IMG/VR virus record: IMGVR_UViG_3300020391_000004
Location: 1 to 64,000 of that record
DNA from: a virus
Length of the DNA: 64,000 nucleotides
Reading direction: 5' to 3' (one strand)
In this document: positions 1 to 64,000 of the stretch, in pieces
Position numbering within the stretch: the stretch's first letter is position 1
How the letters are laid out: every line of letters starts with the position of its first letter
Notes under the pieces: model-generated
Database searches by the model: none
What the model saw: the letters and a program-made list of their open reading frames with translations, nothing else
What the model was told of the DNA's origin: nothing
Made by a program: the position numbers and the translations under genes

Positions 1-1223
1 TTTGTTCTAATATTCTTTTCTACCATTTCATCAGCACAACTAACGTAATCACTGCCACGTGACCAATAATAGATACCAACAGTGGCATTGTTCGAGATAG
101 GTTTCTTTTCAGCCACTTCAGTGACCCACCCGTTGTCGTCTGTACGAGCATAACTCCATTTTGGATGCGAACTTTCAAATGTAAGTATACCACCTCCCAC
201 GCCTTCCGTTGAAAATGCATAAAGGACTTCGTTAGAATTCCATTCGACGAATTGGTCCGAGTTTGCAATGACGAGCGGTTCTTCATTATCTATGTACTCC
301 CTTGCTAGTAAAGTAGTACAGGCTGCACCTTCTGTCACACCCTCTACCTGTACAATAGTACAATTAGGCTTTACTAAATTTAGAACAGTTTCTAAATTAT
401 ACTTTTCATAATGTTCCTTTTGTACTATGAAAATATAGTTTGCTTCTATATTTAAGTTATCTGCTACAACTTGTATCATTGGCTTGTTGCCAACTTCTAT
501 TAATGGTTTAGGAAATGTATATCCTTGTTCTGCAAATCTACTTCCTGCACCTGCCATAGGTATTAATACGTTCATTGTTTTACTCTTCCATGGAATATTT
601 TGTTGTGGGTTTTGATGTTCCTCTATAGCATCTAATATTTTAGATAACCAAATATCTTTTGTGTCTTCTACTGCAAGTAAATGAGCACCGCTATCTATAA
701 CTGCTTGTCTGCCTATATGACTGTCTTCTATAATTAATGTTTCGCTAGGCTTACAATTTGCTTTAAGCATACACTTAAAATACATCTCAAAGTGTGGCTT
801 AGGATTATGTACATCTTCGTTACTATACCAAAAATCAAAATATTCAATTATACCTAATTGTAGTAAACTCATTTTTACTGTGTCGCGAACTGCATTACTA
901 GCACAGGCTATTATATAACCTCTGTCTTTCAACTCGCGACACATATCCGTAAAATCGTCCCGAGGTACAACAGTCTCTTTCAGTATATCAACTGTTGCCT
1001 TTTGTTTGGCCCTGGCGATTAACGCATGACGATCTGTAGGTAAGCCTTTACGTTCTGATATCATATTTAACTTTGACCTTGTAGGCAATCCATCATAATT
1101 TGCCAAATGTTCTTCTATACTAATTGCATACTCTTCACCTAAAGCACGATTAAGTGCTTCATAATGAGTTTGCTTACTGTCTATCAGGACACCATCTAAA
1201 TCAAATATTATTAGTTTTATCAC
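1..1223 (-). CDS. HAD phosphatase-nucleotidyltransferase fusion (partial, runs off left edge)
   Basis: One frame stays open from a GTG start at 1223 to the window edge, so the C-terminus is missing. The first ~215 residues form a HAD-superfamily hydrolase: the motif DLDGVLIDS (nucleophile D8, acid D10), then ACASNA and a late IIEDS. From about position 575 the same frame continues into a sugar-1-phosphate nucleotidyltransferase domain with the motifs GAGSRF and FPKPL. Such an enzyme would make an NDP-sugar, and the HAD part could dephosphorylate a sugar phosphate. The start is supported by AGGA about 9 nt upstream, and it overlaps the DUF1289 gene by 23 nt. The glycosyltransferases in this window could be users of the product (inference). 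Confidence 0.8.
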   Translation of the reverse strand, partial: MIKLIIFDLDGVLIDSKQTHYEALNRALGEEYAISIEEHLANYDGLPTRSKLNMISERKGLPTDRHALIARAKQKATVDILKETVVPRDDFTDMCRELKDRGYIIACASNAVRDTVKMSLLQLGIIEYFDFWYSNEDVHNPKPHFEMYFKCMLKANCKPSETLIIEDSHIGRQAVIDSGAHLLAVEDTKDIWLSKILDAIEEHQNPQQNIPWKSKTMNVLIPMAGAGSRFAEQGYTFPKPLIEVGNKPMIQVVADNLNIEANYIFIVQKEHYEKYNLETVLNLVKPNCTIVQVEGVTEGAACTTLLAREYIDNEEPLVIANSDQFVEWNSNEVLYAFSTEGVGGGILTFESSHPKWSYARTDDNGWVTEVAEKKPISNNATVGIYYWSRGSDYVSCADEMVEKNIRT

Positions 1224-1368
1224 GTTTGATTCTTCCTAATATTTCTTGACGTTGTTCTCGTGTCATTGCAGTCCAACTTGCTATTTCTTTAAGTGTTCTT
1301 CCACAACCAATACATAGGCCATCTTTTACTTTACAAATACTAATACAAGGACTATTATATTCTATCAT
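1201..1368 (-). CDS. DUF1289 family small protein
   Basis: A 55-residue protein. Its sequence matches the DUF1289 pattern: SPCISICK near the N-terminus, then a second cysteine pair in LCIGCGRT, then EIASWTAMT and a basic tail. The four cysteines (C8, C12, C19, C22) suggest a metal- or Fe-S-binding knuckle. The function of the family is unknown. It overlaps the gene upstream by 14 nt and the HAD fusion downstream by 23 nt, so translation is probably coupled. Such proteins are common in Proteobacteria, so this is probably a host-derived gene. Confidence 0.8.
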   Translation of the reverse strand: MIEYNSPCISICKVKDGLCIGCGRTLKEIASWTAMTREQRQEILGRIKRDKTNNI

Positions 1369-1789
1369 AATTTACTATGTAATCACTACATACTCCAGCA
1401 TACTCACTTACGTCTAATTGTAGTGAAGGCATTACTGCAATGCATGTTTGTCCAGCACTAGGTTTATTAGGATATGCCCAAGTCCATCCATTACTTGTTA
1501 TTGTATAATCATCATCCTGATGCCAGAACCAATGTATACCCCAATCATGTATATTATCTATTGCAATTTTGTTTTTACAATGACATAGTATCATTGGATT
1601 AGCTAAAAATATTCTATCAGTTTTATACATAGGACTATCATGTCCTAACCATATCTCGCCATTAAGTTTTCCCCATATATCTACTTCGCAGTAGTAACCA
1701 TGATCAATTGCATTTAAAATATAGTCAGGACTGTTTTCTAGCTCAGGTTGTTTACCTTTTAAATTTCCTCTATGACTGATTAAGTGCAT
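1355..1789 (-). CDS. Glycerophosphodiester phosphodiesterase-like protein
   Basis: 144 residues. The N-terminus carries the GDPD signature ISHRGN, followed by ENSPD and CEVDIW, then LGHD. These match the catalytic His/Glu/Asp layout of the GDPD TIM barrel. The protein is only about half the usual length (~250 residues), so it is a minimal or degenerate version. It may cleave glycerophosphodiesters or a polysaccharide phosphodiester. Its start overlaps the end of the previous gene by 20 nt. Confidence 0.65.
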   Translation of the reverse strand: MHLISHRGNLKGKQPELENSPDYILNAIDHGYYCEVDIWGKLNGEIWLGHDSPMYKTDRIFLANPMILCHCKNKIAIDNIHDWGIHWFWHQDDDYTITSNGWTWAYPNKPSAGQTCIAVMPSLQLDVSEYAGVCSDYIVNYDRI

Positions 1790-2393
1790 TTATTAGCTCT
1801 CCTAGTTCTTGAAATTGTAAGTTTGGAAATACTTCTGTATCCCAACCGATAGGTTTCTGCCAACTATTAATATTAGGTTGACATAAAACAAATTGTGTAC
1901 TTGAAAATAATCTAAAAAACATAACAAACTGTTTAATCCAAAAACTAGGGTCGACTGCAGGCGCAATTGTATCTGCATAGTTCTCTGTTCCTTTGTATAG
2001 GTTATTATGTTTTGCTCCTTTAGCCCAAAAGTCGTGTCCTATTAGGACTATTATATTTTGTTTTTCTTGTAATGCTAGATTTACACTGTGTAGACCACTT
2101 CCCATATGGAAACTTTGAGTATGTTTGTCAGTTTCATCCCACGGAAGTTCTGGAAGTTGCTTAAAATTATCATAAGGAAAAAAACTATACCAATCTTTTC
2201 GAGTATACACAGTGCCTTTATATTTTTTACTTACAGTCTCCATTGCCATACGTCTATCACAGCAAACTAAATGATCAACATCAATGTCTCTAAAAATTGC
2301 ATTACTTCCGTATAGTGTTCCAAAAGTTTTTAATTTTTGCAAATTAAAACCTGCACGACTTTCTCCATTACCAATACAAAAAGCAATTTTCAT
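1770..2393 (-). CDS. Rossmann-like protein of unknown function
   Basis: 207 residues starting MKIAFCIGNGESR, a beta-strand plus glycine loop that looks nucleotide-binding. GSNAIFRDID and HLVCCDRRM follow, then a second glycine-rich segment MGSGLHSVN with IIVLIGHDF. This pattern resembles DUF115 or glycosyltransferase-like Rossmann proteins in phage surface-modification clusters. I do not recognise a specific enzyme. It shares one base with the next gene (TAATG-type coupling). Confidence 0.5.
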   Translation of the reverse strand: MKIAFCIGNGESRAGFNLQKLKTFGTLYGSNAIFRDIDVDHLVCCDRRMAMETVSKKYKGTVYTRKDWYSFFPYDNFKQLPELPWDETDKHTQSFHMGSGLHSVNLALQEKQNIIVLIGHDFWAKGAKHNNLYKGTENYADTIAPAVDPSFWIKQFVMFFRLFSSTQFVLCQPNINSWQKPIGWDTEVFPNLQFQELGELINALNQS

Positions 2394-3520
2394 TAATCAA
2401 TTCTTCCAAATCCAGCCCATTTAATTCCATCTAAACATACCCAACCTATATGTTTTCCTACAACAGGTCTATTATTTAAAACTATATCACCTGTTTTACT
2501 CGCATGACCTGGAATTGTTTCTGAGCTAGATATTATTCTTCCTTGTAATTCTAATTTATCTAATATTACAGTGCCTTCGCTATTGATTTTAATTCCTACT
2601 TTGTTATTTGCACCTAAGTTTAAACTTTGACGTCTACGTGTGCCTATATATCCTTCTTGTATTTTATGTTTGCCAATTACTATTTCTGTTTCTTGATCCC
2701 ATACTGTAAGTGCATCGCTAGGTTCTAATGTATTAATACCTACTCGTTGGTTACCTGGCGTAGTATATAATACGTCACTAAGTAATGCTTCACCGCTAAC
2801 CTCAAGTTCTTGTAAATTTTTACTTCGTTCTTCATTTACTTTAATACGTGCTTCCATCTCTGCAACTTTAAAACTTAAATCTTTAGGTGCTTTAGGTTTA
2901 GGAATACTTGCTATTATATCTTTTTTAAATTCCTCTTTTAGTGACGATACCCATGGTTGGTCCATTGCTATATCTCTTGCAATAAGGGTATCTGCAATCA
3001 TAGTATTTGCTTTTACTTGATCAGTAATCACTGCATTTTCTACAACAACAGAATCATTTAACACTGTTAGTTGCACGTTATCAGCCATGTCTTCTATTCC
3101 TGCAGTATTTCCAAAATCAGAAATATTTGCAGTAGTAATTTGTAATCGGCTTACATCGATTAATTTAGGATCAATGCTTTGTTCAGGAAATTTTAAATCC
3201 CTAAGTTTTTGATCCACTACATCAGCCATTAGAGAATCAATACGATCCTGGGCTAAATTTATTACTCGCGGCATTTGTTGTTGTAAGACTAATTGACCTT
3301 TTTCCTCCAACCGAGAAATCGCCGTGTCTGAAATTGAGATATTATTTACATGTTGTTTAATAGTATCATTTACATACTGCTGAAAAGCACCATTGTCAAG
3401 TCTTTCCGTAACAGTATTAGAAACTAATTCTGATATATCTATGCGTTCTAGTGCTTCGTCTATTAGACGTTTGACTTGTGTATTGAACTCTTGTTCAAAC
3501 ACCTGTTGCAACTTTTCCAT
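2393..3520 (-). CDS. Fibre-like virion protein
   Basis: 375 residues. The first ~110 are Gln/Glu-rich helical, probably coiled coil. A middle part follows with beta-repeat-like segments (NAVITDQVKANTMIADTLIA). The C-terminal half has a fibre-repeat flavour: RVGINTLEPSDALTVW, LNLGANNKVGIKI, then a compact end GWVCLDGIKWAGFGRID. This trimeric-fibre style suggests a tail or head fibre (inference). AAGGAG lies 7 nt before the ATG and a late promoter-like element sits at 3547-3554. Confidence 0.55.
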   Translation of the reverse strand: MEKLQQVFEQEFNTQVKRLIDEALERIDISELVSNTVTERLDNGAFQQYVNDTIKQHVNNISISDTAISRLEEKGQLVLQQQMPRVINLAQDRIDSLMADVVDQKLRDLKFPEQSIDPKLIDVSRLQITTANISDFGNTAGIEDMADNVQLTVLNDSVVVENAVITDQVKANTMIADTLIARDIAMDQPWVSSLKEEFKKDIIASIPKPKAPKDLSFKVAEMEARIKVNEERSKNLQELEVSGEALLSDVLYTTPGNQRVGINTLEPSDALTVWDQETEIVIGKHKIQEGYIGTRRRQSLNLGANNKVGIKINSEGTVILDKLELQGRIISSSETIPGHASKTGDIVLNNRPVVGKHIGWVCLDGIKWAGFGRID

Positions 3521-3546
3521 TGTTGCTCCTTGAATTATATGCTATT

Positions 3547-3554
3547 ATATTTAT
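3547..3554 (-). promoter_or_regulatory. Late promoter-like element
   Basis: Reads ATAAATAT on the minus strand, 26 nt before the start at 3520. It resembles the T4 late -10 element TATAAATA. Confidence 0.5.
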
Positions 3555-3556
3555 TG

Positions 3557-4288
3557 TTAGAATTTAATGGTAACTACATATTCGAATGTTTTACTAAATG
3601 CAGGTTTATACATATTTCTTTTATCAACACTGAAGTTTTTACTACCTAAGTCACTACTAAATTTTGCTAATTGTTTAAAGTACATTGTACGTCTATTGTA
3701 ACGTTTGCAAATATAAAGTTCCTCATTATGTATAATATAGTTTTCCTGTATCCATGCTTGTCTATCTACTTGATCCCATTCCCGTTTACGCAGGACAATT
3801 GCATCTCCATTGTCAGTACGTAGTACAAAAGGCTCTTCAAAGTATCTTTGATTAGCATACATATTTTTATAATCTTTTATTGTAGTAATAAAAGCAACTT
3901 TAGCAATTTTACTAATCATACTTAAAAGTTGCTTTTGTTCAGTTTCATTATTTGCATAAGTCAAAAACTCATCAGGTGCTATAACATAATCAAATGTTAT
4001 TCCTTGTGCAACAAAATCTGCTAGTTCACCTTCATAATGTTTACATTCACATTTAGCATTTCCGTAATCTTTTATACCATTGTACACAGTAACATCAGCA
4101 TTCATTTTGTATAGACCCCAGGGCACTATACTTGGACCAATTACTAAGAATGTAGAATTTGGAATATCTATGTCCTCAAAATTGTTTAGCATACTTTTTG
4201 TCTTTACTTCTGCGATAGTATCAAAGTTTCTTCCTACTTCAGTAATGCTGGCTAAGTAAGAATTACAGTATTCAATTTGTTTAGACAT
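3557..4288 (-). CDS. Rossmann/methyltransferase-like protein
   Basis: 243 residues. It has FLVIGPSIVPWGLYK, then VTVYNG, and ITFDYVIAPDEFLTYANN. That order (glycine loop, acidic/nucleotide strand, substrate motif) resembles a class I SAM methyltransferase core, but the GxGxG is weak. The C-terminal ~70 residues are basic and aromatic. GGAG lies before the ATG. A late promoter-like element sits about 21 nt upstream, so expression is probably late. Confidence 0.4.
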   Translation of the reverse strand: MSKQIEYCNSYLASITEVGRNFDTIAEVKTKSMLNNFEDIDIPNSTFLVIGPSIVPWGLYKMNADVTVYNGIKDYGNAKCECKHYEGELADFVAQGITFDYVIAPDEFLTYANNETEQKQLLSMISKIAKVAFITTIKDYKNMYANQRYFEEPFVLRTDNGDAIVLRKREWDQVDRQAWIQENYIIHNEELYICKRYNRRTMYFKQLAKFSSDLGSKNFSVDKRNMYKPAFSKTFEYVVTIKF

Positions 4289-4309
4289 TTCTCTCCTTCT
4301 TGGGGCTTT

Positions 4310-4317
4310 GTATTTAT
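4310..4317 (-). promoter_or_regulatory. Late promoter-like element
   Basis: ATAAATAC on the minus strand, 21 nt upstream of the start at 4288. Confidence 0.55.
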
Positions 4318-4342
4318 TTTTTAAATAGTAAAGTTATACATA

Positions 4343-4350
4343 TATAAATA
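4343..4350 (+). promoter_or_regulatory. Late promoter (TATAAATA)
   Basis: Exact T4-type late element TATAAATA on the plus strand, ending 10 nt before the ATG at 4361. It is divergent to the element at 4310-4317. Confidence 0.65.
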
Positions 4351-4360
4351 TACGTATATA

Positions 4361-5506
4361 ATGAAACCTTACGATATTATTAACAATATAACAGAAGATA
4401 TGCTTTGCAATAATCTTAAAGACAATTATTGCCTTGTGCATTTTCCTGACAACATTAGATATGATGCCACTTTAGCTAAACGTACTTTTGTTTTTACAAC
4501 TGATAAACACCATATGGCAGGATTACCTCATAGTCCCCGTCCTGCCAAAGATAGAAACTATTTCTTTCATAATGGAGATTGGATATATGGATTTACTACA
4601 CCGTATACTCTACGTAAACATGTAAAGTATAATATATTTCAGCATAGTTGGGAACCTATAAATTTAGAACTAGATAAATTCTTTTGGGATTTTGTAAAAG
4701 TTCCACAAGACACATATGGTCTATGGGGTGATACAAAACATAAAGATTATACTGCAGTTGTCCTACATAGTGAAAAAAACAGTAAAGACATAGATTTGTT
4801 AGAAAAAGACAGTGTAAAACATGTACATTGGTTTTCTCATGCCTATCTTTGTAGTGAATTTTATTTTAAACATTATCAAAAATTAAATATTGTAAAAAAT
4901 TACAAAACAAGACCAATAAAACATAAATGGTTATGTGCGAATAGATTACTAAGACAACACCGTGTTAATTTGCTAGAGCAGATAGATATCACAAAAGGCT
5001 GTTACAGTTTACTAAATCCAGACCCTAATGGTTTGCAGTATAATGGTCCTATACCTAAACGCAGTTTTGACGATCATAGCAATCATAGTGCTGAAATATG
5101 TATCAATAAACTTACTCCATGGAACACAAGTTTTCTACATATAGTCAGTGAAACAGTATGGCAAGAAAAAATACATTTTACGGAGAAAATTTTTAAGCCT
5201 ATTGTTTTACATCAACCTTTTGTAGTAGCACAAGCACCAGGTAGTTTGGAATATTTACGAAGTTATGGTTTCAAAACATTTGATAATTGGTGGGACGAAG
5301 ATTACGATAAAATAGATGATCCTTCAAAACGTTTATCTGCAGTAGCAAAAATTATAAACGATATTGGTCGTAAAGATATTAGTGAATTAGAAACACTACG
5401 TATGGAAATGGCGAGTGTCCTCGAACACAACTTTCGTCATTTTTATGAGAACATACCCGCCATTGTATTACAAGAATTAGATACTAATCTTAGGCTTTTG
5501 AATTAA
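4361..5506 (+). CDS. Glycosyltransferase, GT10 fucosyltransferase-like
   Basis: 381 residues. The C-terminal third carries the donor-binding signature FTEKIFKPIVLHQPFVVA, then a conserved LRSYGFKTFDNWWDEDYD segment, typical of alpha-1,3-fucosyltransferase-like (GT10) proteins. Three paralogues with the same motif lie at 10401, 43734 and 57609. It probably glycosylates a virion or host-surface molecule. It is one of few plus-strand genes and overlaps the convergent small membrane gene by 17 nt. Confidence 0.65.
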   Translation: MKPYDIINNITEDMLCNNLKDNYCLVHFPDNIRYDATLAKRTFVFTTDKHHMAGLPHSPRPAKDRNYFFHNGDWIYGFTTPYTLRKHVKYNIFQHSWEPINLELDKFFWDFVKVPQDTYGLWGDTKHKDYTAVVLHSEKNSKDIDLLEKDSVKHVHWFSHAYLCSEFYFKHYQKLNIVKNYKTRPIKHKWLCANRLLRQHRVNLLEQIDITKGCYSLLNPDPNGLQYNGPIPKRSFDDHSNHSAEICINKLTPWNTSFLHIVSETVWQEKIHFTEKIFKPIVLHQPFVVAQAPGSLEYLRSYGFKTFDNWWDEDYDKIDDPSKRLSAVAKIINDIGRKDISELETLRMEMASVLEHNFRHFYENIPAIVLQELDTNLRLLN

Positions 5507-5741
5507 GTCTTTCTGCTCTTTCTTTTGCCCATTTTGCTTCTCTTTCTTCACTTTCAACCTGACTTACACTCATTGTCCAAGTGAACCAAAGGAAACCTAA
5601 TCCCAGTATTGCAATTAAGCCATAAGTTGGATTCCCTAAGTAAGTTCCTGCTAATTTCATTATACCAAGAAACAGCACACCACCTATTGCCATACCTATT
5701 AGATAACTTAGAAATCTCTTTAAAACTGCCATATTTTTCAT
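5490..5741 (-). CDS. Small membrane protein
   Basis: 83 residues from the chosen ATG at 5741, which has AAGGA at good distance; an upstream in-frame start has none. Two hydrophobic segments (about residues 8-28 and 36-53) are followed by a charged, helical C-terminal tail rich in Glu, Arg and Lys. No family is recognised. A near-consensus sigma70 promoter lies just upstream, suggesting early expression. Confidence 0.6.
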   Translation of the reverse strand: MKNMAVLKRFLSYLIGMAIGGVLFLGIMKLAGTYLGNPTYGLIAILGLGFLWFTWTMSVSQVESEEREAKWAKERAERLNSKA

Positions 5742-5793
5742 TTTTTTGATCCTTATACTATATGTTGTGTTATTTAACTTAATTATATAATGC

Positions 5794-5822
5794 ATAATAC
5801 TATATCTTGTGCCTATTGTCAA
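5794..5822 (-). promoter_or_regulatory. Sigma70-like early promoter
   Basis: On the minus strand TTGACA (5822-5817), a 17-nt spacer, then TATTAT (5799-5794). It lies 52 nt upstream of the start at 5741. Confidence 0.75.
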
Positions 5823-5839
5823 CCGTTTTGAAAAATTAA

Positions 5840-6172
5840 TTATATGCTAGTCTTGTGCCTTAGTACGTCCTCAAACGTGTATTGACACTGCATTGAAGCG
5901 CCGTATTTTGTAGGCTTCATATTCTCTATCATATCAGGAGTCATACCATAAAACTCCGTCCAATCAGTAATACTGATTTGATCACCTTTTGCAAGTTTCA
6001 GCATCATAACTTGCTTAGGAGTTAAACACATTACATCATTTAAACTCATATCATTAAAGACTACACAGTAACAACGTCTACCTTTTGGATCTAGTTTAGC
6101 ATTAGCAAAGTGAACATACTTATTACCATCATCATGCTCTTTGAGAGTCACACTATAATTTGCTGAAGACAT
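5840..6172 (-). CDS. Hypothetical protein
   Basis: 110 residues from the ATG at 6172, which is preceded by GGGAGGG; an in-frame GTG lies two codons earlier. The protein is mixed alpha/beta, with VTLKEHDDGNKYVHF and CYCVVFND near the N-terminus and a helical LTPKQVMMLKLAKGD segment. I do not recognise a family. It overlaps the start-distal end of the methyltransferase gene by 20 nt, suggesting co-transcription. Confidence 0.5.
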   Translation of the reverse strand: MSSANYSVTLKEHDDGNKYVHFANAKLDPKGRRCYCVVFNDMSLNDVMCLTPKQVMMLKLAKGDQISITDWTEFYGMTPDMIENMKPTKYGASMQCQYTFEDVLRHKTSI

Positions 6173-7280
6173 ATACACCCTCCCATTTTTCTCTTCCTTG
6201 TTTTCGATCGTTGCCTACACCCGGTCTAGTTGTAAGCATCATTTTAATTGTTTGTGTATGTTTGAAGCCTACTCTTTCAGCATATGATATCCATTCTTTG
6301 ACGACTTCGTATGGCTCTTTCCTATCGTACGATTTATAGTCGGCGATATTCGTGGCGAAGATTCCTTCTCTATTGAGCCCTCTGTAAATATTTTCCATAG
6401 TCGGAGTAACATAACCTTCAAACCATTCATCCAAAGTTTTATACCTAACCATACATTGAGTTGATTCATTGCTATACTTCTCCAAGTTAAAATAAGGAGG
6501 ACTTGAAAACGCTAAATCAATATCCTCTGGTTTGTATTCTTCACTTACACTTTGTACTATCTTACCTTTTACACCAGTTGCTTCTGTAATTATTTCGTTT
6601 AAATAATTTAAGTAATTGACAGTCTCTGTATTAGGCTCTACACCTATATAATCGTATTTAAAGTTACTAGATCCAATGCCTAATAATCTTCCACCATAAC
6701 CACAACTATAATCATATACTCTACCCCATAATACAGGACATAAATGTTCTACTATTGCTTTTGCATTCTGAGCCTTAAAGTTAGTAACGTTTTCTCCTGT
6801 AACTAATTCTAATGCAGTCCTTAATTGTGTTGGTCTTAGTAGTTTATCACCCGTTCTAAATTCAAAACAAATTCTAATTGCACGTTTTAGTTTAGCGTCA
6901 TTCCAAAATCTATCTTTTAAACTATTACTACCTCTGCCTTTAGGCTCAGCAGTCATCATATTAGGAAATAAAAATCTGTTTATAGTTTGTCCTCTATTAT
7001 TTCCTAAACCTATTACACTATTGTTTACACCATTGTAGGTTTGTTGTGAAAAGGTTTTTACTGCGTCTATTAATCCTTGTTCAGTATAGTAAACTATTGG
7101 TACTAATCCAATGCGCCTATATAAATTAAATACTTCATCTATTACTGCTTGAGGATCTTTATCGTATTGTTCTTTGGTATAACTATCTAGTTTTTCATAT
7201 ACACTTTCATAACCTGTAAATTGATCAGCTACTATATGCTCCGATCTAATTTTCCAAGTATTATGTAAATGATCTATCAA
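6153..7280 (-). CDS. DNA methyltransferase (SPPY-type)
   Basis: 375 residues. The motif DLAFSSPPYFNLEKYS is motif IV (S/D-P-P-Y) of amino-methyltransferases acting on N4-cytosine or N6-adenine. YSCGYGGRLLGIGSS with YIGVEPN forms the SAM-binding motif I region (around residues 190-215). The order (SAM site before SPPY) is seen directly. It may protect phage DNA against restriction or regulate gene expression. It overlaps the following gene by 4 nt. No cognate restriction enzyme is evident next to it. Confidence 0.8.
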   Translation of the reverse strand: MIDHLHNTWKIRSEHIVADQFTGYESVYEKLDSYTKEQYDKDPQAVIDEVFNLYRRIGLVPIVYYTEQGLIDAVKTFSQQTYNGVNNSVIGLGNNRGQTINRFLFPNMMTAEPKGRGSNSLKDRFWNDAKLKRAIRICFEFRTGDKLLRPTQLRTALELVTGENVTNFKAQNAKAIVEHLCPVLWGRVYDYSCGYGGRLLGIGSSNFKYDYIGVEPNTETVNYLNYLNEIITEATGVKGKIVQSVSEEYKPEDIDLAFSSPPYFNLEKYSNESTQCMVRYKTLDEWFEGYVTPTMENIYRGLNREGIFATNIADYKSYDRKEPYEVVKEWISYAERVGFKHTQTIKMMLTTRPGVGNDRKQGREKWEGVYVFSKL

Positions 7281-7654
7281 CCTCTTCGCATCCTCGCAAT
7301 CTCTTTTGCATCATTACTATCCTTACGTATAGGAACTAAATTACTTTTATGTAGTAATCCGATACCTGCAATTTCATTGCCTGTGTACTGTTGCTCAGGC
7401 TTCTTAGCAGTGCTACCAACAATGTTATTACTGCACTGTGCAGTGCCTTGGTGTGCTTTATAATCAGGGATCTTATTACCTGCATCTGTGTTACCTGCAT
7501 TCCTCTGACTAGGATGGGCACCCATTTTCATAAGGAACTTGTCATGTTCTTTACGACTCTGTAATTCTCTTTCGCTAGGCATCTTTTTAAATTTACCTTT
7601 TTTACGACTATATTTTGTAGTGGTCATCCAAGGACCTAATAAATGCATTGTCAT
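7277..7654 (-). CDS. Conserved T4-like phage hypothetical protein
   Basis: 125 residues starting MTMHLLGPWMTTTKYSRKK, a start that I recall from T4-like marine phages. The protein is basic and low-complexity, with a long hydrophilic middle and no transmembrane part. AAGGAG lies 5 nt before the ATG. A consensus sigma70 promoter overlaps the end of the upstream gene, so it is probably transcribed early. Function unknown. Confidence 0.6.
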   Translation of the reverse strand: MTMHLLGPWMTTTKYSRKKGKFKKMPSERELQSRKEHDKFLMKMGAHPSQRNAGNTDAGNKIPDYKAHQGTAQCSNNIVGSTAKKPEQQYTGNEIAGIGLLHKSNLVPIRKDSNDAKEIARMRRG

Positions 7655-7678
7655 AACTACTCCTTCTAATATACAATC

Positions 7679-7706
7679 ATTATATACTAGTTTAGCACTA
7701 TGTCAA
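7679..7706 (-). promoter_or_regulatory. Sigma70-like early promoter
   Basis: TTGACA (7706-7701), a 16-nt spacer and TATAAT (7684-7679) on the minus strand. It is embedded in the 3' end of the lipoprotein gene and drives the gene starting at 7654. Confidence 0.75.
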
Positions 7707-7890
7707 CCTCTATTTTATCTATGATATGTTCTGTGACCGTTTTTCCTGTAGTTTCTTCTACTGCTAAACCTGCCCCACCTGATATGATTCCAGCGGTGTT
7801 TCCTGTAACAAGACTATGCACAAGACTACCTACACCAAATAAAGGGCTACATCCACCTAGCATTAATAATACAACTAGCCTAAGGACCAT
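7687..7890 (-). CDS. Small lipoprotein
   Basis: 67 residues with a lipoprotein signal peptide: a short hydrophobic stretch and the lipobox LGGC (Cys14). A glycine-rich segment SGGAGLAVEETTGK follows. It would be lipid-anchored to the outer or inner membrane of the host during infection. Superinfection exclusion or a lysis accessory (Rz1-like) role is possible but not shown; the proline-rich feature of Rz1 is absent. It overlaps the DadA-like gene by 11 nt. Confidence 0.6.
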   Translation of the reverse strand: MVLRLVVLLMLGGCSPLFGVGSLVHSLVTGNTAGIISGGAGLAVEETTGKTVTEHIIDKIEVDIVLN

Positions 7891-9034
7891 TATATCCCCT
7901 TATTTTTTCTGCAATAGTCTGTGCAGTATAAGCACTCAATGTCCATCCTAAATGTCCATGTCCTGTGTTATACCATACATTAGATTTATTTTTACTTTGG
8001 GCTACTATAGGCATCATACTAGGAGTCATAGGTCTCAGTCCAGCCCAAGGTTTTACATCTTCTGTGTTTATTCCTTCAAACATAGATTCAGCCCAACGTA
8101 CTAAAGGTTTAATTCTTGCTTGAATAATGTCTGTGTTGTATCCATTAAACTCAGCGGTACCTGCTACTCTTAATCTATTTTTTCCTAGTCTTGCAGTAAC
8201 TATCTTTGCTTCGTCATCTAATAAACTTACCCACGGAGCATTTCCTGGATTGTTAATTGTTATACTGTAACCTTTTACAGGATATATAGGCAAATTGTCT
8301 TTAATTGTACTTGCTAATTGTTTACTTCCTGTTCCGGCACAAACTACTATTGGTCCATCAAAGTCTAGTTTATCTACAGTATCAGTTTTAAATACAACTC
8401 CATATTTTTCTTCTAAAACTTTTTCAAGTTCTACGCAAAATTTATGTATATCTCCTGTAAAGTCACTAGTGTTATAAAAGCCTCCTATAATATTAGGATT
8501 GCTTAGTGCAGGTTCAATAGTTTTTATTTCTTCAGTACTAACTTCCCATCTATTTAATCCTGCCGTTCTATATAAATCGTTTGTGGCCCATGCCTGTTCT
8601 AACTCTTCTTCAGTAGTGTAGACATGAAGTATACCTTTTTCTACTTTATCAAACTCTATACCTTCTTCATCTGCAATTTGTTTATATAGTTTGTGTGCTT
8701 CTAAACTCATACGACAGGTTTCTATTGTGTTTACTTTTCTGTTTTTTATTTCTAAAATAAATTTTACAAACCAACTGTATTTGTCTAAACTAGGAGTAAG
8801 GTTTATTTTAAGTGGAGCATCAGGTTGTGTTAACCATTTGATACCTTTTTTAACATTACGCCAACTATTCCATGTTTCAGCATTGCTGGCACTTAGTTGT
8901 CCACCATTAGCATATGAAGTCGCCATTGCAGGATATTTTCTTTCGTCCTGTATAGTGACTTCGTATCCTGCTTTTGCAAGATAATATGCGGTTGTTACTC
9001 CCGTAATTCCTGCACCAATAACCAATGCTTTCAT
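7880..9034 (-). CDS. dadA: D-amino acid dehydrogenase-like FAD oxidoreductase
   Basis: 384 residues of the DAO/DadA family. The N-terminal FAD-binding Rossmann motif is GAGITGVTTAYYLAKAGY with the dinucleotide-binding Asp in VTIQDE. NGGQLSASNAETWN follows, the equivalent of the DadA GGQLS signature, and the C-terminus has GHGHLGWTLS. DadA oxidises D-amino acids to 2-oxo acids and ammonia, passing electrons to the respiratory chain. It lies 4 nt from the SHMT gene, which suggests an amino-acid scavenging module. Substrate is not provable from the sequence; a glycine or sarcosine oxidase-like activity is an alternative. Confidence 0.75.
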   Translation of the reverse strand: MKALVIGAGITGVTTAYYLAKAGYEVTIQDERKYPAMATSYANGGQLSASNAETWNSWRNVKKGIKWLTQPDAPLKINLTPSLDKYSWFVKFILEIKNRKVNTIETCRMSLEAHKLYKQIADEEGIEFDKVEKGILHVYTTEEELEQAWATNDLYRTAGLNRWEVSTEEIKTIEPALSNPNIIGGFYNTSDFTGDIHKFCVELEKVLEEKYGVVFKTDTVDKLDFDGPIVVCAGTGSKQLASTIKDNLPIYPVKGYSITINNPGNAPWVSLLDDEAKIVTARLGKNRLRVAGTAEFNGYNTDIIQARIKPLVRWAESMFEGINTEDVKPWAGLRPMTPSMMPIVAQSKNKSNVWYNTGHGHLGWTLSAYTAQTIAEKIRGYNGP

Positions 9035-9038
9035 TTTT

Positions 9039-10178
9039 TTATCCTAATAATTTACAAATATTACTTGCTAATTTTATAAAAAAGTCTTCCTTATGACCTT
9101 TTGTAGTTTCAGCAGCAGTTCCAATTCTTATGCCACTTGTTTCTACAAAGTTACGAGGATCATTTGGTACACCGTTTTTGTTTACTGTGATCCCATGTGC
9201 TTCTAGTAGGTCTGCTGCTTGCCTGCCACTATGTTTACTGTCACTTAAATCCATTAGTATAATATGACTATCAGTGCCACCAGTCTGTACAGGAAAATTA
9301 TTTGCTTGAAATACCTGACACATTGCTTTAGCATTTGAAACAATTTGTTTTGCATATATTTTATATTCATCTTCTAATGCTTCCATATAACATTGTGCTT
9401 TTGCGGCTATTATATTCATAAGAGGTCCACCTTGTGTACCAGGAAATATTGAACTGTTAATTCTTCTTGTGTAATCTGGATTATTCCAAAGTATCATACC
9501 GCCACGTGGGCCACGTAAAGTTTTATGTGTTGTACTAGTAACTACATCTGCATATGGTAAAGGTGATTCATATGCATGTCCTGCTACTAAGCCACTATAA
9601 TGTGCCATATCTACAACTAAAATTGCACCTATACTATCTGCAATATTTCTGAATGCACTCCAATCGATTTGTCTAGGATATGCACTTGCACCTGCTACTA
9701 TTACTTTAGGCATATTTAATTTAGCAGTGCCTTCAATAATATTATAATCTAAGTAGCCATTTTCATCAACACCATAAGTAACACTATTGTAAACTTTACC
9801 ACTTAGGGTTGGAGGTGCACCGTGTGAAAGATGTCCACCACTTGCTAAGTCCATACCCATTAGTATATCACCTGGTTTCATAAATGCTTGGTATACTGCG
9901 GTATTTGCATTTACACCACTATGTGGTTGAACGTTTGCAAAATCACATTGATATAATTCACAAACTCTATCTATTGCTAATTGTTCAACTTCATCCATAT
10001 TAACACAACCATTGTAATAACGTTTGCCTGGATATCCTTCTGCGTATTTGTTTGTAAAAATACTCCCACATAAATCCATTACTGCTTGGCTTGCATAGTT
10101 TTCACTTGCAATAAGTTCTATAGTTGAATCTTGTCTTTGTTGTTCTTTGTTTAGTATATTAGTAATTTCTTTATACAT
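9039..10178 (-). CDS. glyA: Serine hydroxymethyltransferase
   Basis: 379 residues. The PLP-lysine motif TSTTHKTLRGPRGG is present (K219), with the PLP Asp and His in VVDMAHYSGLVAG (D190, H193), and the N-terminal IELIASENYAS substrate motif. All catalytic residues are kept. It is about 35 residues shorter than bacterial SHMT (~415), so peripheral parts are trimmed. It interconverts serine and glycine with tetrahydrofolate, feeding one-carbon units into thymidylate and purine synthesis. It is adjacent to a DadA-like gene. Confidence 0.92.
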   Translation of the reverse strand: MYKEITNILNKEQQRQDSTIELIASENYASQAVMDLCGSIFTNKYAEGYPGKRYYNGCVNMDEVEQLAIDRVCELYQCDFANVQPHSGVNANTAVYQAFMKPGDILMGMDLASGGHLSHGAPPTLSGKVYNSVTYGVDENGYLDYNIIEGTAKLNMPKVIVAGASAYPRQIDWSAFRNIADSIGAILVVDMAHYSGLVAGHAYESPLPYADVVTSTTHKTLRGPRGGMILWNNPDYTRRINSSIFPGTQGGPLMNIIAAKAQCYMEALEDEYKIYAKQIVSNAKAMCQVFQANNFPVQTGGTDSHIILMDLSDSKHSGRQAADLLEAHGITVNKNGVPNDPRNFVETSGIRIGTAAETTKGHKEDFFIKLASNICKLLG

Positions 10179-10407
10179 TTTGTATTATATCCAATCCATA
10201 TTTAAGTTTTAGCATAAACAAATCTTTTTCATTTCCAATTCTTACTCTAACACCACGTTGTAGTACATCTGAATTATCACTGCACCAAGGGCCAGTACAC
10301 ATTGTCTTTACATCATGAATTATTTCATCACGATAATTAAAGATATCTTCAGTGTTTTCCATCTCTGTATACATTAAATTATTTGGATAAGGTAATATCA
10401 CTACCAT
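10171..10407 (-). CDS. Hypothetical protein
   Basis: 78 residues, acidic in the first half with a CTGPWCSDN cysteine pair. It overlaps SHMT by 8 nt and the glycosyltransferase upstream by 7 nt, so it lies inside a translationally coupled string. No family is recognised. It could be a small metal-binding or regulatory partner of SHMT, which is only a positional guess. Confidence 0.45.
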   Translation of the reverse strand: MVVILPYPNNLMYTEMENTEDIFNYRDEIIHDVKTMCTGPWCSDNSDVLQRGVRVRIGNEKDLFMLKLKYGLDIIQNV

Positions 10408-11453
10408 GTAGCACTCTTTACACTAGTGGAAAAATTGTTAATAAGTTTTATTCGTTGATTAAAGTTATTTACTAAACTTTCTTGATTTTCAATACATAAC
10501 TTTATTAGTTTATCAACTGGTATATTAAATAATCTTTGTAGTTCTTCTAAAAACATTTCTTCTTTATTTTCACCCTGTTCAAACGAATAATCAAATAACC
10601 AGTCGCAAGGATCAAATCCTAAGTTTATTATTGTATTTCTTATATTACGTGCTTTACTATAAACCAATACAGGTTTAGCCTGAGCATAAAATTTATAAGT
10701 TTTTTCAGTAAGCACTGTATTAGTATAATCAACTCCTATAGTTTCAATACTTAAACCAAATATGTCATTTTTATAAAATGTGTTTTCTGTTTTGAAGGAC
10801 CCCCAGCCTGCTAATAAATCAAAATCAGTAAACTTAGAAATATCAGTTTGTGAAAATTTTAAGTTAGGGTTATAATATTCCATTGTTTCTTTATGTTCAT
10901 TTGCAATTATTGTAGTACACTTATTTTGATGTACGTTTAAAAAATCTAAAATAGGTTGTCTAATGCCATATCTATCATTACTGTAAACATAACTAGTATG
11001 ACAGGTGCAATTATAGTGTTTTACATCATTAAAGTTTGTTGGTGAATCATAATATGAAATTAAATCAAATATGCCTGGCAAATATATTATTGTTACAAAT
11101 TTACAAACCTCATTATGTATACTACGATTATTTGTAATAAAAAAACATTCGCTTGTCCAACTTTCGAGTGAGGCTATGTCCTTAAAAGGTTTAATACTAT
11201 TTTCTAAATTTATATAATTTTGTAAAAAATCTTCTTCAACAACTATAACACACTTAGGACCAGATTGTTTCGCAATAATGTTAACCATCTTTTTGTTTGG
11301 TGGAGTGTCTTGTATTTCACTACAAAAATCATCTCCACTATCTACAAAGTAAGTTTTATATGAAGGAAGTATGTTTTTAAACAGTAATTCACTTAGGACT
11401 AATCTATTATTACTTTCATTTGTAATTAATGAACAATAATTACTTAATTGCAT
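10401..11453 (-). CDS. Glycosyltransferase, GT10-like
   Basis: 350 residues from the ATG at 11453 (a GTG lies three codons earlier). The C-terminal LTEKTYKFYAQAKPVLVYS followed by LGFDPCDWLFDYSFE is the same donor-site block as in the paralogue at 4361. The N-terminal half is a divergent Rossmann-like domain with VVEEDF. The role is likely sugar transfer onto virion or host envelope components. It overlaps the neighbouring small gene by 14 nt. Confidence 0.5.
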   Translation of the reverse strand: MQLSNYCSLITNESNNRLVLSELLFKNILPSYKTYFVDSGDDFCSEIQDTPPNKKMVNIIAKQSGPKCVIVVEEDFLQNYINLENSIKPFKDIASLESWTSECFFITNNRSIHNEVCKFVTIIYLPGIFDLISYYDSPTNFNDVKHYNCTCHTSYVYSNDRYGIRQPILDFLNVHQNKCTTIIANEHKETMEYYNPNLKFSQTDISKFTDFDLLAGWGSFKTENTFYKNDIFGLSIETIGVDYTNTVLTEKTYKFYAQAKPVLVYSKARNIRNTIINLGFDPCDWLFDYSFEQGENKEEMFLEELQRLFNIPVDKLIKLCIENQESLVNNFNQRIKLINNFSTSVKSATW

Positions 11454-11643
11454 TCTTTCCACGTAATTCTTTTACAGTCTTTTTTCCAATCCTATATGCA
11501 ATTCTTGCCATACGTCTTAGCTCAGGTCTGTAGTGTGCCGTTGGTCTAGGCCCTTTATCTTCTGGTGCTCTATAATATCTTTCCATAAAGTCGGATATTT
11601 TATTAAATTGATTATTCCAAATATGTCCTTTTCCTTGATACAT
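11440..11643 (-). CDS. Small basic hypothetical protein
   Basis: 67 residues, strongly basic in its C-terminal half (RRMARIAYRIGKKTVKELRGK). It may bind nucleic acid, but no domain is recognised. Its start is directly next to the stop of the gene at 11644-11994. Confidence 0.45.
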   Translation of the reverse strand: MYQGKGHIWNNQFNKISDFMERYYRAPEDKGPRPTAHYRPELRRMARIAYRIGKKTVKELRGKNAIK

Positions 11644-11994
11644 CTAAGCCTCTTTCGTTATTACGTAATCCCATGGATCACTTTTTGGTTGTTGCAATCT
11701 AGCAAATAATTCTGTATAGAAACTATCTACATTTCCGCCAAACTTTCCTTTTAAATGATCTAACATTTGTTCGACAAAGTTAAAGTCTCCTTTTTTGTAA
11801 TTTTTAATTAAGTTCTCATGTTGTACTTTAAAATGATCTAGTTCTGTCATTTCTGATAGAGGAATATCTCCAGCATCTATGACACACCAGCTTGGAACTA
11901 TATTTTCTTTTATACGGAAAGTATCTAGTTCTAACACTAAGTACCTATCCTTTACAGGTCTAATATCCTGCTCTGTTGCTAAAACTATTTTCAT
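11644..11994 (-). CDS. Hypothetical protein
   Basis: 116 residues, acidic, with YLVLELDTFRIKENIVPSWCVIDAGDIPL, a strand-rich N-terminal half, and a helical second half. No family recognised. An early-type promoter has its -10 hexamer ending only 6 nt before the ATG, so the mRNA would be nearly leaderless. Confidence 0.5.
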   Translation of the reverse strand: MKIVLATEQDIRPVKDRYLVLELDTFRIKENIVPSWCVIDAGDIPLSEMTELDHFKVQHENLIKNYKKGDFNFVEQMLDHLKGKFGGNVDSFYTELFARLQQPKSDPWDYVITKEA

Positions 11995-12000
11995 ATTGCT

Positions 12001-12029
12001 ATACTATGTTATTTTGATTTATCTGTCAA
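12001..12029 (-). promoter_or_regulatory. Sigma70-like promoter, leaderless geometry
   Basis: TTGACA (12029-12024), a 17-nt spacer, TAGTAT (12006-12001), then AGCAAT and the ATG at 11994. Transcription would be expected to begin at or beside the start codon. Confidence 0.7.
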
Positions 12030-12042
12030 TTTATTTATTGTA

Positions 12043-12067
12043 ATAAAAAAGAGGGCATAAGCCCTCT
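12043..12067 (-). terminator. Rho-independent terminator
   Basis: Minus strand: AGAGGGC, loop TTAT, GCCCTCT, then a run of six or more U. It is 22 nt downstream of the 12089-12352 gene and is placed just before the promoter of the next gene. Confidence 0.85.
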
Positions 12068-12088
12068 ATTTCTATAAGTTTACTATAA

Positions 12089-12352
12089 TTATATAGCTAT
12101 CTTTGGTTCTGATCCATTGGTCATTTTGTCTGTTAAATTTTTGACAGCATCACTATCTACACAATAAAAATTACTTACAGGTCTCCCTTTATATTCCTGT
12201 TGTGCTTTTTGTGCTAGTCCATCTGCTTCGTAGTAAACAAATTCTTTACATTCTTCTACTGAGCTAAATGATGGTTCCGATATAATATATACATCTTGAT
12301 TGGGAAATTCTGGTGATGTCATCATCGACATAACAATTAAAATTGTTTCCAT
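12089..12352 (-). CDS. Small secreted Cys-pair protein (paralogue family)
   Basis: 87 residues with a short hydrophobic N-terminus. The family signature SFSSVEECKEF is followed about 30 residues later by a second cysteine in FYCVDSD. The same layout (F-x-S/T-x-x-x-C-K/M ... C) is found at 14704, 14934 and 32847. It is probably exported to the periplasm with one disulfide. No function is known. A strong terminator follows. Confidence 0.55.
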   Translation of the reverse strand: METILIVMSMMTSPEFPNQDVYIISEPSFSSVEECKEFVYYEADGLAQKAQQEYKGRPVSNFYCVDSDAVKNLTDKMTNGSEPKIAI

Positions 12353-12385
12353 TGGTTAATCTACTTTCTTTCCGTGTAAGAACAC

Positions 12386-12823
12386 TTACAGTGTACTCAA
12401 CATCTTTTTTAGTTTTTTCTTTGATTTACCAAAAACCTTTGTTTTAGCAACCAATTTTTTGTTATCGATGTTGTTTCCAACTACTACTAATCCAATCATT
12501 CCCATTGTCTTATGTGGGGTACATTGGTAAAGATAAATTCCAGGTTTTTCAAATGTATAAGTAAACTTCTTATTCATTTTACTTTTAACCTTTTTAATTC
12601 CATCTGGGGCAGCAATGAAATGTACGTTATGTCCTTTTGTTTTAGGTAACCATGTTATTGTATCACCTATCTCAACTTTTACAACGTCTTCAGAGTAGAC
12701 CATCTTTTGACCGTCTGCTCTTTTGTTAAGCATATCAAGTTGCATATCTTTACTGTATGCTAAACCTGAAAACACTACTAAAAATAAATTAACTGTAATA
12801 ACTAATATTAATAAATTTTTCAT
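12386..12823 (-). CDS. Pseudoazurin-like type I copper protein
   Basis: 145 residues. A Sec signal peptide (about 1-24) precedes a cupredoxin domain that begins MLNKRADGQKMVYSEDVVKV, as in pseudoazurins. Copper ligands are all present: H65 in GHNV, C101 and H104 in QCTPH, and M109 in MGMIG. The Cys-x-x-His-x4-Met spacing matches the family. The protein would be a soluble periplasmic electron carrier, normally taking electrons from cytochrome bc1 side carriers to oxidases or nitrite/N2O reductases. A phage cytochrome b lies 3 kb away, which suggests joint manipulation of host respiration. Confidence 0.88.
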   Translation of the reverse strand: MKNLLILVITVNLFLVVFSGLAYSKDMQLDMLNKRADGQKMVYSEDVVKVEIGDTITWLPKTKGHNVHFIAAPDGIKKVKSKMNKKFTYTFEKPGIYLYQCTPHKTMGMIGLVVVGNNIDNKKLVAKTKVFGKSKKKLKKMLSTL

Positions 12824-12825
12824 TT

Positions 12826-13014
12826 TTATTTATTATCCTTTAGGCTGTCGGTTAAAGTTTTTGCTATGTCATAATGTCCATAACAGGCTAATACATGTGC
12901 TGCTCTTTGTTTTCCAATTCTTTCGAATGTTTTGTTAATTTTTCCTGTAGCCAGTGCCCAGCCTACTAAAAAACTTCTAGTCATTGTTTGAGTTCCTAAA
13001 ATTAAAGCGGTCAT
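12826..13014 (-). CDS. Small hypothetical protein
   Basis: 62 residues from the ATG at 13014, which shares TAATG with the stop of the preceding gene; a longer in-frame reading to 13074 would lie inside that gene. The sequence is helical with a hydrophobic N-terminus (LILGTQTMTRSFLVGWALATG) and a basic middle. No family recognised. Confidence 0.5.
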   Translation of the reverse strand: MTALILGTQTMTRSFLVGWALATGKINKTFERIGKQRAAHVLACYGHYDIAKTLTDSLKDNK

Positions 13015-13172
13015 TATATGCCAAACCTTCCGTGTGTTGTGTGTAATTTTTTCATTCTGTATTCTAAATCGCACAAGTCAGTTGACTGTGCAAGGTATTT
13101 CTCGTTAGCACTTCGCGAATCAAACATGTTTCGAAACATTGCCACAAGATTTTTTAATAGCGTCTTAGCCAT
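13014..13172 (-). CDS. DUF3563-like small protein
   Basis: 52 residues. KYLAQSTDLCDLEYRMKKL resembles the core of DUF3563 (YLAQAxDLxDLExRMR), a family of small proteobacterial proteins of unknown function. AAGGAG lies 8 nt before the ATG. It is preceded by a GC-rich leader starting from a TATAAATA element, so expression of this gene may be controlled by RNA structure. Confidence 0.6.
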   Translation of the reverse strand: MAKTLLKNLVAMFRNMFDSRSANEKYLAQSTDLCDLEYRMKKLHTTHGRFGI

Positions 13173-13275
13173 TTTTTTCTCCTTATTAATGTTATATGCT
13201 TGAGGGGAGCAATACCGCGGTCTGTTTCCCGCCGCCACTTGGTCTTTCCCAGGTGCCATGTAGTTTCTACTACAT
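13173..13275 (-). ncRNA. GC-rich structured 5' leader (candidate cis-regulatory RNA)
   Basis: About 100 nt between the late promoter at 13279-13286 and the start at 13172. The 60 bases 13201-13260 have 37 G/C (62%) in a very AT-rich genome. The 5' part forms a perfect 7-bp stem ATGTAGT/ACTACAT with loop AGAA. Two similar segments follow (GGGAAAGACC and GGGAAACAGACC), the second inside a possible GCGG/CCGC stem. I cannot assign it to a known riboswitch class. Confidence 0.5.
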
Positions 13276-13278
13276 TCT

Positions 13279-13286
13279 TATTTATA
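13279..13286 (-). promoter_or_regulatory. Late promoter (TATAAATA)
   Basis: Exact TATAAATA on the minus strand, 106 nt upstream of the start at 13172, leaving room for the structured leader. Confidence 0.65.
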
Positions 13287-13411
13287 GTTATAATACCACA
13301 TTTCTAGGCAAAAATCAACATGCATTTTGTAAAGACGGTATTGCTTTTTTAGCAACAATAGGAGCAAAAATGGTCCTATTCTATATGATATAACAATAAT
13401 GTATTTTTAGT

Positions 13412-14377
13412 TTATAATCCGTTTGGAACTATTACATAGTGTATTGCTAGTACTATTCCTAAACTTGCACCTAAACCTATCATCATCTTCATAAAGTCTC
13501 TTCCTACAATAGGAAATACATTCTTTAGTCTGTATGATCCATTGCTCATTGTACTAATTGCTAGTTCTCTACCACATAGTAGTCCAACAAATACCCAAGT
13601 AGTTGACATCGGTATGTTGTTTAGTTCTTTAAAGACGAACAAGCATAAGAAGTATGCGCCATCAATTATACATGCACTTCGTACATATCTAGTGTGTTGC
13701 TTTTCTAATACAATCTTTTGTATCTTTCCTCCACCTTCACGGAACATAAATCCTAAGCCTAGTACAAATACTAAACTTACACCTATCATCATATCCCATG
13801 GCACTGCTCTTGGCAAAAATACTGCAATATTGGCTACATCATGACTTAACCATGTGAACCATAAGAAGCCTGTTGTAATCCATTGTCCTATACGCCAATA
13901 CTTTTTACGTTCTTCTTTTACTGGATCATTACGTTCATCTAGTCTTCTTGCTACAAGTATCCATAAACAGTAGGCAAACACACCTGCTACTGCATAACCC
14001 ATGATTGATTTCACAAGCATTTTCTCTAGTATAAACGTACTTGCAAAGGCACTTAAAACTAAAAAAGATGTACTAACAGGTACACCTATCCTTGTGAGCA
14101 ATAATAATACTAACGGTGCCATAGCATGATACCATTGTATTTCTTGGAATGGTATCTTAGTTAATCTGCCGTAACTAATATCTCCGCCGTTAGTATACCA
14201 ACCATACCATAAACACCAAAGTAATATTGTGCTACTTGCTCCCCATAATATAGTCCAATGAAATCTTTGATTGTTACTTGCGATCCATGTACCTAATGTT
14301 TGTACACTATCATTCGCAATAACACTATAGCCTGCGAATAAAAATCCCAGTGCCATCCATAATGTTAATTGATCCAT
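13412..14377 (-). CDS. pit: PiT-family inorganic phosphate permease
   Basis: 321 residues, about ten hydrophobic segments. The two PiT half signatures are visible: SVIANDSVQTLGTWIASN near the N-terminus with RIGVPVSTSFLVLSAFAS, and NNIPMSTTWVFVGLLCGRE in the second half. A charged cytoplasmic loop with DERNDPVKEERKKYW separates the halves. PiT carriers import phosphate with H+ or Na+. A phage copy would raise phosphate supply for DNA synthesis in phosphate-poor sea water. An early-type promoter lies upstream and repeated 11-mers lie beside it. Confidence 0.88.
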   Translation of the reverse strand: MDQLTLWMALGFLFAGYSVIANDSVQTLGTWIASNNQRFHWTILWGASSTILLWCLWYGWYTNGGDISYGRLTKIPFQEIQWYHAMAPLVLLLLTRIGVPVSTSFLVLSAFASTFILEKMLVKSIMGYAVAGVFAYCLWILVARRLDERNDPVKEERKKYWRIGQWITTGFLWFTWLSHDVANIAVFLPRAVPWDMMIGVSLVFVLGLGFMFREGGGKIQKIVLEKQHTRYVRSACIIDGAYFLCLFVFKELNNIPMSTTWVFVGLLCGRELAISTMSNGSYRLKNVFPIVGRDFMKMMIGLGASLGIVLAIHYVIVPNGL

Positions 14378-14411
14378 AATCTTCCTCTAGATATATCTTT
14401 AATTAATGTTA

Positions 14412-14440
14412 ATTCTACATTAATATTTAATATCTGTCAA
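14412..14440 (-). promoter_or_regulatory. Sigma70-like promoter of the PiT gene
   Basis: TTGACA (14440-14435), a 17-nt spacer and TAGAAT (14417-14412) on the minus strand, 34 nt upstream of the PiT start. Confidence 0.7.
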
Positions 14441-14457
14441 CTCGAAAAAGATTACAG

Positions 14458-14490
14458 TTTTGTTACAAATTTAATAAACTTTTGTTACAA
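14458..14490 (+). repeat. Two 11-bp direct repeats, 22-bp period
   Basis: TTTTGTTACAA occurs at 14458-14468 and again at 14480-14490, exactly 22 bp apart. PhoB-family regulators bind 11-bp direct repeats, so this could be an operator for the divergent PiT/14525 pair. The repeat unit is not the E. coli Pho box, so the link is inference. Confidence 0.45.
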
Positions 14491-14524
14491 GATGTCAATT
14501 GGTAAATATGTTTAGGAGAGTCAA

Positions 14525-14722
14525 ATGATAAAAAATTTAAAAGATTTAGTTATAGTCTTACTCGTAGGAGGAGTACTCACACTTCTAGGTGTAATAATCA
14601 TAGGTGATTACTATGTTGCATTACAAGAAAATAGACCTATAGACGAGGAAGTGATTACATTAATGAAAATGGCACTTACAGGTCTAATAGGTATAATTGC
14701 TGGTTACATGGGTTCAAAATAG
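14525..14722 (+). CDS. Small two-TM protein (holin-like candidate)
   Basis: 65 residues with GGAG before the ATG. Two hydrophobic segments (about 8-27 and 49-62) flank a charged loop (QENRPIDEEVITLMK). Size and topology are compatible with a holin or a small membrane accessory, but no family motif is seen. It is divergent from the PiT gene and convergent with a small secreted gene, overlapping it by 19 nt. Confidence 0.5.
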   Translation: MIKNLKDLVIVLLVGGVLTLLGVIIIGDYYVALQENRPIDEEVITLMKMALTGLIGIIAGYMGSK

Positions 14723-14934
14723 AATACAGGTTGTAATACAAGTGAGTTCATACTCACACAACCCATTTCGGTAATATCTACTTTTCCATAAGCACGATTA
14801 GCCGAATCTATCATGTTTGTTTGATTTTTACTTACATATGCTTTGCATTCCATCATATTTGTAAATGGAATACTCTGATTAACTTTAATGTCAGATCCAG
14901 ACAATGATGCTATGACAATATAAATGAATATCAT
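14704..14934 (-). CDS. Small secreted Cys-pair protein (paralogue family)
   Basis: 76 residues from the ATG at 14934, which forms TAATG with the stop of the preceding gene. A hydrophobic N-terminus (MIFIYIVIASLSGS) is followed by IPFTNMMECKAYV and, near the C-terminal side, EMGCVSMN. The layout matches the sister proteins at 12089, 14934 and 32847. It is probably periplasmic. Confidence 0.55.
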   Translation of the reverse strand: MIFIYIVIASLSGSDIKVNQSIPFTNMMECKAYVSKNQTNMIDSANRAYGKVDITEMGCVSMNSLVLQPVFYFEPM

Positions 14935-15155
14935 TAGTACACCTTTGTTGTTTTTGTGTTTATTCTTCGTGGTTCGCATACTGCTATGTATGACCTTGTC
15001 TTAGGAACATCATCGCCTGCTGTCCTGTTGGGAACCGGTGGTTGATTAGTTAGCCTCTCTGCAAAATATTTGCAATCATCAACACTGTAAAAATACATGT
15101 TTTGGCTAATTGTTTTTTGTCCGAGATAAAGTATTAGTAAGAATACGTGAGTCAT
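14934..15155 (-). CDS. Small secreted Cys-pair protein (paralogue family)
   Basis: 73 residues. Hydrophobic start MTHVFLLILYLG, then FYSVDDCKYFAERL and a second cysteine in YIAVCEPRR. It is the tandem neighbour of the 14704 gene and shares the TAATG junction. Role unknown. Confidence 0.55.
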   Translation of the reverse strand: MTHVFLLILYLGQKTISQNMYFYSVDDCKYFAERLTNQPPVPNRTAGDDVPKTRSYIAVCEPRRINTKTTKVY

Positions 15156-15161
15156 AATATA

Positions 15162-15638
15162 TCAACTAGTATATACTACTGCTCCAATTACTGCTCCTGC
15201 ACCAATTATTACAACACCTATTACTAAGAGAACTGTTTTTATATCTGCCCATAGTTCTGCATCTGCTTTACGTTTTTCTATACGTGCTTGTTTTTCAGCC
15301 TCTTTAGCTTCTTGGATACGTTTTGCACGTTCATCAACAATACCTTGCCAAGTTCCAGGACCAAAACGTAAATTTATAAGTGTAGAAATTTCCTGCAATT
15401 GCTCAGCGGCTAGTCGTGCATCTATTGTTTCTCTTGCAATATGTGATGCGTCAAATTGTTCCTTTACACCTAATCCTTTCTTATTGGATCTTCTGTTTAC
15501 TTCGTCTTTTCCGCGAAATAAAGCATCAATATGACTACCTAATTCACCTATGTCTTTACAAGTGTCTATATTTGATTTTATAAATTCTACACTAGATTTC
15601 ACTAGTGCAATACCCGCAAGTATTTCTGCTACTGGCAT
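15162..15638 (-). CDS. Coiled-coil protein with C-terminal TM anchor
   Basis: 158 residues from the ATG at 15638 with AGGA 8 nt upstream; an in-frame ATG five codons earlier lacks a site. An N-terminal amphipathic region (PVAEILAGIALVKSS) is followed by a helical middle with many Lys/Arg/Glu (ERAKRIQEAKEAEKQARIEKRK) and a C-terminal membrane segment IGVVIIGAGAVIGAVVY. No family recognised. A late promoter is 28 nt upstream. Confidence 0.5.
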   Translation of the reverse strand: MPVAEILAGIALVKSSVEFIKSNIDTCKDIGELGSHIDALFRGKDEVNRRSNKKGLGVKEQFDASHIARETIDARLAAEQLQEISTLINLRFGPGTWQGIVDERAKRIQEAKEAEKQARIEKRKADAELWADIKTVLLVIGVVIIGAGAVIGAVVYTS

Positions 15639-15666
15639 AAAATATCCTCTCATTATCTCTCAATAG

Positions 15667-15674
15667 TATTTATA
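15667..15674 (-). promoter_or_regulatory. Late promoter (TATAAATA)
   Basis: Exact TATAAATA on the minus strand, between cytochrome b and the gene starting at 15638. Confidence 0.65.
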
Positions 15675-15682
15675 CTACTATA

Positions 15683-16894
15683 TTAAGACTTGAGTACTGA
15701 TACTCCTATGCTAATAGGTAAGGGTTTTGTCTTTTCGAATTTTGGAAGTAATGGTAACAATATCATAAAGTGTATAAAATAATATGCAGTTGCTATTCTA
15801 GAAAGCACAACATATATGCCTTCAGCTGGCATAGCACCTAAATATCCTAGTGCAATACAATCTACGAACAGGATCCAAAAGAATATTTTATACCAAGGCC
15901 TAAATGTACTGCTTCTCACAGGTGACCTATCAAGCCACGGTAAAACAAACAATACGACTATAGCACCAAACATTAATAGCACTCCACCTAGTTTGTCAGG
16001 CACTGCACGTAGTATTGCATAGAAAGGTAAAAAGTACCATTCAGGAACAATGTGGGCTGGAGTTACCATTGGGTTTGCAGGTATGTAATTATCTGGATGC
16101 CCCATAAAATTTGGAAAGAAAAATATTGCAGCAGCAAATAATGTTAAGAAAACTCCTAGTCCAAATAGATCTTTAATTGTGTAATATGGATGAAAAGGTA
16201 GTGTATCTTGTGTTCCTTTAATATCAATTCCAATAGGATTGTTAGAACCAAATCTATGTAATGCAACTAAATGTAATATTACTACTCCAACTATAACAAA
16301 TGGAAGTACAAAATGCAAACTAAAGAATCTGTTTAACAGTGCATTGTCTACACTAAAACCACCCCATAGCCATGTAACAAATTGTTCGCCTACTAATGGT
16401 ATTGCACTAAACAAGTTTGTAATAACCGTTGCACCCCAGAAGCTCATCTGTCCCCATGGTAATACATAACCCATAAAAGCAGTTGCCATCATTAGTAGTA
16501 GTATTAGTACACCTAGTATCCATAACAGTTCTCGAGGTGCTTTGTAACTGCCGTAATAGAGCCCTCGGAATATATGAATGTAAGTTACAATGAAAAAGAA
16601 ACTTGCTCCATTCATGTGTATGTAACGTATTAACCATCCGTGATTTACATCTCGCATAATACGTTCTACACTATCAAATGCATAATCAACGTGTGCAGTA
16701 TAATTCATACTTAGAACAATACCAGTGATTATCATTGTGACTAGTGCTATACCACTAAGACTTCCAAAGTTCCACATATAGTTTAGGTTCTTTGGAGTAG
16801 GGTACTCGTTAAGTTCGTGATTCATAAAAGTGAATATACCAAGTCTGTGGTCTATCCAATTTACAACGGAATTTTTAAATTTTTTATTTGCCAT
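15683..16894 (-). CDS. petB: Cytochrome b of the bc1 complex
   Basis: 403 residues, full length for a proteobacterial cytochrome b including the C-terminal transmembrane helices. Haem ligands are all present: H93 and H107 in helix B, H194 and H208 in helix D, each pair 14 apart as in bc1 (b6f helix D has 15). The Qo-site motif PEWY is at 284-287, and [12 protein letters not shown] is conserved. The protein would take part in quinol oxidation in the inner membrane. No Rieske or cytochrome c1 gene is in the window, so it would need host partners. The sequence looks functional, not decayed. Confidence 0.95.
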
Positions 16895-16905
16895 ATTGAT
16901 ATTTA

Positions 16906-17061
16906 TTATTTCGATTGGTTAAGTCTTTGATGGAGTTTCTTAACTCCATAATTTTGTTGTTTTATATACATAATTTGAGATGATCTTAAAACTTGAATTA
17001 TAGGACCATTTGGTGCAACAATTTTTTCTATTGACGGAATATGTTTGACGTACTTAGCCAC
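16906..17061 (-). CDS. Short open reading frame (51 aa)
   Basis: It opens with GTG immediately after the stop of the 17062-18090 gene (TAAGTG) and ends 12 nt before cytochrome b. The product ([18 protein letters not shown]...) is basic, with a helical C-terminus ([11 protein letters not shown]). No family recognised. Its position directly after a stop and the tidy fit into an otherwise empty gap favour a real small gene, but a GTG start and short length keep this tentative. Confidence 0.4.
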
Positions 17062-18090
17062 TTACACTTTAGCCATAGTCAACTTTAATTGCACAAATAC
17101 TTCTTTAGGACTAGCAGCACTTGGAATAATACTAATACCATGAGCACCAAATTGTCCAGCTTCTCTATACTTCGCAAAGTCTCCTCCGTTATTTACACAA
17201 ATATATTTGAGATTGGAAAAATTTATTGCTAGTACACTATCAAATCCGTGACTTGCTTTATAGCTATCAAAATTTGCTTTACCGTACATAATCTCTGCAC
17301 GTTTTGAATCATCTTGCATAAATGCTTCTACAAATGGTCCAGGATTTTTAAATATTGTATCATACCATTTACCTAGCATTTCTTGTCTTTGTTTCTTTTT
17401 CTCAGGATCATTTAATGGTAAATCTATACTAAGATATTTCATAAAATTATCTAATCCAAGAGTTGCTTGTTTGGATATATGATTTGCAATGCTAGGAAGT
17501 TGTGTCCAATATTCCTTAGCTACTGCAGCAGTAGGGCCTCCTTCACCTAAGCGACCTCCGCCTGTTTTCATTTCTGCTTTTACTTCAATACCGGCTCCGT
17601 CGACCGAAATATCCCCGCCGGTATCTTTAAGTGTTATCTTATTTGACAACATTGCTAGTGCATATTCTCCAGGACCTTTTTGTTTTTTTCCGGCTCCGAG
17701 AGTAGCAATAGATTGAAATATTCTTGTTGCAGTCTCATCACCATCAAAAAATGATCTTACTGTTCCAATACCAGGTGTCTTTACAACTGAGGTATTTACG
17801 ACGCTTCCTGTTTCTAGTTTATCTAAAAATTTTACTAAACTTTTATAGTCTACGCCTGAATGGTAAATCATCTGTGTTAGTATTTTCAAAAGGGGCTCTA
17901 GTTTAAATGTGTCATCTTGTGTTGGTGGAATAAAAGATTTTGCAATTTTAGTGCTAATATCTTCGCTACTTAATGTTCTATATATTCTATCCAACAACTC
18001 AGCATCTTGTTCGTTATCTGCTCGCAGTCCAGATACAGAAGCAATAATTGCCTTTTTCATTTCGTCGGAGTTAAGTTCATATAACAGCAT
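17062..18090 (-). CDS. PD-(D/E)XK nuclease-like protein with capsid-targeting-like N-terminus
   Basis: 342 residues. The N-terminus MLLYEL fits the shared signature M-x-[LFY]-x-E-x found in nine proteins here. In the middle, G-E142-Y, D160 in TGGDISVDG and E169-V-K171 in GIEVKAE form a convincing PD-(D/E)XK nuclease core. That would make it an endonuclease possibly packaged in the head and injected with the DNA (inference). No similarity to a named restriction enzyme is claimed. Confidence 0.5.
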   Translation of the reverse strand: MLLYELNSDEMKKAIIASVSGLRADNEQDAELLDRIYRTLSSEDISTKIAKSFIPPTQDDTFKLEPLLKILTQMIYHSGVDYKSLVKFLDKLETGSVVNTSVVKTPGIGTVRSFFDGDETATRIFQSIATLGAGKKQKGPGEYALAMLSNKITLKDTGGDISVDGAGIEVKAEMKTGGGRLGEGGPTAAVAKEYWTQLPSIANHISKQATLGLDNFMKYLSIDLPLNDPEKKKQRQEMLGKWYDTIFKNPGPFVEAFMQDDSKRAEIMYGKANFDSYKASHGFDSVLAINFSNLKYICVNNGGDFAKYREAGQFGAHGISIIPSAASPKEVFVQLKLTMAKV

Positions 18091-18190
18091 TAGTATTCCA
18101 CAATTCTCAACAATTATCCTGCATATCTAAAGTGATAAACAATGGACCTTGTTGCACAAATGGTGCCCTTTACAGGATTATTTGTTAGTA

Positions 18191-18198
18191 ATATTTAT
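18191..18198 (-). promoter_or_regulatory. Late promoter-like element
   Basis: ATAAATAT on the minus strand about 100 nt upstream of the start at 18090. The 115-nt gap holds no convincing gene, only a seven-codon open frame. Confidence 0.4.
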
Positions 18199-18205
18199 CA
18201 TGCGA

Positions 18206-18877
18206 TTATTCTATACCAATTTTACCTTGATGTTGATAATAAAAGAAGTTATCGTCTGCACAACAGAAAAAGTTACCTATTAAATTAAACCATTTATTTT
18301 GTTTTATATGATATTCAAAGATATCTACAAGTGGATTATCATGTTTTATTATGAAAGAAACTGCTTTTTTATCTTGTGTTCTAAACCAGTGACTATACTG
18401 TATATTAGGACCAAATCGTGCCATTGTACTTCTTAAATATTCTACCCTAAGTGTAGTGTTACGTTTAGACACTTCAAAAGGTGTAGTTGTATTACATAGT
18501 TCTTTTATTTCATCTTTGACAGTATCAACAATATAGAATTCAGGTAACTTAGCAATCATTCCTATCTCTGTATGATGTACTGTGAGTATATCTTTTCTTT
18601 CGAGACATTTTTGTAAATCTTTTCTAAATTTGCTATGTCTAAATCCTTCATAAAATGTACCCATAAAAAGTTTACGTTTATAATATTTCCGTATGTTATC
18701 AGCACGTTTTAAATATCCGCGTGAATTAATTTCTTTTTTTACAATTGGATCGTTGTCTATTTCTTTTAGAGTAACAGTGCCATCGCCTTCATTTCTAATA
18801 AGTGCTACTGCAATAGGGTCTGAATTAAATTCATACCAGTTACAATTATCGATTTCTAATAAATCTAATTGTTTCAT
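18206..18877 (-). CDS. Hypothetical protein
   Basis: 223 residues, mixed alpha/beta with many aromatic residues. Basic segments (YLKRADNIRKYYKRKLFMG) and FRHSKFRKDLQKC suggest nucleic-acid contact. No family recognised. It lies between the nuclease-like gene and ClpS, 5 nt after the ClpS stop, and probably belongs to the same transcript. Confidence 0.45.
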   Translation of the reverse strand: MKQLDLLEIDNCNWYEFNSDPIAVALIRNEGDGTVTLKEIDNDPIVKKEINSRGYLKRADNIRKYYKRKLFMGTFYEGFRHSKFRKDLQKCLERKDILTVHHTEIGMIAKLPEFYIVDTVKDEIKELCNTTTPFEVSKRNTTLRVEYLRSTMARFGPNIQYSHWFRTQDKKAVSFIIKHDNPLVDIFEYHIKQNKWFNLIGNFFCCADDNFFYYQHQGKIGIE

Positions 18878-18881
18878 TGAC

Positions 18882-19187
18882 CTAATTTGATTCTAATTTT
18901 ATTTCTAGAGGATAGCCTTGATTCCTTGCACTAAGTAAAACTTCTACACCTTTTTGCTCTGCAACTTCAAAAGGTAATTGTGCAACCACTCCTGAACCTC
19001 GTTCATTAATCTCCATTGCTTTTTGATCTGCATCAGTAGATTCATATGAAAAAGTTCCCATTAAACTTTCTGTAACGAATTGAAATGTTGTTACATTATC
19101 ATTTAAATATATAATTTTGTAATCCTTAGGTGGTTCAAGTTCATTTAATATTGGTCTTATTTTTTGTTTAACTTCCGTGTCACTCAT
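18882..19187 (-). CDS. clpS: ClpS-like adaptor
   Basis: 101 residues. PPKDYKIIYLNDNVTTFQFV matches the ClpS core (KVVLLNDDYTPMEFV), and NERGSGVVAQLPFEVAEQK matches the second half (HxxGxGVCGVYxxEVAE). ClpS delivers N-degron substrates to ClpAP. A phage version could redirect host proteolysis. The N-degron pocket residues Asn and Asp are kept in LNDN. GGAG sits 6-9 nt before the ATG. Confidence 0.8.
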   Translation of the reverse strand: MSDTEVKQKIRPILNELEPPKDYKIIYLNDNVTTFQFVTESLMGTFSYESTDADQKAMEINERGSGVVAQLPFEVAEQKGVEVLLSARNQGYPLEIKLESN

Positions 19188-19206
19188 GTAAACTCCATGT
19201 TATATG

Positions 19207-19226
19207 GGGAGTATTGCTACTCCCCT
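19207..19226 (-). promoter_or_regulatory. Perfect 8-bp hairpin between Hsp20 and ClpS genes
   Basis: GGGGAGTA, loop GCAA, TACTCCCC on the minus strand, 19 nt before the ClpS ATG. No U-tract follows, so it is more likely a transcript-stabilising or translation-affecting element than a terminator. Confidence 0.5.
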
Positions 19227-19242
19227 TACTAGTATTTACTAT

Positions 19243-19725
19243 TTAAGTATTTTTAATTTCAATTTTGATTGGCTTTTTTTCTTCTGGAATTATTCTTTCC
19301 AAGTTAATGTAAAGCATACCATCCTTGAACTGAGCACCTTCAACTTTAATGTCATCTGCAAGTGTCCACTTTCTAGTAAAACCACGTTGTGCTATACCTC
19401 TATGTACAAATGTTCCAGCAAAATTATTCTCATCAAACTTTGGTGGATTATGTGTTATAGTAAGTACACCATCAGCAGTTTCAATATCTAAGTCTTCTTG
19501 CTTGACTCCTGCTAGTGCCATTTCGATTTGTATAAATTCATCATTCTCACCATGCTTTACAATATTGTAAGGCGGATATCCTGTACTTGATGATTGATGG
19601 TCAACATAACGAAACATGTCGTCAAAGACTCTATCGAATCCTACAGCATATGGTGTTAATTTATTAAAATCCTTTGATAGGACATCTTTAAATGAATTAA
19701 AATCAAGTGAAGAAATTCTAGTCAT
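19243..19725 (-). CDS. Hsp20-family small heat shock protein
   Basis: 160 residues. An alpha-crystallin domain spans about 45-145: EFIQIEMALAGVKQEDLDIE, then DGVLTITHNP, HRGIAQRGFTRKW, and GMLYINLER. The C-terminus ends with the I-x-I oligomerisation motif IKIEI. It would be a holdase chaperone in the cytoplasm, as reported for marine T4-like phages. Its start codon joins the stop of the 19725 gene (TAATG). Confidence 0.9.
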   Translation of the reverse strand: MTRISSLDFNSFKDVLSKDFNKLTPYAVGFDRVFDDMFRYVDHQSSSTGYPPYNIVKHGENDEFIQIEMALAGVKQEDLDIETADGVLTITHNPPKFDENNFAGTFVHRGIAQRGFTRKWTLADDIKVEGAQFKDGMLYINLERIIPEEKKPIKIEIKNT

Positions 19726-19934
19726 TACTTTCCTCCCTCAAACTTTGTCTCTGCAGTATATGCATCAGTTAGTTTTTCAGTAGCACTTACCCAAGTCTTT
19801 GCAAATTCAGTATTTGCATCCGCAATTTTTCTAATTGGCTTAGTATACTGCTCGCTTGGATCAATTGTGTTTAAGAAAGTTTTTGTTTGTTGGTGGATAG
19901 AATCCACGATTGTATTTAAAAATAAGGCTTGCAT
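19725..19934 (-). CDS. Small helical protein (phasin-like)
   Basis: 69 residues, all helical and amphipathic, with TIVDSIHQQTKTFLNTIDPSE and FAKTWVSATEKLTDAY. The style resembles short phasin or type-1 coiled proteins that pair with Hsp20, but no firm assignment is possible. It has a ~190-nt leader with hairpins. GGAG is 6-7 nt before the ATG. Confidence 0.45.
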   Translation of the reverse strand: MQALFLNTIVDSIHQQTKTFLNTIDPSEQYTKPIRKIADANTEFAKTWVSATEKLTDAYTAETKFEGGK

Positions 19935-20125
19935 AGTAATCTCCTTTAAAGCAAGATTTATGTTATGAGACCCTGTATAGGCATCTCGTTTGTTTTGTGG
20001 ACTTACCGCTGATCCACACGAGTTATTAAGTAACTAACTATTCTTGGCCCACGAAATATATTGACTATATACTTGACCCTAAGATTGTTTTAGGATGTTT
20101 TGTCAAAGTTCCTAACAATCTATTC
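19935..20125 (-). ncRNA. Hairpin-rich leader or intergenic RNA
   Basis: A 190-nt gap between a late promoter-like element and the 19934 start. A perfect 6-bp stem TGTGGA/TCCACA closes an 11-nt loop, and a second inverted repeat pairs GAGA with TCTC and CCT with AGG. It could be a riboregulator or a transcript-end structure of bS21. The class is not recognised. Confidence 0.4.
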
Positions 20126-20133
20126 ATATTTAT
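20126..20133 (-). promoter_or_regulatory. Late promoter-like element
   Basis: ATAAATAT on the minus strand just after the bS21 gene. Confidence 0.45.
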
Positions 20134-20136
20134 TTA

Positions 20137-20370
20137 TTAACGAAGTTCTAATTCACGTTGTTTTTTTAACCATCTAGCTCTACCAGCTGCTTTTGCTTTA
20201 GCACGTTTCTCACTAGGTTTAACATAGTATTTACGTTTTCTCATTTCTAAAATAATGCCTTCATCTTGCATTAATCTTTTTAGTTTGCGACATGCACGAG
20301 CAACATCGTTGTTTCTTACTTGGACATATAGTCCTTGTTTTTCTCTTGCTGGTCTTTGTTGTCTTGCCAT
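20137..20370 (-). CDS. rpsU: Ribosomal protein bS21
   Basis: 77 residues. QVRNNDVARACRKLKRLMQD, then ILEMRKRKYYVKPSEKRA and a basic tail match bS21. Phage-encoded bS21 is known from pelagiphages and other marine phages and is thought to enter host ribosomes and favour phage mRNAs. The length and basic C-terminus are normal. It overlaps the upstream gene by 55 nt in another frame. Confidence 0.92.
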   Translation of the reverse strand: MARQQRPAREKQGLYVQVRNNDVARACRKLKRLMQDEGIILEMRKRKYYVKPSEKRAKAKAAGRARWLKKQRELELR

Positions 20371-20723
20371 TTAGTCATCCATTTTATTAAAGGATCTATA
20401 GGATCCTTGACTTCGTTTAAATTAAATTGTTTGTACAATTGCTTATTATTATAGTAGTAAACATTGGTTTTGTCAATAAAAAAACCTAAAAAAAGTTCAC
20501 TATATTCACAATTAATAATCGTCATTTCAGCCTGATAATAAGCCTGAGAAATCCAATCTAAGGTTGCATCTTGATTAGTAATATAAATTGTTATCGGATT
20601 TTTCAATCTTCTTGCACTATCTATTATAGTCTCAGCATATTCATCGCAACCTATACACAGTATAGCAGGATTATTTGCATAATATATATCTGGTGCAGTC
20701 ACTACTATAACATCAGATGACAT
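20316..20723 (-). CDS. Hypothetical protein upstream of bS21
   Basis: 135 residues, alpha/beta: AILCIGCDEYAETIIDSARR, ITIYITNQDATLDWI, EMTIINCEYS. The pattern suggests a small Rossmann-like or receiver-like fold. The acidic and charged C-terminus overlaps the start of bS21 by 55 nt, an unusually long overlap that would couple their translation. Confidence 0.45.
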   Translation of the reverse strand: MSSDVIVVTAPDIYYANNPAILCIGCDEYAETIIDSARRLKNPITIYITNQDATLDWISQAYYQAEMTIINCEYSELFLGFFIDKTNVYYYNNKQLYKQFNLNEVKDPIDPLIKWMTKWQDNKDQQEKNKDYMSK

Positions 20724-20766
20724 TGTTTACCTTAAAAATTGTTGTATAGTTTACTTATGATTAAAT

Positions 20767-21642
20767 ATGTGTATGTCAAAAAAACTTGTTATGCCTTTTG
20801 TAGAAACTATGATAACTTATGCTTGTAATTTAAGTTGTACAGGTTGTTCAAATTATAGCGATTACAATATGAAGGGCAGCGTTCCATGGCGACAGGGTAA
20901 GGCATGGATAGAACAATGGCTAGCAAGATTAGATATATTAGACTTTGGTATAATGGGAGGCGAACCAACACTAAATCCAGAATGCGAACATTGGATATAT
21001 GGTATAAGATCTCTATTACCAAATAGTCAAATAAGATTTACTACTAATGGTGCAAATTTTATTAAACGTCCTGATGTATTAGACTGGTGTGTTGATGTTG
21101 GTAATAGTGTATTTAAATTTACTATACATGAAGATAAGCCTTATGCAAAAAAAGCAATAGATTATGTGTTTAGTAAGTATGAATGGAAACCTATTACTGA
21201 ACATGGAATAAATCGCTGGGTGGGCCCAAACAATACTCGCTTTCAGATTAATTCACCATTACAATTTTTTAAAACTTATAGAGGCAATTTTGGAGATATA
21301 CACCCACATCATAATAATCCTAAAGAAGCATTTGACATGTGTATTCAACAAACCTGTCCATTATTATATGAATCTAAAATATATAAGTGTAGTAGTATTG
21401 CATTGTTAAATAAAGTACTACATGATTGGCGACAACCTATTACAGAACATTGGAAACCTTATACTGACTATAAAGGTATATCACCTGAAAGTAGCACACA
21501 AGATATAAAAATGTTTATAAAAAACTTTGGAAAACCACATAAAATTTGTACAATGTGTCCTACAAAAAAAGATAAGGATAGTATTATAGATCATAGATCT
21601 AATGTCATATCTAAAAAACAATGGATAAAAATAAATGCTTAA
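20767..21642 (+). CDS. Radical SAM protein with C-terminal Cys cluster
   Basis: 291 residues. The N-terminal CNLSCTGCSNYSD is the CxxxCxxC [4Fe-4S] motif, followed by GGEP (MGGEPTLN), the SAM-binding motif. A C-terminal cysteine group (CIQQTC, KCSS, KICTMCPTKK) suggests auxiliary Fe-S clusters as in SPASM-type enzymes. It overlaps the next gene by 8 nt, so the two probably act together. The substrate is unknown; peptide or nucleic-acid modification is possible. Confidence 0.8.
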   Translation: MCMSKKLVMPFVETMITYACNLSCTGCSNYSDYNMKGSVPWRQGKAWIEQWLARLDILDFGIMGGEPTLNPECEHWIYGIRSLLPNSQIRFTTNGANFIKRPDVLDWCVDVGNSVFKFTIHEDKPYAKKAIDYVFSKYEWKPITEHGINRWVGPNNTRFQINSPLQFFKTYRGNFGDIHPHHNNPKEAFDMCIQQTCPLLYESKIYKCSSIALLNKVLHDWRQPITEHWKPYTDYKGISPESSTQDIKMFIKNFGKPHKICTMCPTKKDKDSIIDHRSNVISKKQWIKINA

Positions 21643-23533
21643 TCTATACCTAGTGCAAACTACAGACAAGTATGGACCTAATGCTTTCCTACCACTAGCA
21701 ATTAGTTATCAGTGGATGTATGCACAGGCTGATGACCAAGTTAAACAGAACTATCATGTTGAAGATGTTCTTATAGAAAAAACTCCCCCTAAAGAATATG
21801 TAAAGAATATGCCAGTTGAACCACACATAGTTGCAATGAGTAGTTATGTTTGGAATTGGGAATATAACAAAGCACTTGCAACCGAAATAAAACGTGTTTA
21901 TCCTGATTGTGAAATTGTAGTAGGGGGACCTAATGTTGATAAAAGAAATAAAAAGTTTTATACGGACTTTCCTATGTTTGATATTGCAGTCATGGGAGAG
22001 GGAGAGCAGGCATTCAGACAGATATTGAAACAAAGATTAGGAAATAGAAACTATAACGGAATTCCTAGTGTATTCCCAAAAGGTGGCGATATATGCAACT
22101 TACCAGAACGTTTTAGAGATTTAGAGGCTATACCTAGTCCTATACTAAACGGATTTTATGACTGGGTAATAGAAAAAGTAGAATCAAAACTAGGTCCACA
22201 GATGTGGCAAGTCACATATGAAACACTAAGAGGGTGTCCATATCAGTGTACATTTTGTGATATAGGTGATTTATATTGGAATAAAATTAGTAAGTTTGAT
22301 ATGCCACGTATTGAAGCAGAAATAGATTGGATGGCAGAACACAAAATTGAATATGTTGGTGTATGCGATAGTAATTGGGGAATGTTAAAACGTGATTTAG
22401 ATATAACTGCTTATGTAATAAAAAAGAAAAAAGAAACAGGATACCCAAAGTTCTGGGACGTAACATGGGCAAAAGCAAATAGCGAAAATATTTACAAAAT
22501 TGCTAAAATGGATAAAGAAGCAGGAACAAGGTTATTTAAAGGTGTGACGTTTGCTATGCAAAGTTTAAATTTATCTACCCAACAAGCGAGTAAACGTATA
22601 AATTTAAAAAGCAATGAAGCACTAGAATACATGACAAAGTATGAGGAAGAAAATATACCTACATACAGTGAACTAATATGGCCTATGCCAGAAGAAACAT
22701 ATGATACATTAAAAGAAGGCATACAAAAATTAGTGGACTTAGGACAAAAGAGTTTTCTAATGGTACATCCTCTTGTATTAACTTTTAATGCTACTATGGG
22801 ACAAAAACATTATATTGAGGAATATGGGCTTAAATGGAAAGAAGTTCCATTAGATACATACTACCTTAGTGTTGAAGATTTAGAAAACTATATTGTGGAA
22901 AAAACTATGGGAGTATATGCCACTAACACTGCAGATGAAGTACTTACAATGAGGGGTAACTTATTTTCCTATCTTTTTATTACTATGTATTATTATGGTT
23001 GGGCTCATTACTTAATGGAATATATGTACAACAAACATAATATAAGACATATAGATTTTATTGAGAGTATGCTGAATTATTTTTTTACAAAAAATTGCCT
23101 AATAGGCAGTGAGATTAGACAAACAGAAAAACATATGCACGATGTATTTTATGGAGATAGTTTTTGGGGCAGGCAAGTATTAGAAAATGATATATATTGG
23201 GAATATAAAGGTGCCAGTAGTGTTGTATTTCATCAAAATAGAAATAAATTAAAATATGAACTTATAGATTTTGTATATAGTCATTATGAAATAGACGTAA
23301 GTGATGTAGTAGAATTTAATATACATGTGTGTAAAGATCCTAATACTAAATATCCTTTCAATATAAAAATTAACAAAGATACAAGCACATATTGTTTAAA
23401 CAGTGATGTTACAAATTTGAAAGTAGATCATTGGGATAAAGAAGAACTTGATGAAAGAAAATTTTATCACGTCAGCTATCATTGGCAACGTAAAAATCAT
23501 TATTGGAAGTGTACTACTAGTGCTTTAAATTAG
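21635..23533 (+). CDS. B12-binding-type radical SAM protein
   Basis: 632 residues. An N-terminal region (1-160) with PHIVAMSSYVWN, CEIVVGGPN and DIAVMGEGEQAF has the B12-binding/Rossmann arrangement seen before radical SAM domains. CPYQCTFCDIG (around 195) is the CxxxCxxC motif. A long C-terminal half resembles the extended region of marine phage radical SAM proteins. The usual DxHxxG cobalamin motif is not clear, so B12 use is uncertain. It is coupled to the 20767 gene. Confidence 0.75.
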   Translation: MLNLYLVQTTDKYGPNAFLPLAISYQWMYAQADDQVKQNYHVEDVLIEKTPPKEYVKNMPVEPHIVAMSSYVWNWEYNKALATEIKRVYPDCEIVVGGPNVDKRNKKFYTDFPMFDIAVMGEGEQAFRQILKQRLGNRNYNGIPSVFPKGGDICNLPERFRDLEAIPSPILNGFYDWVIEKVESKLGPQMWQVTYETLRGCPYQCTFCDIGDLYWNKISKFDMPRIEAEIDWMAEHKIEYVGVCDSNWGMLKRDLDITAYVIKKKKETGYPKFWDVTWAKANSENIYKIAKMDKEAGTRLFKGVTFAMQSLNLSTQQASKRINLKSNEALEYMTKYEEENIPTYSELIWPMPEETYDTLKEGIQKLVDLGQKSFLMVHPLVLTFNATMGQKHYIEEYGLKWKEVPLDTYYLSVEDLENYIVEKTMGVYATNTADEVLTMRGNLFSYLFITMYYYGWAHYLMEYMYNKHNIRHIDFIESMLNYFFTKNCLIGSEIRQTEKHMHDVFYGDSFWGRQVLENDIYWEYKGASSVVFHQNRNKLKYELIDFVYSHYEIDVSDVVEFNIHVCKDPNTKYPFNIKINKDTSTYCLNSDVTNLKVDHWDKEELDERKFYHVSYHWQRKNHYWKCTTSALN

Positions 23534-24164
23534 TAAAAACTGTCATTCCTATTTTATGATCGTGTTCGTTACTAGCACAATGTAATTGTTTACGATCAAA
23601 TACTATAATATCACCTGGTGTCCATGGCACAACCTTATCAACCATTAGTCCATGTAAATTATCATAAGGAATATGAGTAAGATATAGACTGTATAAAACA
23701 GTATCAAATGGTCTGTTTGTATAACCTACGATATTACTGTAATTAGTGATACGTTGATCTTTTGTTGTAATTTGTTTTGTGTTATCTTTTACATGACTAT
23801 ACGGATCTTCACTACGTACAAATTTAGCCGCATCATAATCCCAATAGTTATTAAAAAATACAGTGCTACCATGTTCACACTTTAATGGTACAATTATACC
23901 TTTATTAACATATGGATTATTGTATCCGCTATCAACATGTATTTGAAAACTAATTGTGCTTTCATTGAATATTACTTCTTCAACTATACTATCATTATCT
24001 ATTAAAGGCTCAATTACTTCCTGAGGCCATTTATCGATATCCCACCTAGGGTGTTTACTACGCACTGTAGTTCTAGTATCAGTTCGTTCGTCATCTAAAT
24101 AATGATATTCTAATAATTTGTTAAGTTGTTTATCGTTTATTACATCCTTGTGTACTGTAATCAT
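23517..24164 (-). CDS. 2-oxoglutarate/Fe(II) oxygenase
   Basis: 215 residues. IHVDSGYNN gives the HxD pair, and the distal His lies in LHCASNEHDHKIGMTVF; both fit the double-stranded beta-helix 2OG oxygenase fold. It would hydroxylate a protein, nucleic acid or small molecule. Its ATG overlaps the TGA of the frame-shifted extension of the 24466 gene (ATGA), and it is convergent with the radical SAM pair. Confidence 0.65.
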   Translation of the reverse strand: MITVHKDVINDKQLNKLLEYHYLDDERTDTRTTVRSKHPRWDIDKWPQEVIEPLIDNDSIVEEVIFNESTISFQIHVDSGYNNPYVNKGIIVPLKCEHGSTVFFNNYWDYDAAKFVRSEDPYSHVKDNTKQITTKDQRITNYSNIVGYTNRPFDTVLYSLYLTHIPYDNLHGLMVDKVVPWTPGDIIVFDRKQLHCASNEHDHKIGMTVFTNLKH

Positions 24165-24471
24165 AGTCTCGTTTTTACTTCTTCTTGTTCTTGTTCAGTT
24201 AGTTCCTCTAATTCCATATGACCTTGTCTTACTAACCAAGTCAAATGTTTTACGTAATCATCATTTAAGTAAGTATCAGTAGTCTCTTTATCTAACTGCA
24301 TCCAATTTGTACCTGTATAACGATAAAGTTTATTTGGTAGTGCATCAACTCTTACAAATAGATCACCTTTGTCAGGTTGCTTTGGAAATATAGTTCCAAA
24401 ATCTGCTTGGGCCGCCTTGTCTAAATCAAGATCCGCTACAACGGCTAGTTTTGGAGTAGGGATCGTTAATC
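24161..24471 (-). CDS. -1 frameshift extension of the 24466-26232 protein
   Basis: This frame is open from inside the last codons of the 588-residue protein to a TGA at 24161 but has no credible start: the first ATG comes about 50 codons in. After a -1 slip at the A7 run it adds 103 residues, beginning R-L-T-I-P-T-P-K-L-A-V-V-A and passing LYRYTGTNWMQLDK and LVRQGHMELEEL. The composition is coding-like. The stop overlaps the ATG of the 2OG gene, as in a normal gene junction. The predicted fused product is 690 residues. Confidence 0.65.
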
Positions 24472-26232
24472 TTTTTTTGGTTCTGTAGTAGATTCTTCAG
24501 GTGTTGCCTGTGCTATAAGATCATCTGCAAACTCATCTTTTTCGACTAATTGATATTTTTCAGCCATTTTAATAACGACTGCATCACGTCTTTCAATCTC
24601 TGCTTCTTGTTCTGCAATTTTTTTAAGCAATTCTTCTTCTCTTGTTTTGAGACTTTCAGCACCTAACTCTATTTCGTCAAGTGTTGCTTTATATGCATCA
24701 CGTTCTGCTTCAGTTTCTACAACCTTATCTACTAAACCATCACCTATGCCTTTAAGTTCCTTAATTTCTGCTTCTAATTGTTCTATTGTTTTTATAAGAG
24801 CATCACGTTCTGCTTCTAATGCTCGATACTTTTTAGGATCTATATTTGCAAGATTACCATCTAATAGTTTTTCTATCTCTGCTAATACATCATTATGTTT
24901 TTTTAGTTCCATTTCTAGTTCCTCTACTCTTGGATCACTGACCCTTACTATTTGTTCTTTTATTACAGGTTTATTCTTTTGCCTTTCCTCTCTCCACCAA
25001 CCAATTGTCATTGTACCTGCTAGTACTAGACACACTGCTAGTGGATCAAAAACTGCTACAATTATAATTATGACCCAACGCACTGCATCTTCTAATAAAC
25101 TACGGTCTGCGTCTCCATAAATTAATTCTGCAATATATTTTACAGGTCCTACTTCTGCTTCAAACTGTCTATACTTTTTTTCAAACTGAAACTTTGCATC
25201 TCTTAATTTATCTTTTTGAGGTTGTATAGTGGCAATTTTATTCTCAAGTTCAATTATTTTTTGTTCTACTTCTTTACTACCTGTGCCCGCGTCAGATGTA
25301 TGCTTTTGTATATTTTTATTTGCTAGGTCTATAGTAGGTTGTATACTTTTACGTATTTCACTTACACGATTTTCTACGTCTGCAATTTGTTTTGCTAACT
25401 TATTATTAATTTTTGTTATTTCACGTTGTACTCTACTAGCAACACCTATTTCATTCTTTTTTGCTTGTGCTATTTGATCATTTAGTTTCTTACGTTCTGT
25501 TGCTTGTTCTTTACGAAGCTCTTTACCTTTAGCTACATTATCTACATCAGCAGTAAATACTCCGCCTTTTGTAGTACCTTGTTTTAAGTATGCTTCTACG
25601 TCTTTGTCTAATACTGCTAGACGTTTATTTGCTTGTACTATATCTGCTTTTGTACGATTCTGTGCATCTTTTAAACGTTTTTCTTGTTGTGCAATTTCTT
25701 TATCGGCTTGTGCTTGATACATAGGTATCTTTGCATTTTGTGCTACAATTTGTGGTTCTATACTTTTACGTGCATTATCTATTCTATCTTGTTCCAGTTT
25801 TATAAGATTATCAACTCTGACGTTTTGACCACCTTTGTTTAATCGTTCTATATCTTCTGTCCAACGATTAATTTTACTATCTATGGTAACAAGTTTTTCA
25901 TCAATAACTTCCATTTGTGCAAGTTGTTCGCCACCTATTGCACTTTGTTCAATATGACTTTTACTTAGAAATCCAAATACACCCATGCTCGTAATAAACA
26001 TTAATACAATTACTGCACTAGTCAAATAATATTTTATAGCACTAGGTGCCCTTTTCCAATTTTGATGTAACCACACTGTGGCTAAGAGTTTACCTACTTC
26101 TAGCACACTACCCATTAATACAATAGGCAAAAAAGCCGCGGCAAATATTGCAGTAAGACCTACTATACTGTAATAGGCTGCAATTACACTTATACTTAAA
26201 GCCACAATTAATGTAAGGATTCCTAAAAACAT
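24466..26232 (-). CDS. Membrane protein with long coiled coil; -1 frameshift product
   Basis: 588 residues in the zero frame. Three N-terminal membrane segments (about 1-25, 28-50, 70-92) precede a long coiled coil (about 100-360). Another membrane segment (AVRWVIIIIVAVFDPLAVCLVL) and a second coiled coil to the C-terminus follow. The product may form a host-membrane scaffold or an anti-superinfection protein; no family name is offered. An early promoter gives a nearly leaderless start. The C-terminus ends EPKKD-stop just after an A7 slippery run. Confidence 0.7.
   Translation of the reverse strand: MFLGILTLIVALSISVIAAYYSIVGLTAIFAAAFLPIVLMGSVLEVGKLLATVWLHQNWKRAPSAIKYYLTSAVIVLMFITSMGVFGFLSKSHIEQSAIGGEQLAQMEVIDEKLVTIDSKINRWTEDIERLNKGGQNVRVDNLIKLEQDRIDNARKSIEPQIVAQNAKIPMYQAQADKEIAQQEKRLKDAQNRTKADIVQANKRLAVLDKDVEAYLKQGTTKGGVFTADVDNVAKGKELRKEQATERKKLNDQIAQAKKNEIGVASRVQREITKINNKLAKQIADVENRVSEIRKSIQPTIDLANKNIQKHTSDAGTGSKEVEQKIIELENKIATIQPQKDKLRDAKFQFEKKYRQFEAEVGPVKYIAELIYGDADRSLLEDAVRWVIIIIVAVFDPLAVCLVLAGTMTIGWWREERQKNKPVIKEQIVRVSDPRVEELEMELKKHNDVLAEIEKLLDGNLANIDPKKYRALEAERDALIKTIEQLEAEIKELKGIGDGLVDKVVETEAERDAYKATLDEIELGAESLKTREEELLKKIAEQEAEIERRDAVVIKMAEKYQLVEKDEFADDLIAQATPEESTTEPKKD
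24472..24478 (-). promoter_or_regulatory. Slippery heptamer A AAA AAA G
   Basis: Seven A in the frame CCA AAA AAA GAT TAA. A -1 slip puts the ribosome in the open downstream frame and skips the TAA two codons on. The position, frame and heptamer all fit programmed -1 frameshifting of the dnaX type. A downstream pseudoknot has not been assessed. Confidence 0.65.
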
Positions 26233-26238
26233 ATTGCT

Positions 26239-26268
26239 ATTGTACTACCTAATAAGTAAAAATGTCAA
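26239..26268 (-). promoter_or_regulatory. Sigma70-like promoter, leaderless geometry
   Basis: TTGACA (26268-26263), an 18-nt spacer, TACAAT (26244-26239), then AGCAAT and the ATG at 26232. The AGCAATATG context is identical to that at 11994. Confidence 0.65.
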
Positions 26269-26271
26269 GTA

Positions 26272-26754
26272 CTAACTTGCACGGAAAGGACGACCGACTA
26301 TATGAGGATGAGCATCACCTAAGTGAGTGCCTGTATTATCAGTGTTGTTATTACCAACAAATCTTGCTTGTAGTCTTAGAGTAGTGCCTATATTACGAGT
26401 GCGATAGTAATTTGCATCAGTGTCTTCTGCTAAACCACCTTGCCTTTTAAATGAGGCAATTTCAATTGTGGCTTCCTGATATGCTTGTTTTGTAGACTGA
26501 CGTGCAGTAGCACAAGTTACCAAGTCACCTGCTACGACACCTGCGGCGGCTAAAGTAGTTGAAGCATTGGTTGTACTGTCAAATAATGTGCCATTTTTAT
26601 TAATACTTACACGACCATAAACACCTGAACTAATATTACCATCGTCATTTGATATTATTGCAGTGCGAAGTTGTGCAAAAGTCTGTCCATTGTCAATAGT
26701 CAGATTCTCATGTATTCCTGTCAATTGCTTATATTTTATTGCTATGTTTGCCAT
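26272..26754 (-). CDS. Probable structural protein
   Basis: 160 residues from MANIAIKYKQLTG at 26754; the longer in-frame reading would run into the divergent gene. The sequence is low in cysteine, rich in Asn/Thr and Gly, and ends with TGTHLGDAHPHIVGRPF, typical of phage virion proteins. A TATAAATA element lies 4 nt from the ATG, so it is a late gene with almost no leader. No fold recognised. Confidence 0.55.
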   Translation of the reverse strand: MANIAIKYKQLTGIHENLTIDNGQTFAQLRTAIISNDDGNISSGVYGRVSINKNGTLFDSTTNASTTLAAAGVVAGDLVTCATARQSTKQAYQEATIEIASFKRQGGLAEDTDANYYRTRNIGTTLRLQARFVGNNNTDNTGTHLGDAHPHIVGRPFRAS

Positions 26755-26758
26755 ACTG

Positions 26759-26772
26759 TATTTATATAAATA
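26759..26772. promoter_or_regulatory. Overlapping divergent late promoters
   Basis: TATTTATATAAATA contains TATAAATA on both strands: minus 26766-26759 (4 nt before the ATG at 26754) and plus 26765-26772 (5 nt before the ATG at 26778). Confidence 0.65.
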
Positions 26773-26777
26773 TTTAC

Positions 26778-27419
26778 ATGCTATTAAACGAAATAACAAA
26801 ATCTTCAAATGTAGATACTAGTAAAGTAAAACTTTCAGGTAACATGACATACAAACAAATAGCACAGTCAATTCAAAAAGCATTTCCAGAACTAAAAGTT
26901 GAAATCGAAACTACGCCAGACCTAGATGTTGGCGAGTTTAGTATGGGAGCAGAATTTGATGTTGATACTAAAAAAATTATATTATATCCTCAGTTTAGTA
27001 AAAAAACAAATAGTATTAATTGGACTGATAGTGGCGTCGACACTTTCAGGACTTTACTTAATGATGTTATTAAGCACGAACGATTACATTCGAAACAATT
27101 TGCAAGAAGAAATTATATCGACACCTCTGTGGGAATCGATAATCGTGACGCTAATTATGAATATATGAGCAGACCAGATGAGATCGAAGCTTATGCAATG
27201 AACATTGCCGATGAACTTATCCGTAAAGCAGGTAAAGATGGTGCAATAGATTTATTAAGAATGGCAAATAAAACTGCCCAATTCAAAGATGAAATGGGCA
27301 ATTTGTTAAGTCCTAATTTACTTGCTTATCTAGCTATGTGGAATTATGACAGCACTCATCCAGTTTTAAAACGCCTGTATAAAAAGACCTATCAATATAT
27401 TACTGAGCAGACATCCTAA
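26778..27419 (+). CDS. HExxH metallopeptidase-like protein with capsid-targeting-like N-terminus
   Basis: 213 residues from the ATG at 26778, which is preceded 5 nt away by a late promoter. The N-terminus MLLNEI fits the shared head-signature motif. Residues 94-107 (LNDVIKHERLHSKQ) contain H100-E-R-L-H104, the zinc-metallopeptidase HExxH. A later Glu in RPDEIEAYAMN is a plausible third ligand. A packaged or injected protease is therefore possible. It is one of few late genes on the plus strand. Confidence 0.6.
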   Translation: MLLNEITKSSNVDTSKVKLSGNMTYKQIAQSIQKAFPELKVEIETTPDLDVGEFSMGAEFDVDTKKIILYPQFSKKTNSINWTDSGVDTFRTLLNDVIKHERLHSKQFARRNYIDTSVGIDNRDANYEYMSRPDEIEAYAMNIADELIRKAGKDGAIDLLRMANKTAQFKDEMGNLLSPNLLAYLAMWNYDSTHPVLKRLYKKTYQYITEQTS

Positions 27420-27909
27420 TTACTACACTAATGTTGCCACCAACGCCAGGATTCCTTGTCCTTGTAGTAGTGCCAGTAAAACCTGCGGCTTTATAAGTAA
27501 TTTTGTATCCTGCCAAATACTCTTCTGTGCTTGTATCATATGATGTACTACATTTTTGTATTGTTCTGTAACCTGTTATTTGTTGGTTGTTCATTTTATT
27601 ACCGAATAATCCACCTATAATTGCACCAGCAGTGCCTCCATCAGGTAAATTTTTTGTAACATTTTGTCCTATAATTCCTCCTATTATGGCACCAGGAACA
27701 CTAAACTGATTATTTTGTGATTGACCATAAACAGGTACATCTTCGTTCCAACATTTTTGTATAGGTGTGTTAATTGTTTTTGTTTTGTATACAGGCTGAC
27801 TATCTATAATAGTTCCTGTCACTGTAAATGTTTCTGCTAATGCAAGTCCAATGTTTAAAAAGAAACATAATATAATTATGTTTACATACATTAAATTTTT
27901 TATTGTCAT
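27400..27909 (-). CDS. Glycine-zipper 2TM domain surface protein
   Basis: 169 residues. Signal peptide (about 1-25, ending GLALAETF) and two glycine-zipper repeats GAIIGGIIGQNV and GAIIGGLFGNKM, the Gly_zipper_2TM hallmark of 17-kDa surface antigen-like lipoproteins. A beta-rich C-terminus with YKITYKAAGFTGTTTR follows. It would sit in the envelope of the infected cell or be a lysis-related factor. It overlaps the end of the metallopeptidase gene by 20 nt. Confidence 0.75.
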   Translation of the reverse strand: MTIKNLMYVNIIILCFFLNIGLALAETFTVTGTIIDSQPVYKTKTINTPIQKCWNEDVPVYGQSQNNQFSVPGAIIGGIIGQNVTKNLPDGGTAGAIIGGLFGNKMNNQQITGYRTIQKCSTSYDTSTEEYLAGYKITYKAAGFTGTTTRTRNPGVGGNISVVIRMSAQ

Positions 27910-27934
27910 ATTAGTCTCCTATAATAATTTACTT

Positions 27935-28033
27935 TTAGTCTGGTTTGACACTATGTTTTCCGAATAACCATATTATTGTACATAATACAATTGGATATAC
28001 TGCTAAAACTATTGTTCCAACTTCAAATGGCAT
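27935..28033 (-). CDS. Tiny membrane protein (32 aa)
   Basis: MPFEVGTIVLAVYPIVLCTIIW, then LFGKHSVKPD: one strongly hydrophobic segment and a basic tail. The ATG directly follows the stop of the 2OG gene (TAAATG). Its size and topology fit a small membrane accessory (for example holin-like or lysis regulator), but no function is shown. Confidence 0.45.
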   Translation of the reverse strand: MPFEVGTIVLAVYPIVLCTIIWLFGKHSVKPD

Positions 28034-28762
28034 TTAATTCTCCTTTGGGTAAAACCAACCTGCTAAACTATACCTAGGATGATCTGCAGTAATACAGACT
28101 GGACTTATAAAATGTTTGTTGATCCTAGCGCCACTGCTTTCACTGACGTCCATTATAACTAATCTATTGCCAAAAGGTTCTATGCTATCTTTAATTGTTT
28201 TTTCATCTTGCTCTAATATACAAAGTTGACCTCCCCATTGAGTTAACCATGTATTGTTAAAATAAAATATGTAAGCACAATACCTTTTTGGGTCATGATG
28301 AGCTGATAACCAAGAAGTGTTATCATAATAACTATATGTTGGTTGGTTAGTGAACATATTAGTAAATCCCGTCACTTCACTAACTAAGTCATTAAAATTA
28401 TATTCTAACTTTTTAATACTATAATCTTCATTTACTACACGATTAAATTCAGTCACATAAGCATTATCATGTATTAAATGATGTTCCTTTAAAAGCCAAT
28501 AGGCGTAATGAAAATAACTAAAGTTGCCTCTGCCTTTTTCTATATAATCAAACAACACATCATGAAACTGGTCACTTTCTTTAAATCCTGCAGGAAACTT
28601 TTCATGAGTACTTTTTACACATGCCCAAACTCCATATGGCAATTTAGGTACTGCTTTGTATAATGCATTTATATAGTTAAATTGTAAAACATTATCTATG
28701 ACTGCATATCTATTGTTAGCAAAGTCTTCTTTTGCTTTTGCTATATTATCTTGATTAAACAT
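28034..28762 (-). CDS. 2-oxoglutarate/Fe(II) oxygenase (prolyl-4-hydroxylase-like)
   Basis: 242 residues. The motif SAHHDPKRYCAYIFYFN gives the HxD metal ligands, followed by GGQLCILE, and the C-terminal HFISPV and YSLAGWFY region includes the distal His and the 2OG-binding Arg in HPRYSLAGW. This is the P4H pattern, common in T4-like marine phages. The substrate is unknown. It sits 29 nt from the cell-wall hydrolase start in a head-to-tail string. Confidence 0.8.
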   Translation of the reverse strand: MFNQDNIAKAKEDFANNRYAVIDNVLQFNYINALYKAVPKLPYGVWACVKSTHEKFPAGFKESDQFHDVLFDYIEKGRGNFSYFHYAYWLLKEHHLIHDNAYVTEFNRVVNEDYSIKKLEYNFNDLVSEVTGFTNMFTNQPTYSYYDNTSWLSAHHDPKRYCAYIFYFNNTWLTQWGGQLCILEQDEKTIKDSIEPFGNRLVIMDVSESSGARINKHFISPVCITADHPRYSLAGWFYPKEN

Positions 28763-29578
28763 TTATCCTCTTTTGTAAAATATATGATCATCTATTTTTA
28801 CTATCTTTTTCATTGTTTTATTCCATTTTGGATTAACATAGTCTGCATGATAATGTGTTGCACCTTCTAATACATCTTTCCATTTATCAAATGCTAAAAT
28901 TTGATAAGCAATATTTTCAGCAGTGTTCCAAGCTCTATTTTTTTCTTTGTTAATTACTTCGTCTTTCTTACCATCACAATACCAACTAAACTGACATCTA
29001 TCTCTCTTTGGATAATATATACGTTTGTCATCAGGTAAATCTTTTATTTGGGCAGTTTTCCAACTTTCACGGACAGGACCTTCAAAAATAACACCACAGG
29101 TATCTGCCGGATAACGTCTATCTAAAACACGATTCATTACAACTCTGCCTACTGCAATTTGTCCTGCTATACTTTGATTGTTTGCTTCTCTATAAATGTT
29201 TAGTGCAAGACAATCTACTTCTTCTGGTTTAACTATATCCTTTATATTTTTTAGTTCAGCTTCTTTAATAGGCTTATATATAACTCTTGTAGTGTTTATA
29301 TGTTGTATCACTGGCTTTTCAATAATAGTAGGTACTTCTATTTCTTTAATAATTACTTTTTCAACTATTTGAGGAACTTTTATTTCCTTAACTACAGTTT
29401 TTGTTTCTACAATAGGAATCTTTATTTCTTTGACTACTACCCTTTCGACAGGTACTTCTACACGTTCCGTCTGTTTTTCAATTACTATTTTTTCAGGACC
29501 AAAAAAATGTAAACCTACTGCACCAATAATTAGACCAGATAAAAATTTAGCCAAATTAGACATCCATACTCTCCGCAT
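28763..29578 (-). CDS. Cell wall hydrolase (SleB/CwlJ type) endolysin
   Basis: 271 residues. An N-terminal membrane segment (LSGLIIGAVGLHFFG) and a long Val/Glu/Lys-rich stalk with repeated VPVERVV and EIKVPQIVEK precede a C-terminal hydrolase_2 domain. The motif CLALNIYREANNQSIAGQIA (about 125-145) carries the catalytic Glu, and CQFSWYCDG is also conserved. It should cut peptidoglycan. The membrane anchor (SAR-type or tethered endolysin) and a sigma70-like promoter upstream are notable. AGGAG is close to the ATG. Confidence 0.8.
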   Translation of the reverse strand: MRRVWMSNLAKFLSGLIIGAVGLHFFGPEKIVIEKQTERVEVPVERVVVKEIKIPIVETKTVVKEIKVPQIVEKVIIKEIEVPTIIEKPVIQHINTTRVIYKPIKEAELKNIKDIVKPEEVDCLALNIYREANNQSIAGQIAVGRVVMNRVLDRRYPADTCGVIFEGPVRESWKTAQIKDLPDDKRIYYPKRDRCQFSWYCDGKKDEVINKEKNRAWNTAENIAYQILAFDKWKDVLEGATHYHADYVNPKWNKTMKKIVKIDDHIFYKRG

Positions 29579-29597
29579 TACAATTATTACTCCTTGT

Positions 29598-29625
29598 ATA
29601 ATAACATAGTATAGATTATTGTCAA
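29598..29625 (-). promoter_or_regulatory. Sigma70-like promoter of the hydrolase gene
   Basis: TTGACA (29625-29620), a 16-nt spacer and TATTAT (29603-29598), 19 nt upstream of the start at 29578. Confidence 0.75.
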
Positions 29626-29626
29626 C

Positions 29627-30064
29627 CTATAAAGTGACAACGCCTTCGGTAATTAAACGATCTCTGTTTGCTAAATGTAATTCTTTAATATCTTCTTTTG
29701 AACCACCGGTATATGGCACTGCATGTCCTTCAGCGATCATAACTTCAGTAACTGGTTTCCAAGAATCAATATTATAAACTTGAAAATCTCCTAGTATACG
29801 ACCGAACTTACCTTTCATATCTTCACCGTTTTTGTTTATTTGTGTTTTCAAAACGCTAGATTTGCCTAGCAGTTCTGTAAGTCTCTTTTTAGCGGCTAAT
29901 CCAAATTTCTTTTCTACTTTATCCCTTGTACGACTTTCAGGTGTATCAATTCCCATAATACGGACACGTTCATCGCTCAATATAATACCAAATCCTAAAT
30001 CTATATCTACATCTACTGTGTCACCGTCAATGACTTTTACTACTTTTGCCTTATACTCATACAT
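29627..30064 (-). CDS. Thermonuclease-like (SNase) protein
   Basis: 145 residues. VKVIDGDTVDVDIDLGFG carries the calcium-binding DGD, then RVRIMGIDTPESRTRDK with the catalytic Arg and Glu, and a second Arg in GRILGDF. Active-site residues of staphylococcal nuclease are thus present. It cleaves single-stranded or denatured DNA and RNA. It has no signal peptide, so it acts in the cytoplasm unless packaged. A late promoter is 19 nt upstream. Confidence 0.88.
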   Translation of the reverse strand: MYEYKAKVVKVIDGDTVDVDIDLGFGIILSDERVRIMGIDTPESRTRDKVEKKFGLAAKKRLTELLGKSSVLKTQINKNGEDMKGKFGRILGDFQVYNIDSWKPVTEVMIAEGHAVPYTGGSKEDIKELHLANRDRLITEGVVTL

Positions 30065-30082
30065 TGATTTTTCTCCTCAATG

Positions 30083-30094
30083 TATTTATAAATA
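30083..30094. promoter_or_regulatory. Overlapping divergent late promoters
   Basis: TATTTATAAATA holds TATAAATA on the minus strand (30090-30083, for the 29627 gene) and on the plus strand (30087-30094, 4 nt before the ATG at 30099). Confidence 0.65.
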
Positions 30095-30098
30095 TTAT

Positions 30099-30431
30099 AT
30101 GCTAAGAAAACTAAGAAAATGGCGTGAAAAATGGACTGTAGATCATACAGTAGATGTTGTAGTAGATATTACTCTCCTACTAATAGATGTTATTGCTAGT
30201 CCTGTTTTAATCTGTGTAAGACTAATTCGTTACGTAATAGGTGATTGGTTGACAGATAAGATAAAACGTGGAATAAAATTTTTTATTCATTTATGGCAAC
30301 GTCAGCATCAAATTGTGAGAAGATTTATTGTTGTAGTCTTTTTAATAGCACTGCCATTTTTACTAATTATTTTATGGGCGTTTTCAGAATTTTGGACTAT
30401 GTATTGGGAAATAACATGGGGTGATAATTAG
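30099..30431 (+). CDS. Membrane protein, basic
   Basis: 110 residues from MLRKLRKWREKW, immediately after a late promoter. A very basic amphipathic N-terminus precedes a hydrophobic segment (VVVDITLLLIDVIASPVLI). A basic middle (KIKRGIKFFIHLWQRQHQIVRR) and a strong C-terminal membrane segment follow. The topology suggests a holin-like or membrane-anchored head/tail accessory. No family recognised. It stops directly beside the convergent tail gene. Confidence 0.5.
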   Translation: MLRKLRKWREKWTVDHTVDVVVDITLLLIDVIASPVLICVRLIRYVIGDWLTDKIKRGIKFFIHLWQRQHQIVRRFIVVVFLIALPFLLIILWAFSEFWTMYWEITWGDN

Positions 30432-32183
30432 TTAACTGTCAAACTCAGAACGCCATCTAATATCGTAAATATTAGCGGCCTCTTTGTTTTCTAATTCTTT
30501 TACATAAGCTCTAAAATATTCGCCACCTATATCGCCATCTTTTATTGCTTGGTCAATCATTCCTGTTACAATAGCTTTCTTTTCATCCTGCAATATCGTA
30601 CCACGCAGACTTTGCACAAAATTTAAAGCATTATCACTAAAGTTTGTCCTTATACTGTAGTTCATGTCTATACGACTTTGAAAATCCTTCTCATCAAATA
30701 CTTTTTTAAATAAGGTATTCCAATTATCAATTAAAGTTTGAATATTATCATTTACATTTCGTCTGCTCATTAAGTTTGCACAATCTGTCTCAATTTGTCC
30801 TATTTTATTAGCTTGAAAACTAGGATAAGGATCTGCTACAGGTCCAATACTTGGACCGTCTGGGTCAGCGAGTGTTAGATTTCCAACACTACCAGAAGTA
30901 AAATTTCCGTTAAGTCCATTAGCAAGTTGTGTAATATGTGTTTGCAGTGTAGTCAATTCACCGGCAGTGTGTAAACTTTGCAGTGCAGTTCTGTATGCAG
31001 AGGCTGGAGTAGTCACTCCTACTGCACCTAAAGAACCTATCATATCAGTCATTGTAATAGAACCGTTTGGACCAGTACCACCTAAAAACTTTGCAATGAG
31101 GCTATCGACATATTCCCGTTTTGTAAAATTAGTAATATTATGTATGGTAGGTAAATCTACAGTAGTGACTCTTGTAATATAATCTGCAAGTTGTGTTAAG
31201 TTGTCTATGCGTCCTAACTCTATTGCTTGTAATCGTGCTTTGAACTCATCCATATTTTTAAAAGATATAACATCTTTACTGTTAACAAAAATTTTACTAA
31301 AATCAGTATAATCACCTAATTTTTCTAAGACAATATTTGAAGATAGTAGTGATTGTGCATTAGATATTAAGTTTGGTACAGTAATTATATCTAACACTTT
31401 TTGCATTAGAACATTGTATTGTGTATCTGCAAGATTAAATATAGCACTAGGATCAATTCCAAGTTTGCCCATTACTGTATCTATTCCTGTAACACTTATA
31501 CCATCTACATTATTAAGTGCTTGAATAACTTGTCCGGGGTTACCAAAGTTACCAATATCATTTAAGTTAAATGCTATTCCTAAATTATTAATATCTTGAG
31601 CAAGTAAATTAAAATTAACACTACTTGCTTCTTTAACAAGCGTACTTACTCCGTTAGTGACTACTGCCTGCATATTAGGATAGCCTTCACCTAGATAATT
31701 AGGAAATATTCCATTTGCAGGATAAGTTTTACTATCTAAATCTGGAAACTTTCCAAACTCCACACCATCGTTTAAATATTGCAAACTTGGTGCAATTCTT
31801 TTACTACTAGAAACTAAACTGTTACTAATAAAAAAAGTCTGTGCCATTTGTATTGGCCCAGTACCAAACATTAAATTTACATGGGCCGCTAGACGATCCA
31901 TACCTAATCCTGTGCCTACTGTGCTTGTATACGTACTTGGAACAACTCCTGTAAATGCACCAAAGCCACTTATGTCACGGTTACCTAATGTGTCTATTGC
32001 ATTACTGTCAGGTTGGTTAGTTGCATTTCTAGCACTAGAAGTAATACCTACATGACCATTAGCAGTTGCTTTAGTTAAGGCTACAAGTTCTTTGGTACCT
32101 GGAGTTAATCCAGTACCATCATTAAGTACACCTACTGCCATTGTACCTAAATAACTTAATTGACTGCTTGAACCGTATGCCAT
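30432..32183 (-). CDS. Large tail-region structural protein
   Basis: 583 residues, no cysteine clusters, rich in Asn, Gly, Thr and Asp, with short strand-rich repeats and helical C-terminus (YFRAYVKELENKEAANIYD). The N-terminus begins MAYGSSSQLSYLGTMAVGVL. Its stop/start coupling with the PAAR gene (TAATG) supports a baseplate or tail-tip role. No specific T4 homologue is recognised. Confidence 0.55.
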   Translation of the reverse strand: MAYGSSSQLSYLGTMAVGVLNDGTGLTPGTKELVALTKATANGHVGITSSARNATNQPDSNAIDTLGNRDISGFGAFTGVVPSTYTSTVGTGLGMDRLAAHVNLMFGTGPIQMAQTFFISNSLVSSSKRIAPSLQYLNDGVEFGKFPDLDSKTYPANGIFPNYLGEGYPNMQAVVTNGVSTLVKEASSVNFNLLAQDINNLGIAFNLNDIGNFGNPGQVIQALNNVDGISVTGIDTVMGKLGIDPSAIFNLADTQYNVLMQKVLDIITVPNLISNAQSLLSSNIVLEKLGDYTDFSKIFVNSKDVISFKNMDEFKARLQAIELGRIDNLTQLADYITRVTTVDLPTIHNITNFTKREYVDSLIAKFLGGTGPNGSITMTDMIGSLGAVGVTTPASAYRTALQSLHTAGELTTLQTHITQLANGLNGNFTSGSVGNLTLADPDGPSIGPVADPYPSFQANKIGQIETDCANLMSRRNVNDNIQTLIDNWNTLFKKVFDEKDFQSRIDMNYSIRTNFSDNALNFVQSLRGTILQDEKKAIVTGMIDQAIKDGDIGGEYFRAYVKELENKEAANIYDIRWRSEFDS

Positions 32184-32530
32184 TATGTACTAAAACTTAC
32201 TGTGCCTAATCCTGTTTGATTTGCAGGTGCACTATCACGTGAGCTACCTCCAACTAGCACTTTAAAATCGCCTGTCGTCCTAGGATGACCACAAGTATCA
32301 ATATCCATAACTTTATGCACAGGTAGTCCTTCAGCAAATACTGTTGCACTTCCTCCAGTAACTACTGCTACACAATGAATACTACAACCCGGAACTCCAC
32401 AACACGGATGTGGTGTGACAGGACTTGCAAACGCGGCTATAGGTACCATACTGCTTAGTACTGTAGGTCTGGGTGCAGTTGCTATTCCACCCGCGGCGTT
32501 TATGTCGCCTATTCTTACTATTGGGAACAT
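32183..32530 (-). CDS. PAAR-domain tail spike tip protein
   Basis: 115 residues of PAAR composition: IVRIGDINAAGG, PRPTVLSSM, HPCCGVPGCSIHC, and GHPRTTGDFKVLVGG. PAAR proteins sharpen the tip of contractile-tail spikes and often bind a metal through His/Cys, here the H-P-C-C...C...H-C group. It would sit on the gp5-like spike of the tail. A GTAAATAC element sits only 3 nt before the ATG, again a near-leaderless late start. Confidence 0.8.
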   Translation of the reverse strand: MFPIVRIGDINAAGGIATAPRPTVLSSMVPIAAFASPVTPHPCCGVPGCSIHCVAVVTGGSATVFAEGLPVHKVMDIDTCGHPRTTGDFKVLVGGSSRDSAPANQTGLGTVSFST

Positions 32531-32559
32531 AAAGTATTTACCTAAATCATTATATGCTA

Positions 32560-32850
32560 TTATAATTTACAGCTAATATCAAAATCAAAATTGTCTAAAT
32601 TAAAAGACTGTATTCTGTCATCTATTTTTTCTTTGGATAATGTAAGTAATCCGTTACAACCACCTTCGACGAGTAAGTTATTACGATAGTAAATTTGCGG
32701 GCAAGTTTTATGCCCTGCATTTTTAAGAAATTCTCTAGCTTCTGGATTATAATCAATATTAATCTCCTCGAATTCGAAATTGTTTTCTTTTAAATAGTTC
32801 ATTGCCATATGACAATAGCCACATAGGTTTTTTGTATATACTGTTATCAT
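32560..32850 (-). CDS. Glutaredoxin
   Basis: 96 residues from the ATG at 32850, coupled to the preceding stop through ATGA. The redox motif is CGYCHM (CxxC), with CPQIYY and GGCNGL as in the glutathione-binding TVP/GG regions, though TVP is CPQ here. Glutaredoxin supplies electrons to ribonucleotide reductase, and NrdA/NrdB lie 5 kb away. It may be the phage's own RNR reductant. Confidence 0.85.
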   Translation of the reverse strand: MITVYTKNLCGYCHMAMNYLKENNFEFEEINIDYNPEAREFLKNAGHKTCPQIYYRNNLLVEGGCNGLLTLSKEKIDDRIQSFNLDNFDFDISCKL

Positions 32851-33023
32851 CTTAAATAATCCTCTACACATGCATATGATACACCTGGAGGAGAAATACT
32901 TTTACGATTTAATCCTTCTAGCATACATTCTTCATAAGTTTTAAAATAGTCTAGTCCTTCTCCGTTGACTTCTCCGCTAACATCTATACTGACTACAACT
33001 AATATATATCCTAAAATTAACAT
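32847..33023 (-). CDS. Small secreted Cys-pair protein (fourth paralogue)
   Basis: 58 residues: a hydrophobic N-terminus (MLILGYILVVVSI), then DYFKTYEECMLEG and a second cysteine in YACVEDY. This is the same arrangement as at 12089, 14704 and 14934. The stop overlaps the glutaredoxin ATG by ATGA, and the start lies 2 nt after the amidinotransferase stop. It would be exported and probably has one disulfide. Confidence 0.55.
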   Translation of the reverse strand: MLILGYILVVVSIDVSGEVNGEGLDYFKTYEECMLEGLNRKSISPPGVSYACVEDYLR

Positions 33024-33025
33024 TA

Positions 33026-34186
33026 CTACTCTCCGAAATAATCTTGTTGTACACCTTCTCTATTAAGATCTAGTGTAATACAATGTAATCCACCATCCCA
33101 AAAAAATCTATGTCTCCATGGCACATATACAGGTTCAACTTTATGCTTCTTCAAAAATGTATTTACTTGCTCATTATTTTCTTGACTTACGCAACAATGA
33201 TGTTCATCTAACATAATTACGTTTACATCAAAGACAGTTTCCTCGACATAACCAACCCAATCCTGTAACCAAGTTTCTACAAAACCTGTAAACTCATTAT
33301 TAGCTTCTTCTCCGGCAAGCCACCATTTTCCTTTATTTTTTAGTTTTAGTTTTACAAATGGACTTACTTTGTTCCAGCTCTGATTTGGTAGATAACAGAC
33401 ATCCCATCCAGGAAAAGTCTCAGAATATGTTTGTACATTGTGTAAACTTAATATTGCTCCAGGTTTAATTGGATGAAAGTTCCCATCAGAGTGGCCGTCC
33501 ATAGGTGAAAATTGTATGTCAAACTTACTAAATTCTGGAATAACTTTCATTTCATTTGGGTCAATATATGACATATAATTTTCGGGTAATTTTTTAGCAT
33601 CATATCCTACATATAATCTTTTTCCTATCATAAAAGTTCTTGCACTTGATACTCCTTCAAACCCATCTGAATATTCTAATAATTCCTGCCATACAAATGG
33701 CAAAAAATATTCCTTATTTGTCCTGTTTTCCTTAAATAATTCCCAACTAGGAAAATCTTTACCCTTAATTATATTATACTTGTCACTACTTTTAAAAAAA
33801 GGAAATTGTCTGTTAACTTTTTTTGTGAATACAGGACTATATTGCTCTAGACTATCTATTATTGACGGATGATCAAATCCTTTATGTGCAAAACAGGTGT
33901 TACCCAAAACTAATTGATAGTCTCTTACTTGTAATGGACCACGCGGATATCTACTAGGATTATCTATAAAACGTTCTGACCTATCCATTTCAGGCTGAAT
34001 TACTGTAACTCCAAAGTCTTGCAGTATATTTTTAAAACCTTGTAAATCTTCAAGGGTTTCTTCGCATATACGTTTTAATGGATCTCCAGCTTTGTCAGGT
34101 ATTCCATTGAAGAATTCAGGTGCATAGTTATTGCCCAACATACACACTTTAAGTGGATCCCACTTATTCCATATATTATATTTCAT
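33026..34186 (-). CDS. Glycine amidinotransferase-like enzyme
   Basis: 386 residues of the amidinotransferase/arginine deiminase superfamily. The catalytic Cys is in GGLHCITLDLNREG (C369). The His region DGHSDGNFHP and Asp-bearing VRDYQLVLGN also match the glycine amidinotransferase pattern, and the fold length is close to ~390. The enzyme would move an amidino group from arginine to glycine or another amine. It closes a string with a radical SAM gene, so it may help to make a modified metabolite. The acceptor is unknown. Confidence 0.8.
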   Translation of the reverse strand: MKYNIWNKWDPLKVCMLGNNYAPEFFNGIPDKAGDPLKRICEETLEDLQGFKNILQDFGVTVIQPEMDRSERFIDNPSRYPRGPLQVRDYQLVLGNTCFAHKGFDHPSIIDSLEQYSPVFTKKVNRQFPFFKSSDKYNIIKGKDFPSWELFKENRTNKEYFLPFVWQELLEYSDGFEGVSSARTFMIGKRLYVGYDAKKLPENYMSYIDPNEMKVIPEFSKFDIQFSPMDGHSDGNFHPIKPGAILSLHNVQTYSETFPGWDVCYLPNQSWNKVSPFVKLKLKNKGKWWLAGEEANNEFTGFVETWLQDWVGYVEETVFDVNVIMLDEHHCCVSQENNEQVNTFLKKHKVEPVYVPWRHRFFWDGGLHCITLDLNREGVQQDYFGE

Positions 34187-34496
34187 CAGGGTAATCCCTA
34201 TATAGAAAATGATCTAAACTGTTTGCGTCAACAAGTTTACTAAAGCCTATATGTGTATTCATAGTATCTTTTTTATATAACACATGGTTCATTGCATCGT
34301 CTAAATCCTGCATAGTTTTAAACTCCATGTCAATGCGCCATTCACCTAAATTCTTACTCCTAAATCCTAGTTTCATTCTTGTAATTCTAAAATTTTGCAG
34401 TGTAGGAAGTGTAGCAAAATATTCTGTTATACGTTCTACAAACTCATTTGGCTTCACGCCTTGTGCTAGTTCTGCGTATATTGTGTAGATATTCAT
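34176..34496 (-). CDS. Small alpha/beta protein (DUF6614-like)
   Basis: 106 residues from the ATG at 34496 (ATGA coupling). MNIYTIYAELAQGVKPNEFVE, then FRITRMKLGFR, and GEWRIDMEFKTMQDLDDAM. The layout resembles DUF6614, a dimeric alpha-beta-barrel-like family seen in alphaproteobacteria; the name is from memory. Its role may be to bind a small ligand or assist the amidinotransferase. Confidence 0.5.
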   Translation of the reverse strand: MNIYTIYAELAQGVKPNEFVERITEYFATLPTLQNFRITRMKLGFRSKNLGEWRIDMEFKTMQDLDDAMNHVLYKKDTMNTHIGFSKLVDANSLDHFLYRDYPDEI

Positions 34497-35203
34497 TTGT
34501 ACCAAAATCCTAGTCTTGGATCATCTATATAACTAAATCCATGATCATAATCTTCTTTATATTTCCAGCCGTCTTTTTTACGTTGTTCAGCTTCTAATCT
34601 ATACTTGCTCTCCCAGGCGGGAATAAGGGTTGTAGCATTGTCTGTACCTGACCAGTCACCAAACAAATTTCCTAGACGCAAGTGTATCTCTACTATTTTA
34701 CTATCTATAAACTCTATATTCAATATATTATTATCTTTTAAATCATCTAGAAAGTCTGGTAATTGAACTGTAGGCGGATCTACTTTATGCCAACTTTCAA
34801 ACTTTAATAAGTTATCATCGTTGTTAACACCTATCGCCGCATGAATTGGTCTCCATTTATCTTTCCAAATATAGTCTACACTATAGTGATCGCCTGTCCA
34901 CCATTCAGTCCAGAATTCACTAGGATGTAAATCGAATAAAACATCTTTATCTTCTATATCAATATACATTTTACGTGCATACAACCCTAATCCTGTTAGA
35001 TTATATATAGGTCTTATACAATAATAACCACTTGTTTTTGGTAGTAAAGGAACTGGACCTACGTTATATCCTAATTTATAACTTAATTCTAATTTATTAA
35101 AAGTCCATCTATACTCAGGCTTAATATTCCACATTTCATGATTATGTTGATCAAACTGTATTTGTTGATCCAAGATTTTCTTTTCCAAAGATTTTAAATC
35201 CAT
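34493..35203 (-). CDS. Hypothetical protein of the amidinotransferase operon
   Basis: 236 residues from the ATG at 35203 with GAGAAG upstream; a GTG at 35233 is less likely. It is aromatic-rich, with YYCIRPIYNLTGLGLYARK and SEFWTEWWTGDHYSVDYIWKD. The R-P-x-x-N and E-x-W-x-G-x-H pattern loosely recalls ATP-grasp proteins, but I cannot confirm it. It is coupled with both neighbours. Confidence 0.45.
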   Translation of the reverse strand: MDLKSLEKKILDQQIQFDQHNHEMWNIKPEYRWTFNKLELSYKLGYNVGPVPLLPKTSGYYCIRPIYNLTGLGLYARKMYIDIEDKDVLFDLHPSEFWTEWWTGDHYSVDYIWKDKWRPIHAAIGVNNDDNLLKFESWHKVDPPTVQLPDFLDDLKDNNILNIEFIDSKIVEIHLRLGNLFGDWSGTDNATTLIPAWESKYRLEAEQRKKDGWKYKEDYDHGFSYIDDPRLGFWYK

Positions 35204-35612
35204 CGATACTTCTCTTATAATTATGTGACTCACCTAATATAATAATTTTATAACCTAATTCTTTATATATTGCACACTCTGTTTTCATGCTTTCAATACC
35301 TAATCTTAGTTTAGGATTCTCATAGTCCCAGGCAAATTGTTCACATTCTACTGCATGTTTGCTTACACAGTAAATTAAACTCCAAGCCACTAATCTATTT
35401 TTATCATAATACCCGATAAGATTATTATGTTTTGCAGTAAACTCTTCTGGATATATAGGCCACACGCTTTCCCATTTATGATGTTTTGTATATGCATCAT
35501 AAATATCCATTAACCTGTCAATCGGAGGTTTTTCATGTTTAGCAAAAACTTTGTGATCTGTAAGTGATGCTTTATAATTTGTATCCTGTAAATCAATATA
35601 ACAATAGCTCAT
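35151..35612 (-). CDS. GNAT-like acyltransferase candidate
   Basis: 153 residues. LIGYYDKNRLVAWSLIYCV is a strand pair like the GNAT beta4 region. FAWDYENPKLRLGIESM and CAIYKELGYKIIILGES follow as the acetyl-CoA and C-terminal strand elements. The match is by pattern only. It overlaps the next gene by 53 nt and the preceding one by 4 nt, supporting co-translation. Confidence 0.5.
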   Translation of the reverse strand: MSYCYIDLQDTNYKASLTDHKVFAKHEKPPIDRLMDIYDAYTKHHKWESVWPIYPEEFTAKHNNLIGYYDKNRLVAWSLIYCVSKHAVECEQFAWDYENPKLRLGIESMKTECAIYKELGYKIIILGESHNYKRSIDGFKIFGKENLGSTNTV

Positions 35613-36091
35613 CTTGATTGCACTGCCTCTTTATATTCTTTAGTCCAATTTTTATAGTATTTTTTTGAATCAAGATATTCTCTTGCTTCTTCTAATTTAC
35701 TTCTAGATTGTATTAATAATAGACAACACTTTCCAAAGTTTAGTTTAAATCCGTCTACTTCTTCTAAATCATCTGGATGATCTTCTAATACCACTATATC
35801 ATCTTTCCCCCAAGTAGACAATGCTTTATCAAGCATACTAGATAACTGATAAGGTGTTATATTATCAGACGGAAATGCAAATATAATAACATCATTTTTA
35901 ATTAAGTCAAACTCTTCTGTCAATAATGCACCATATGCATCTACCCAACTTTTAAATTCTTTTACTTTTACTTTGTCATCCATCCATGCTTTTTTTGCAT
36001 AAGGACAAGCAGGTAAGTTGTTAAAAGTTGAACTAGGAATACTTAAAGTTTTTTGTACCCAAACTGTTAAATTGTAATAAAGATCATTCAT
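35609..36091 (-). CDS. Hypothetical protein of the amidinotransferase operon
   Basis: 160 residues. The N-terminal LPACPYAKKAWMDD resembles the CPFA-type motif of DUF1415-like proteins, but this is weak. The rest is alpha/beta with VIIFAFPSDN and CCLLLIQSRSK. It overlaps the radical SAM gene by 8 nt. Function unknown. Confidence 0.45.
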   Translation of the reverse strand: MNDLYYNLTVWVQKTLSIPSSTFNNLPACPYAKKAWMDDKVKVKEFKSWVDAYGALLTEEFDLIKNDVIIFAFPSDNITPYQLSSMLDKALSTWGKDDIVVLEDHPDDLEEVDGFKLNFGKCCLLLIQSRSKLEEAREYLDSKKYYKNWTKEYKEAVQSR

Positions 36092-37262
36092 GTAAATTAT
36101 TTACCATGCCCCAATAAGGTTCTAAAAGTTTATATGTGTTTGGAAATGCTTTACTGTAATCTTGATTACGAAATATATCTTGTCGCTTTGTCCAAACTAT
36201 CATACGTTCTAAATCTTTCAAATTAGCAGTCTCAATCATTAGATAATTTTTAATGTCCTCATCTTCTATTGTATGGACTATTTTATCTTTTAAAAAATCA
36301 GGCAAGTTTGTCATTCTGTAATGATTAGGATGATCTACTATGTTAAAATGGACAGTTTTCAACTTACTACGTAACCAATTAGAAGTTTTTTGATAGTCCG
36401 CTATGTTAATTAGGCTAACACATTGACTACCTTGAAAGAACCAGTCTACTTTCGGATAACGATTTGGTAAATCTAAGAACCAATCTATATTTTTTACAGT
36501 TTTATTCCAATCTCCTGGCCAACGTAAATATGTAAACTGTTCCTCAATTCCGTCAATGCTAAAAAAAAGTTCTATACGTTTAAATTGACTCCATAACTTT
36601 TCATAGTGCTTTGCAATCTGTTGTCCATTAGTGCTGTAAAATAATGTTGTATGCTTTGCTCTATCAGCTTCTATAAGTTTTTTTAAAAGCACTGCATGAG
36701 TTTTATCCAGTAATGGTTCTCCACCAAAAAAACTTATTTTTTCCACATTGACTAAATCTTCGAGTTGGTAACTACTACTGTTATGATATGTTTTATCCCT
36801 ACGTTGTATAAAGTCATTATCTTTTGCACCATATACTTCTTCATAGTGTTTACCTTCGGGCCAATATAAACTTGTATCCCACCCTCCGCATGTCCTACAT
36901 GCAAGGTTACATACATTAGTGGTTTTAATTACAAGTTCTCTAGGACCCTTTTCCCAACCAATATTATTAGTACCATATTGATCATTAGTTCTAAGACGTA
37001 AACTATGTATACCAGCATCCTCTTCATCCCAACAACGTTTACATTCGCTAGGACGTTCTCCTTTTAAAAATTTATATCTTAAAGAATTAAGTGCAGGATG
37101 ATTCCATCTATCCTTTTGTGATGTATCGTGATTTACTTGAACTTCAATAGGACCAAAAGCACATGGACTAATCTTATCCCAGGCGGTCTGTCTTGTTGAT
37201 ACAAACGGACTACTGCAAAAATTTTTAGAGGGTGAATCCACTAAATGTGTCTTTTTCAACAT
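36084..37262 (-). CDS. Radical SAM protein with N-terminal twitch-type Cys
   Basis: 392 residues from the ATG at 37262. FCSSPF and CKRCWDEEDAG at the N-terminus form the twitch-type auxiliary cysteines, and CNLACRTCGGWD is the CxxxCxxC cluster motif, with SFFGGEPLLDK as the SAM-binding GGEP. The layout matches the N-terminal-twitch radical SAM family (NF033640-like, from memory). It is the first gene of a string running to the amidinotransferase. The NrdB C-terminus overlaps it by 38 nt. Confidence 0.82.
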   Translation of the reverse strand: MLKKTHLVDSPSKNFCSSPFVSTRQTAWDKISPCAFGPIEVQVNHDTSQKDRWNHPALNSLRYKFLKGERPSECKRCWDEEDAGIHSLRLRTNDQYGTNNIGWEKGPRELVIKTTNVCNLACRTCGGWDTSLYWPEGKHYEEVYGAKDNDFIQRRDKTYHNSSSYQLEDLVNVEKISFFGGEPLLDKTHAVLLKKLIEADRAKHTTLFYSTNGQQIAKHYEKLWSQFKRIELFFSIDGIEEQFTYLRWPGDWNKTVKNIDWFLDLPNRYPKVDWFFQGSQCVSLINIADYQKTSNWLRSKLKTVHFNIVDHPNHYRMTNLPDFLKDKIVHTIEDEDIKNYLMIETANLKDLERMIVWTKRQDIFRNQDYSKAFPNTYKLLEPYWGMVNNLHE

Positions 37263-38346
37263 CCTGTTTTGTACCACCAATTATGTAACTTGAGATTTCT
37301 GTTTCTTGTGGTGCAACCTGTACTTCACCACCTGCAATCCATTTACTAGTCCAAGGTAAAGGATTTGCTTGTGGAACACTATATGGACTTTTTAATCCTA
37401 CTGCATTCATACGTTTGTTTGCAATCCATTCAATATATTGATCTAATAATTGTTTGTTTAATCCTATCATTGAACCATCTTTAAACAAATAGTCCGCCCA
37501 TTGTTTTTCTTGGTCTACTGCATCAACAAACATCTGTATACAATCTTCTCTTGTTTCTTCTGCAATCTTTGCAAAATCTTTATCATCCTTAGGAAGTATT
37601 TTTAATAATTGTTGTGTCGAACCTAAGTGTACATTCTCATCACGAGCAATAAATTTAATAATTTTAGCATTGCCTTCCATCTTTTTAAGTTCTGCGAATG
37701 CCCAACTACATGCAAATGATACATAAAAACGTACACCTTCTAAAATGTTTACACTCATAAGTGTTTTATATAATAATGTTTTCAATTCATACAAATCAAT
37801 TACAATCTTCTTACCATTTACTGTATGTGTGCCTGCTCCTAATAAATTATAATATGCAGACTTTTCAATTAGTTCATCATAGCATAATGTAATACTATCT
37901 GCACAGTCTACAATCTCCTGTACGTCCATCATTTCATCAAATATTTTACTTGGATCACTGTACACGTTACGGATTATATGTGTGTAACTACGGCTATGAA
38001 TTGTTTCACTAAATGTCCATGTTGTAATCCAGTTCTCAAGTTCTGGTAAACTAGTAATAGGATTAAATGCTTCCGCAGGTGCACGACCTTGAACACTATC
38101 TAATAATATTTGTCTTTTTAAATTACTTGTAAACACATGACGTTCATTGTCAGTAAGTTCTTTAAAGTCTTTACTGTCTTTCAATATATCTACTTCCTCA
38201 GGTCTCCAAAAGAATCCTAATTGCTTGTCTGTAAGTTTATCAAAGGCACGATACTTTAGTGTATCATATCTTTGCATTCCTAGTTCTCCATCAAAGAAAC
38301 ACATTTTCTCTGTGTGGTCATGTTTACTTGTGTTTAATACGCTCAT
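37225..38346 (-). CDS. nrdB: Ribonucleotide reductase class Ia small subunit
   Basis: 373 residues from the ATG at 38346 with AAGGAC upstream. The iron-and-tyrosyl region FSETIHSRSYTHIIRN retains the ligand Glu and His and the radical Tyr, and DENVHLGSTQQLL supplies a second Glu and His. RNR makes deoxynucleotides for phage replication. It pairs with NrdA at 39049. The C-terminal residues (VEKDTFSGFTL) would bind NrdA. Confidence 0.93.
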   Translation of the reverse strand: MSVLNTSKHDHTEKMCFFDGELGMQRYDTLKYRAFDKLTDKQLGFFWRPEEVDILKDSKDFKELTDNERHVFTSNLKRQILLDSVQGRAPAEAFNPITSLPELENWITTWTFSETIHSRSYTHIIRNVYSDPSKIFDEMMDVQEIVDCADSITLCYDELIEKSAYYNLLGAGTHTVNGKKIVIDLYELKTLLYKTLMSVNILEGVRFYVSFACSWAFAELKKMEGNAKIIKFIARDENVHLGSTQQLLKILPKDDKDFAKIAEETREDCIQMFVDAVDQEKQWADYLFKDGSMIGLNKQLLDQYIEWIANKRMNAVGLKSPYSVPQANPLPWTSKWIAGGEVQVAPQETEISSYIIGGTKQDVEKDTFSGFTL

Positions 38347-38356
38347 GGTTAGTCCT

Positions 38357-39046
38357 TTACTTTTGCGTTTTATCAAATACTAAACGAATATTTCCGTTTA
38401 GAAATGCATTGTATACTGAAAAATCTATATCTATACAAACAAAGTTTAGTTTAGAATTATATAGCTCTGCTCTAATGTAACTGTCAATAATTTGTAGATA
38501 TTTAGTATCAGGACTAAATTTTTTAAAATCATAAATTCCAAGGAAATCTAAATGTTCTGTTCTTTCCATCATCCTTGCTAAATTAAAAGTTACAAATGCT
38601 CTGCCTTTGTCTGACAAAACAAGATTTATTTGATACAATCTTTCATTTATTTGAGTGATTGGAATAAAGTGTATTGCATTAATAGAAATCAATGATTGTA
38701 TAGCATTCTCATATTTGTTAATAAAATTGTAATTAAAAGTATCACATAAATCAGCCTTATCATTTTCTGGATCAATACCAATTATTTCAGGATAGTATTT
38801 TTTTAATAAATTACTTCCGCAACCAATATCGTAAATAGTGCCTGTATTTTTTTCAGTTAATAAATTTGTATAATAAAAAGATGCAATTGAAAAACAACTA
38901 GTCATGCAATCTTCACGTGGTGATGAAAACGCTTGACTTACTTCATTATCTATAATTAGATCGTAATCGTTTTTGATTTGCTTTCCAATATCTGTAAGTA
39001 AAAAACTTTCTTTAAATCCAGATGGCATTTGATTTATATTTTCCAT
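38357..39046 (-). CDS. SAM-dependent methyltransferase-like protein
   Basis: 229 residues from the ATG at 39046. TIYDIGCGSNLLKKYYPEIIGID is a clear motif I/II pair of a class I methyltransferase. The rest is less conserved. It lies between nrdB and nrdA, which is unusual, and starts right after the NrdA stop. Its target is unknown. Confidence 0.65.
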   Translation of the reverse strand: MENINQMPSGFKESFLLTDIGKQIKNDYDLIIDNEVSQAFSSPREDCMTSCFSIASFYYTNLLTEKNTGTIYDIGCGSNLLKKYYPEIIGIDPENDKADLCDTFNYNFINKYENAIQSLISINAIHFIPITQINERLYQINLVLSDKGRAFVTFNLARMMERTEHLDFLGIYDFKKFSPDTKYLQIIDSYIRAELYNSKLNFVCIDIDFSVYNAFLNGNIRLVFDKTQK

Positions 39047-39048
39047 TT

Positions 39049-41349
39049 TTATATCGTACATGCCTCACAGTCTTCCTCAATTATTTCGTCCTCTGGAATT
39101 TGCAAGTTTACAGTATCAACAAGTTCACTCATATTGTCTCCACTGCCGTCAAATGTGTTAAAATAATATAATTGTTTAGTACCATATTTATATGCCATTA
39201 ATAAATGTTGCAACATAGTACTCATTGGTATTTTTTCTTCTTCGAAGTGTTGCGGATTATAACTAGTGTTTACACTTATTCCTTGGTCAATATATTTTTG
39301 TAATACTGCCATTATTTTTATATAACCTTCAGGACTTTTTTGATCCCATAATAATTCATACTTATTTTTATATCTATAAAATCCAGGAACAACTTGTTTC
39401 AGAACACCATCTTTACTTTGTTTTACACTTACAAATGCTCTAGGTGGTTCAATACCGTTTGTAGCATTTGATATTTGTGCAGATGTTTCGCTAGGCATTA
39501 GTGCCATTAATGTGCTATTACGTATTCCTGTTTCACTTAATTGTTTACGTAAGCCTGTCCAATCCATACGTTCCTTATGTACTATAAGATCATCAACATC
39601 TTTTTTATATGTTTGATTAGGCGTTATGCCATCACTATACTTCGTTTCATTGTTTCCAGGACAAGCACCTTCCTCGGTTGCTAGATCTGCACTTGCTTTT
39701 ATTAAGTAATAACTCCATGCTTCTGCATATTCATCTACTAAATCTAAATTAGGATTACTATAGTTTGTATCATTTTTTGCTAAAAAATATGCAAGATTAA
39801 TTATACCAATGCCTAAAGGTCTGCGTTTTATTGTGCTTGCCTGTGCAGCCTTTACAGGATAGTCTTGATATGTAAGTAGTGCATCAAGTCCACGCACTGC
39901 AAGTTCGCATGGCTTTTTAAAATCTTCTGGTTTACGAATATTACCCCAATTTACTGCACTTAAAGTACAAAGTGCAATTTCTCCTTCTTCATCATTAAAG
40001 TCGTTTAATGGTTTAGTAGGCAAATCAATTTCACAACATAAATTACTTTGTCTTATAGGAGCGACTTCTGTTTTAAAACTACTATGTTCATTTGCATGGT
40101 CAACATTCTGTAAATATATTCTTCCTGTGTTTTTACGTTCTTCCATAAAACTTGCAAATAAAGCACTAGCAGGAATAGATTTTTTACGTATACTAGTTTT
40201 ACGTTCTGCTTGTTCGTATAATTTTTTAAATTTATCTTGGTCTGCAAAAAAGGATTCATATAATCCAGGCACATCATGCGGAGAGAACAATGTAATGTTT
40301 CCACCAGATATCAAACGTTCATAGAATAATTTACTAAACTGTACGCCATAATCCATATGTCTTACTCTATTATCCTCTGTTCCTTTATTGTTCTTTAGCA
40401 CTAACAATTCTTCAATTTCATAATGCCAAATAGGATAGTAAAGTGTTGCAGCACCATTACGAACTCCACCTTGACTACAACTTCTAGTAGCACTTTGAAA
40501 CATTTTATAAAATGGTATTACACCTGTGTGGTAAGCGTCTCCGTTTCTAATTGGTGAACCCAATGCACGAATACTTCCTGCTCCAATCCCAATGCCTGCT
40601 TTCTGGGATACGTACTTAACGATACTGCTAGTAGTAGCATTAATACTGTCCAAGCTATCTGCAGTTTCAATGAGTACACAGGACGAAAACTGCCTTTGCG
40701 GCGTTCGTACGCCAGCCATAACAGGAGTAGGCAAACTAATATCAAAGGTAGATATTGCATCATAATAATCCTTTACATATTGCATACGTATGTTTTTTGG
40801 ATAATGTGCAAACAAAGTTGCCGCAATCAATACATATGCCATTTGTGGTGTTTCATATATTGTATTTGTTACACGATTTTTGACAAGGTATTTACCCCTA
40901 AACTGTTCCATAGCCGCATAGGTTAGTTCTTCATCTCTATCATGTTTAATAAAGTTATTAATTACACTCCATTCATCTTCATCGTAACTTGTTATTAATT
41001 CTTTATCATAAAATCCAATGTCAACATTACGTTGTACTAGTTTCTTAATATGCCATGGTTCGAATTGTCCATATACCATTTTACGTAAATGATAATTAAT
41101 TAATCTTCCTCCAACATATTGATAACCTGGTGTTTCTTCGCTTATCAAATCTGCCGCACTTTTTATTAGTGTTTCCTGAATATCTACGCTAGGTATACCA
41201 TCATAAAATTGTACATTGCTACGTAATTCAACTTCGCTTTCACTTACACCTGTAACACCTTCACAGGCATAAAAAACGACCTTGTGGAGTTTTTCCAAGT
41301 CAAGGTCTTCTGTAGTTCCATCTCTTTTTTTAACTTGTATATTGTTCAT
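39049..41349 (-). CDS. nrdA: Ribonucleotide reductase class Ia large subunit
   Basis: 766 residues. An ATP-cone-like N-terminus precedes the (alpha/beta)10 barrel. The active site N-x-C-x-E is in QSNLCCEIDLPTKPL, and the redox Cys in FSSCVLIETADSLD is present. The C-terminal tail ends EEDCEACTI with the swinging-arm cysteines CxxC. All key residues are retained. It works with NrdB and the phage glutaredoxin. Confidence 0.95.
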   Translation of the reverse strand: MNNIQVKKRDGTTEDLDLEKLHKVVFYACEGVTGVSESEVELRSNVQFYDGIPSVDIQETLIKSAADLISEETPGYQYVGGRLINYHLRKMVYGQFEPWHIKKLVQRNVDIGFYDKELITSYDEDEWSVINNFIKHDRDEELTYAAMEQFRGKYLVKNRVTNTIYETPQMAYVLIAATLFAHYPKNIRMQYVKDYYDAISTFDISLPTPVMAGVRTPQRQFSSCVLIETADSLDSINATTSSIVKYVSQKAGIGIGAGSIRALGSPIRNGDAYHTGVIPFYKMFQSATRSCSQGGVRNGAATLYYPIWHYEIEELLVLKNNKGTEDNRVRHMDYGVQFSKLFYERLISGGNITLFSPHDVPGLYESFFADQDKFKKLYEQAERKTSIRKKSIPASALFASFMEERKNTGRIYLQNVDHANEHSSFKTEVAPIRQSNLCCEIDLPTKPLNDFNDEEGEIALCTLSAVNWGNIRKPEDFKKPCELAVRGLDALLTYQDYPVKAAQASTIKRRPLGIGIINLAYFLAKNDTNYSNPNLDLVDEYAEAWSYYLIKASADLATEEGACPGNNETKYSDGITPNQTYKKDVDDLIVHKERMDWTGLRKQLSETGIRNSTLMALMPSETSAQISNATNGIEPPRAFVSVKQSKDGVLKQVVPGFYRYKNKYELLWDQKSPEGYIKIMAVLQKYIDQGISVNTSYNPQHFEEEKIPMSTMLQHLLMAYKYGTKQLYYFNTFDGSGDNMSELVDTVNLQIPEDEIIEEDCEACTI

Positions 41350-41439
41350 CTTGAACCCTCTTGATTTGCCTTTTTGTTATTTACAGACAACGAGCTTCCA
41401 TAAACAACATCTTATAATCGAAGTGCCGATTAGACTAAA

Positions 41440-43014
41440 TTATTTTATTATTCTTATAGAGTATTTAAAACTAGCACTGCTACCTGTACTTGTAGTAACA
41501 TAATTAAGTGTAGTTATATTTGAGCTATTTGTCAAGGAAAAAGTAACACCGACGCTACCATTATTTTCTTGAAAGTTATCATTTATCACTTGCCCATTTG
41601 CATCATGTGTAATAGATAACACACCTTGACGCTTTGCAGTGCCTCTTGTAAGTAGATACTCAATCTCAACTGCATTTTCTAAACTATTGTTGTCACTAAA
41701 TGTAATACCACTTGACTTTGAACTGTTATCGTCTAAAGTAATAGTAGCACCATACTGTCTTGCATAGTGTCCAATTTCCACTTGTGTAGTATCAATAGCA
41801 GTGCCTTTGTGATTAACTCTTTTCTTTGTTGTTGTAACATCAGTTAGTGGACGTTCAAAGTCATCACTTATACTGTTATTTCCTGTTGTAGCAAAATTTA
41901 TAACATGAGTATTAGCATTTCCAATGCCTAAGTTATTATTTGCACAGTCTTTAAATGTATTGAATGCACTTGTAAAGCCAGGGCCTGCAAATACATGTAT
42001 TGCATGGTTGTATATGTCATCAAATAAACTATTTGTAACTTTTATCCCACGTGGTCCATCTACACTAGGAGCACTTCCTGTTATGTTTTCACCAATTTTA
42101 AATCCTTTAAATGCTGTATTAAATTCGCATCCACTAAATGTTATACTACTCATATCATGGTCTGCATTTACTAGTAAATTGGACTTTGTAAAAGTACAAC
42201 CAACAAAGTGAACATGTTCAGTTTCTCTCGAATTAGAACTTTCTAATTTTAAAGTAGTTGCACTGTTTCCAATTGCAGTAGGCACAGTAGTTTGAAATCC
42301 TTGAAAACGACAATGACTAAATGTAACATTTTGTCCTTGATTAACAACAAAACTATCTACTGTATCAACACTTGCAAAAAAAGTTAATCCAGCAATGTTT
42401 ACTTCTCCAGGTAGGCTTGCACTACTTGCTCCAACACTTCCGTCAATTTGTTGTAATGCATCTGCAGTCATTGCTATACAATCTGGTGTTGTACTTGTTG
42501 CTTTAATTATACTACTATCATGTCCTTCACCTATTAATGTTGCATAGGTAGGTATTTTTAGTATATCAGTCACTATATATGTTCCTGCAGGAAAAAATAA
42601 TGCTCTACGTATTTCTGTGTTTAAAGCTCTACTATATAACTGAAATAAAGCACGGTTAATTGCTACAGTATCATCTGTTGTTCCGTCACCTTTAGCACCA
42701 AAATCTTTTACACTTGCATGATCATCAAACTTTTGTAGCATAGTACGTGTAATAGGATTGTTTGCAGTAGTGCCAGTAGTAGCATTATATCCACTTGCGG
42801 CTCCTTTATATGTGTATGTATCTGCACTATCTAACAAATCACTATTAGCAGTAAGTAATTCTATATTTTCTATTTTAGGAGCGTCAGTACCACCATTTCC
42901 TATATAAAGTCTTCTTGTATCGACTGCAAGTCCTAACTCGCCTACTGCAAGTTGTGGTAAATTATCTGCAACACCTCTTCTATGTTGAATGCGTGAAATT
43001 TGTACTATAGCCAC
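41440..43014 (-). CDS. Pectate-lyase-fold tail fibre or spike protein
   Basis: 524 residues. The start MAIVQISRIQHRRGVADNLP, then ELGLAVDTRRLYIGNGGTD, is the marine T4-like fibre N-terminal repeat domain. FGAKGDGTTDDTVAINRALF opens a right-handed beta-helix (pectate lyase) domain typical of depolymerase spikes. The C-terminus is beta-rich. It would bind or cut a surface polysaccharide. A late promoter lies 24 nt upstream. Confidence 0.8.
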   Translation of the reverse strand: MAIVQISRIQHRRGVADNLPQLAVGELGLAVDTRRLYIGNGGTDAPKIENIELLTANSDLLDSADTYTYKGAASGYNATTGTTANNPITRTMLQKFDDHASVKDFGAKGDGTTDDTVAINRALFQLYSRALNTEIRRALFFPAGTYIVTDILKIPTYATLIGEGHDSSIIKATSTTPDCIAMTADALQQIDGSVGASSASLPGEVNIAGLTFFASVDTVDSFVVNQGQNVTFSHCRFQGFQTTVPTAIGNSATTLKLESSNSRETEHVHFVGCTFTKSNLLVNADHDMSSITFSGCEFNTAFKGFKIGENITGSAPSVDGPRGIKVTNSLFDDIYNHAIHVFAGPGFTSAFNTFKDCANNNLGIGNANTHVINFATTGNNSISDDFERPLTDVTTTKKRVNHKGTAIDTTQVEIGHYARQYGATITLDDNSSKSSGITFSDNNSLENAVEIEYLLTRGTAKRQGVLSITHDANGQVINDNFQENNGSVGVTFSLTNSSNITTLNYVTTSTGSSASFKYSIRIIK

Positions 43015-43038
43015 GTTCTATACTCCTAATTGTATAGT

Positions 43039-43046
43039 GTATTTAT
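43039..43046 (-). promoter_or_regulatory. Late promoter-like element
   Basis: ATAAATAC on the minus strand 24 nt upstream of the start at 43014, overlapping the end of the exonuclease gene. Confidence 0.55.
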
Positions 43047-43720
43047 CCGTAATAGAGAGCAACTCTGTCAAACCAAATATCGCTATAATAATTAAATGCT
43101 TTATCTTCTAGTATCCATTCCTGATACTGATAGTCTTTACTACACATTAATATTACACCTTTGCTAATATTAGTGTCAAACATATTATTATGTGCATGAG
43201 CATATGCACAGAGTTGTAAAAAATAATCTTCAACCCATTCTGTTTTCTTAGGTTTATTCGTTTGTTTAAAATCCATTATACTAGGAATGCCTTTATGTAA
43301 ACCAACTAAGTCTGTTGTGCCTGCATAAAGTCCGCTATGATATAAAGGTACTTCAGTACCCCACAGTTCGTCAGCATGTGAAAGTCCATGTTCTAGTATA
43401 ATACTTGCCATTCTATGACTTTGCTGACTATATGGATTACTACCAGGCTCCCCAATTACTCCAGTTTCTACGTAGTCTTCTAACCATTTATGCATACGTG
43501 TACCTCTGCCGGCGGCTTCAGTAACAATCTGTTGTGCTTTTACTTGACCTACACGTTTCTTCCAATTTCTTAGTGCTTGACGTTTCTCTTCCGATTTTGT
43601 TTTGTCTAGTATAGTAGTCACACTAGGAACCGCTGAACCATCTGGAGTAAGATAATGTCTCTTTCCATCAACCGTTTTTCTTTTGATAGGAGAATAATTA
43701 TATTTGTTTGTAATCATCAT
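43043..43720 (-). CDS. Cas4/MGME1-like PD-(D/E)XK exonuclease
   Basis: 225 residues. The nuclease core is seen in GTTDLVGLHKGIPSIMDFKQTNK (D...D-x-K) and the helical LQLCAYAHA follows; RGTRMHKWLEDYV lies earlier. This is the RecB-like family that T4-like marine phages use, probably for recombination or DNA processing. A perfect sigma70 promoter ends 2 nt before the first ATG, so the mRNA must be leaderless or start at the second ATG. Confidence 0.8.
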   Translation of the reverse strand: MMITNKYNYSPIKRKTVDGKRHYLTPDGSAVPSVTTILDKTKSEEKRQALRNWKKRVGQVKAQQIVTEAAGRGTRMHKWLEDYVETGVIGEPGSNPYSQQSHRMASIILEHGLSHADELWGTEVPLYHSGLYAGTTDLVGLHKGIPSIMDFKQTNKPKKTEWVEDYFLQLCAYAHAHNNMFDTNISKGVILMCSKDYQYQEWILEDKAFNYYSDIWFDRVALYYG

Positions 43721-43722
43721 TT

Positions 43723-43751
43723 ATTATAACATTTTATATTTCTGTTGTCAA
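43723..43751 (-). promoter_or_regulatory. Consensus sigma70 promoter (TTGACA-17-TATAAT)
   Basis: TTGACA (43751-43746), a 17-nt spacer and TATAAT (43728-43723), with ATGATG beginning 2 nt after. It is perfect in both hexamers. Confidence 0.8.
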
Positions 43752-44786
43752 AGGATCAATTAATGCTCGTGCATTCCTAGTAAGCCACAGTTTGTCTCTC
43801 ATACGGTTTTGATTATAGTCCAAAACCTCTTTTAGTTCTTGCCTTACTATAATAGGATCTAGTTTTTGTAATTGCATAAAACTCTCAAATGCACTTTTTG
43901 TTCTTTGAGTTGTATCATCAATGTTATCGTAACTTTCATCTATCACAGGATGAAATGTTTTAAATCCTATGTGTTTTAACATCTTTAAGTAATGTTTCCC
44001 ACTTAAAACAATAAATGGTTTATTACATAACATAGGTTTTCCTACTTTTTCGGTTGGGAAAAATATACGATCAGTACTTAATGTTTCTGCAACTAGACTG
44101 ATCCATGTAGCGTCCTCTATGTGCTTACTAATATAGTGACTTGTAAATGTAGGAACTCCATCCAAATCATTTATAGCAGTGTTTGTATATTCAGTATGTG
44201 TAATATTTGTAAAAAAATTATCTATTTTAGAATCACCTTCGTCTATAAAAGGACTTTTATAAACCTTAAATAAATTTACAAGATTATTATCTAGTTGATT
44301 ATTATCCTTTAACAAGTCAAAAAAACAGCTTCGCATCGGCTTTCCGTTACCTAATAACACATTAGCAAAGTAAGGTCTTGTTGTATTGTGTTCTAGCACT
44401 ACGTCTTTATTACTCATACTAGTGTTAACTAAATGCCAACTACTAAAGGCATACTTACAGGGCCAGTTATGATCTTTATATGTGATACTGCTTGTGATTA
44501 AATAATCTTTTTCCGTACAGGGTGGTGTACCTGTTGCTTCCCATATAAATTGTTCTCCGGGTATAACATATTCAAGATCTTCAAATACAATAGTTCGATT
44601 TGATTTTTCTCTTTTCTGCCATTTGTTATGATCAAAACTTCGAAGTTTACTAAATGCTACTTGTTTGGGATTAAAATATGGATGCGGTATATCATTATCG
44701 TAAATTGAATTAAGCACTCCATATGGATCCTCGTTCATAAACGCATATTTCATTCTACGATTAAATTCAGAAGTCTGCAAATCCAC
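43734..44786 (-). CDS. Glycosyltransferase, GT10-like
   Basis: 350 residues. FFPTEKVGKPMLCNKPFIVLS and LKHIGFKTFHPVIDESYDN form the same donor-site block as the paralogue at 4361. The N-terminal half is divergent and Rossmann-like. It overlaps the 2OG gene start by 20 nt. Its expected role is glycosylation of a surface polymer. Confidence 0.65.
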   Translation of the reverse strand: MDLQTSEFNRRMKYAFMNEDPYGVLNSIYDNDIPHPYFNPKQVAFSKLRSFDHNKWQKREKSNRTIVFEDLEYVIPGEQFIWEATGTPPCTEKDYLITSSITYKDHNWPCKYAFSSWHLVNTSMSNKDVVLEHNTTRPYFANVLLGNGKPMRSCFFDLLKDNNQLDNNLVNLFKVYKSPFIDEGDSKIDNFFTNITHTEYTNTAINDLDGVPTFTSHYISKHIEDATWISLVAETLSTDRIFFPTEKVGKPMLCNKPFIVLSGKHYLKMLKHIGFKTFHPVIDESYDNIDDTTQRTKSAFESFMQLQKLDPIIVRQELKEVLDYNQNRMRDKLWLTRNARALIDPLTTEI

Positions 44787-45303
44787 TCACCTGTAGTGTA
44801 TACTTGTCTTTCATTCCTGCATTAGCACTTAAATGTAAATGATTACTATCCCATATCCAGCCTTCGCCAGCAGTCCAATGAGTGCTATTGTGCCATACGT
44901 TATCTTTTTCATACTGTAAGTATTCGCCAACATGCCAATCTTCTAAGTACATGTTTGCTCTTACTTTAAGTCTAGTATCATTAGGGTGTGCTTTCTTAAT
45001 TTGAAAGAATGTATCTCTGTGTACAGGGATCATATTTCCAGGTGGTTGTAATATACTACTTACTGTAACAACTTGTATACCTAGTTGCGAACCTAGTTTA
45101 TCAAAGTCTACTTGTTCCCTAGTCCACCATAGTTGGCGTATAAGTGTATTACCCATGTCGTAGCTATCCGGGAAGCCTCCGAACTTTTCATGTATATCTT
45201 TTAGTTCGTGTACTTGGTGACTAATACAACTTCCGCTATGCACAGAATAGTCTGCATCCACAAACTGTTTTAAATTATAATCTAATTTTGCTTTTTTTAA
45301 CAT
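44767..45303 (-). CDS. 2-oxoglutarate/Fe(II) oxygenase (Asp/Asn hydroxylase-like)
   Basis: 178 residues. PVHRDTFFQI contains an HxD, and a distal His is in SNHLHLSANAGM. The overall jelly-roll style with QPPGNMIPVHRD resembles aspartyl/asparaginyl beta-hydroxylases. The substrate is unknown. It is coupled to the glycosyltransferase and may modify the same molecule. Confidence 0.6.
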   Translation of the reverse strand: MLKKAKLDYNLKQFVDADYSVHSGSCISHQVHELKDIHEKFGGFPDSYDMGNTLIRQLWWTREQVDFDKLGSQLGIQVVTVSSILQPPGNMIPVHRDTFFQIKKAHPNDTRLKVRANMYLEDWHVGEYLQYEKDNVWHNSTHWTAGEGWIWDSNHLHLSANAGMKDKYTLQVSGFADF

Positions 45304-45308
45304 TTTTT

Positions 45309-46145
45309 TTACTCTATATATTGCATTAAATATTCAGCCCAAGCAACATGTCCATTTTCTAATGGATGTCTTGTTCCTTGGTCACTTTGCATAGGATTAT
45401 TTCTCATCCATATTTCTGCTAACTGTGAAGAAGCCATTTGTTCCATCATTGTATACTTTAATTTATTATACACACCTTTATTCTTTAATGTTGCAATTAT
45501 AGGAGTGTATGACATATCAGTTAGGACTCTTAAATCTTTTGGATATTTATTTTCTTGTGGTAGAATTTCCTCTAGTAAATCCATCCACGTCTTATCAACA
45601 TGGTCTTTCTGTATATTTTCATTATATGTATATGTAAAGTTACGGCTTACCACAAACTTAACAATAGGATATACGTCGATCAGTTCACTTTTAAAGGATT
45701 CAAACATTTTGTTCTCATAGTCTTTTAAAAAATTATCAACATCTATGTAATGATCAAATTTATTAGGCACCCAAATATTATCTTTAATCATTTCTCTACC
45801 GATTTCTGTCATACATATAATTACATATATTTTACTATATTTGTCTATTAGATATGGCATTGCATAAATTAGATTATCTTGTATGCTTATATTTGATCCT
45901 GCAGGTTTCGATATATTTAAAAAATCACTATTTAATTTGTTAGCAATAATAGAACCATATACATGATTCATTCTATAATCTCTGTCTTCACCTAATGAAG
46001 GACCCAAACTATCACCCCATGTCCAACTATCTCCTGCAGTGACTACAATAGATTCCTTGCCTTTACTAATTTCATCAAACCATCTTTTACGTGGATTAGG
46101 TTCTAAAGAAATTGGAAGAATGTCCATTAGTTGGTTATCTTCCAT
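45309..46145 (-). CDS. SGNH/GDSL hydrolase-like protein
   Basis: 278 residues. The catalytic Ser block VTAGDSWTWGDSLG is present, with a C-terminal RHPLENGHVAWAEYL supplying the block V His. GSNISIQD in between fits the Gly/Asn blocks. It probably removes acyl groups from a carbohydrate or lipid. It sits beside a glycosyltransferase and a 2OG enzyme, suggesting a common target. Confidence 0.7.
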   Translation of the reverse strand: MEDNQLMDILPISLEPNPRKRWFDEISKGKESIVVTAGDSWTWGDSLGPSLGEDRDYRMNHVYGSIIANKLNSDFLNISKPAGSNISIQDNLIYAMPYLIDKYSKIYVIICMTEIGREMIKDNIWVPNKFDHYIDVDNFLKDYENKMFESFKSELIDVYPIVKFVVSRNFTYTYNENIQKDHVDKTWMDLLEEILPQENKYPKDLRVLTDMSYTPIIATLKNKGVYNKLKYTMMEQMASSQLAEIWMRNNPMQSDQGTRHPLENGHVAWAEYLMQYIE

Positions 46146-46153
46146 AATTTATG

Positions 46154-46513
46154 CTACCAATTAATTTCCCAATAGAAATATGTTCCAGATGTACTTTTTC
46201 TTGCAATAGTATATCCTTTGTTTTGAAAATGTGCTATAACCTCATTCATCTGCTCTGTTTTCACAGTGTCTGTGATTGTTCCTTGATATGCCTTGTAATA
46301 ATTTTGACCGTCTGTATCATTGTCAGTCATTGGTGAACCTGTGATAGTTGCACCTTGTATTGTTACTGTGCTTGTATTTGAGATTGACGTAGTAAATGCT
46401 CCAGCAGTAATTGCATTTAATACAGCTACTTCCATTATAGCAATCTGTTGTACAAGTGTATTGTTACCTTGTGCCCTTTCTCTGGCTTGAGAGCCTGTTG
46501 GAAACACTGCCAT
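46154..46513 (-). CDS. Small structural protein
   Basis: 119 residues. MAVFPTGSQARERAQGNN then a Thr/Ser/Gly-rich middle (TTSISNTSTVTIQGATITGS) and a C-terminal YTIARKSTSGTYFYWEINW. The composition is typical of phage virion proteins. Its ATG overlaps the stop of the 46513 gene by one base. No fold recognised. Confidence 0.5.
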   Translation of the reverse strand: MAVFPTGSQARERAQGNNTLVQQIAIMEVAVLNAITAGAFTTSISNTSTVTIQGATITGSPMTDNDTDGQNYYKAYQGTITDTVKTEQMNEVIAHFQNKGYTIARKSTSGTYFYWEINW

Positions 46514-48024
46514 TACTTTTTGCCTTTTAAGAAGTTTCTAAATTTAGATTGCATTGATTCCGTCTTAACATCTTTAGGCTTAGGACCCTTACCAGATATC
46601 ATTCTTCCAAAGTCTATATTTTTTGTTTTAGTTTCAGTTTTTTTCTTTTTACCTGTTGGCTTATAACCACTTGCGAATGCTGCCTTGCGTTGTGCATCAC
46701 TTGCAAATCCTTCGTCTGTGTTTGCAGCTCTTGTACGATCTCTTTGTTCTTCATCTGGGCCGTCTGAGTCTGCTGGGTTTCGGCGATTAGCATCTTTTTC
46801 TGCCTGGTAGTAATACTTGGTACTAATTTTATCTCTTAACTTTTGTGCTTCTGGACCAATACTTCCTTCATTAGAATGCATTGCATTTATACCATTTATA
46901 ATCATTAATTCTGGACCTGTACCATACAATTGTGTCACCATCTTAGCAACTTTGCCATGCTGATTTTCATCTTCAAGTTCTTTTACTTTAGCAAAAAACT
47001 TTTTTATATCATATCCAAATTCACTTGTTGGTATTGCTTCTGAGATTCCTTCATATACAGGAACAATTTTTTGTGCTCTAGAAGCTACTGCATATAAACC
47101 TTGAATATGCTTATACATTGTTGCTAATTGGTCTGTTAAGTCACCGTTGTCCATGTCGCTTATTTCATTAATTTTTTCATTGAGGGTGGCAATATCTCTT
47201 ATAAACATACGTAACTGATTTTGCATCTGTCTTGCTTTTACTTTTTCGTAATCAGCAGGTTCTTGTTCATTTATATCAGCAGTCACTTTTTTCTTTTTAT
47301 TGTATTTGTCTTTTATTTTGCCAATCTCTTCAGCACTTGCACCACTACCAGCTGCACTTTGTATCTTGGTCATGCCTTCTTTACCATATTTTCTTACACC
47401 ACCTTTGTATAAGACACCACTTTCACCTACTGCTTTATCTTCCATCTTTACTTGGCCCATTGCAAAGTTTTGAACTTTCATCATACCTGCTTTTGTTTGC
47501 AACATGCGTTCTAGTTTGGCTTTGTTTGCATCATTTACTGCATCATAAACTTTTGTAATAGCACTAGCAGTAAACAAATCTACTTTCATAGTTCCATCTT
47601 GAAACTTTACTGGCATATTTTGTTTGTTTGTTACAATTTTTTTAAGTGTATCTATTGCGCCTTCGTTGATTTCTATATGTTCTCTTGTTCTCACTGCACT
47701 TCTCGCCATTTGTGTTATACGTTCATCCGGAGATGGTTGGTTACTTGGTTTTGTGTTATCTACTGCTTTGTTATCACCATCTGCACTCATAAACGTTACA
47801 GTATCTTTATCAAATTTTGCAATAACATTTGCTAGTTGTGGATTTGTATCATAAACTGTTTTAAATCCTTCATAGTCCATAACTACGCCTGCGTTCTTTA
47901 GCATTTGTAAAAAGCCGTTCATGCTAAGTTGGCCTTGCTGGTTTCTAGAACCTGCTTTGGTCTGAGCCAGCATGGCTGCACTCATTATGGCATCAACTGC
48001 ACTATCTACTTCAAAGAATCGCAT
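46513..48024 (-). CDS. Probable head-internal protein with capsid-targeting-like N-terminus
   Basis: 503 residues. The start MRFFEV fits the shared signature. A site INE-GA (residues 119-123) matches the T4 prohead protease consensus [LI]-x-E|[AG]. The bulk is helical and Lys/Asp/Glu/Asn-rich (KAKLERMLQTKAGMMKVQ), with a basic C-terminus (KKKKTETKTKN) that could contact DNA. It may be an internal head protein processed during maturation; no homologue is named. Confidence 0.5.
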   Translation of the reverse strand: MRFFEVDSAVDAIMSAAMLAQTKAGSRNQQGQLSMNGFLQMLKNAGVVMDYEGFKTVYDTNPQLANVIAKFDKDTVTFMSADGDNKAVDNTKPSNQPSPDERITQMARSAVRTREHIEINEGAIDTLKKIVTNKQNMPVKFQDGTMKVDLFTASAITKVYDAVNDANKAKLERMLQTKAGMMKVQNFAMGQVKMEDKAVGESGVLYKGGVRKYGKEGMTKIQSAAGSGASAEEIGKIKDKYNKKKKVTADINEQEPADYEKVKARQMQNQLRMFIRDIATLNEKINEISDMDNGDLTDQLATMYKHIQGLYAVASRAQKIVPVYEGISEAIPTSEFGYDIKKFFAKVKELEDENQHGKVAKMVTQLYGTGPELMIINGINAMHSNEGSIGPEAQKLRDKISTKYYYQAEKDANRRNPADSDGPDEEQRDRTRAANTDEGFASDAQRKAAFASGYKPTGKKKKTETKTKNIDFGRMISGKGPKPKDVKTESMQSKFRNFLKGKK

Positions 48025-48722
48025 TAATTACTTAATCCCATTACTCCACTACGACCTAGCATTCCTTTTAATTCATCTAATTCAGCATCGCCTTCTTGTG
48101 CTACTTTTTCTGTAGCGCCTGCAGACTCACCTATATCATACATAAACAATTTGTCATATACTTCTGGATGATCTTGTTTAATTGCGGCTTTCATATCACG
48201 CATAAGTTCTTCTCTTGGCACTGTATCACCGACACCAAATTCTGCAGTCGATACAATGTCATTACCATCAGCATCACCTTGTTTCATAAGTCTTTCAATT
48301 GCTTCAATCTTATCTTCTAGATCATCAATATTTACATAACTTACAATATCATCATCCATATCATAAATCTTCATTTGTATTGCATTTGGATCTGTCATAC
48401 CTTGTTGTTTTAAACCTTTTTCAAGGTTATTATATCTGTCATGCCATTCATCAGCATCCTTTTCATATTCGGCTAAAAGTTTTTCAATTGCTGGCTTAAC
48501 ATCATCTAATTTGACATTGTCTCTATCTAATCTTCCGGCTCGTGTTGCTTCATCTTCTTCACGACCACTATTAGTAACTTCTTCTGGGGAGGCTTCTTCT
48601 ACTTCTTGTTCTTCAACAGGTAGTTCCAATTCAGTAATCTCATCTGAGTCAACAACTTCGGTCTTGTTAGTTATTTCGTCTATCCTATCTTGTAATTTTC
48701 TTAGATCTAATGGTGTATACAT
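48024..48722 (-). CDS. Acidic helical hypothetical protein
   Basis: 232 residues, very acidic, helical throughout (ELELPVEEQEVEEASPEEV, then ...KYDKLFMYDIGES). No membrane segment. It is probably a scaffold- or core-like partner of its neighbours. It is bounded by the 46513 and 48725 genes with one-base and short gaps. Confidence 0.45.
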   Translation of the reverse strand: MYTPLDLRKLQDRIDEITNKTEVVDSDEITELELPVEEQEVEEASPEEVTNSGREEDEATRAGRLDRDNVKLDDVKPAIEKLLAEYEKDADEWHDRYNNLEKGLKQQGMTDPNAIQMKIYDMDDDIVSYVNIDDLEDKIEAIERLMKQGDADGNDIVSTAEFGVGDTVPREELMRDMKAAIKQDHPEVYDKLFMYDIGESAGATEKVAQEGDAELDELKGMLGRSGVMGLSN

Positions 48723-48724
48723 TA

Positions 48725-49561
48725 TTAGTCCCTCTTTTCTCTGCCGACTTCAGCTTCTGGTCCGCCCATTGCCGCATCTGCCGCAGCAAAGTCATCGTCA
48801 GCATCTTGGTCTACTGTTGGTTCCATATCTGGTTCGTCAGCTATAATAGGATCATCGCCCATTGGTTCTGCAGGTTGATCACCTACTAACACTCTAGTTG
48901 CAGTTTCTGCAGTCGCTCTATCAGCTTTCATAACTGCTAGTGTGCTTTCTAATGCTTGTGTCATCTGTTGTGTAAAATTATCTGCTACGTCACTACCCAT
49001 TTCGTCACGTACTTTATCTGCTACAGGTGCTAAGTCTTCGTTAGCCATTTCACTAAGGTCTTTAATCATTTGGTCGTACTTGTCAACCATGCTTTTAGCA
49101 GCCATTACTAATTCACTAGTTTCAACTGCACCTTCGTTTACTTGTATATCTTCTGACTCACCAAATCTTTTCTTTGCACGTTCTTCATCATCCTTACCTT
49201 TATCAGTAATAGGATAAGTTTTTCCGTTAAAACTAAAACTATTTTTACCATCTGCTATTGCTTTTTCTCTAGCAGTATTGAATGCATTCTCTTCTACTTC
49301 CTCTTCGTCAACCATACGTTCGTTAATATGTTTTGATAGTGCTTCTAGTGCTAGTTTAATTTCGTAATATTTTGTACGCTTTTGTGCTTCACTACCAAGT
49401 TGACTTTCATATAAAATCATCTGTGATTGTAAATTACTATGTAATTTTTTTGCTTTAGTTTCTGAAATATTTTCTAAGTCTAATGAATATCCAAACACAC
49501 GCTTTGCTATTTTGTTTACTTTTTGTGCATTAGGCGCTGGAACAAGTTCGTCTAGGTTCAT
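48725..49561 (-). CDS. Scaffold-like acidic protein with capsid-targeting-like N-terminus
   Basis: 278 residues. The start MNLDEL fits the signature. VNE-GA (141-145) is like the INE-GA site of its neighbour and could be a prohead protease cut. The middle is coiled coil and the C-terminus is Asp/Ala/Gly-rich (DQDADDDFAAADAAMGG). The composition and the cleavage site suggest a prohead core or internal protein. A late promoter is 29 nt upstream. Confidence 0.5.
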   Translation of the reverse strand: MNLDELVPAPNAQKVNKIAKRVFGYSLDLENISETKAKKLHSNLQSQMILYESQLGSEAQKRTKYYEIKLALEALSKHINERMVDEEEVEENAFNTAREKAIADGKNSFSFNGKTYPITDKGKDDEERAKKRFGESEDIQVNEGAVETSELVMAAKSMVDKYDQMIKDLSEMANEDLAPVADKVRDEMGSDVADNFTQQMTQALESTLAVMKADRATAETATRVLVGDQPAEPMGDDPIIADEPDMEPTVDQDADDDFAAADAAMGGPEAEVGREKRD

Positions 49562-49590
49562 GGGTCTATCCTTGTAAATTCTATTATAGT

Positions 49591-49598
49591 GTATTTAT
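49591..49598 (-). promoter_or_regulatory. Late promoter-like element
   Basis: ATAAATAC on the minus strand, 29 nt upstream of the start at 49561. Confidence 0.55.
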
Positions 49599-50026
49599 TA
49601 AACTGAAATAGTTTTAAGAAGTTGTGTGAGTTGTGCATCAGCATGATATAGTCTAGGCATATCACTACTAATTCTATTACTCATAGTAATTTGTCTACCG
49701 TTTTTTGCTTTACGCATATGATAATAATACACATCAATGTCTGTTTTCATTTTTAGAAGATGTTGATCTAACTCTTTTATTTTACGTGCTTTACTTCTGT
49801 CTTCACGTAATAAGCAAAGTGCATATCCTACCGCACTTTTACGTCTATAGAATTTACATCCGCTACAGTTCCATTCCCCATGTATATTTTTTATATGGTA
49901 ATTGTTAACTTGTACGGAACCATTATCAAGTTTTCGTATCTTTACTTCAGGTACGAAGTCTAGTACACGACTAATTCTATTGTGGAGTTCCTGTTTGTTT
50001 TGATATTTTGTAGTAGATTTTTTCAT
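49598..50026 (-). CDS. Hypothetical protein with a CxxC
   Basis: 142 residues. NCSGCKFYRRKSAVGYALC contains a zinc-like cysteine pair, in a very basic protein (about 25 Lys/Arg). It may bind DNA or RNA. The helical middle with RKIKELDQHLLKMK is regular. Unrecognised family; AAGGA precedes the ATG. Confidence 0.45.
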   Translation of the reverse strand: MKKSTTKYQNKQELHNRISRVLDFVPEVKIRKLDNGSVQVNNYHIKNIHGEWNCSGCKFYRRKSAVGYALCLLREDRSKARKIKELDQHLLKMKTDIDVYYYHMRKAKNGRQITMSNRISSDMPRLYHADAQLTQLLKTISV

Positions 50027-50201
50027 CAGTCCTTTGCCTAATTAAGATAGATTTATTTGCAAGATTACTTGCAACTTTTTGTTCTCTCTCACTCAATTCT
50101 TTTTTAAGCACTTGACCTTTTTCCTTAATGGCTTCAATCAAGTCTTGCTCTTCTCCTGATACAAAGGTACTAAAACCTTTTGTAAATTCTACATATCTCA
50201 T
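49977..50201 (-). CDS. Small protein with capsid-targeting-like N-terminus
   Basis: 74 residues starting MRYVEFTKGF, which fits the M-x-[LFY]-x-E-x signature. The rest is helical (EEQDLIEAIKEKGQVLKKEL) and charged. It overlaps the 49598 gene by 50 nt and is TGA/ATG-coupled to the 50198 gene. It may be packaged in the head. Confidence 0.45.
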   Translation of the reverse strand: MRYVEFTKGFSTFVSGEEQDLIEAIKEKGQVLKKELSEREQKVASNLANKSILIRQRTDEKIYYKISKQTGTPQ

Positions 50202-50482
50202 CTAATACTACTAACATTTATATCTATCATTTGACCTGTTGCCTGCCTTATTAAGTTTGCTCTTTCTGCAGGAGTCAGTTCATCTGTAATAGTAATCATA
50301 TTGTTAGGGCCTGTTAGGTCTATTTTTTTATCTGCTAATGGCATTGTAAATTGTATACGTTGATCATTTGGATCAGCGAATGTTGCCGTGAAACCTTGTG
50401 TCTTAACAAGTATATACTGTGCTTCATTTATCTGCACAGTTTTTCCTGCTATCATTCCATATTGTGCTTCTAATAATTTCAT
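50198..50482 (-). CDS. Small protein with capsid-targeting-like N-terminus and cleavage-like site
   Basis: 94 residues. MKLLEA matches the signature and INE-A (18-21) the prohead protease-like site. The C-terminal two thirds are beta-rich (YILVKTQGFTATFADPN). A processed head protein is likely. It overlaps the adjacent genes by 4 nt each (ATGA-type). Confidence 0.45.
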   Translation of the reverse strand: MKLLEAQYGMIAGKTVQINEAQYILVKTQGFTATFADPNDQRIQFTMPLADKKIDLTGPNNMITITDELTPAERANLIRQATGQMIDINVSSIR

Positions 50483-50748
50483 CTACTAGACCTATTTAAT
50501 GCCGCTACTCGTTTACTTGCAGGATTGACTCTTTTTGTTTTCTTAGCTTTACGTGCCATTTTTTTACCAAGTTTTAATTTGGTCATTTTTAATTTAATTC
50601 TTTTTTTAATATCTGGTGCGGCAAAACATTGTGCCGGTGAACTGACAATACGACTTTTCCTATTGCCACTTGTGCAACGAAACTTACGGACAACTTTGTT
50701 GCCACGTTTGGCCCAAGCCATACCTTCTGTAATCTCACTTAACAACAT
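50479..50748 (-). CDS. Basic protein with capsid-targeting-like N-terminus
   Basis: 89 residues. MLLSEITEGMAWAK has the signature and ITE-G (6-9) as a potential cleavage site. The remainder is extremely basic (RKFRCTSGNRKSR, KKRIKLKMTKLKLGKK), ideal for DNA binding or condensation after packaging. A TATAAATA promoter ends 4 nt before the ATG with the same TATAAATACAGTATG context as at 26754. Confidence 0.5.
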   Translation of the reverse strand: MLLSEITEGMAWAKRGNKVVRKFRCTSGNRKSRIVSSPAQCFAAPDIKKRIKLKMTKLKLGKKMARKAKKTKRVNPASKRVAALNRSSR

Positions 50749-50752
50749 ACTG

Positions 50753-50760
50753 TATTTATA
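50753..50760 (-). promoter_or_regulatory. Late promoter (TATAAATA), leaderless geometry
   Basis: TATAAATA on the minus strand ends 4 nt before the ATG at 50748. Confidence 0.65.
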
Positions 50761-50771
50761 CTATAGAATTA

Positions 50772-51026
50772 TTAGCTATTTAAAACCATAAACAGTAGAG
50801 CACCACAACTAGCAACTAATGCACTAATTATACCTATACCCCAACCAATCAATTGCTGATTGCGTTCTGTTTTTTGTTTTATAATCATGTCTCGCATTTC
50901 CATTAACATTTTTTCAAATTTATCCATGCGACTGCCCAAGTTCTTCAATTCTCTATGCAACCCATTATACCTTTCAGAACACAAATCTACATGTGCTTCT
51001 AAAGATTCTTTTTCTAAATCGGACAT
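50772..51026 (-). CDS. Coiled-coil, C-terminal TM protein (XhlA-like)
   Basis: 84 residues. A heptad-rich N-terminal half (RELKNLGSRMDKFEKMLMEM) is followed by one C-terminal membrane segment (LIGWGIGIISALVASCGALLFMV). The layout matches haemolysin XhlA-type proteins that assist holins. Sequence identity was not checked. AAGGA with GGTGAT upstream is partly in a hairpin. Confidence 0.5.
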   Translation of the reverse strand: MSDLEKESLEAHVDLCSERYNGLHRELKNLGSRMDKFEKMLMEMRDMIIKQKTERNQQLIGWGIGIISALVASCGALLFMVLNS

Positions 51027-51032
51027 TTTCTA

Positions 51033-51052
51033 ATCACCTTCCTTGGGGTGAT
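51033..51052 (-). promoter_or_regulatory. Hairpin enclosing the SD of the 51026 gene
   Basis: On the minus strand ATCACC, then CCAAGGAA, then GGTGAT. The SD AAGGA is in the loop, 17 nt before the ATG. It may modulate translation. The stem is only 6 bp. Confidence 0.3.
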
Positions 51053-51127
51053 GTCTAGATATTTCTTTAATTTAGTTTGTGCCTGTTTTATTTTTATGTG
51101 TGCCTATTTTTCTAGCATCAGTTTTAT

Positions 51128-51592
51128 TTATGCTACAGTAACGGCTTCAAAAAACTGTATGTTAATATGTTCACTATCTTTTGTATGAAATACACTAGGT
51201 AAAAGATCAATTGTATTATTTAAATTTGGAACAACAGGGATCATATCAAAAACGTCATGCAATCTTTCAAGTTTTTTTCCAAAAACTCCTTGATGTTCGC
51301 TACCAATAGCAAATGTCCAAAAGTTTAGACTAGGCTTTAGCATTTCAAATTCAAATTTATATCTAGTCCCTAGTATCTTATATAGCACACTGCCTTTCAT
51401 AATATCCTTATTTGTAAATGTATCATGCAAAGGCGATTCTAATACAATAGGTTGTGTCAAAATACCTATAGTTTGCAATATTGTGTCCCAATTACGTTGT
51501 TGATTACGTTCAATACTGTCACCTCTTGTAACTCCAGTAGGTGTACAATCTACTAGTGTGATTCCCCATACTGCAGTTGGTACATCAAACAT
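51128..51592 (-). CDS. Hypothetical protein
   Basis: 154 residues from the ATG at 51592 with GAGG upstream; longer in-frame starts exist. The N-terminal MFDVPTAVWGITLVDCTPT has short beta strands, and a compact alpha/beta C-terminus follows. No family recognised. It overlaps the ParB-like gene by 8 nt. Confidence 0.45.
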   Translation of the reverse strand: MFDVPTAVWGITLVDCTPTGVTRGDSIERNQQRNWDTILQTIGILTQPIVLESPLHDTFTNKDIMKGSVLYKILGTRYKFEFEMLKPSLNFWTFAIGSEHQGVFGKKLERLHDVFDMIPVVPNLNNTIDLLPSVFHTKDSEHINIQFFEAVTVA

Positions 51593-51992
51593 TATATGGA
51601 TCCTCATCTCTAAGCCACTGACCAACTTTAATTAGTTCATTACTATCCTCAAAACAAATTGCATCCACACTAGTGTAACCCATAAACTTTATTGCTTGTA
51701 ATCTATTAGTACCCATTTTAAGTGCCCATATCATTCCATCATCACACACTATCGGAGGATTAATTTTATCCCACATATCTTTATACATTTTCCAACTAGC
51801 AAATTTTGTATTCCACCATTCAGGTGTAACTTTATAATATAGTAAAGGGTACCATAAACCGTTGTCAATAATTTTTGGTAAATCTCTCCATGCCCAACGA
51901 TTATCATCTTTCCATGTCATTGGACTAAAATTACTTACAGGTACACTATGAATATTTTGTAGGTCTCTATATTTGGCAGTACAGTGTTTCAT
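51585..51992 (-). CDS. ParB/Srx-like fold protein
   Basis: 135 residues. GTNRLQAIKFMGYTSVDAI is the ParB-like G-x-N/H-R-L-x-A helix-turn. VPVSNFSPMTWKDDNRWAWRDL and PIVCDDGMIWAL carry the N-terminal strands. The domain is the ParB/sulfiredoxin-like fold; its role here (DNA-binding, nuclease or CTPase-like) is unknown. Confidence 0.5.
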   Translation of the reverse strand: MKHCTAKYRDLQNIHSVPVSNFSPMTWKDDNRWAWRDLPKIIDNGLWYPLLYYKVTPEWWNTKFASWKMYKDMWDKINPPIVCDDGMIWALKMGTNRLQAIKFMGYTSVDAICFEDSNELIKVGQWLRDEDPYNV

Positions 51993-52011
51993 TATAACTG
52001 TATTTAATCAT

Positions 52012-52041
52012 AAAAAAAGCGGTGCTAAAAAACACCGCTTT
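52012..52041 (-). terminator. Rho-independent terminator
   Basis: Minus strand AAAGCGGTG, loop TTTTTTAG, CACCGCTTT, then TTTT. It lies 24 nt downstream of the 52065 gene and is preceded by no other gene. Confidence 0.85.
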
Positions 52042-52064
52042 AAATTTACGTATGTAATTACTAA

Positions 52065-52457
52065 TTAAGCAATAGCATCCTGCTTGTTCTCGGATGGTCC
52101 ACCACGTATTACTGTTGCTGAACTAAAGTTTAGTCCATCAACTGTACCTAATGCTCTTAGTGCTGTTTGCATTACTGTCATAGTAGCGAAGTCTGCAACA
52201 TCTTCATCGTCACCAACAATACCTTCAATACCAATTATTTGCTTTGTGTTACTGTCAAATAATGGTCCGAGGTAAATGATTGTTCCGAATCTACCTATTG
52301 TTTTAAAACATGCATCTAATGCTGACGCTGGACCAGTTTTTGCATTTACTGCTGCCAAGTAGTCAACTTCAATGTATGTTATTTCTTCTGCACTACCGCC
52401 CAATGACACCGGAAAAGTTGGTGTTGATACTGGGTGTATTCTTGTTAATTCTGCCAT
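52065..52457 (-). CDS. Virion-like protein (paralogue group)
   Basis: 130 residues: MAELTRIHPVSTPTFPVSLGG, then a beta-rich body and TALRALGTVDGLNFS near the end. The RALGT segment recurs in the 52800 gene product (IRALGTSVGG). Both start MAE(L/I)TR. The two are probably tandem paralogous virion proteins (for example capsid decoration). A terminator follows. Confidence 0.5.
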   Translation of the reverse strand: MAELTRIHPVSTPTFPVSLGGSAEEITYIEVDYLAAVNAKTGPASALDACFKTIGRFGTIIYLGPLFDSNTKQIIGIEGIVGDDEDVADFATMTVMQTALRALGTVDGLNFSSATVIRGGPSENKQDAIA

Positions 52458-52474
52458 TTTTTTATTCCTTTATA

Positions 52475-52774
52475 TTATTCAAAATGTGCTACAACAGATG
52501 ATGTAATACCTGTCGCGCCTATACCAAAATTTGATCCTGCCGCTGGTGCAACGCCTTCAGAAAGTACGTGTACTGCATCAGATGCACCTGCGTTAAATCC
52601 ACCTGTCGTATCATCAGCTATTGCAACGACTGTAGCAGTCTGCTGAATAAATCTTATTGCGGCATCAAGTTCATCTTGTGTGATATTTGATTTGGCTAAC
52701 TTTGTTATGTGAAGTGCTTTACCATGTGAGTTAAACACTTTTACGTTTCCTGTGAAATCTGTATTTACAGCCAT
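52475..52774 (-). CDS. Small virion-like protein
   Basis: 99 residues, MAVNTDFTGNVKVFNSHGK then AAIRFIQQTATVVAIADDT and a Gly/Ala-rich end. Its composition and position between the two paralogues suggest a virion protein. No specific family. Confidence 0.45.
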   Translation of the reverse strand: MAVNTDFTGNVKVFNSHGKALHITKLAKSNITQDELDAAIRFIQQTATVVAIADDTTGGFNAGASDAVHVLSEGVAPAAGSNFGIGATGITSSVVAHFE

Positions 52775-52799
52775 TTGTTAGTCTCCTATATTATAACTA

Positions 52800-53207
52800 T
52801 TATACAAATTCTAAGCCGCTAGAGGATACACTTGATCCTGATACGTCTACACTGTTACCACCTACTGAAGTACCTAGAGCACGTATTGCTGCTTGTAATG
52901 TTGTTGTTGTCCATGCACCTTTAGGGTATACTGCAACTGATATCTGACCAGTTGTATCACCTTCTACTTGATACATTTCAATATTTGCTTTGGTTGTAAT
53001 TTCCTGAAACATTTTCTCTACTGACTCACCAGCATCTAATTCGTTACGAATATCGTTTACGTCACCAGATACATCTTGTTGGATGATTTTAAAGAAATCC
53101 AGGTCTGGACCTGTCAGTATGACTAATTCGTCACCACTAATAGCACCGGTGGTTCCACCGGATCCTTGTCCTTTTACGTTACCATTTGTACGGGTAATTT
53201 CCGCCAT
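52800..53207 (-). CDS. Virion-like protein (paralogue group)
   Basis: 135 residues: MAEITRTNGNVKGQGSGG, a long beta-rich body, and TLQAAIRALGTSVGGNSVDV with a Ser/Gly tail. It is a paralogue of the 52065 product by RALGT and N-terminal MAE(L/I)TR. A late promoter lies 44 nt upstream. Confidence 0.5.
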   Translation of the reverse strand: MAEITRTNGNVKGQGSGGTTGAISGDELVILTGPDLDFFKIIQQDVSGDVNDIRNELDAGESVEKMFQEITTKANIEMYQVEGDTTGQISVAVYPKGAWTTTTLQAAIRALGTSVGGNSVDVSGSSVSSSGLEFV

Positions 53208-53251
53208 TTAGTTTCTCCTAGTTGTTTTTGTAAGTATAACTTACATGCATA

Positions 53252-53259
53252 TATTTATA
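53252..53259 (-). promoter_or_regulatory. Late promoter (TATAAATA)
   Basis: TATAAATA on the minus strand 44 nt upstream of the start at 53207. Confidence 0.6.
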
Positions 53260-53274
53260 TAAAACTAAGAAAAT

Positions 53275-54000
53275 CTAATCTATCATTTTTCCTATGGCTA
53301 CACCTGTAGCAAACCCTGCGGCTGCTTTAGCCCATAACGGAAGTTTTTTATCTTGAGGAATAAGTTTTTTATTTTTAATCGTGCCCATGTATTGTCTACT
53401 AATATCACTGCGGAACTTTCCATCTACACGTTGACTATTAACCATTCTAGCACTTAATCCTGCACGTTCGCCTTGTCCTGTGCGTCCATAGTCAGCACTA
53501 ACACGCCTTGCTTGTTTTAGAAAACTACTGTTTATTCCTAAATCCTTTTGTGTTTTAATTAAAAATGATCTGTCCATTGCCATGTTATCTCTACCAGATG
53601 CAATATCTCTGAGATATCTTTTGAATTGTATTTCGTTAAAGTTTACACTGCCTGAACTAGTCACACCTTTATATTTGTTGGGATTATTAATTATACTTGC
53701 TAAGTTATGTAAATCTGTACCACCTGGCTTAATTCCTGAGAAGTTCATAAATTTTAGTGTATCTTTTGCATACTTTTTTGCAAACGCAGGATTTTCAAAA
53801 CGCATCTGTTGTAGCATTAATAGTTGTTCGAAATAACTTTCTGCTACATCAGTCATATCTCTCCCTAAAGCATCACTTCCTGTACGTATGTAGCGAGCTT
53901 CAGTAATTTCATCTCTAATAAAACTATATTTCTTTTTCTTCTCTACTGTATGACCACCATACATAGTAGCCCATTCATTTGCTGTATATTTTTCTGACAT
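53275..54000 (-). CDS. Hypothetical protein, basic, C-terminal hydrophobic segment
   Basis: 241 residues. Helical with a basic second half (KTQKDLGINSSFLKQARRVS) and a final hydrophobic segment LWAKAAAGFATGVAIGKMID. It directly precedes the Pro/Lys-repeat gene and may be part of the head or tail. No family recognised. Confidence 0.4.
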   Translation of the reverse strand: MSEKYTANEWATMYGGHTVEKKKKYSFIRDEITEARYIRTGSDALGRDMTDVAESYFEQLLMLQQMRFENPAFAKKYAKDTLKFMNFSGIKPGGTDLHNLASIINNPNKYKGVTSSGSVNFNEIQFKRYLRDIASGRDNMAMDRSFLIKTQKDLGINSSFLKQARRVSADYGRTGQGERAGLSARMVNSQRVDGKFRSDISRQYMGTIKNKKLIPQDKKLPLWAKAAAGFATGVAIGKMID

Positions 54001-55368
54001 TTATTTTGCTCTCAATTTATCGAAGTATCCACTTCCAGGCCCACTCTTAATTGGTTTAAAATCTAAAACTTTATCAGGTGCTTTTCTGCCTTTGTAAATT
54101 ATATCTGTATCTTTTTTTGGATCATAAGGTCTGTATTTTGGACCAGGCACTACAGAAACTGGTGTAATCGGTCTTTGTCTTAGTGGTGTTGTGTTTTTTT
54201 GCACTCTATTTTTATTTTGTACTCTATTTTTTGGATCTACCTTAGGACTTAGTTTTGGATCTAATTTTGGATCTAACTTAGGATCAAGTTTAGGATCTAA
54301 CTTAGGACTTAGTTTAGGATCTAACTTAGGACTTAGTTTAGGATCTAGCTTAGGCAATGTTTTTATTTTTACTTTTGGTTGAACTTTAGGTTTAGTAATT
54401 ACTTTGTCAAAATCCGGATCAAAATCTTGTTTAATTTTTTTCTCTAGGTCTTTTTTAATTTTATTTTGTACTTTTGGTGTGACAATAGTTGTTGAACCGT
54501 CATTGTTATTAATTGTTGTTCCTATTTTTGGTAACTTCTTGACATCTACTTTAGGTGCTTTACTTTTATCTATAACAGGACCAGTAGGCTCTTTTACTTT
54601 AGGTTCACTACTACTTCCTCCGAAACCAAATAATCCTTTAATACCGTCAATTACTTTATCTACTATGTTTTTATCTTTATTTTTAATTACATTATCGATA
54701 CGTTTATTGACTTTATCAATTGTTTTCTTAGTATCACGGACATCTTTTCCGCCACCCTGAAATTTTTTAGGAGTTTTATCGCCACCCGACACATTACTTC
54801 CACCTGGTGGTTTATTGCTTCCGCCTCCGCCAAATTTATTTCCACTTCCGATACCGGAATCTTTTCTCTTTTTAGCAATGTCTTTTAATTTATCGCCAAC
54901 CTTTTTTGCAATCTCTTCTTTTTCTTTATTTGTAAGTTTACGTTTTAATCCTTGAGGTCTAAATCTACCTGGTATATCAAATTTTTGACCTTTTTTAGGT
55001 CCTGATGTATAAGTGCCCGTAATATTAGGTTCTTTCTTAGGTTTTAAACTAGGACCAAACAGATCCCTATCGCCTTTTTTTACATTGTTTGGTTTAAACT
55101 GATTAGGCTTAACTTTGTTACCTTTTTGTAGTTCTTTAGCTACCTTATTAACACTATTAGGATTATTTTTTAACCACTGTGATACTCTACCAGCATTTTT
55201 ACGTGTTAAATTAAGACCTAGTGAACGTAGTATTTGAAACAATGCACCACCTATTGCAATTGTTCCTGGATTAATTACAAATTCATTAAGATGATCCCTC
55301 TGTGAACAATATATACCTATTGAGTCTTCTCTTAGTGTTGTTTTATTTTCAAACTCACGTAATCTCAC
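54001..55368 (-). CDS. Pro/Lys-repeat protein with capsid-targeting-like N-terminus
   Basis: 455 residues. MRLREF and LRE-D (12-15) give the signature and a cleavage-like site. The middle (about 60-340) is rich in Lys/Pro/Gly with many GKK/PKK blocks. A tandem tetrapeptide P-K-L-[DS] repeats about 11 times near 330-375. The product is likely disordered and strongly positively charged, so it may condense or escort DNA inside the head. The DNA repeats are at 54239-54355. Confidence 0.55.
   Translation of the reverse strand: MRLREFENKTTLREDSIGIYCSQRDHLNEFVINPGTIAIGGALFQILRSLGLNLTRKNAGRVSQWLKNNPNSVNKVAKELQKGNKVKPNQFKPNNVKKGDRDLFGPSLKPKKEPNITGTYTSGPKKGQKFDIPGRFRPQGLKRKLTNKEKEEIAKKVGDKLKDIAKKRKDSGIGSGNKFGGGGSNKPPGGSNVSGGDKTPKKFQGGGKDVRDTKKTIDKVNKRIDNVIKNKDKNIVDKVIDGIKGLFGFGGSSSEPKVKEPTGPVIDKSKAPKVDVKKLPKIGTTINNNDGSTTIVTPKVQNKIKKDLEKKIKQDFDPDFDKVITKPKVQPKVKIKTLPKLDPKLSPKLDPKLSPKLDPKLDPKLDPKLDPKLSPKVDPKNRVQNKNRVQKNTTPLRQRPITPVSVVPGPKYRPYDPKKDTDIIYKGRKAPDKVLDFKPIKSGPGSGYFDKLRAK
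54239..54355 (-). repeat. Tandem 12-nt repeat encoding P-K-L-[DS]
   Basis: About ten units of the type CCTAAGTTAGAT / CCTAAACTAAGT are read on the minus strand. They alternate DP/SP and probably expand or contract by slippage. The frame is preserved. Confidence 0.7.
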
Positions 55369-56795
55369 TACTTGCTCCAGTTCTTGACTGCATTAAAGTT
55401 GTTCTTTGAAAACTCCATACGATCTACTAGTTTTACTGCACCATTTTCTGTGCCTATAGCTACAAACCCTTCAGGGTTAACTACTTGATAGCCTTTGTCT
55501 GTTCTTAACAATGTCTGTATAGTGTCTACTTTATTCAATTTATTTATTAGCATATTCTTAAGTGCAATTATGTCTTTGTAAACTGCTAGTGCGCCTGATA
55601 TTCCCTTCATGTTTTTAGTTACATATTCATTTTGGGCATTAATTTTATCTGTGCGTCTTTTTACTGCAGGACTGGCTGGATCTTGATTCTTAAGTTTTGA
55701 TATCTCTTTTTGCACTTTACCATTATACCAATTACTAAAATCTTGTACAAAAACATCTGGCTCAGTAGTCTGCGTATCACCCCTACGTATTCTTGCATTT
55801 ATATATTGCATGAATAATTCTTGATATTCTTTATTATTTACTGTTTCGAAGTTAGCAGTTTTCATTGCTTTAGCAGTATCGTTTACTCCAATTAGTATTT
55901 GTTTATTTTCTTCTGGAGTAAGACTTGCTTGTCCACTTAGGTCTTTATAAGTAGCATCATCAAACCATACGTCTTTAGTTTTATTATATCCACTTATGTC
56001 TACACCAAAACTTGCCTTCATATCTTCCATGTTATCGCCTGTATAGGTTGTGTGAAATATCATACCCATTTGACTTTGTGCTATACGTTTACCTAAATTA
56101 CTGTCCTTAGGTACTGCATAAGCAATTGTATTAGGCTGAAATATAAAACTTTCTTTTCCGTCTATTTCTCCGTCTTCTAAGTCTGCCTTAGTATACATCA
56201 TGTCACCTTGTACAACTCCTTGTATACCTAATTTTGAAAGTAATTGTAATGCTAGTGCAAGTTTTGCACGTAGGTTGCCTTCGTATCCATAGCGATCTAA
56301 GTCTTCCATACTTTTTACAAGTTTACCTGTTTGACTAAAAACACCTTTAGTTCCTACAAAAAACTTTCCGTCTGCAGGATCTATACCTGTAAATATTGCT
56401 GGTGCACCATCCCACTTTACTGTAAGACCTTTACCTACACTACCACCTTCTTCTAGCATATCTCTAACACTATTGATATACTGTAGTGCTTCCTTGGCAC
56501 CACTAGCACCTTTAAGAAATACTAAATCCTCAATATGTTCTAAGTGTAGATTCTTGCCTTCTTTATCTTCTAAAGTAATATCGTCTGTAATTTGTGCAAG
56601 TTTTTTACCCATGTCAACTGCTGATGTAGTATTTGAATTGTCACTACTACTACCACTAGACGCCAGAGTACCAGCCGCTGCTCCTATAGTCCTAATTGCG
56701 GCTGCACCTACTCTTGCCGCACCTGCGACAACGGCTGCTACTACAGGAGCAATTTCGTTTATTTGTTTCCTATTTTTAAATTCTCTTAGACGCAT
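55368..56795 (-). CDS. KxDG nucleotidyltransferase (ligase-like) with capsid-targeting-like N-terminus
   Basis: 475 residues. MRLREF plus INE-I (12-15) gives the signature and site. An Ala/Gly-rich stretch (about 15-50) follows. The core motif K127-W-D-G in LTVKWDGAPAIFTG is motif I of covalent nucleotidyltransferases (ligases and capping enzymes). FFVGTKGVF follows as motif III-like, VVQGDMMYTK, and PEGFVAIG plus VKLVDRMEFS as motifs IV and V (compare T4 Rnl1 EGYV...K). An ATP-dependent RNA or DNA end-joining enzyme, packaged in the head, is a reasonable reading; the C-terminal partner domain is not assigned. Confidence 0.65.
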   Translation of the reverse strand: MRLREFKNRKQINEIAPVVAAVVAGAARVGAAAIRTIGAAAGTLASSGSSSDNSNTTSAVDMGKKLAQITDDITLEDKEGKNLHLEHIEDLVFLKGASGAKEALQYINSVRDMLEEGGSVGKGLTVKWDGAPAIFTGIDPADGKFFVGTKGVFSQTGKLVKSMEDLDRYGYEGNLRAKLALALQLLSKLGIQGVVQGDMMYTKADLEDGEIDGKESFIFQPNTIAYAVPKDSNLGKRIAQSQMGMIFHTTYTGDNMEDMKASFGVDISGYNKTKDVWFDDATYKDLSGQASLTPEENKQILIGVNDTAKAMKTANFETVNNKEYQELFMQYINARIRRGDTQTTEPDVFVQDFSNWYNGKVQKEISKLKNQDPASPAVKRRTDKINAQNEYVTKNMKGISGALAVYKDIIALKNMLINKLNKVDTIQTLLRTDKGYQVVNPEGFVAIGTENGAVKLVDRMEFSKNNFNAVKNWSK

Positions 56796-57039
56796 TGCTT
56801 TCGTTTACTTTTCTAATTCCACGTACAAATCTTGTTTTATCTTGATGTTTAATACTATTCAATAATCTTCTTTCCAAGTCACCTGCGACTGTGCTGTCAT
56901 AGTGCTTGTGCATTTCGTTAATAAGATTGATGGCGCTCTCTATCACGTTAGTTGCTCGACTTTCTAAAACATGTTGCCTATCTTTTTCTACAATCATGCT
57001 GTTTAGTTCGTGTAAAATACTACGAGTCTTTTTACGCAT
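56776..57039 (-). CDS. Small hypothetical protein
   Basis: 87 residues, helical and charged: MRKKTRSILHELNSMIVEKDR, LINEMHKHYDSTVAGDLERR. It overlaps the ligase-like gene start by 20 nt. No family recognised. A late promoter lies 23 nt upstream. Confidence 0.45.
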   Translation of the reverse strand: MRKKTRSILHELNSMIVEKDRQHVLESRATNVIESAINLINEMHKHYDSTVAGDLERRLLNSIKHQDKTRFVRGIRKVNESNASKRI

Positions 57040-57061
57040 TTTTATATCCTATTCATTTTAT

Positions 57062-57069
57062 GTATTTAT
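57062..57069 (-). promoter_or_regulatory. Late promoter-like element
   Basis: ATAAATAC on the minus strand, 22 nt from the start at 57039. On the plus strand a separate TAAATAC lies upstream of the 57123 gene. Confidence 0.55.
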
Positions 57070-57122
57070 CGTATCAAATTAGTATAGCACACTACTAAAT
57101 ACATTGCAAGGAGAGAATTCAA

Positions 57123-57608
57123 ATGGGACAATTCAACAATAAAATTATGGCTGAGTTTAATCCACCTCGTAAGTGGACACTTGGTAGGGATTTATCTTAC
57201 ACAACAAAAGATCTTACTGTAGATGAAATTAAAGCACTAAAAGGTGTAGGTGTAAAAGTTGTTAGAGAAACTAATAAGACAGAAACAATTACAGTGCCAA
57301 CAGGATTTGTAACTGACTTAGCATCAGTTCCCAGAGCAATGTGGTGGTTAATAGCACCATTTGATGTTGCAAGAGCGGCCATTATACATGACTTGTTATA
57401 TAAATCAATAAGACAATACCGTTGGAAGAAAAAAGACAAACAAGATAGCGAACTTGTTAAGGCGGCAAAAATTGCATCAGATAAAGTTTTCTTATTAGGT
57501 ATGAGAGATGCTGATCCAAAGATTCCTAGATACAAGATTTACTTGTCTTGGAAAGCAGTAGATTTATTTGGTAATGGTTCTATAGTTCCAAACGAAAATA
57601 ATATATAA
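57123..57608 (+). CDS. DUF1353 family protein
   Basis: 161 residues. VPTGFVTDLASVPRAMWWL and RAAIIHDLLYKS match the DUF1353 pattern (GFxTDxASxPR then HDxLY), a family found widely in phages. The His-Asp and Asp/Arg may form a metal-dependent site. The function is not established. AAGGAGAG lies before the ATG. Confidence 0.75.
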   Translation: MGQFNNKIMAEFNPPRKWTLGRDLSYTTKDLTVDEIKALKGVGVKVVRETNKTETITVPTGFVTDLASVPRAMWWLIAPFDVARAAIIHDLLYKSIRQYRWKKKDKQDSELVKAAKIASDKVFLLGMRDADPKIPRYKIYLSWKAVDLFGNGSIVPNENNI

Positions 57609-58607
57609 TTACCACTTCCTAATATTATTAGGTAGCTTAAAATTTGTAATATTATCAAATTGAGATATAAATTTATCTAAATTATCTCTTACTAGTGATA
57701 AATTTTTTAAATGCCTATCCATAAAATCTAACTTTTTAACATTGCTATTTTCTAAAAGTTTGCGATTGTGTTCTAAAGCATTACAAACTCTTAGTGCCGG
57801 ATGTAGTTCATACTGATAACTATGATCTACAACGTCATTAAAAACATCAAATCCTATACTAGTAAGTTTTTCTGGCAGTTTGTATCCTCCACAGAATATA
57901 GGAAAACAACATCCATAAATTGACATCAAATATTTTTCTGTAATACTACATGCTTTTTCCCAAAATACTGGTTCAGTTATAATTGCAAAAGTACTAGAAC
58001 AAAACTTTTCTTTAAAAACATCATTCCACATTGAAGCATTTCCTAAGCCTATATTACGATAATATTTTTGTGCTTTTTGATTTTTATAAGGGATAAATTT
58101 TTTTGTCAAAAAGTCGTCAAAAGAATAATTTGTTAGCCGTGTATATTCTTGCACTTTACTAAAGTCATTATCTGTTATCTCCCATCCTTGAGTATAATCA
58201 AAATCTATATTCTTGTTTTGTTTAAACCATGCACTGACAAGAAGTCTATTTTCTCTAAGTTTATTCATCATTACAAAACAGTTTTGTTTATCTGAATATT
58301 CTGTTGTGTTAGAGTGCTCCAAGAAATCAAGACATTCGGCAAAAAATGCACGATGAGGTACACATGTATGAGGGTATGGAAAATCTGTGTATTCTAAGTA
58401 GTGATTCATATATACATGTTCTACATCTATATTGTTATCTTTAATAATCTGCTCTATACTATTGTAAGATTGATCATAGTAAATGCTACCTGTTTCTAAG
58501 TCTGCTTCTATTGAGTGAATGTGAGAAAGAGGCTGATGATCAATAACTAGAACAATACCTTTATTTTGTGGTAGACATGTTGTATAAGTTGGAGTTATTA
58601 CTAACAT
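57609..58607 (-). CDS. Glycosyltransferase, GT10-like
   Basis: 332 residues. FWEKACSITEKYLMSIYGCCF and LTSIGFDVFNDVVDHSYQYE form the donor-site block typical of this window. The N-terminal half resembles a Rossmann domain with LVIDHQPLSHI. The fourth member of the set. It is convergent with the DUF1353 gene. Confidence 0.55.
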   Translation of the reverse strand: MLVITPTYTTCLPQNKGIVLVIDHQPLSHIHSIEADLETGSIYYDQSYNSIEQIIKDNNIDVEHVYMNHYLEYTDFPYPHTCVPHRAFFAECLDFLEHSNTTEYSDKQNCFVMMNKLRENRLLVSAWFKQNKNIDFDYTQGWEITDNDFSKVQEYTRLTNYSFDDFLTKKFIPYKNQKAQKYYRNIGLGNASMWNDVFKEKFCSSTFAIITEPVFWEKACSITEKYLMSIYGCCFPIFCGGYKLPEKLTSIGFDVFNDVVDHSYQYELHPALRVCNALEHNRKLLENSNVKKLDFMDRHLKNLSLVRDNLDKFISQFDNITNFKLPNNIRKW

Positions 58608-58616
58608 TTTATTATC

Positions 58617-59333
58617 TTAATAATCATGTAAACTTCTCCAATGCTTCCATATTTCAATAGACTCTGACCAATCGTGCTTACCAATATTCATTTGTTTTTG
58701 TATCTTTTGTAATATTTTGAAAAAACTATCTTGATGTAGCATATCGCTTAAATTTACGCTAACACCTTGTAACGCATTATTGTTAAGATAATCTACAATT
58801 GAGTAGTCTATTATATTCTCTTTTATAAATCTATATAGATTATTAGTCTTAATCTTATATTGATTGTTAAAGTTTCCAACCGCATAACTTGGTCTATGTT
58901 GATGTTGTGTTATAATATAAGTGTTGTTATTTTTTTCTACGCTAAATTGTTTTTTCCAGCGACTCTTACGATACCATTTAAGACTATTTTTATCAACATT
59001 AATGTTCACACAAAAATAGTTTTGCATAAAGCGAGCAGTGTAAGTTTTCTGCCACAATGTGGGTATCCATAAGTTAGGAAAATTAATATCTAGTTGGTCT
59101 ATATCGTCTCCTCGAGGATACATAGCACTTACATATTTTTGGAAGTTCCATGGATTTGTTGGCTCTGCATCTAACCAGTTATCAAAGTTTCCTGTATATC
59201 TTGACTTTGCATAATCTAATTCGCTAAAATTAGTTGTATTCCAACTTGCTATTTCTGAATGGGTGCCTAAACATGTTACAAGCATCTTTCCTGCCGCACC
59301 AGGAGGAAATTTTATTAACAAGAATCTATTCAT
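58617..59333 (-). CDS. Sulfotransferase-like protein
   Basis: 238 residues. KFPPGAAGKMLVTCLGTHS at the N-terminus resembles the PAPS-binding P-loop-like motif of sulfotransferases (KxGxTxL). The rest is aromatic and helical with no further recognisable motif. It may modify a surface sugar together with the neighbouring glycosyltransferase; weak assignment. Confidence 0.4.
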   Translation of the reverse strand: MNRFLLIKFPPGAAGKMLVTCLGTHSEIASWNTTNFSELDYAKSRYTGNFDNWLDAEPTNPWNFQKYVSAMYPRGDDIDQLDINFPNLWIPTLWQKTYTARFMQNYFCVNINVDKNSLKWYRKSRWKKQFSVEKNNNTYIITQHQHRPSYAVGNFNNQYKIKTNNLYRFIKENIIDYSIVDYLNNNALQGVSVNLSDMLHQDSFFKILQKIQKQMNIGKHDWSESIEIWKHWRSLHDY

Positions 59334-59379
59334 TACATTATTATATATTCACTTTTTTTCTAAATCAATCTTTAACTGG

Positions 59380-59387
59380 TATAAATA
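59380..59387 (+). promoter_or_regulatory. Late promoter (TATAAATA)
   Basis: TATAAATA on the plus strand, 58 nt upstream of the polymerase ATG. It may also reflect a middle/late start of the polymerase. Confidence 0.55.
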
Positions 59388-59445
59388 AAACGTTGCAACT
59401 TGCAACACTAGGCACATAAAGAATTTAGACAAACTAGAGGCACAA

Positions 59446-61143
59446 ATGAAGATACCCAAAGATGCGAAGGCTCAATTAGAACGATTACTCGGCAGATTCA
59501 TAAGGCATATTCCGAACAATACTGAATATCATAACAGGCTTATCGAAGAACTAGAGATCATACTCAGACTTCGTTTCGTCGATTACTTCCTAACAATTTG
59601 CGATGTACTGGCGCTAACCAAAGACATAACACATATGACTCGTGGTTCAGCAGGGTCTAGTCTCGTCTGCTACCTACTTGGTATAACAGACGTGGATCCC
59701 ATAAGATGGCAAATACCGGTAGCACGTTTCCTAAATCCTTTAAGGGATGACTTACCAGATGTAGATATAGACTTTCCACACTGGCAACAGGATGCCGTTA
59801 TGCAAAAAATATTTGCTAAATGGCCCGGAAAAAGTGCTCGTATCAGCAACTATGTAACTTATAAAGAAAAGAGTGCAAGGCGTGAAGCCGCACGACGTCT
59901 AGGTGCATCTGGTAAACTTCCCCGTGGCTTTAAATACGAAGATTTAGATATAGACAAGGAAGAAGCAATGAGAATCGAACGAAAATTATTAGGCAAAAAA
60001 AGAGCAATATCAAAACACTGTGGAGGAGTTCTTATATTCAAACACAACATGCCAAAAAGCCTAATAAATGCAGACAATCAAATATTATTAGACAAACGTG
60101 AAGTAGAAGACTTGGAGCATCTTAAAATAGATATCCTTGCTAACCGAGGACTTAGTCAACTGTTAGAAATAGATGCAGACACACCTCTAGAAGCATACCC
60201 AGAAGAAGATTACGAAACAAGTAAATTATTGTGTAGCGGAAATGTAATAGGAGTAACACAAGCAGAATCTCCTGCTATGAGAAGATTATTCCAAGCAATA
60301 CAACCAAAAGGAAAAAGCGACTGTGTATTTGCTACGGCACTAATAAGACCAGTAGCAACTACAGGTAGACAGAAAGCCAGTTTCTTTCAAGACTGGACAG
60401 AACAAAAATTAGAAGATACTATTGTATACGAAGATGATGCAATTAAAAAAATATCAAAACTTATAGGTTGCGACATGTACGAAGCAGACATGTACCGTCG
60501 TGCTTTTGCAAGTCGTGACGAAGAGAAAGTTATGCAGTTCATGGAGAAGATGGGCGACAGTGAAAACAAAGAAGAGATTATAAAAGAACTTTATGGACTA
60601 GGAAACTTTGGACTATGCAGAGCTCATGCAGTAAATTTAGGCAGACTAATTTGGGCATTAGCATATCAGAAAGCACACAATCCAAAACAGTTTTGGAAGG
60701 CGGCACTTAAACATTGTCAAGGAAGTTATAGACGTTGGGTACATAAAACAGAAGCAAAGAATGTAGGATGGGATTTACGTGAACTAGGATATCCAAATGG
60801 TATCACAGAGTCACCACAACAACAATATAAACGTTATGGTTATTGGACACAACCAGAGTTTATGCCAAATATGTTTATACAAGAAACCTGGGGAGATAGA
60901 GTAAACTTTGCAGGACTTGTTGCTAACGGAAGAGTATTCAAAGGCGAACAAGGGAGATACGTTACATTCTTAACATTAGGTATTGCTAACGGTGAATACG
61001 TTGACGTAACTGTTAAGAAACCTTTTGGACATAGAGACCACGATGTTGTAGTAGGCAGTGGGAAGGTGCGTTATAGTAACGGTGCTCGTTATATAGATTG
61101 TTATGATGCTAAAGGTCATAGGCTACATCAGTATCTAAATTAG
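59446..61143 (+). CDS. C-family DNA polymerase core (DnaE-like), without the N-terminal half
   Basis: 565 residues. It begins in the palm region: TRGSAGSSLVCYLLGITDVDP matches the DnaE GRGSxAGSLVxYxLGITDxDP motif. LPDVDIDF (D105, D107) supplies two catalytic Asp, and LKIDILANRG (D229) the third, as E. coli D401, D403 and D555. The fingers continue with LCRAHAVNLGRLIWALAYQK. A C-terminal OB-like fold (TFLTLGIANGEYVDV) is also seen. The PHP domain and first ~340 residues of PolIIIalpha are absent. It is convergent with the helicase with no gap between the stops. Confidence 0.85.
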   Translation: MKIPKDAKAQLERLLGRFIRHIPNNTEYHNRLIEELEIILRLRFVDYFLTICDVLALTKDITHMTRGSAGSSLVCYLLGITDVDPIRWQIPVARFLNPLRDDLPDVDIDFPHWQQDAVMQKIFAKWPGKSARISNYVTYKEKSARREAARRLGASGKLPRGFKYEDLDIDKEEAMRIERKLLGKKRAISKHCGGVLIFKHNMPKSLINADNQILLDKREVEDLEHLKIDILANRGLSQLLEIDADTPLEAYPEEDYETSKLLCSGNVIGVTQAESPAMRRLFQAIQPKGKSDCVFATALIRPVATTGRQKASFFQDWTEQKLEDTIVYEDDAIKKISKLIGCDMYEADMYRRAFASRDEEKVMQFMEKMGDSENKEEIIKELYGLGNFGLCRAHAVNLGRLIWALAYQKAHNPKQFWKAALKHCQGSYRRWVHKTEAKNVGWDLRELGYPNGITESPQQQYKRYGYWTQPEFMPNMFIQETWGDRVNFAGLVANGRVFKGEQGRYVTFLTLGIANGEYVDVTVKKPFGHRDHDVVVGSGKVRYSNGARYIDCYDAKGHRLHQYLN

Positions 61144-62541
61144 TTATTCGCTTTTTAATCCTGCTAACATATCTTTTAATTTACTACTTTGTACACTTGC
61201 AGTAATTTTTTGTGTTTCACCTTGTGGTGCTTCAACAACTCCAGTATTAGTTTTATTTTTTAGTTGATCATAGATACTACTAGTTTGTTTCTTAAACTGT
61301 TGATATTCTTGATCTTCGCCCAAGTCACGGATACGTAAACTTTCTACATCAAACTCTAAGTCTATCTTTTGTCCGACTCCACTACTACTTCTAGTCTTCA
61401 TAAGTTGTAACTGATACCTGCCACGTTCTCTCATTGCACGACTTGTAAATATACCAAACACATTGTCTGCAGTATTAATCTTACTAAGTCCTCCGCTGAT
61501 ATGCGAATGATCAAACTCTATCTCATCTACTGCACCTCTATTCAACTGCGATGCAGTAACAAATACACAGTTTAATTCTTTTGCTAGGTTACGTAATTCT
61601 TCCGATACATACTTGTCCTTAACAAATAAATCACTTGGCGATACTTTTGCACTAACTGGCATAAGCAGATCTAAATAATCTATAAGCAGGAAGTCTATAG
61701 TCCAACCATTCTTTATTTGTAACTCTTTCAAATATGCTCTAATATCATTTACGTTACTTTGTGCAGGCATATATTTTATTTGTAAGTTGCCTGCCTTTTT
61801 ACCAGCCATCTTAACTTTCATTTCTACTGTATCTAAGTCTTTGAATACTTCTTTAGTAGATACATTTGTAAGCATACTATCTATTCTCATAGCACTTAGT
61901 CCTTCACTAAGTTCTAGTGTCAAGTACACTCCGTTTAATCCGTTTGTTACCCAATTCACTGCTAAGTTCTGCATAAACAAACTTTTACCACTGCCGGATC
62001 CACCAGCAAATATATTCAGTTCACCTTTATTCATACCACCAAACAGTTTACGATCCATTGCGGGCCAACCTGTAGTAATTTGTCCATTATTATCTTTCAA
62101 TGCCATAAGTCTGCCTTTAGGATCTAAGAAATAATCTGTTCCCATATCTTTTGTTAGACTAATTTGTACTGCATCTTTTATAAGTTTCTCAACCGGATCA
62201 TATGTTCCTTTTTCTAATAAGTCTGCCGCCTTAAGTATTGCACGTTCTAGTTCTTGTCGCTTTGTAAATCCCTCAAACTCTGCTAGGAACCAATCATTAT
62301 GACTTTCATGTATATCTGGTACAGGCTTTAGTTCTACACCTGTCACTGCCTTTACTTGTTCATACGTAGGCAATGCACCATGTTCGTCACTATGTGTCTT
62401 TATAAACTCTGCAGTATCATACAAACTCCTATCAAAGTTATCAATGTTGTAAATGTTCTGCACACGAACATAATTCTGTGCATCATTCATCATCATTTCT
62501 AAAAATAGTTTTTGTAAATCTTTTGTATATTCTTTAGCCAT
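61144..62541 (-). CDS. Replicative helicase, DnaB/T4 gp41-like
   Basis: 465 residues from MAKEYTKD at 62541. Walker A is FAGGSGSGKSLF (about 180-188) and Walker B is IDFLLIDYLDLL. ITASQLNRGA and ISGGLSKINTADNVFGIF follow as the RecA-type motif 3 and arginine-finger region. T4 gp41 and DnaB are hexameric 5'-3' helicases. It partners with the primase next to it. Its ATG overlaps the stop of the radical SAM gene (TAATG). Confidence 0.9.
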   Translation of the reverse strand: MAKEYTKDLQKLFLEMMMNDAQNYVRVQNIYNIDNFDRSLYDTAEFIKTHSDEHGALPTYEQVKAVTGVELKPVPDIHESHNDWFLAEFEGFTKRQELERAILKAADLLEKGTYDPVEKLIKDAVQISLTKDMGTDYFLDPKGRLMALKDNNGQITTGWPAMDRKLFGGMNKGELNIFAGGSGSGKSLFMQNLAVNWVTNGLNGVYLTLELSEGLSAMRIDSMLTNVSTKEVFKDLDTVEMKVKMAGKKAGNLQIKYMPAQSNVNDIRAYLKELQIKNGWTIDFLLIDYLDLLMPVSAKVSPSDLFVKDKYVSEELRNLAKELNCVFVTASQLNRGAVDEIEFDHSHISGGLSKINTADNVFGIFTSRAMRERGRYQLQLMKTRSSSGVGQKIDLEFDVESLRIRDLGEDQEYQQFKKQTSSIYDQLKNKTNTGVVEAPQGETQKITASVQSSKLKDMLAGLKSE

Positions 62542-63422
62542 TAACACTTCCCACAATTAAACACACAATAGTCTGGCTTACTATCTTGTATTGTAGCATA
62601 AAAATTATGAAAACGCCTAATACAATCTGTAAGACTGTTGTCCTTTATTGTTAATTTATTCTTCCACCATTCACTTTTATACCAAAAAGAATAATTTTTA
62701 GTATAACAACAAGGTGCATAAAATCCATCTGCACTAATGTAATGACTTTTGCCATCAGCACATTCTGGATCTATTTCAAAGTTTTTAATATTACTTGTCA
62801 TATATTTTTGTTGTACTTCGTCTCTAGGACCTATATAATTTTCTTTTGGTCGTAGATAGTCGTCTATCTCATATCTGTCACTCGGATCTAATTTAAAATT
62901 ATCAATACCTAACTTTTTACTTAAACTTTTCGCTTCTTCTATGTCATTCTCATTAAAGGAAAAAGGAATATATTTCCATGTTGTTTCAACTTTACTTTTC
63001 ACACAAATATCTATACCTGTTTTAATACTGTCCCAATCGCCATTTATTCTATACTTTGTAAAATTATCAGGTGTACCATCAATACTAAAGTCTATTTTAT
63101 CATTATCATCTAATATAGAAACAAGTTTTTCCCACCATATTTTATTTTTTCTACTTGCATTTGTAGTAATAGTCACTGATTTGCATAATCCTTTAGATAC
63201 CTCTACTAATGCTAAAAAGTTTTTATGATATATTGGATCTCCTAAGTTTCCACAGAAGTTTATATGATCGACTTTATCATCAATAAAATTTTTAAAATCG
63301 TTTATGTTTAAATCATTAATTGAAAAATTATTTTTTCCAAACTTATCTATAAAAGTTGTTCGTTCGCATCTTGGACATGCCAGTGTGCATCTACTAGTAG
63401 CCTCAACATGTAAGCCTACCAT
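62541..63422 (-). CDS. Radical SAM protein
   Basis: 293 residues. CTLACPRCERTTF is the CxxxCxxC motif, and a GNLGDP-like loop follows where other family members have GGEP. A C-terminal CVFNCGKC group and CCYTK suggest auxiliary clusters (SPASM-like). It is wedged between primase and helicase and overlaps both, an odd place for a radical SAM gene. The substrate is unknown; a nucleotide or nucleic acid change is a position-based guess. Confidence 0.7.
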   Translation of the reverse strand: MVGLHVEATSRCTLACPRCERTTFIDKFGKNNFSINDLNINDFKNFIDDKVDHINFCGNLGDPIYHKNFLALVEVSKGLCKSVTITTNASRKNKIWWEKLVSILDDNDKIDFSIDGTPDNFTKYRINGDWDSIKTGIDICVKSKVETTWKYIPFSFNENDIEEAKSLSKKLGIDNFKLDPSDRYEIDDYLRPKENYIGPRDEVQQKYMTSNIKNFEIDPECADGKSHYISADGFYAPCCYTKNYSFWYKSEWWKNKLTIKDNSLTDCIRRFHNFYATIQDSKPDYCVFNCGKC

Positions 63423-64000
63423 CTTTTTCTCTGCAAATTTATTTTAAGACTCATAGTCTGTTTTGCATCTAAAATACTTTTAAGTGTGAACAGTTTACCA
63501 TATCTTACTACTGCATCATTTACATCTTTAACATCTGGCTCCCACTCAGGAAAACTTACACTCCAACCAAACTCTAATGCATCATCAATAAGTCTTTGTC
63601 CAGCCTTATCTTTATCTGGAACTAGTATCACTTCTCTACCTAGTGTATCTATAATCTGTGCTTGTGTCTCACTACAACGGTTGTTCATTATTCCTATGCC
63701 ACCTATACATATAGCATCTAATAATCCTTCAGTTACAATTATAAACCTACTGTTAGGCAACTGATTATCAATGCCATAAACGAAACCACTATCATGACTA
63801 GTAAAATATTTGGGTTTGGTGTCATTATCTACACTCCTTGCACTAAATCCTATTGTACGTCTACCCCACTTGAATGGAATAATTATTCTTTTATGCATGC
63901 CAGCTGCTTTACTATCACTGTACATAATTTTTTCTAATGGCAATGCCCTACTTTCTGCATATAGTCTTATATGTTCAGGCAATTCGTTTGTACTATTATC
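63416..64000 (-). CDS. TOPRIM primase (DnaG/T4 gp61-like), N-terminus beyond window
   Basis: The frame is open to the right edge, so 194 residues are visible and the N-terminus is missing. FIIVTEGLLDAICIGG supplies the TOPRIM Glu and VILVPDKDKAGQRLIDDA the DxD pair (Mg2+ binding). DPDVKDVNDAVV resembles the primase follow-on motif. It should make RNA primers with the gp41-type helicase. It overlaps the radical SAM gene by 7 nt. Confidence 0.8.
   Translation of the reverse strand, partial: DNSTNELPEHIRLYAESRALPLEKIMYSDSKAAGMHKRIIIPFKWGRRTIGFSARSVDNDTKPKYFTSHDSGFVYGIDNQLPNSRFIIVTEGLLDAICIGGIGIMNNRCSETQAQIIDTLGREVILVPDKDKAGQRLIDDALEFGWSVSFPEWEPDVKDVNDAVVRYGKLFTLKSILDAKQTMSLKINLQRKRW

Follow-up and report, generated by a model that had tools for sequence, protein, structure and literature searches.

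The locus considered here raises the question of what a marine phage might gain from a cytochrome b of the bc1 type and, not far from it, a pseudoazurin. The window, i.e., the whole stretch of DNA analysed, comprises 64,000 nucleotides and corresponds to bases 1-64000 of the 131,614-base (131.6 kb) IMG/VR record IMGVR_UViG_3300020391_000004. An earlier note on this DNA described the two genes as a phage-borne "respiratory pair" that may keep host quinol oxidation running, and held that a bc1 subunit was not a described phage auxiliary gene.

That the carrier is a phage genome is borne out by the terminase large subunit, tail sheath, UvsX, DnaB-like helicase, and DNA polymerase that the record encodes, and the record is that of a large T4-like marine phage. 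Its terminase reaches a best identity of 52% against GenBank phages, and a tRNA search of this phage DNA found none. The GC content (0.31-0.36) is even over 12-17 kb of the window, and thus gives no sign of the chimeric join that the earlier note had named as something that would refute its reading. No other contig repeats the window's own arrangement around cytochrome b, whose precise junctions are therefore known from one contig. The phage has other metabolic genes as well. A FAD-dependent oxidoreductase (DAO family) and a serine hydroxymethyltransferase lie side by side at 7880-10178 of the window as further auxiliary metabolic genes, and a ferredoxin with two 4Fe-4S type motifs and a DUF3470 domain, another electron-transfer gene, is found at genome positions 79950-80312. 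By eye, the products of 83596-84918 and 84930-85817 of the genome look like the membrane subunit and the binding protein of a tripartite tricarboxylate transporter (TctA/TctC-like), the binding-protein candidate having no Pfam match at E ≤ 0.001; a small protein at genome position 64366 was dropped as a candidate NqrM, its likeness being by eye only (Pfam E = 0.37).

Regarding the cytochrome b itself, the petB-like gene (15683..16894, minus strand) encodes a lone subunit of 403 amino acids with intact haem and Qo/Qi residues, and the full-length bc1-type protein with four haem histidines and a PEWY motif, as first read from the letters, is confirmed by domains, residues, PDB matches, and a structural model. 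The Pfam domains Cytochrome_B (1.6e-76, residues 30-216) and Cytochrom_B_C (1.6e-45, residues 272-373) are both present at full length in a single chain, the haem histidines are residues 93, 107, 194, and 208, PEWY occupies residues 284-287, and the Qi residues H213, K241, and D242 are present. The best matches in a PDB sequence search are cytochrome b chains of complex III, and the AlphaFold model (mean pLDDT 74.9, pTM 0.76) has the predicted fold of a bc1 cytochrome b, with a TM of 0.88 and an E of ~1e-31 against the Rhodobacter and Paracoccus proteins (2fyn_A: TM 0.88). PHROGs contains no cytochrome b family. Directly upstream stands a conserved backbone gene of T4-like phages (17062..18090, minus strand, 342 aa), after which other genes come in relatives, whereas in the window it is cytochrome b; directly downstream, a gene for a 163 aa protein of an unknown family (15162..15653, minus strand) has no Pfam match and weak homologues in L193 and L203. 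Candidate late T4-like promoter boxes (AATAAATA) can be picked out 11-13 bases upstream of the starts of both cytochrome b and pseudoazurin, and were not used because the strand is A-rich.

In cells, this protein does not stand alone. In SAR116 (in the context of L081/L082) the gene is flanked by those for a Rieske protein and for a CXXCH protein as large as c1, and most other cellular relatives keep the same Rieske-cytb-c1 (petABC) order. In contrast, neither the Rieske protein (PF00355) nor cytochrome c1 (PF02167) gave a match in the window genome or in any of the 45 viral cytochrome b records checked, with positive controls; these records include ones of 155 kb and 172 kb, and many others are fragments, so that the absence is unproven for each single phage. 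Both partners needed for a complete bc1 complex are therefore missing from these sequences, and the one protein with a CXXCH motif that the window genome encodes, tried as a cytochrome c, was rejected because it is a glutaredoxin. Since the partners are missing from all 45 records, operon-like carry-over is ruled out, and since a single subunit cannot form bc1 and no partner is encoded, host subunits are required.

The reading that we consider likely is that this cytochrome b is a host-derived auxiliary metabolic gene, whose product replaces one subunit alongside the host Rieske protein and c1 and sustains the Q cycle. During infection, cytochrome b freshly synthesised from the phage gene would take up host haem b, assemble with the Rieske protein and cytochrome c1 supplied by the host, and replace host cytochrome b that is damaged or no longer synthesised; the hybrid bc1 would then maintain the proton-motive Q cycle, and hence the ATP supply, up to lysis. 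From the sequences we infer that the gene is expressed, that its product assembles with host subunits, and that the phage benefits. Maintained quinol oxidation, as the earlier note proposed, is the best reading because neither gene is damaged, they are carried by a phage, and the relatives are under strong purifying selection; what the proposal lacked is the dependence on host subunits that a lone subunit entails.

The search for the gene in related phage genomes, suggested at the outset, covered 2.9 million viral contigs (IMG/VR) and returned 75 further viral loci that encode cytochrome b, mostly on contigs that are fragments; the identity is 87-92% in 38 of them and 56-66% in the other 37. 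A second scan with a distant member as the query (a cytochrome b of clade C1, described below) added two new contigs only, which indicates that, with the patterns used, few further viral copies are left to find. Among 50,697 GenBank phage records there was no credible homologue, and GenBank holds no cultured phage with cytochrome b; the sole match, in a Helicobacter phage record, was dropped as support because it sits right at the terminus of that record, where the sequence could be flanking host DNA.

A maximum-likelihood tree of 97 cytochrome b proteins, which includes the comparison with marine alphaproteobacteria that had been called for, forces at least six virus/cell label changes and places the window clade beside SAR116 and other viral clades beside other alphaproteobacteria. 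The window copy sits inside a supported phage-only clade (clade A) that is sister to SAR116 L081/L082 (support 100/98), its nearest cellular relatives at 89 and 87% identity. Elsewhere, L067 (identical to L056 and L057) is sister to the cellular gene L331, which comes from the order of a Pelagibacteraceae genome (97/96), and L063/L064 are sister to L167 of a 1.4-Mb alphaproteobacterium (100/98); the larger phage-only clades C1 and C2, plus clade B, occupy the same region of the tree. This topology indicates that cytochrome b is host-derived and has been acquired repeatedly by phages, and phage copies should track cellular lineages in this way if the protein has to match the partners that the host provides. 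The window phage may accordingly have a SAR116-like host, as the phylogeny of this one gene suggests. The direction of some of the changes may have been phage-to-cell, with cells receiving copies from phages. Separately, L331-L333, L167, and L311 are streamlined alphaproteobacterial genomes with normal petABC order, whose cytochrome b groups with phage copies and apart from other SAR11; here a phage-to-cell replacement is possible.

The neighbourhoods of cytochrome b vary widely among viral contigs but are made up of phage genes, and the same order of phage genes around it is found in many separate metagenomes. A ribonucleotide reductase (RNR) gene occurs no more than 3 kb upstream of cytochrome b in 40 of the 66 loci with enough upstream sequence. 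In clade A the arrangement is a class II RNR, a DUF1289 protein, a small protein, and cytochrome b; in L002, L021, L029, and L031 another class II RNR and then small genes precede it; and in C1 the order is nrdA-nrdB-cytochrome b, with a gap of ~13 bases. The window has an nrdA (39049-41349, minus strand, phrog_84) and an nrdB-like gene (37225-38376, minus strand, assigned from its position and from homologues adjoining nrdA in C1 contigs), and it is homologues of this pair that lie directly upstream of cytochrome b in the C1 lineage. On the other side, 29 loci have a gene for a SegE-like GIY-YIG endonuclease that begins 9 bases past cytochrome b and may be a means of spreading the cytochrome b gene by homing; contigs with it include L013, L018, L055, and other clade A contigs. 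The locus can also differ by cytochrome b alone, as in L029 and L252, whose flanks are ~96% identical and which show a clean single-gene difference, cytochrome b being missing from L252.

Throughout this distribution the protein has been kept intact. Among 20 checked residues, which comprise the haem ligands, PEWY, Y143, Y292, Qi H213, K241, and D242, and others, 19 show no variation across the 66 full-length phage copies, so that the four bis-His haem ligands, PEWY, and the Qi His/Lys/Asp are present in every one; the twentieth, D300, is kept in 65 and varies freely in cellular cytochrome b. In the window clade, the median pS is 0.67, with synonymous sites near saturation, and the median dN/dS is ~0.04, similar to or below the cellular values (0.064 for SAR116, 0.057 for SAR11). 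These phages have thus had cytochrome b for a long time, and purifying selection on it is strong, so that decay and accidental carriage are refuted; conserved inactivating changes, which would speak against a working enzyme, were found in none of the phage relatives. Host-derived, in a phage genome, and kept intact by selection, it has the properties of an auxiliary metabolic gene.

The main rival to plain replacement concerns what the phage version does once in place. Compared with SAR116 cytochrome b, the phage copy has fixed changes at positions 12, 19, 104, 172, 185, and 186, and such fixed phage-specific changes mean that phage copies may not be plain replacements. The phage protein could enter the host bc1 and alter its stability, its resistance to damage, or its sensitivity to quinol or inhibitors, or slow it in part, so that respiration would be retuned and not just maintained. 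Position 186, which lies close to the second ligand of haem bL (and, in our own counting, presumably corresponds to yeast T175), holds Thr in 103 of 104 cellular copies; 97% of clade A have Leu there and about half of the other phage copies Phe, a change that is convergent between phage lineages; Pro19 to Gly and Ile172 to Phe are fixed in clade A, and the segment 164-190 is less like SAR116 (0.81-0.83) than the rest of the protein. The sites of these substitutions, 186, 172, and 19, are nearly fixed in cellular cytochrome b. However, every checked catalytic residue is kept, selection is strongly purifying, and the changes could be neutral or reflect shared ancestry in a phage pool, and we therefore regard retuning as rather unlikely, if worth keeping in mind.

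The lack of partner genes in the window genome and in the 45 checked records might instead point to a role without Rieske protein or c1, such as that of a haem-bearing protein for quinone redox chemistry or proton leak, or of a membrane protein for superinfection exclusion. This we consider very improbable, because the Qo, Qi, and Rieske-docking regions, unneeded for such a role, are kept, and the phage lineages adjoin particular cellular petB lineages in the tree; moreover, we know of no stand-alone bc1-type cytochrome b. The docking segments of the window protein are nearly those of SAR116 (cd1 100%, ef loop 97% identical), which fits subunit replacement, but every cytochrome b conserves these segments and the comparison is therefore not specific. 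Cellular contamination, chimeric assembly, or passive transduction of a host petB is likewise a very improbable explanation, since, although cellular genes in viromes are documented (PMC3877843) and the only GenBank phage match may be host flank, the recurrent phage-gene order in separate metagenomes, the absence of petA/petC flanks, the place of the window copy within a supported phage-only clade, and the clean presence or absence of cytochrome b between near-identical phages all stand against it.

We now turn from the proposed replacement subunit to its supposed companion. The pseudoazurin gene (12386..12823, minus strand) encodes a type I copper protein of 145 aa (Pfam Copper-bind, 1.4e-17), whose PDB matches are solved pseudoazurins (3tu6_A, 3.9e-27) and whose copper ligands H65, C101, H104, and M109, located from the alignment to these matches, are intact, as anticipated; the His-Cys-His-Met site and the homology to solved structures make it a pseudoazurin. 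It is likely exported to the periplasm, judging from a Sec-like signal peptide recognized by eye. Where present, it would carry electrons in the periplasm, taking them up on the acceptor side of bc1. At least 110 marine viral contigs encode a homologue, and a tblastn search with the window protein gave no match among GenBank phages; L233-L310 are among the viral pseudoazurin contigs. The cyanophage plastocyanin petE (phrog_515) is likewise a phage type I copper electron carrier, which the window protein matches at 8e-8, but the window protein is of the pseudoazurin type.

The distance between the two genes is 2.86 kb, close to the 3 kb first given, and they are not adjacent. Cytochrome b and pseudoazurin share a contig in only 4 of 76 cases, namely one of the 45 larger cytochrome b records, the short contigs L021 and L028, and the window. 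The rarity among the larger records led us to reject pseudoazurin as an obligate partner of cytochrome b. In L021, L028, and L029, cytochrome b starts almost directly after the pseudoazurin stop codon, and L031, ~90% identical to L021, has cytochrome b and lacks pseudoazurin. Within the phage group of L021, L028, L029, L031, and L252, the two genes are optional modules of one locus, gained and lost independently, which argues for related functions and not for obligate pairing; the "respiratory pair" is thus borne out in part. Between the two genes, the window carries a putative PiT/PHO4-like phosphate transporter (13412..14377, minus strand; PF01384, E = 5.6e-5, a weak match below the cut-off), with homologues of 74-79% identity near or adjoining pseudoazurin in other viral contigs. 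A DoxX-family gene often comes after phage pseudoazurin, and some contigs have the PiT-like transporter close to the pseudoazurin gene or adjoining it; this recurring set of accessory genes is exemplified by 12386-14377 of the window, L205, L236, L240, L262, L274, and L233; the DoxX-family gene of the window phage is at genome positions 88293-88715.

The closest known system is that of cyanophage psbA/psbD, in which the phage has taken from its host one core membrane subunit of an electron-transfer complex and lacks most of the partners; this subunit is under purifying selection and keeps energy conversion running in infection (PMC11360552), a function that cytochrome b would share. The two differ in that one serves cyanobacterial photosynthesis and the other would serve alphaproteobacterial aerobic respiration. 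From the cellular petABC cytochrome b of SAR116, with which it shares 89% identity, fold, and catalytic residues, the phage gene differs in standing alone. As for novelty, a description of phage cytochrome b was not found in the main text of openly accessible journal articles, and the global-ocean catalogue of auxiliary metabolic genes (PMC11360552) does not mention cytochromes in its main text. The claim that the gene was undescribed needs a qualification, because K00412 (CYTB/petB) is listed without description among virome KOs in two studies (PMC3877843, 2013; PMC10653327, 2023). These lists, like the cydAB of a vent virus (PMC12043954), are respiratory genes annotated in viral sequence, but in the passages concerned cytochrome b comes without its genomic surroundings, a phylogeny, a test for selection, or a survey of partner genes. 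Electron-transport auxiliary genes are therefore known in phages, and a bc1 core subunit with this distribution is new.

Taken as a whole, the picture would be one of repeated, independent capture from different alphaproteobacterial hosts and spread between phage families, often next to ribonucleotide reductase and with an adjacent GIY-YIG endonuclease, of a phage-specific version that replaces the host subunit, a counterpart of viral psbA for the dominant heterotrophs; in all its parts together, we hold this to be an even chance. In the surface ocean, respiration is chiefly the work of aerobic heterotrophs such as SAR116 and SAR11, and viral psbA altered the view of cyanobacterial infection; a viral core subunit of respiratory complex III would be the heterotroph match to it. 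The phage gene makes it possible to test which factor holds back phage production in cells that are poor in energy and do not photosynthesise, and provides a gene marker for metatranscriptomes. That the partner subunits were lost and that capture happened repeatedly together suggest that, of the bc1 subunits, cytochrome b is the one whose renewal is most important during infection, and the findings suggest that marine viruses renew part of the host respiratory chain while they infect, as cyanophages do with photosystem II.

Follow-up and report, generated by a model that had tools for sequence, protein, structure and literature searches.

A probable programmed −1 ribosomal frameshift that would extend a phage membrane protein by a C-terminal domain

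Programmed −1 ribosomal frameshifting in a phage gene very probably yields two proteins, of 588 and 690 amino acids, as a first-pass annotation of the same DNA had proposed. The reading is supported by a phased heptamer, a covarying stem, a selected −1 frame and fused relatives. Comparison among relatives shows a constant heptamer phase, a stem, an open and selected −1 frame with no conserved start, and relatives in which the product is fused; slippage in the cell, and its rate, we infer. The frameshift mechanism is classical and the membrane-protein gene family is a new user of it; no prior description of this case was found in the open-licence literature.

The frameshift site and the downstream RNA structure

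The window, which is the whole 64 kb stretch analysed, belongs to a virus record of 131,614 bases; among named phage isolates, Pelagibacter phage Mosig is its best relative. The RNR large subunit, DNA polymerase and endolysin genes are found near the frameshift gene. The features at the site are the following:

24466–26232, minus strand: 0-frame open reading frame (ORF) from ATG (26232) to TAA, 588 amino acids, ending CCA AAA AAA GAT TAA
24472–24478, minus strand: slippery heptamer A AAA AAA within CCA AAA AAA GAT, in 0-frame phase; phase kept in 13 distinct sequences
24465–24471, minus strand: 7-nt spacer between heptamer and stem, containing the 0-frame TAA (24468–24466)
24430–24464, minus strand: stem-loop S1, 5′ arm 24464–24456 GATCCCTAC, 3′ arm 24439–24430 GTAGCGGATC
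24410–24446, minus strand: possible pseudoknot stem S2 (tentative), loop 24446–24441 with 24415–24410, core GCCG / CGGC
24161–24472, minus strand: −1 frame extension, 103 codons and TGA (24163–24161)
23517–24164, minus strand: next gene, 215 amino acids, ATG at 24164, outside the frameshift product

The 588-residue frame and its ending were confirmed at 26232→24466 on the minus strand. The A7 run, taken by the first-pass annotation as a −1 slippery site, lies at 24478–24472 in 0-frame phase, as A_AAA_AAA followed by G, which is the phase required for tandem −1 slippage. The −1 frame is indeed open for 103 codons (24472 to 24161), and its TGA overlaps the ATG of the next gene as ATGA, the coupling described earlier. 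The fusion amounts to 587 + 103 = 690 residues.

In the proposed mechanism, two lysyl-tRNAs would occupy A_AAA_AAA in CCA AAA AAA GAT while ribosomes would be stalled by a structure 7 nt downstream, a stem-loop or perhaps an H-type pseudoknot. A fraction of these ribosomes would slip one base backwards and translate a further 103 codons, and the remainder would terminate one codon later at the TAA. The two products would share the same membrane and coiled-coil body, ending at 588 amino acids or continuing to 690 with the C-terminal domain, and the frameshift rate would set the ratio of the long form in the membrane scaffold.

The window holds 97 stop-to-stop ORFs of 100 codons or more, among which the frequency of such sites was counted. 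In 8 of the 97 the −1 overlap contains an in-phase heptamer of some kind, and in two of these 8 the −1 extension also reaches 60 codons or more. One of the two is the present gene; its counterpart near 63418 (A AAT TTG) runs into what appears to be the following gene. An isolated case might arise by chance; conservation in 13 distinct sequences could not.

A downstream stem-loop with compensatory changes, absent from the first-pass annotation, is present at the site. S1 consists of 9 bp with one bulged C and a loop of 16 nt. A hairpin starts 5–7 nt after the heptamer in the members folded or measured (7 nt in the window), so that S1 falls within the spacing of about 5–9 nt sought for a 3′ structure. 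Covariation was counted on the eight members that align cleanly (alignment A4), where 94% of S1 cells are paired versus 31–49% for slid partners, and four of the nine pairs have changes on both sides. None of 500 shuffles scored as high as S1 in cells paired, double-change counts or covariation score, and RNAalifold recovered the same 9-bp stem unprompted. L004–L006 have longer hairpins with the same placing. The stem in the window has a z of −3.3 for 50 nt, and the 50-nt folding energy clearly beats dinucleotide shuffles in 6 of 11 members; it is no better than shuffles in L003, L021 and L025, which still keep the S1 register. A pseudoknot is tentatively suggested by S2, in which the S1 loop would pair with bases about 14 nt downstream in an H-type arrangement: two of its six pairs have both-side changes and 83% of cells are paired, which is individually weak.

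Two adjoining plus-strand ORFs (20767–23533) occur amid otherwise minus-strand coding in the window, and their end abuts the gene downstream of the frameshift. The first has a PHROGs match to radical SAM proteins; the second has no PHROG match and a CxxxCxxC-like motif. Another radical SAM domain protein (phrog_14086) is encoded at 36084–37280 on the minus strand.

Conservation of the heptamer and of the −1 frame

Nine full-length relatives were obtained by a protein search of viral contigs, and many more by wider searches. The arrangement was found in 13 distinct sequences, namely the window and 12 from viral contigs. The −1 frame is open in all of the first eleven (the window, L001–L006, L020, L021, L023 and L025), as it is in two found later. 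The heptamer is A AAA AAA in the window, L001 and L025, A AAA AAG in L002, L003, L005, L006 and L023, A AAA AAC in L004 and A AAA AAT in L020, while C CCA AAG occurs once among the 13, in L021. L285 (A AAA AAT) and L286 (A AAA AAA) were found after the pattern had been stated and both fit it out of sample. All 13 thus carry an X XXY YYZ heptamer phased with the 0 frame ahead of the stop, which comes 7–19 nt past the heptamer start, within 2 to 5 codons. The first-pass annotation had looked to homologues for conservation of the A7 run and of both frames; both frames are kept, whereas the A7 letters themselves vary around a constant heptamer phase. An exact junction scan of viral contigs allowing A5 to A9 returned no further copy.

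Transcriptional slippage is an improbable alternative, in which RNA polymerase would add an A on the A7 run, so that part of the mRNA would carry A8 and have the extension in frame. The window does have an A run, and such slippage is plausible at the A9 cases of the wider family (L014, L017, L213, L218, L220 and L230). In the window's clade, however, most runs are A6 or A7, L021 has CCCAAAG alone, and the long homopolymer of about 9 or more of a transcriptional slippage site was not found there. The X_XXY_YYZ phase and a stem 5–7 nt downstream instead fit the needs of ribosomal slippage.

Pairwise dN/dS, where computable, was 0.11–0.30 in the extension and 0.11–0.29 in the body, in line with the coding-like content reported earlier for the −1 frame. 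The purifying selection in the extension indicates that the −1 frame is read as protein. These values also bear on the idea that the true frame is one fused ORF, broken in the window by decay of the gene or by an indel that sequencing or assembly introduced into the A7 homopolymer. In favour of this idea are the error-prone nature of homopolymers and the in-frame fusion of many relatives, but both frames are under purifying selection, the same −1 relation recurs in thirteen distinct sequences on many contigs with differing heptamers, and every one of these meets its 0-frame stop within 2 to 5 codons. A sequencing indel was rejected on this conservation, and the explanation as a whole has a negligible probability.

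The −1 ORF could in principle be an independent or translationally coupled gene with its own non-standard start near the 0-frame stop, and the same domain does stand on a separate downstream ORF in L010 and L011. The −1 ORFs examined, including that of the window, for which the lack of a sensible start had been noted, and those of the frameshift clade, have no ATG, GTG or TTG ahead of the domain match. The exception is L020, whose extension has a single internal ATG, 9 codons in; this would favour a separate gene but is not conserved, being ATT in the near relative L285. The sole window candidates near the junction, ACG and ATC, are not common to L004 or L005. An independent gene was rejected by this start-codon scan; it would also leave the heptamer, the stem and the repeated in-frame fusions unexplained, and is very unlikely compared with programmed −1 frameshifting.

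The membrane protein, its extension and fused relatives

The designation as a membrane protein agrees with four hydrophobic helices in the body, at about residues 3–23, 28–53, 68–92 and 382–408. Long charged coiled-coil regions occupy residues 95–375 and 415–575. Charged residues lie between helices 2 and 3 (K60, R61, K67) and after helix 4 (R414, R417, K419, K421). From hydrophobicity and the positive-inside rule we infer, with less confidence, that residues 95–375 may be periplasmic and the C-terminal half with the extension cytoplasmic. The 588-residue body has no PHROGs match and no Pfam match above curated cut-offs. Scattered tape-measure matches and one Rz-like spanin match among relatives were set aside, as they look like generic coiled coil.

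The extension is a compact beta-alpha domain (FGTxFPxxPDKGDLFVRVDxLPNKLYRYTGxxW) followed by a C-terminal helix pair, and is the single copy of this domain in the virus record. AlphaFold2 predicted four strands and two helices for the domain alone, with a pLDDT of about 80–90 over residues 21–103. Its match to the virion structural protein family phrog_11591 covers the C-terminal end only, profile positions 414–466 of 497, and does not amount to full-length membership; those tested of the 410-residue ORFs of L117–L174 are full members of that family. Pfam gave no match to the extension among 44 members. PDB sequence and fold searches returned nothing significant (best Foldseek PDB E 0.43), and no Ig-like match was among the Foldseek PDB matches listed. 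In BFVD, the domain matched A0A6J5LJZ8, a phage protein with the fusion; weak matches spanning 40–50 residues were to phage structural, tail-collar and tail-fibre proteins.

The extra C-terminal domain that the first-pass annotation had assigned to the 690-residue product is borne out by L008 and many other relatives, in which the same domain is fused in frame; the long product is therefore a real protein. In L008, body and domain form one ORF of 679 amino acids without such a heptamer at the junction. AlphaFold2 modelled this protein as helical with a separate C-terminal domain (pLDDT about 92–96 over most of it, overall pTM 0.33). The fused forms show that body and domain make a working protein.

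In the phylogenetic tree the frameshift members group with L008 and L027–L032 in a single supported clade. L008 is nested in the frameshift clade, adjoining L005/L006, and L027–L032 are fused and lie beside it; by position, one fused relative is nested in the frameshift clade, five are beside it and many are more distant. The more distant in-frame fusions include L033, L037–L040, L101–L116 and others. From the nested L008 fusion it seems that a plain fusion can replace the frameshift. L024 falls within the clade as well; its extension has been lost, and no heptamer occurs close to its stop. L010–L013 have the domain on a downstream ORF, and other distant relatives are without it. Among bacterial and archaeal genomes, the family was found on one contig, labelled as a Legionella MAG, and the membrane-protein family is therefore essentially viral.

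The homology of the extension to a virion structural family suggests, with less confidence, that the long form provides a minority of the membrane scaffold with a binding site for virion or tail parts. That this minority would tether virion or tail components to the membrane scaffold is a more doubtful suggestion, put forward tentatively.

Known systems and the wider family

Frameshifted C-terminal extensions are a known phage device (reviewed in PMC5009743). In E. coli, A_AAA_AAG is the most shift-prone heptamer among those tested and stem-loops stimulate the shift (PMC5009743). The site resembles E. coli dnaX in its A-rich tandem lysine heptamer (A_AAA_AAG in dnaX) and simple 3′ stem-loop (PMC5009743). 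The dnaX shift, however, leads to a shorter product at about 1:1, whereas the shift here would lengthen the product by an added domain, in a phage membrane protein, and no Shine-Dalgarno-like stimulator is consistent among the members. The extensions of phage structural proteins, such as T3/T7 gene 10, the Lactobacillus phage A2 capsid and Ig-like extensions, are similar in lying near the gene end and giving a minority product, and in that the C-terminal domain is carried in frame by other proteins (PMC5009743). Unlike in those cases, the body here is neither a capsid nor a tail protein but a coiled-coil protein of the inner membrane; the domain has no Ig match, and the downstream stem is conserved.

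The lambda-type tail assembly chaperone G/G-T, whose frameshift is conserved among long-tailed phages with T4 as the exception (PMC5009743), also has a −1 frameshift near the 3′ end and a longer minority product. In contrast, the present gene encodes a membrane protein without a link to the tail tape-measure locus: it was not found between a major tail protein and a tape measure, and neither the window protein nor the neighbours scanned had a PHROG tail-chaperone or tape-measure match. In phrog_11591, for example the structural protein of Pseudomonas phage PA5oct, the C-terminal part is homologous to the extension, but the N-terminal part bears no relation to the membrane protein, and the whole is a single ORF.

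A frameshift predictor, PRFect, exists (PMC10885494). Standard gene callers will miss the extension in these phages, or call a stray or absent ORF. The compact, conserved signal makes the case directly testable by a reporter, the need of a phage for two versions of one membrane protein could be approached through the natural series of frameshifted, fused and absent forms, and the shared domain ties a widespread, otherwise unannotated membrane protein to components of the virion.

In a second lineage of the family, recoding seems to take place at an A9 run. In L014, L017 and L213 the A9 run is followed by a conserved 0-frame tail of 21 codons, and the segment GYxQNxEQxxSTIWxRI is in the −1 frame with no standard start seen before it; the same segment is in frame in L219, L224 and L276, relatives without the A9 run. 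L218, L230 and L220 resemble this arrangement. Since A9 runs permit transcriptional slippage and assembly error, this lineage is a lead and not a result. In L215, L217, L223, L229 and L272 the A9 run lies about 132–144 nt before the 0-frame stop; there the 0 frame enters GYxQNxEQxxSTIWxRI and the +1 frame keeps TWMExxGxQIxK, with a stop at the same place. This +1 tail is at least as conserved as the 0 frame (mean identity 0.52 versus 0.40).

It is a serious possibility, though one held with some doubt, that the family, one of tailed phages, is a recurrent hot spot of recoding in which evolution tunes the dosage of the tail. It would comprise at least two independent slippage lineages (the heptamer with stem, and the A9 run of L014, L017 and L213), the two-frame tails of the L215 subgroup, and flips between frameshifted, fused, separate and absent forms.

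L081 and L048, each a single sequence, have an A9 run near the 0-frame stop and a plausible −1 continuation, by an indel or by slippage.

Follow-up and report, generated by a model that had tools for sequence, protein, structure and literature searches.

What does the 475-residue protein encoded at 55368-56795 do, and is it delivered with the viral genome? The window, that is, the whole stretch of DNA analysed here, comprises positions 1 to 64,000 (64,000 nucleotides) of IMG/VR virus record IMGVR_UViG_3300020391_000004. An earlier note had read this gene as a candidate head-packaged KxDG nucleotidyltransferase resembling RNA or DNA ligases.

The DUF6267 Gene and Its Neighbours

An ORF check placed the gene on the minus strand, the plus strand there being full of stops. 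Its ATG start lies at 56795, and it overlaps an upstream 87-aa ORF (56776-57039) by 20 bases. The ORF is a real gene. The protein scored 335.7 bits against Pfam DUF6267 (PF19782; cut-off, 27) and thus belongs to this family. PF19782 and phrog_455 both lack a known function; neither of these names, nor DUF6267, appears in any paper of the searched literature. The gene, its parts and its neighbours are as follows.

55368..56795, minus: DUF6267 gene, predicted KxDG ligase-like nucleotidyltransferase (Pfam PF19782, E 5.7e-100; phrog_455, E 6.3e-97)
55383..56552, minus: DUF6267 domain, residues 82-471 (Pfam match)
56571..56753, minus: residues 15-75, an Ala/Val-rich and then Ser/Asn-rich extension
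56776..57039, minus: upstream overlapping 87-aa gene, phrog_11854 virion structural protein (PHROG match)
54001..55368, minus: downstream 455-aa gene with an MRLREF-type N-terminal peptide, as in the DUF6267 gene, and Lys/Pro-rich repeats

The extension of residues 15-75 is missing in close relatives (e.g. L001) and resembles N termini that some relatives have in the family of the downstream gene. The downstream gene itself matched no Pfam or PHROG family at a trusted score, and the 87-aa gene is a conserved neighbour in close relatives.

Catalytic Motifs Are Invariant in the Family

The motifs named in the earlier note, KWDG (127-130), PEGFVAIG (441-448) and VKLVDRMEF (454-462), were all found, in this order. 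Among the 58 open frames of at least 150 codons in the window, the ordered pattern K-x-D-G ... E-G-h-h ... K occurred in the DUF6267 ORF alone. Judged from the sequence, this ligase motif set is not a product of chance. The conserved elements are listed below.

56526..56546, minus: HLEHIED, residues 84-90, a conserved stretch ahead of motif I (His-84 and His-87 invariant)
56406..56417, minus: motif I, K127-W-D-G, with the predicted adenylated lysine (117 of 117; aligns with KLDG of NgrRnl-like ligases)
56202..56210, minus: motif III, Q196-G-D198 (Gln and Asp 117 of 117, Gly 116 of 117; Q-G-E in NgrRnl-like ligases)
56127..56141, minus: motif IIIa-like F219-Q-P-N-T (P221, N222 and T223 117 of 117)
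55527..55916, minus: long helical insert between motifs IIIa and IV, residues 294-423 (secondary structure of the model)
55467..55472, minus: motif IV, E442-G443 (117 of 117)
55419..55433, minus: motif V, K455-L-V-D-R459 (Lys and Arg 117 of 117)

Residues K127, D129, G130, Q196, D198, E442, G443, V445, K455 and R459 were invariant in all 117 aligned family members, and the sole exception among the family's motif residues was one Gly-to-Ala change in motif III. Before this count, 11 of 127 ORFs had been removed because they were open at the 3' end (L017, L024, L035, L113, L115 and L116), contained X (L087, L089 and L118) or failed at the crop anchor (L063 and L091); 12 of the 80 loci L121-L200 were used. 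Variation of the lysine in relatives, which the earlier note had named as the finding that would overturn its reading, thus did not occur. S-CREM2 gp87, a very distant member, has W128 changed (KIDG) and keeps K-x-D-G, QGD, EG and KLVDR. The family departs from the superfamily in motif V, which is K-h-h-D-R (one Lys and an Arg) rather than K-x-K, and in motif III, where Asp stands for Glu. The protein ends 20 residues past K455 and has no C-terminal OB domain.

Fold and Profile Comparisons Point to Ligases

The AlphaFold model of the DUF6267 protein reached a pLDDT of 87.8 and a pTM of 0.83; an earlier model of the full-length protein, made with 38 sequences, was poor at the C terminus (pLDDT <50 for residues 423-475). 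In a second look at the PDB with VIA, the 38 best rows were all RNA, tRNA or DNA ligases, with Z scores of 7.9 for NgrRnl, 7.1 for Trl1, 7.0 for T4 Rnl1, 7.0 for TbREL1 and 6.8 for T4 Rnl2, all below 8, a level at which a shared common arrangement can account for a match. The first non-ligase row was DnaK, with Z 5.1 over 71 residues. Of the ligases that the earlier note had proposed for comparison by modelling, T4 Rnl1 thus matched at Z 7.0 and DNA ligases at Z about 5. Foldseek with the model found no significant match in the PDB (best E 0.57).

In an hhalign comparison with 33 NgrRnl-like sequences (P0014 and 32 of 79 loci), motif I of the two families aligned in register, as did QGD with QGE. 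None of 200 column-shuffled controls (mean 14.9, SD 2.8, maximum 26.7) reached the observed score of 27.0; the hhalign probability was low, at 3.5-8.7%. The protein matched no ligase in phmmer and hmmsearch runs against PDB sequences, NCBIfam gave nothing meaningful, and the Pfam search of P0001 returned only DUF6267 and a sub-threshold NET2A_C, with no match to PF09414, PF01068 or PF01653. Membership in PF09414 (RNA_ligase), in PF01068 (DNA ligase), whose C-terminal OB domain the protein also lacks, and in PF01653 (NAD+-dependent DNA ligase) was accordingly rejected; these conclusions are independent of the families missing from the fold lists.

Because the motifs are invariant and the 38 best VIA matches are all ligases, DUF6267 most likely forms a new and divergent branch within the KxDG covalent nucleotidyltransferases, predicted from sequence and model to lack the C-terminal OB domain and to carry a helical insert. 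The ligase-like assignment of the earlier note is thus supported by motifs and fold, and by the weak in-register match to the Naegleria-type profile.

The N-terminal Peptide and Head Packaging

The following peptide precedes the extension.

56754..56795, minus: residues 1-14, MRLREFKNRKQINE, capsid-targeting-like by comparison with relatives' peptides and the N termini of T4 IPII and IPIII

A possible prohead-protease site, I-N-E, ends this peptide, with an atypical Ile after the cut. A strict IPIII-type N-terminal pattern was found in 9 of 66 non-redundant relatives and in 12 of 478 other ORFs (0.0002 in shuffles), and a site of the form [LIVMF]xE[AGS] within residues 4-25 was found in 39 of the 66 and in 79 of the 478. 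The window protein, with Ile following INE, fails both tests; the signal label on the family tree uses a looser pattern than the enrichment test and admits it. In the relatives, the peptide has the spacing seen in T4 IPII and IPIII; roles of positions 4, 7, 8 and 10 of the T4 targeting peptide have been described (PMC9026906). The DUF6267 protein of Methylophilales phage Melnitz, for example, begins with the signal-bearing MLTLINFSKYITED. The signal is absent from the Kyanoviridae-like clade of the tree. The S-SZBM1 protein is not among 30 reported virion proteins, and S-CREM2 gp87 is not among the virion rows covered from Table 3 for that phage; both lack the targeting peptide. The S-SM1 member is T4-GC71. 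A prohead protease (PF03420, PF04586 or S-SZBM1_178) was not matched in the 131.6-kb record, which is apparently incomplete.

A cytidyltransferase/NMNAT-like family is syntenic with DUF6267 and adjoins it in many phages. This virion-associated enzyme of cyanophages (T4-GC190) has been detected in virions (PMC3037559, PMC9146016, PMC10665884), and in the three phages readable for both features (S-SM1, S-CREM2 and S-SZBM1) it bears the same targeting peptide and was detected in the virion. The same head signal also occurs, at some loci, on kinases and on a HAD phosphatase.

Targeting peptides resembling that of T4 IPIII at the start of relatives make head packaging of the DUF6267 protein plausible. 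The capsid-targeting-like N terminus with a cleavage-like site that the earlier note described is present (MRLREFKNRKQINE followed by Ile), but it is atypical and much clearer in relatives. The packaging proposed there gains indirect support from the targeting peptides of many relatives and from the occurrence of this peptide in a neighbouring family detected in virions; against it stand the protein's own atypical peptide, the protease not found in an incomplete-looking record and the signal-less DUF6267 proteins unreported in virions. For the window protein itself, we infer packaging.

Alternative Explanations and Genome Context

The best query detected DUF6267 in 471 of 50,697 phage records, 371 of them Synechococcus-named; for comparison, gp41 helicase was found in 376 Synechococcus-named records. 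None of the nine Kyanoviridae records with DUF6267 has a DNA ligase of PF01068 (over the cut-off) or PF01653, and for this reason DUF6267 may be their "missing" ligase. The protein could accordingly be a cytoplasmic DNA nick-sealing ligase at the replication fork that replaces T4 gene 30, the head signal being secondary and lineage-specific. A review states that gene 30 homologues were not found in cyanomyoviruses (PMC2984593), in T4-like members uvsX, gp41 and mazG are immediately upstream of the DUF6267 gene, and the Kyanoviridae-like clade has no head signal, all of which fits a fork ligase. However, Vibrio phage EniLVp02 encodes a PF01068 DNA ligase besides DUF6267, the host NAD+ ligase can take this role, RNA ligases head the fold matches, and the protein stops shortly after motif V without an OB domain; we consider a fork ligase possible but unlikely. 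S-CREM1 encodes both DUF6267 and the NgrRnl-like ligase SCREM1_113. The window's own record had no match to PF01068, PF01653 or PF09414.

The peptides might instead be some other assembly or regulatory feature of an enzyme that stays in the cell, which would be compatible with a fork ligase and with a nucleotidyltransferase that does not ligate. The atypical window peptide and the absence of DUF6267 from the virion rows covered for S-SZBM1 and S-CREM2 speak for this explanation, but the IPII/IPIII spacing in relatives and the coincidence of peptide and virion detection on the cytidyltransferase in three of three phages speak against it, and we hold it to be no likelier than the fork ligase. 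A non-ligating enzyme, transferring AMP or another NMP onto a 5' end, a small molecule or a protein as part of a pathway shared with the NMNAT/cytidyltransferase-like partner, would fit the finding that, in one half of the family, an HxGH-type cytidyltransferase lies beside DUF6267 at 26 of the 31 loci whose downstream sequence was long enough. It would also suit the phrog_455 profile, which covers both domains (DUF6267 at columns about 20-341, cytidyltransferase at about 420-722), and the L099 partner, which carries a fused AAA_33/Zeta-type kinase in the manner of NadR. In the window's half, however, the partner occurs at 0 of 28 loci (the halves being defined by the finding search, not by the tree), and none was found in the window's own record, in a search without a control whose empty answer is uninformative alone. 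The enzyme therefore seems not to need the cytidyltransferase, and a non-ligating role is improbable. Finally, a helical head or scaffold protein with coincidental ligase motifs could be imagined from the long modelled helices of the insert and the phrog_11854 virion protein among the neighbours, but all catalytic motifs are invariant and in order and ligases dominate the fold matches; such a protein is strongly disfavoured and very improbable indeed.

A fusion protein of DUF6267 and cytidyltransferase was sought in ACG-2014f, Bellamy, Syn10 and P-SSM5, where separate DUF6267-region genes were found instead; the phrog_455 profile is therefore the sole basis for such a fusion.

A Predicted Sealing Enzyme, Probably Delivered with the Genome

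Sequence and model together lead us to favour, with modest confidence, a divergent branch of the KxDG ligase/capping superfamily that is predicted to be head-targeted in the window's lineage and to seal breaks on entry. By extension from the superfamily, K127 would attack a nucleotide donor (ATP is the likeliest), giving lysyl-AMP. From there the AMP would move to the 5'-phosphate end of a strand that the helical insert helps to hold, and a neighbouring 3'-OH would displace the AMP, sealing the break. In the window's lineage, the newly made enzyme would carry a short N-terminal head-targeting peptide, be taken up into the prohead and be trimmed by the prohead protease; ejected with the DNA, it could seal breaks at once on entry. 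We infer adenylation, ligation and the substrate alike. The fold slightly favours RNA (nicked or cleaved tRNA) over DNA as the substrate, whereas the gene neighbourhood and the lack of other ligases in Kyanoviridae relatives point to DNA.

A ligase-like role would give a near-universal cyanophage gene without an assigned function a directly testable activity. It would offer a candidate for the DNA ligase that the review reports absent from cyanomyoviruses (PMC2984593), and it suggests injection of a strand-sealing enzyme together with the phage genome. More speculatively, and we think this rather doubtful, DUF6267 could be a new virion-delivered ligase family of tailed marine phages. With the packaged NMNAT-like enzyme, and at some loci with the signal-bearing kinases and HAD phosphatase, it would then make up an injected kit for healing and sealing ends and restoring NAD+, reversing host tRNA or DNA cleavage and NAD+ depletion ahead of any phage gene expression; in T4-like cyanophages, the unpackaged form would be the missing ligase.

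Comparison with Known Systems

The best fold match of DUF6267 is the Naegleria gruberi RNA ligase (Rnl5; PDB 6vt9/5cot), with Z 7.9, 181 aligned residues and an rmsd of 3.9. The two types share motif I and QGD/QGE in register and the order I-III-IIIa-IV-V; S-CREM1 SCREM1_113 is a phage representative of the NgrRnl type. DUF6267 differs in having no counterpart of the Rnl5 N-terminal domain, with about 45 domain residues before motif I, in the helical insert between IIIa and IV, in Asp for Glu in motif III and in KLVDR for FKAIS in motif V. With that domain absent and no family-level sequence match (phmmer, hmmsearch or hhalign), membership in the Rnl5/NgrRnl group was rejected.

T4 RNA ligases 1 and 2, which have a KxDG-type motif I, matched the fold at Z 7.0 and 6.8; unlike them, DUF6267 has no Pfam RNA-ligase match and no C-terminal domain after motif V. 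Head packaging is not known for the T4 Rnl proteins. The ATP-dependent DNA ligases (T4 gp30, PF01068) have the KxDG core fold in common with DUF6267, at Z about 5.

In packaging, the parallel lies with T4 IPII, IPIII and Alt, whose short N-terminal targeting peptide and prohead-protease-like site are clear in DUF6267 relatives. Here the cargo would be a ligase-like enzyme, known from sequence, whose peptide in the window is atypical. The cyanophage NMNAT/cytidyltransferase (T4-GC190) has another fold (HxGH nucleotidyltransferase) and is absent beside the window gene, but its targeting peptide is of the same type as that of the DUF6267 relatives.

The DUF6267 gene and its motifs

The gene and the parts of its product, here called the window protein, are as follows.

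55368-56795, minus strand: DUF6267 gene (475 aa, ATG start)
Residues 1-75 of the window protein: N-terminal extension
Residues 82-471 of the window protein: DUF6267 family domain

An upstream 87-aa gene with a virion structural family match shares 20 bases with the start of the DUF6267 gene. The families of the window protein, Pfam DUF6267 (335.7 bits) and phrog_455, have no assigned function, and none of the Pfam DNA or RNA ligase families matches the protein. The DUF6267 family is unannotated, and its name is absent from the literature searched.

In the nucleotidyltransferase superfamily, the conserved motifs are designated I, III, IIIa, IV and V. An earlier note had claimed a KxDG motif followed in order by late motifs, and indeed the DUF6267 frame was the only one of the 58 open frames of the window (≥150 codons) to carry the ordered ligase-like pattern; these motifs are not a product of chance. 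Relatives were drawn from IMG/VR and genome contigs, and conservation was counted over 116 of them plus the window protein, with 11 of 127 ORFs left out. The motif I lysine on which the note had relied, K127, is invariant throughout this set, as are W128, D129, G130, P132, K150, Q196, D198, P221, N222, T223, Y226, H248, T249, E442 (motif IV), G443, V445, K455 and R459 (motif V), F462 and N466; the lowest identity to the window protein was 31% (67-row alignment A2). S-CREM2 gp87, more distant still, reads KIDG at motif I and keeps QGD, EG and KLVDR, so that the invariant core of motif I is K-x-D-G. The short forms of S-RIM2 (298 aa) and EniLVp02 (360 aa), which lie outside the count, keep motifs I, IV and V with a reduced IIIa-IV region, and their translations read QAD and MAD, not QGD, at motif III.

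Fold and profile comparisons

In a first model of the window protein, based on 38 sequences, the C-terminal part was of low quality; a second (residues 72-475, 67 sequences) reached a mean pLDDT of 87.8 and a pTM of 0.83. A Foldseek search of the PDB with the second model gave no significant match, the best being a bacterial DNA ligase (E 0.57). When Foldseek's candidates were re-scored structurally (VIA), rows 1-38 were all RNA, tRNA or DNA ligases, headed by the Naegleria gruberi RNA ligase (NgrRnl; Z 7.9 over 181 residues, 3.9 A) and followed by Trl1, T4 Rnl1, TbREL1, T4 Rnl2 and archaeal RNA ligases. Lower rows held an NAD+ ligase and a capping entry; unrelated proteins began with DnaK (Z 5.1 over 71 residues). 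Although a Z below 8 may reflect a common arrangement, the ligase matches are persuasive because the list is homogeneous and the motifs are present; this fold supports the ligase-like reading of the note, which had proposed modelling against T4 Rnl1 and DNA ligase. The alignment to NgrRnl (6vt9) ends at model residue 397 and chain residue 338, an offset of 59; by this offset, rather than from a printed residue alignment, E442 (model residue 371) would fall on E312 of NgrRnl, which the PDB titles give as a mutated residue in that series.

Cyanophage S-CREM1 has a close NgrRnl homologue (E 1e-102), and an NgrRnl-like profile of 33 sequences was compared with the DUF6267 profile by hhalign. KWDG aligned on KLDG, QGD on QGE, and the next strand also aligned; the match covers the first half only, with motifs IV and V outside it. 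The hhalign probability was low (3.5-8.7%), and the score of 27.0 was above every one of the 200 controls with shuffled columns (mean 14.9, SD 2.8, maximum 26.7) and above a reversed-profile control (16.9). The window protein is very likely a ligase-like KxDG nucleotidyltransferase.

Ligase genes and genomic setting

PF19782 (DUF6267) was found in 10 of 11 phage records examined, T4 being the one without it. None of the nine Kyanoviridae records with DUF6267 contains PF01068 (over cut-off) or PF01653, and only S-CREM1 contains PF09414; T4 and EniLVp02 (Straboviridae) both have PF01068 and PF09414. A review states that cyanomyoviruses lack homologues of the gene 30 ligase, while leaving distant ones possible (PMC2984593), and the S-CREM2 gene list, as far as available, mentions a ligase without specifying the ORF (PMC10665884). 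In T4-like members, the DUF6267 gene comes after uvsX, gp41 and mazG.

The virus record that includes the window (131,614 bases) appears incomplete; it has terminase, head-closure and tail-sheath genes, and no prohead protease, PF01068, PF01653 or PF09414 was found in it. A 565-aa protein at 59446-61143 (plus strand) matches only the catalytic and finger domains of DNA polymerase III alpha, i.e. a putative split or minimal Pol III alpha.

Putative head signals in DUF6267 proteins

T4 internal proteins IPII and IPIII both begin MKTYQEFIAEA, and DUF6267 relatives begin, for example, MHNFKSFITES, MLSFKNYLAEA, MKSYKQFLVEA, MRFREIVAEA or MKLFEIKNKPAPWLLVEA. A strict IPIII-like pattern occurred in 9 of 66 non-redundant relatives, compared with 12 among the 478 other ORFs at these loci (including several of the neighbours described below) and a fraction of 0.0002 in shuffles. 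For a protease-like site within residues 4-25, the corresponding figures were 39/66, 79/478 and 0.097. The capsid-targeting-like N-terminus claimed in the note is present in the window protein in an atypical form that passes neither strict test, and stands out more clearly in the relatives, in which pattern and site are enriched. The sister of the window protein in locus L001 (86% identity, tblastn match) begins MRLREFRNIVEA. On the DUF6267 tree, where a looser pattern set the label, the signal switches five times and is absent in the Kyanoviridae-like clade.

Head signals do occur in the same genome, since a 168-aa virion structural protein (phrog_14802; L290 16982-17488, about 120.98-121.49 kb of the record) begins with the near-perfect MKSFKSYLVEN. 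A 503-aa protein at 46513-48024 (minus strand), without a PHROG match, starts MRFFEVDSAVDAIMSAAML and is a possible signal-bearer.

The neighbouring cytidyltransferase and virion data

Within 5 kb downstream of DUF6267, a cytidyltransferase/NMNAT-like motif is present at 26 of the 31 loci from the other half of the family and at 0 of the 28 from the window's half, the halves being set by which search found them, not by the tree; this downstream protein often carries the same head-signal peptide. Virion mass spectrometry includes the cytidyltransferase of S-SM1 (T4-GC190, MKKFSAFLNEA; PMC3037559, available part), S-SZBM1 (_140, MRFRQFIIEA; PMC9146016, Table 1) and S-CREM2 (gp154, MKNFSSFLTEA; PMC10665884, available part). 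The S-SZBM1 DUF6267 protein (_141, starting MAKNTHLEH..., without signal) is not among the 30 virion proteins listed (PMC9146016), S-CREM2 gp87 (without signal) is absent from the available rows of virion-protein Table 3 (PMC10665884), and the S-SM1 DUF6267 protein (T4-GC71) is not named as a virion protein in the available part of PMC3037559. Thus, no known DUF6267 protein is demonstrated in the virion in these three reports, as far as available. Virions that contain peptide-bearing cytidyltransferases, with signal-less DUF6267 proteins unlisted, are what would be expected of a peptide that directs packaging. We consider it moderately likely that the window protein is packaged in the head.

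Cytidyltransferase/NMNAT-like proteins with T4-IP-like head signals are encoded at L099 7194-8474, L109 7637-9595, L117 6926-8077 and L083 9607-11559; in L099 the domain is joined to an AAA_33/Zeta-type kinase in a NadR-like arrangement. In S-SM1 (L296 6902-9488), two adjoining cytidyltransferase-annotated genes directly follow DUF6267. Also near and downstream of DUF6267 are a HAD acid-phosphatase-like protein with head signal (L112 7463-8071), an adenylate-kinase-like protein with head signal and a Zeta-toxin-like kinase (L096 1239-1826 and 1819-2511), and an adenylate-kinase-like protein (L110 5854-6378), possibly end-healing or nucleotide enzymes of the same packaged set.

The N-terminal extension

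The extra N-terminal stretch of the window protein resembles the N-termini of a family encoded just downstream in relatives, scoring 70 and 74 for L002 and L027 (shuffle maxima 46 and 49). Matches for L020, L030 and L033 were weaker, yet above their own shuffles, and L023 and L031 gave none; with the window's own downstream gene, the match is limited to the first 14 residues. The pattern looks like a swap of N-termini between two signal-bearing genes.

The 455-aa neighbour at 54001-55368 (minus strand, GTG start) has an MRLREF-type N-terminus and, towards its C-terminus, a tandem array of Pro-Lys-Leu-Asp-type repeats, with no family at trusted score. Genes of close relatives at L013 3783-5348 and L027 2888-4456 (also L014, L019, L028 and L029) have the order MRFREI, a ~120-residue domain containing ...DCPIFAIALSR..., DUF6267; the L013 stretch has no Pfam match.

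Comparison with known ligases

A C-terminal OB domain is part of the definition of DNA ligases and capping enzymes; the window protein stops 20 residues past K455 and therefore lacks it. Its motif V is K-h-h-D-R, and the model places a ~130-residue helical insert between motifs IIIa and IV. Unlike NgrRnl-like ligases, it has Asp for Glu in motif III. It is a member of none of the Rnl1, Rnl2, Rnl5 and DNA ligase families as defined. From its motifs and modelled fold, the window protein is predicted to work like a ligase core.
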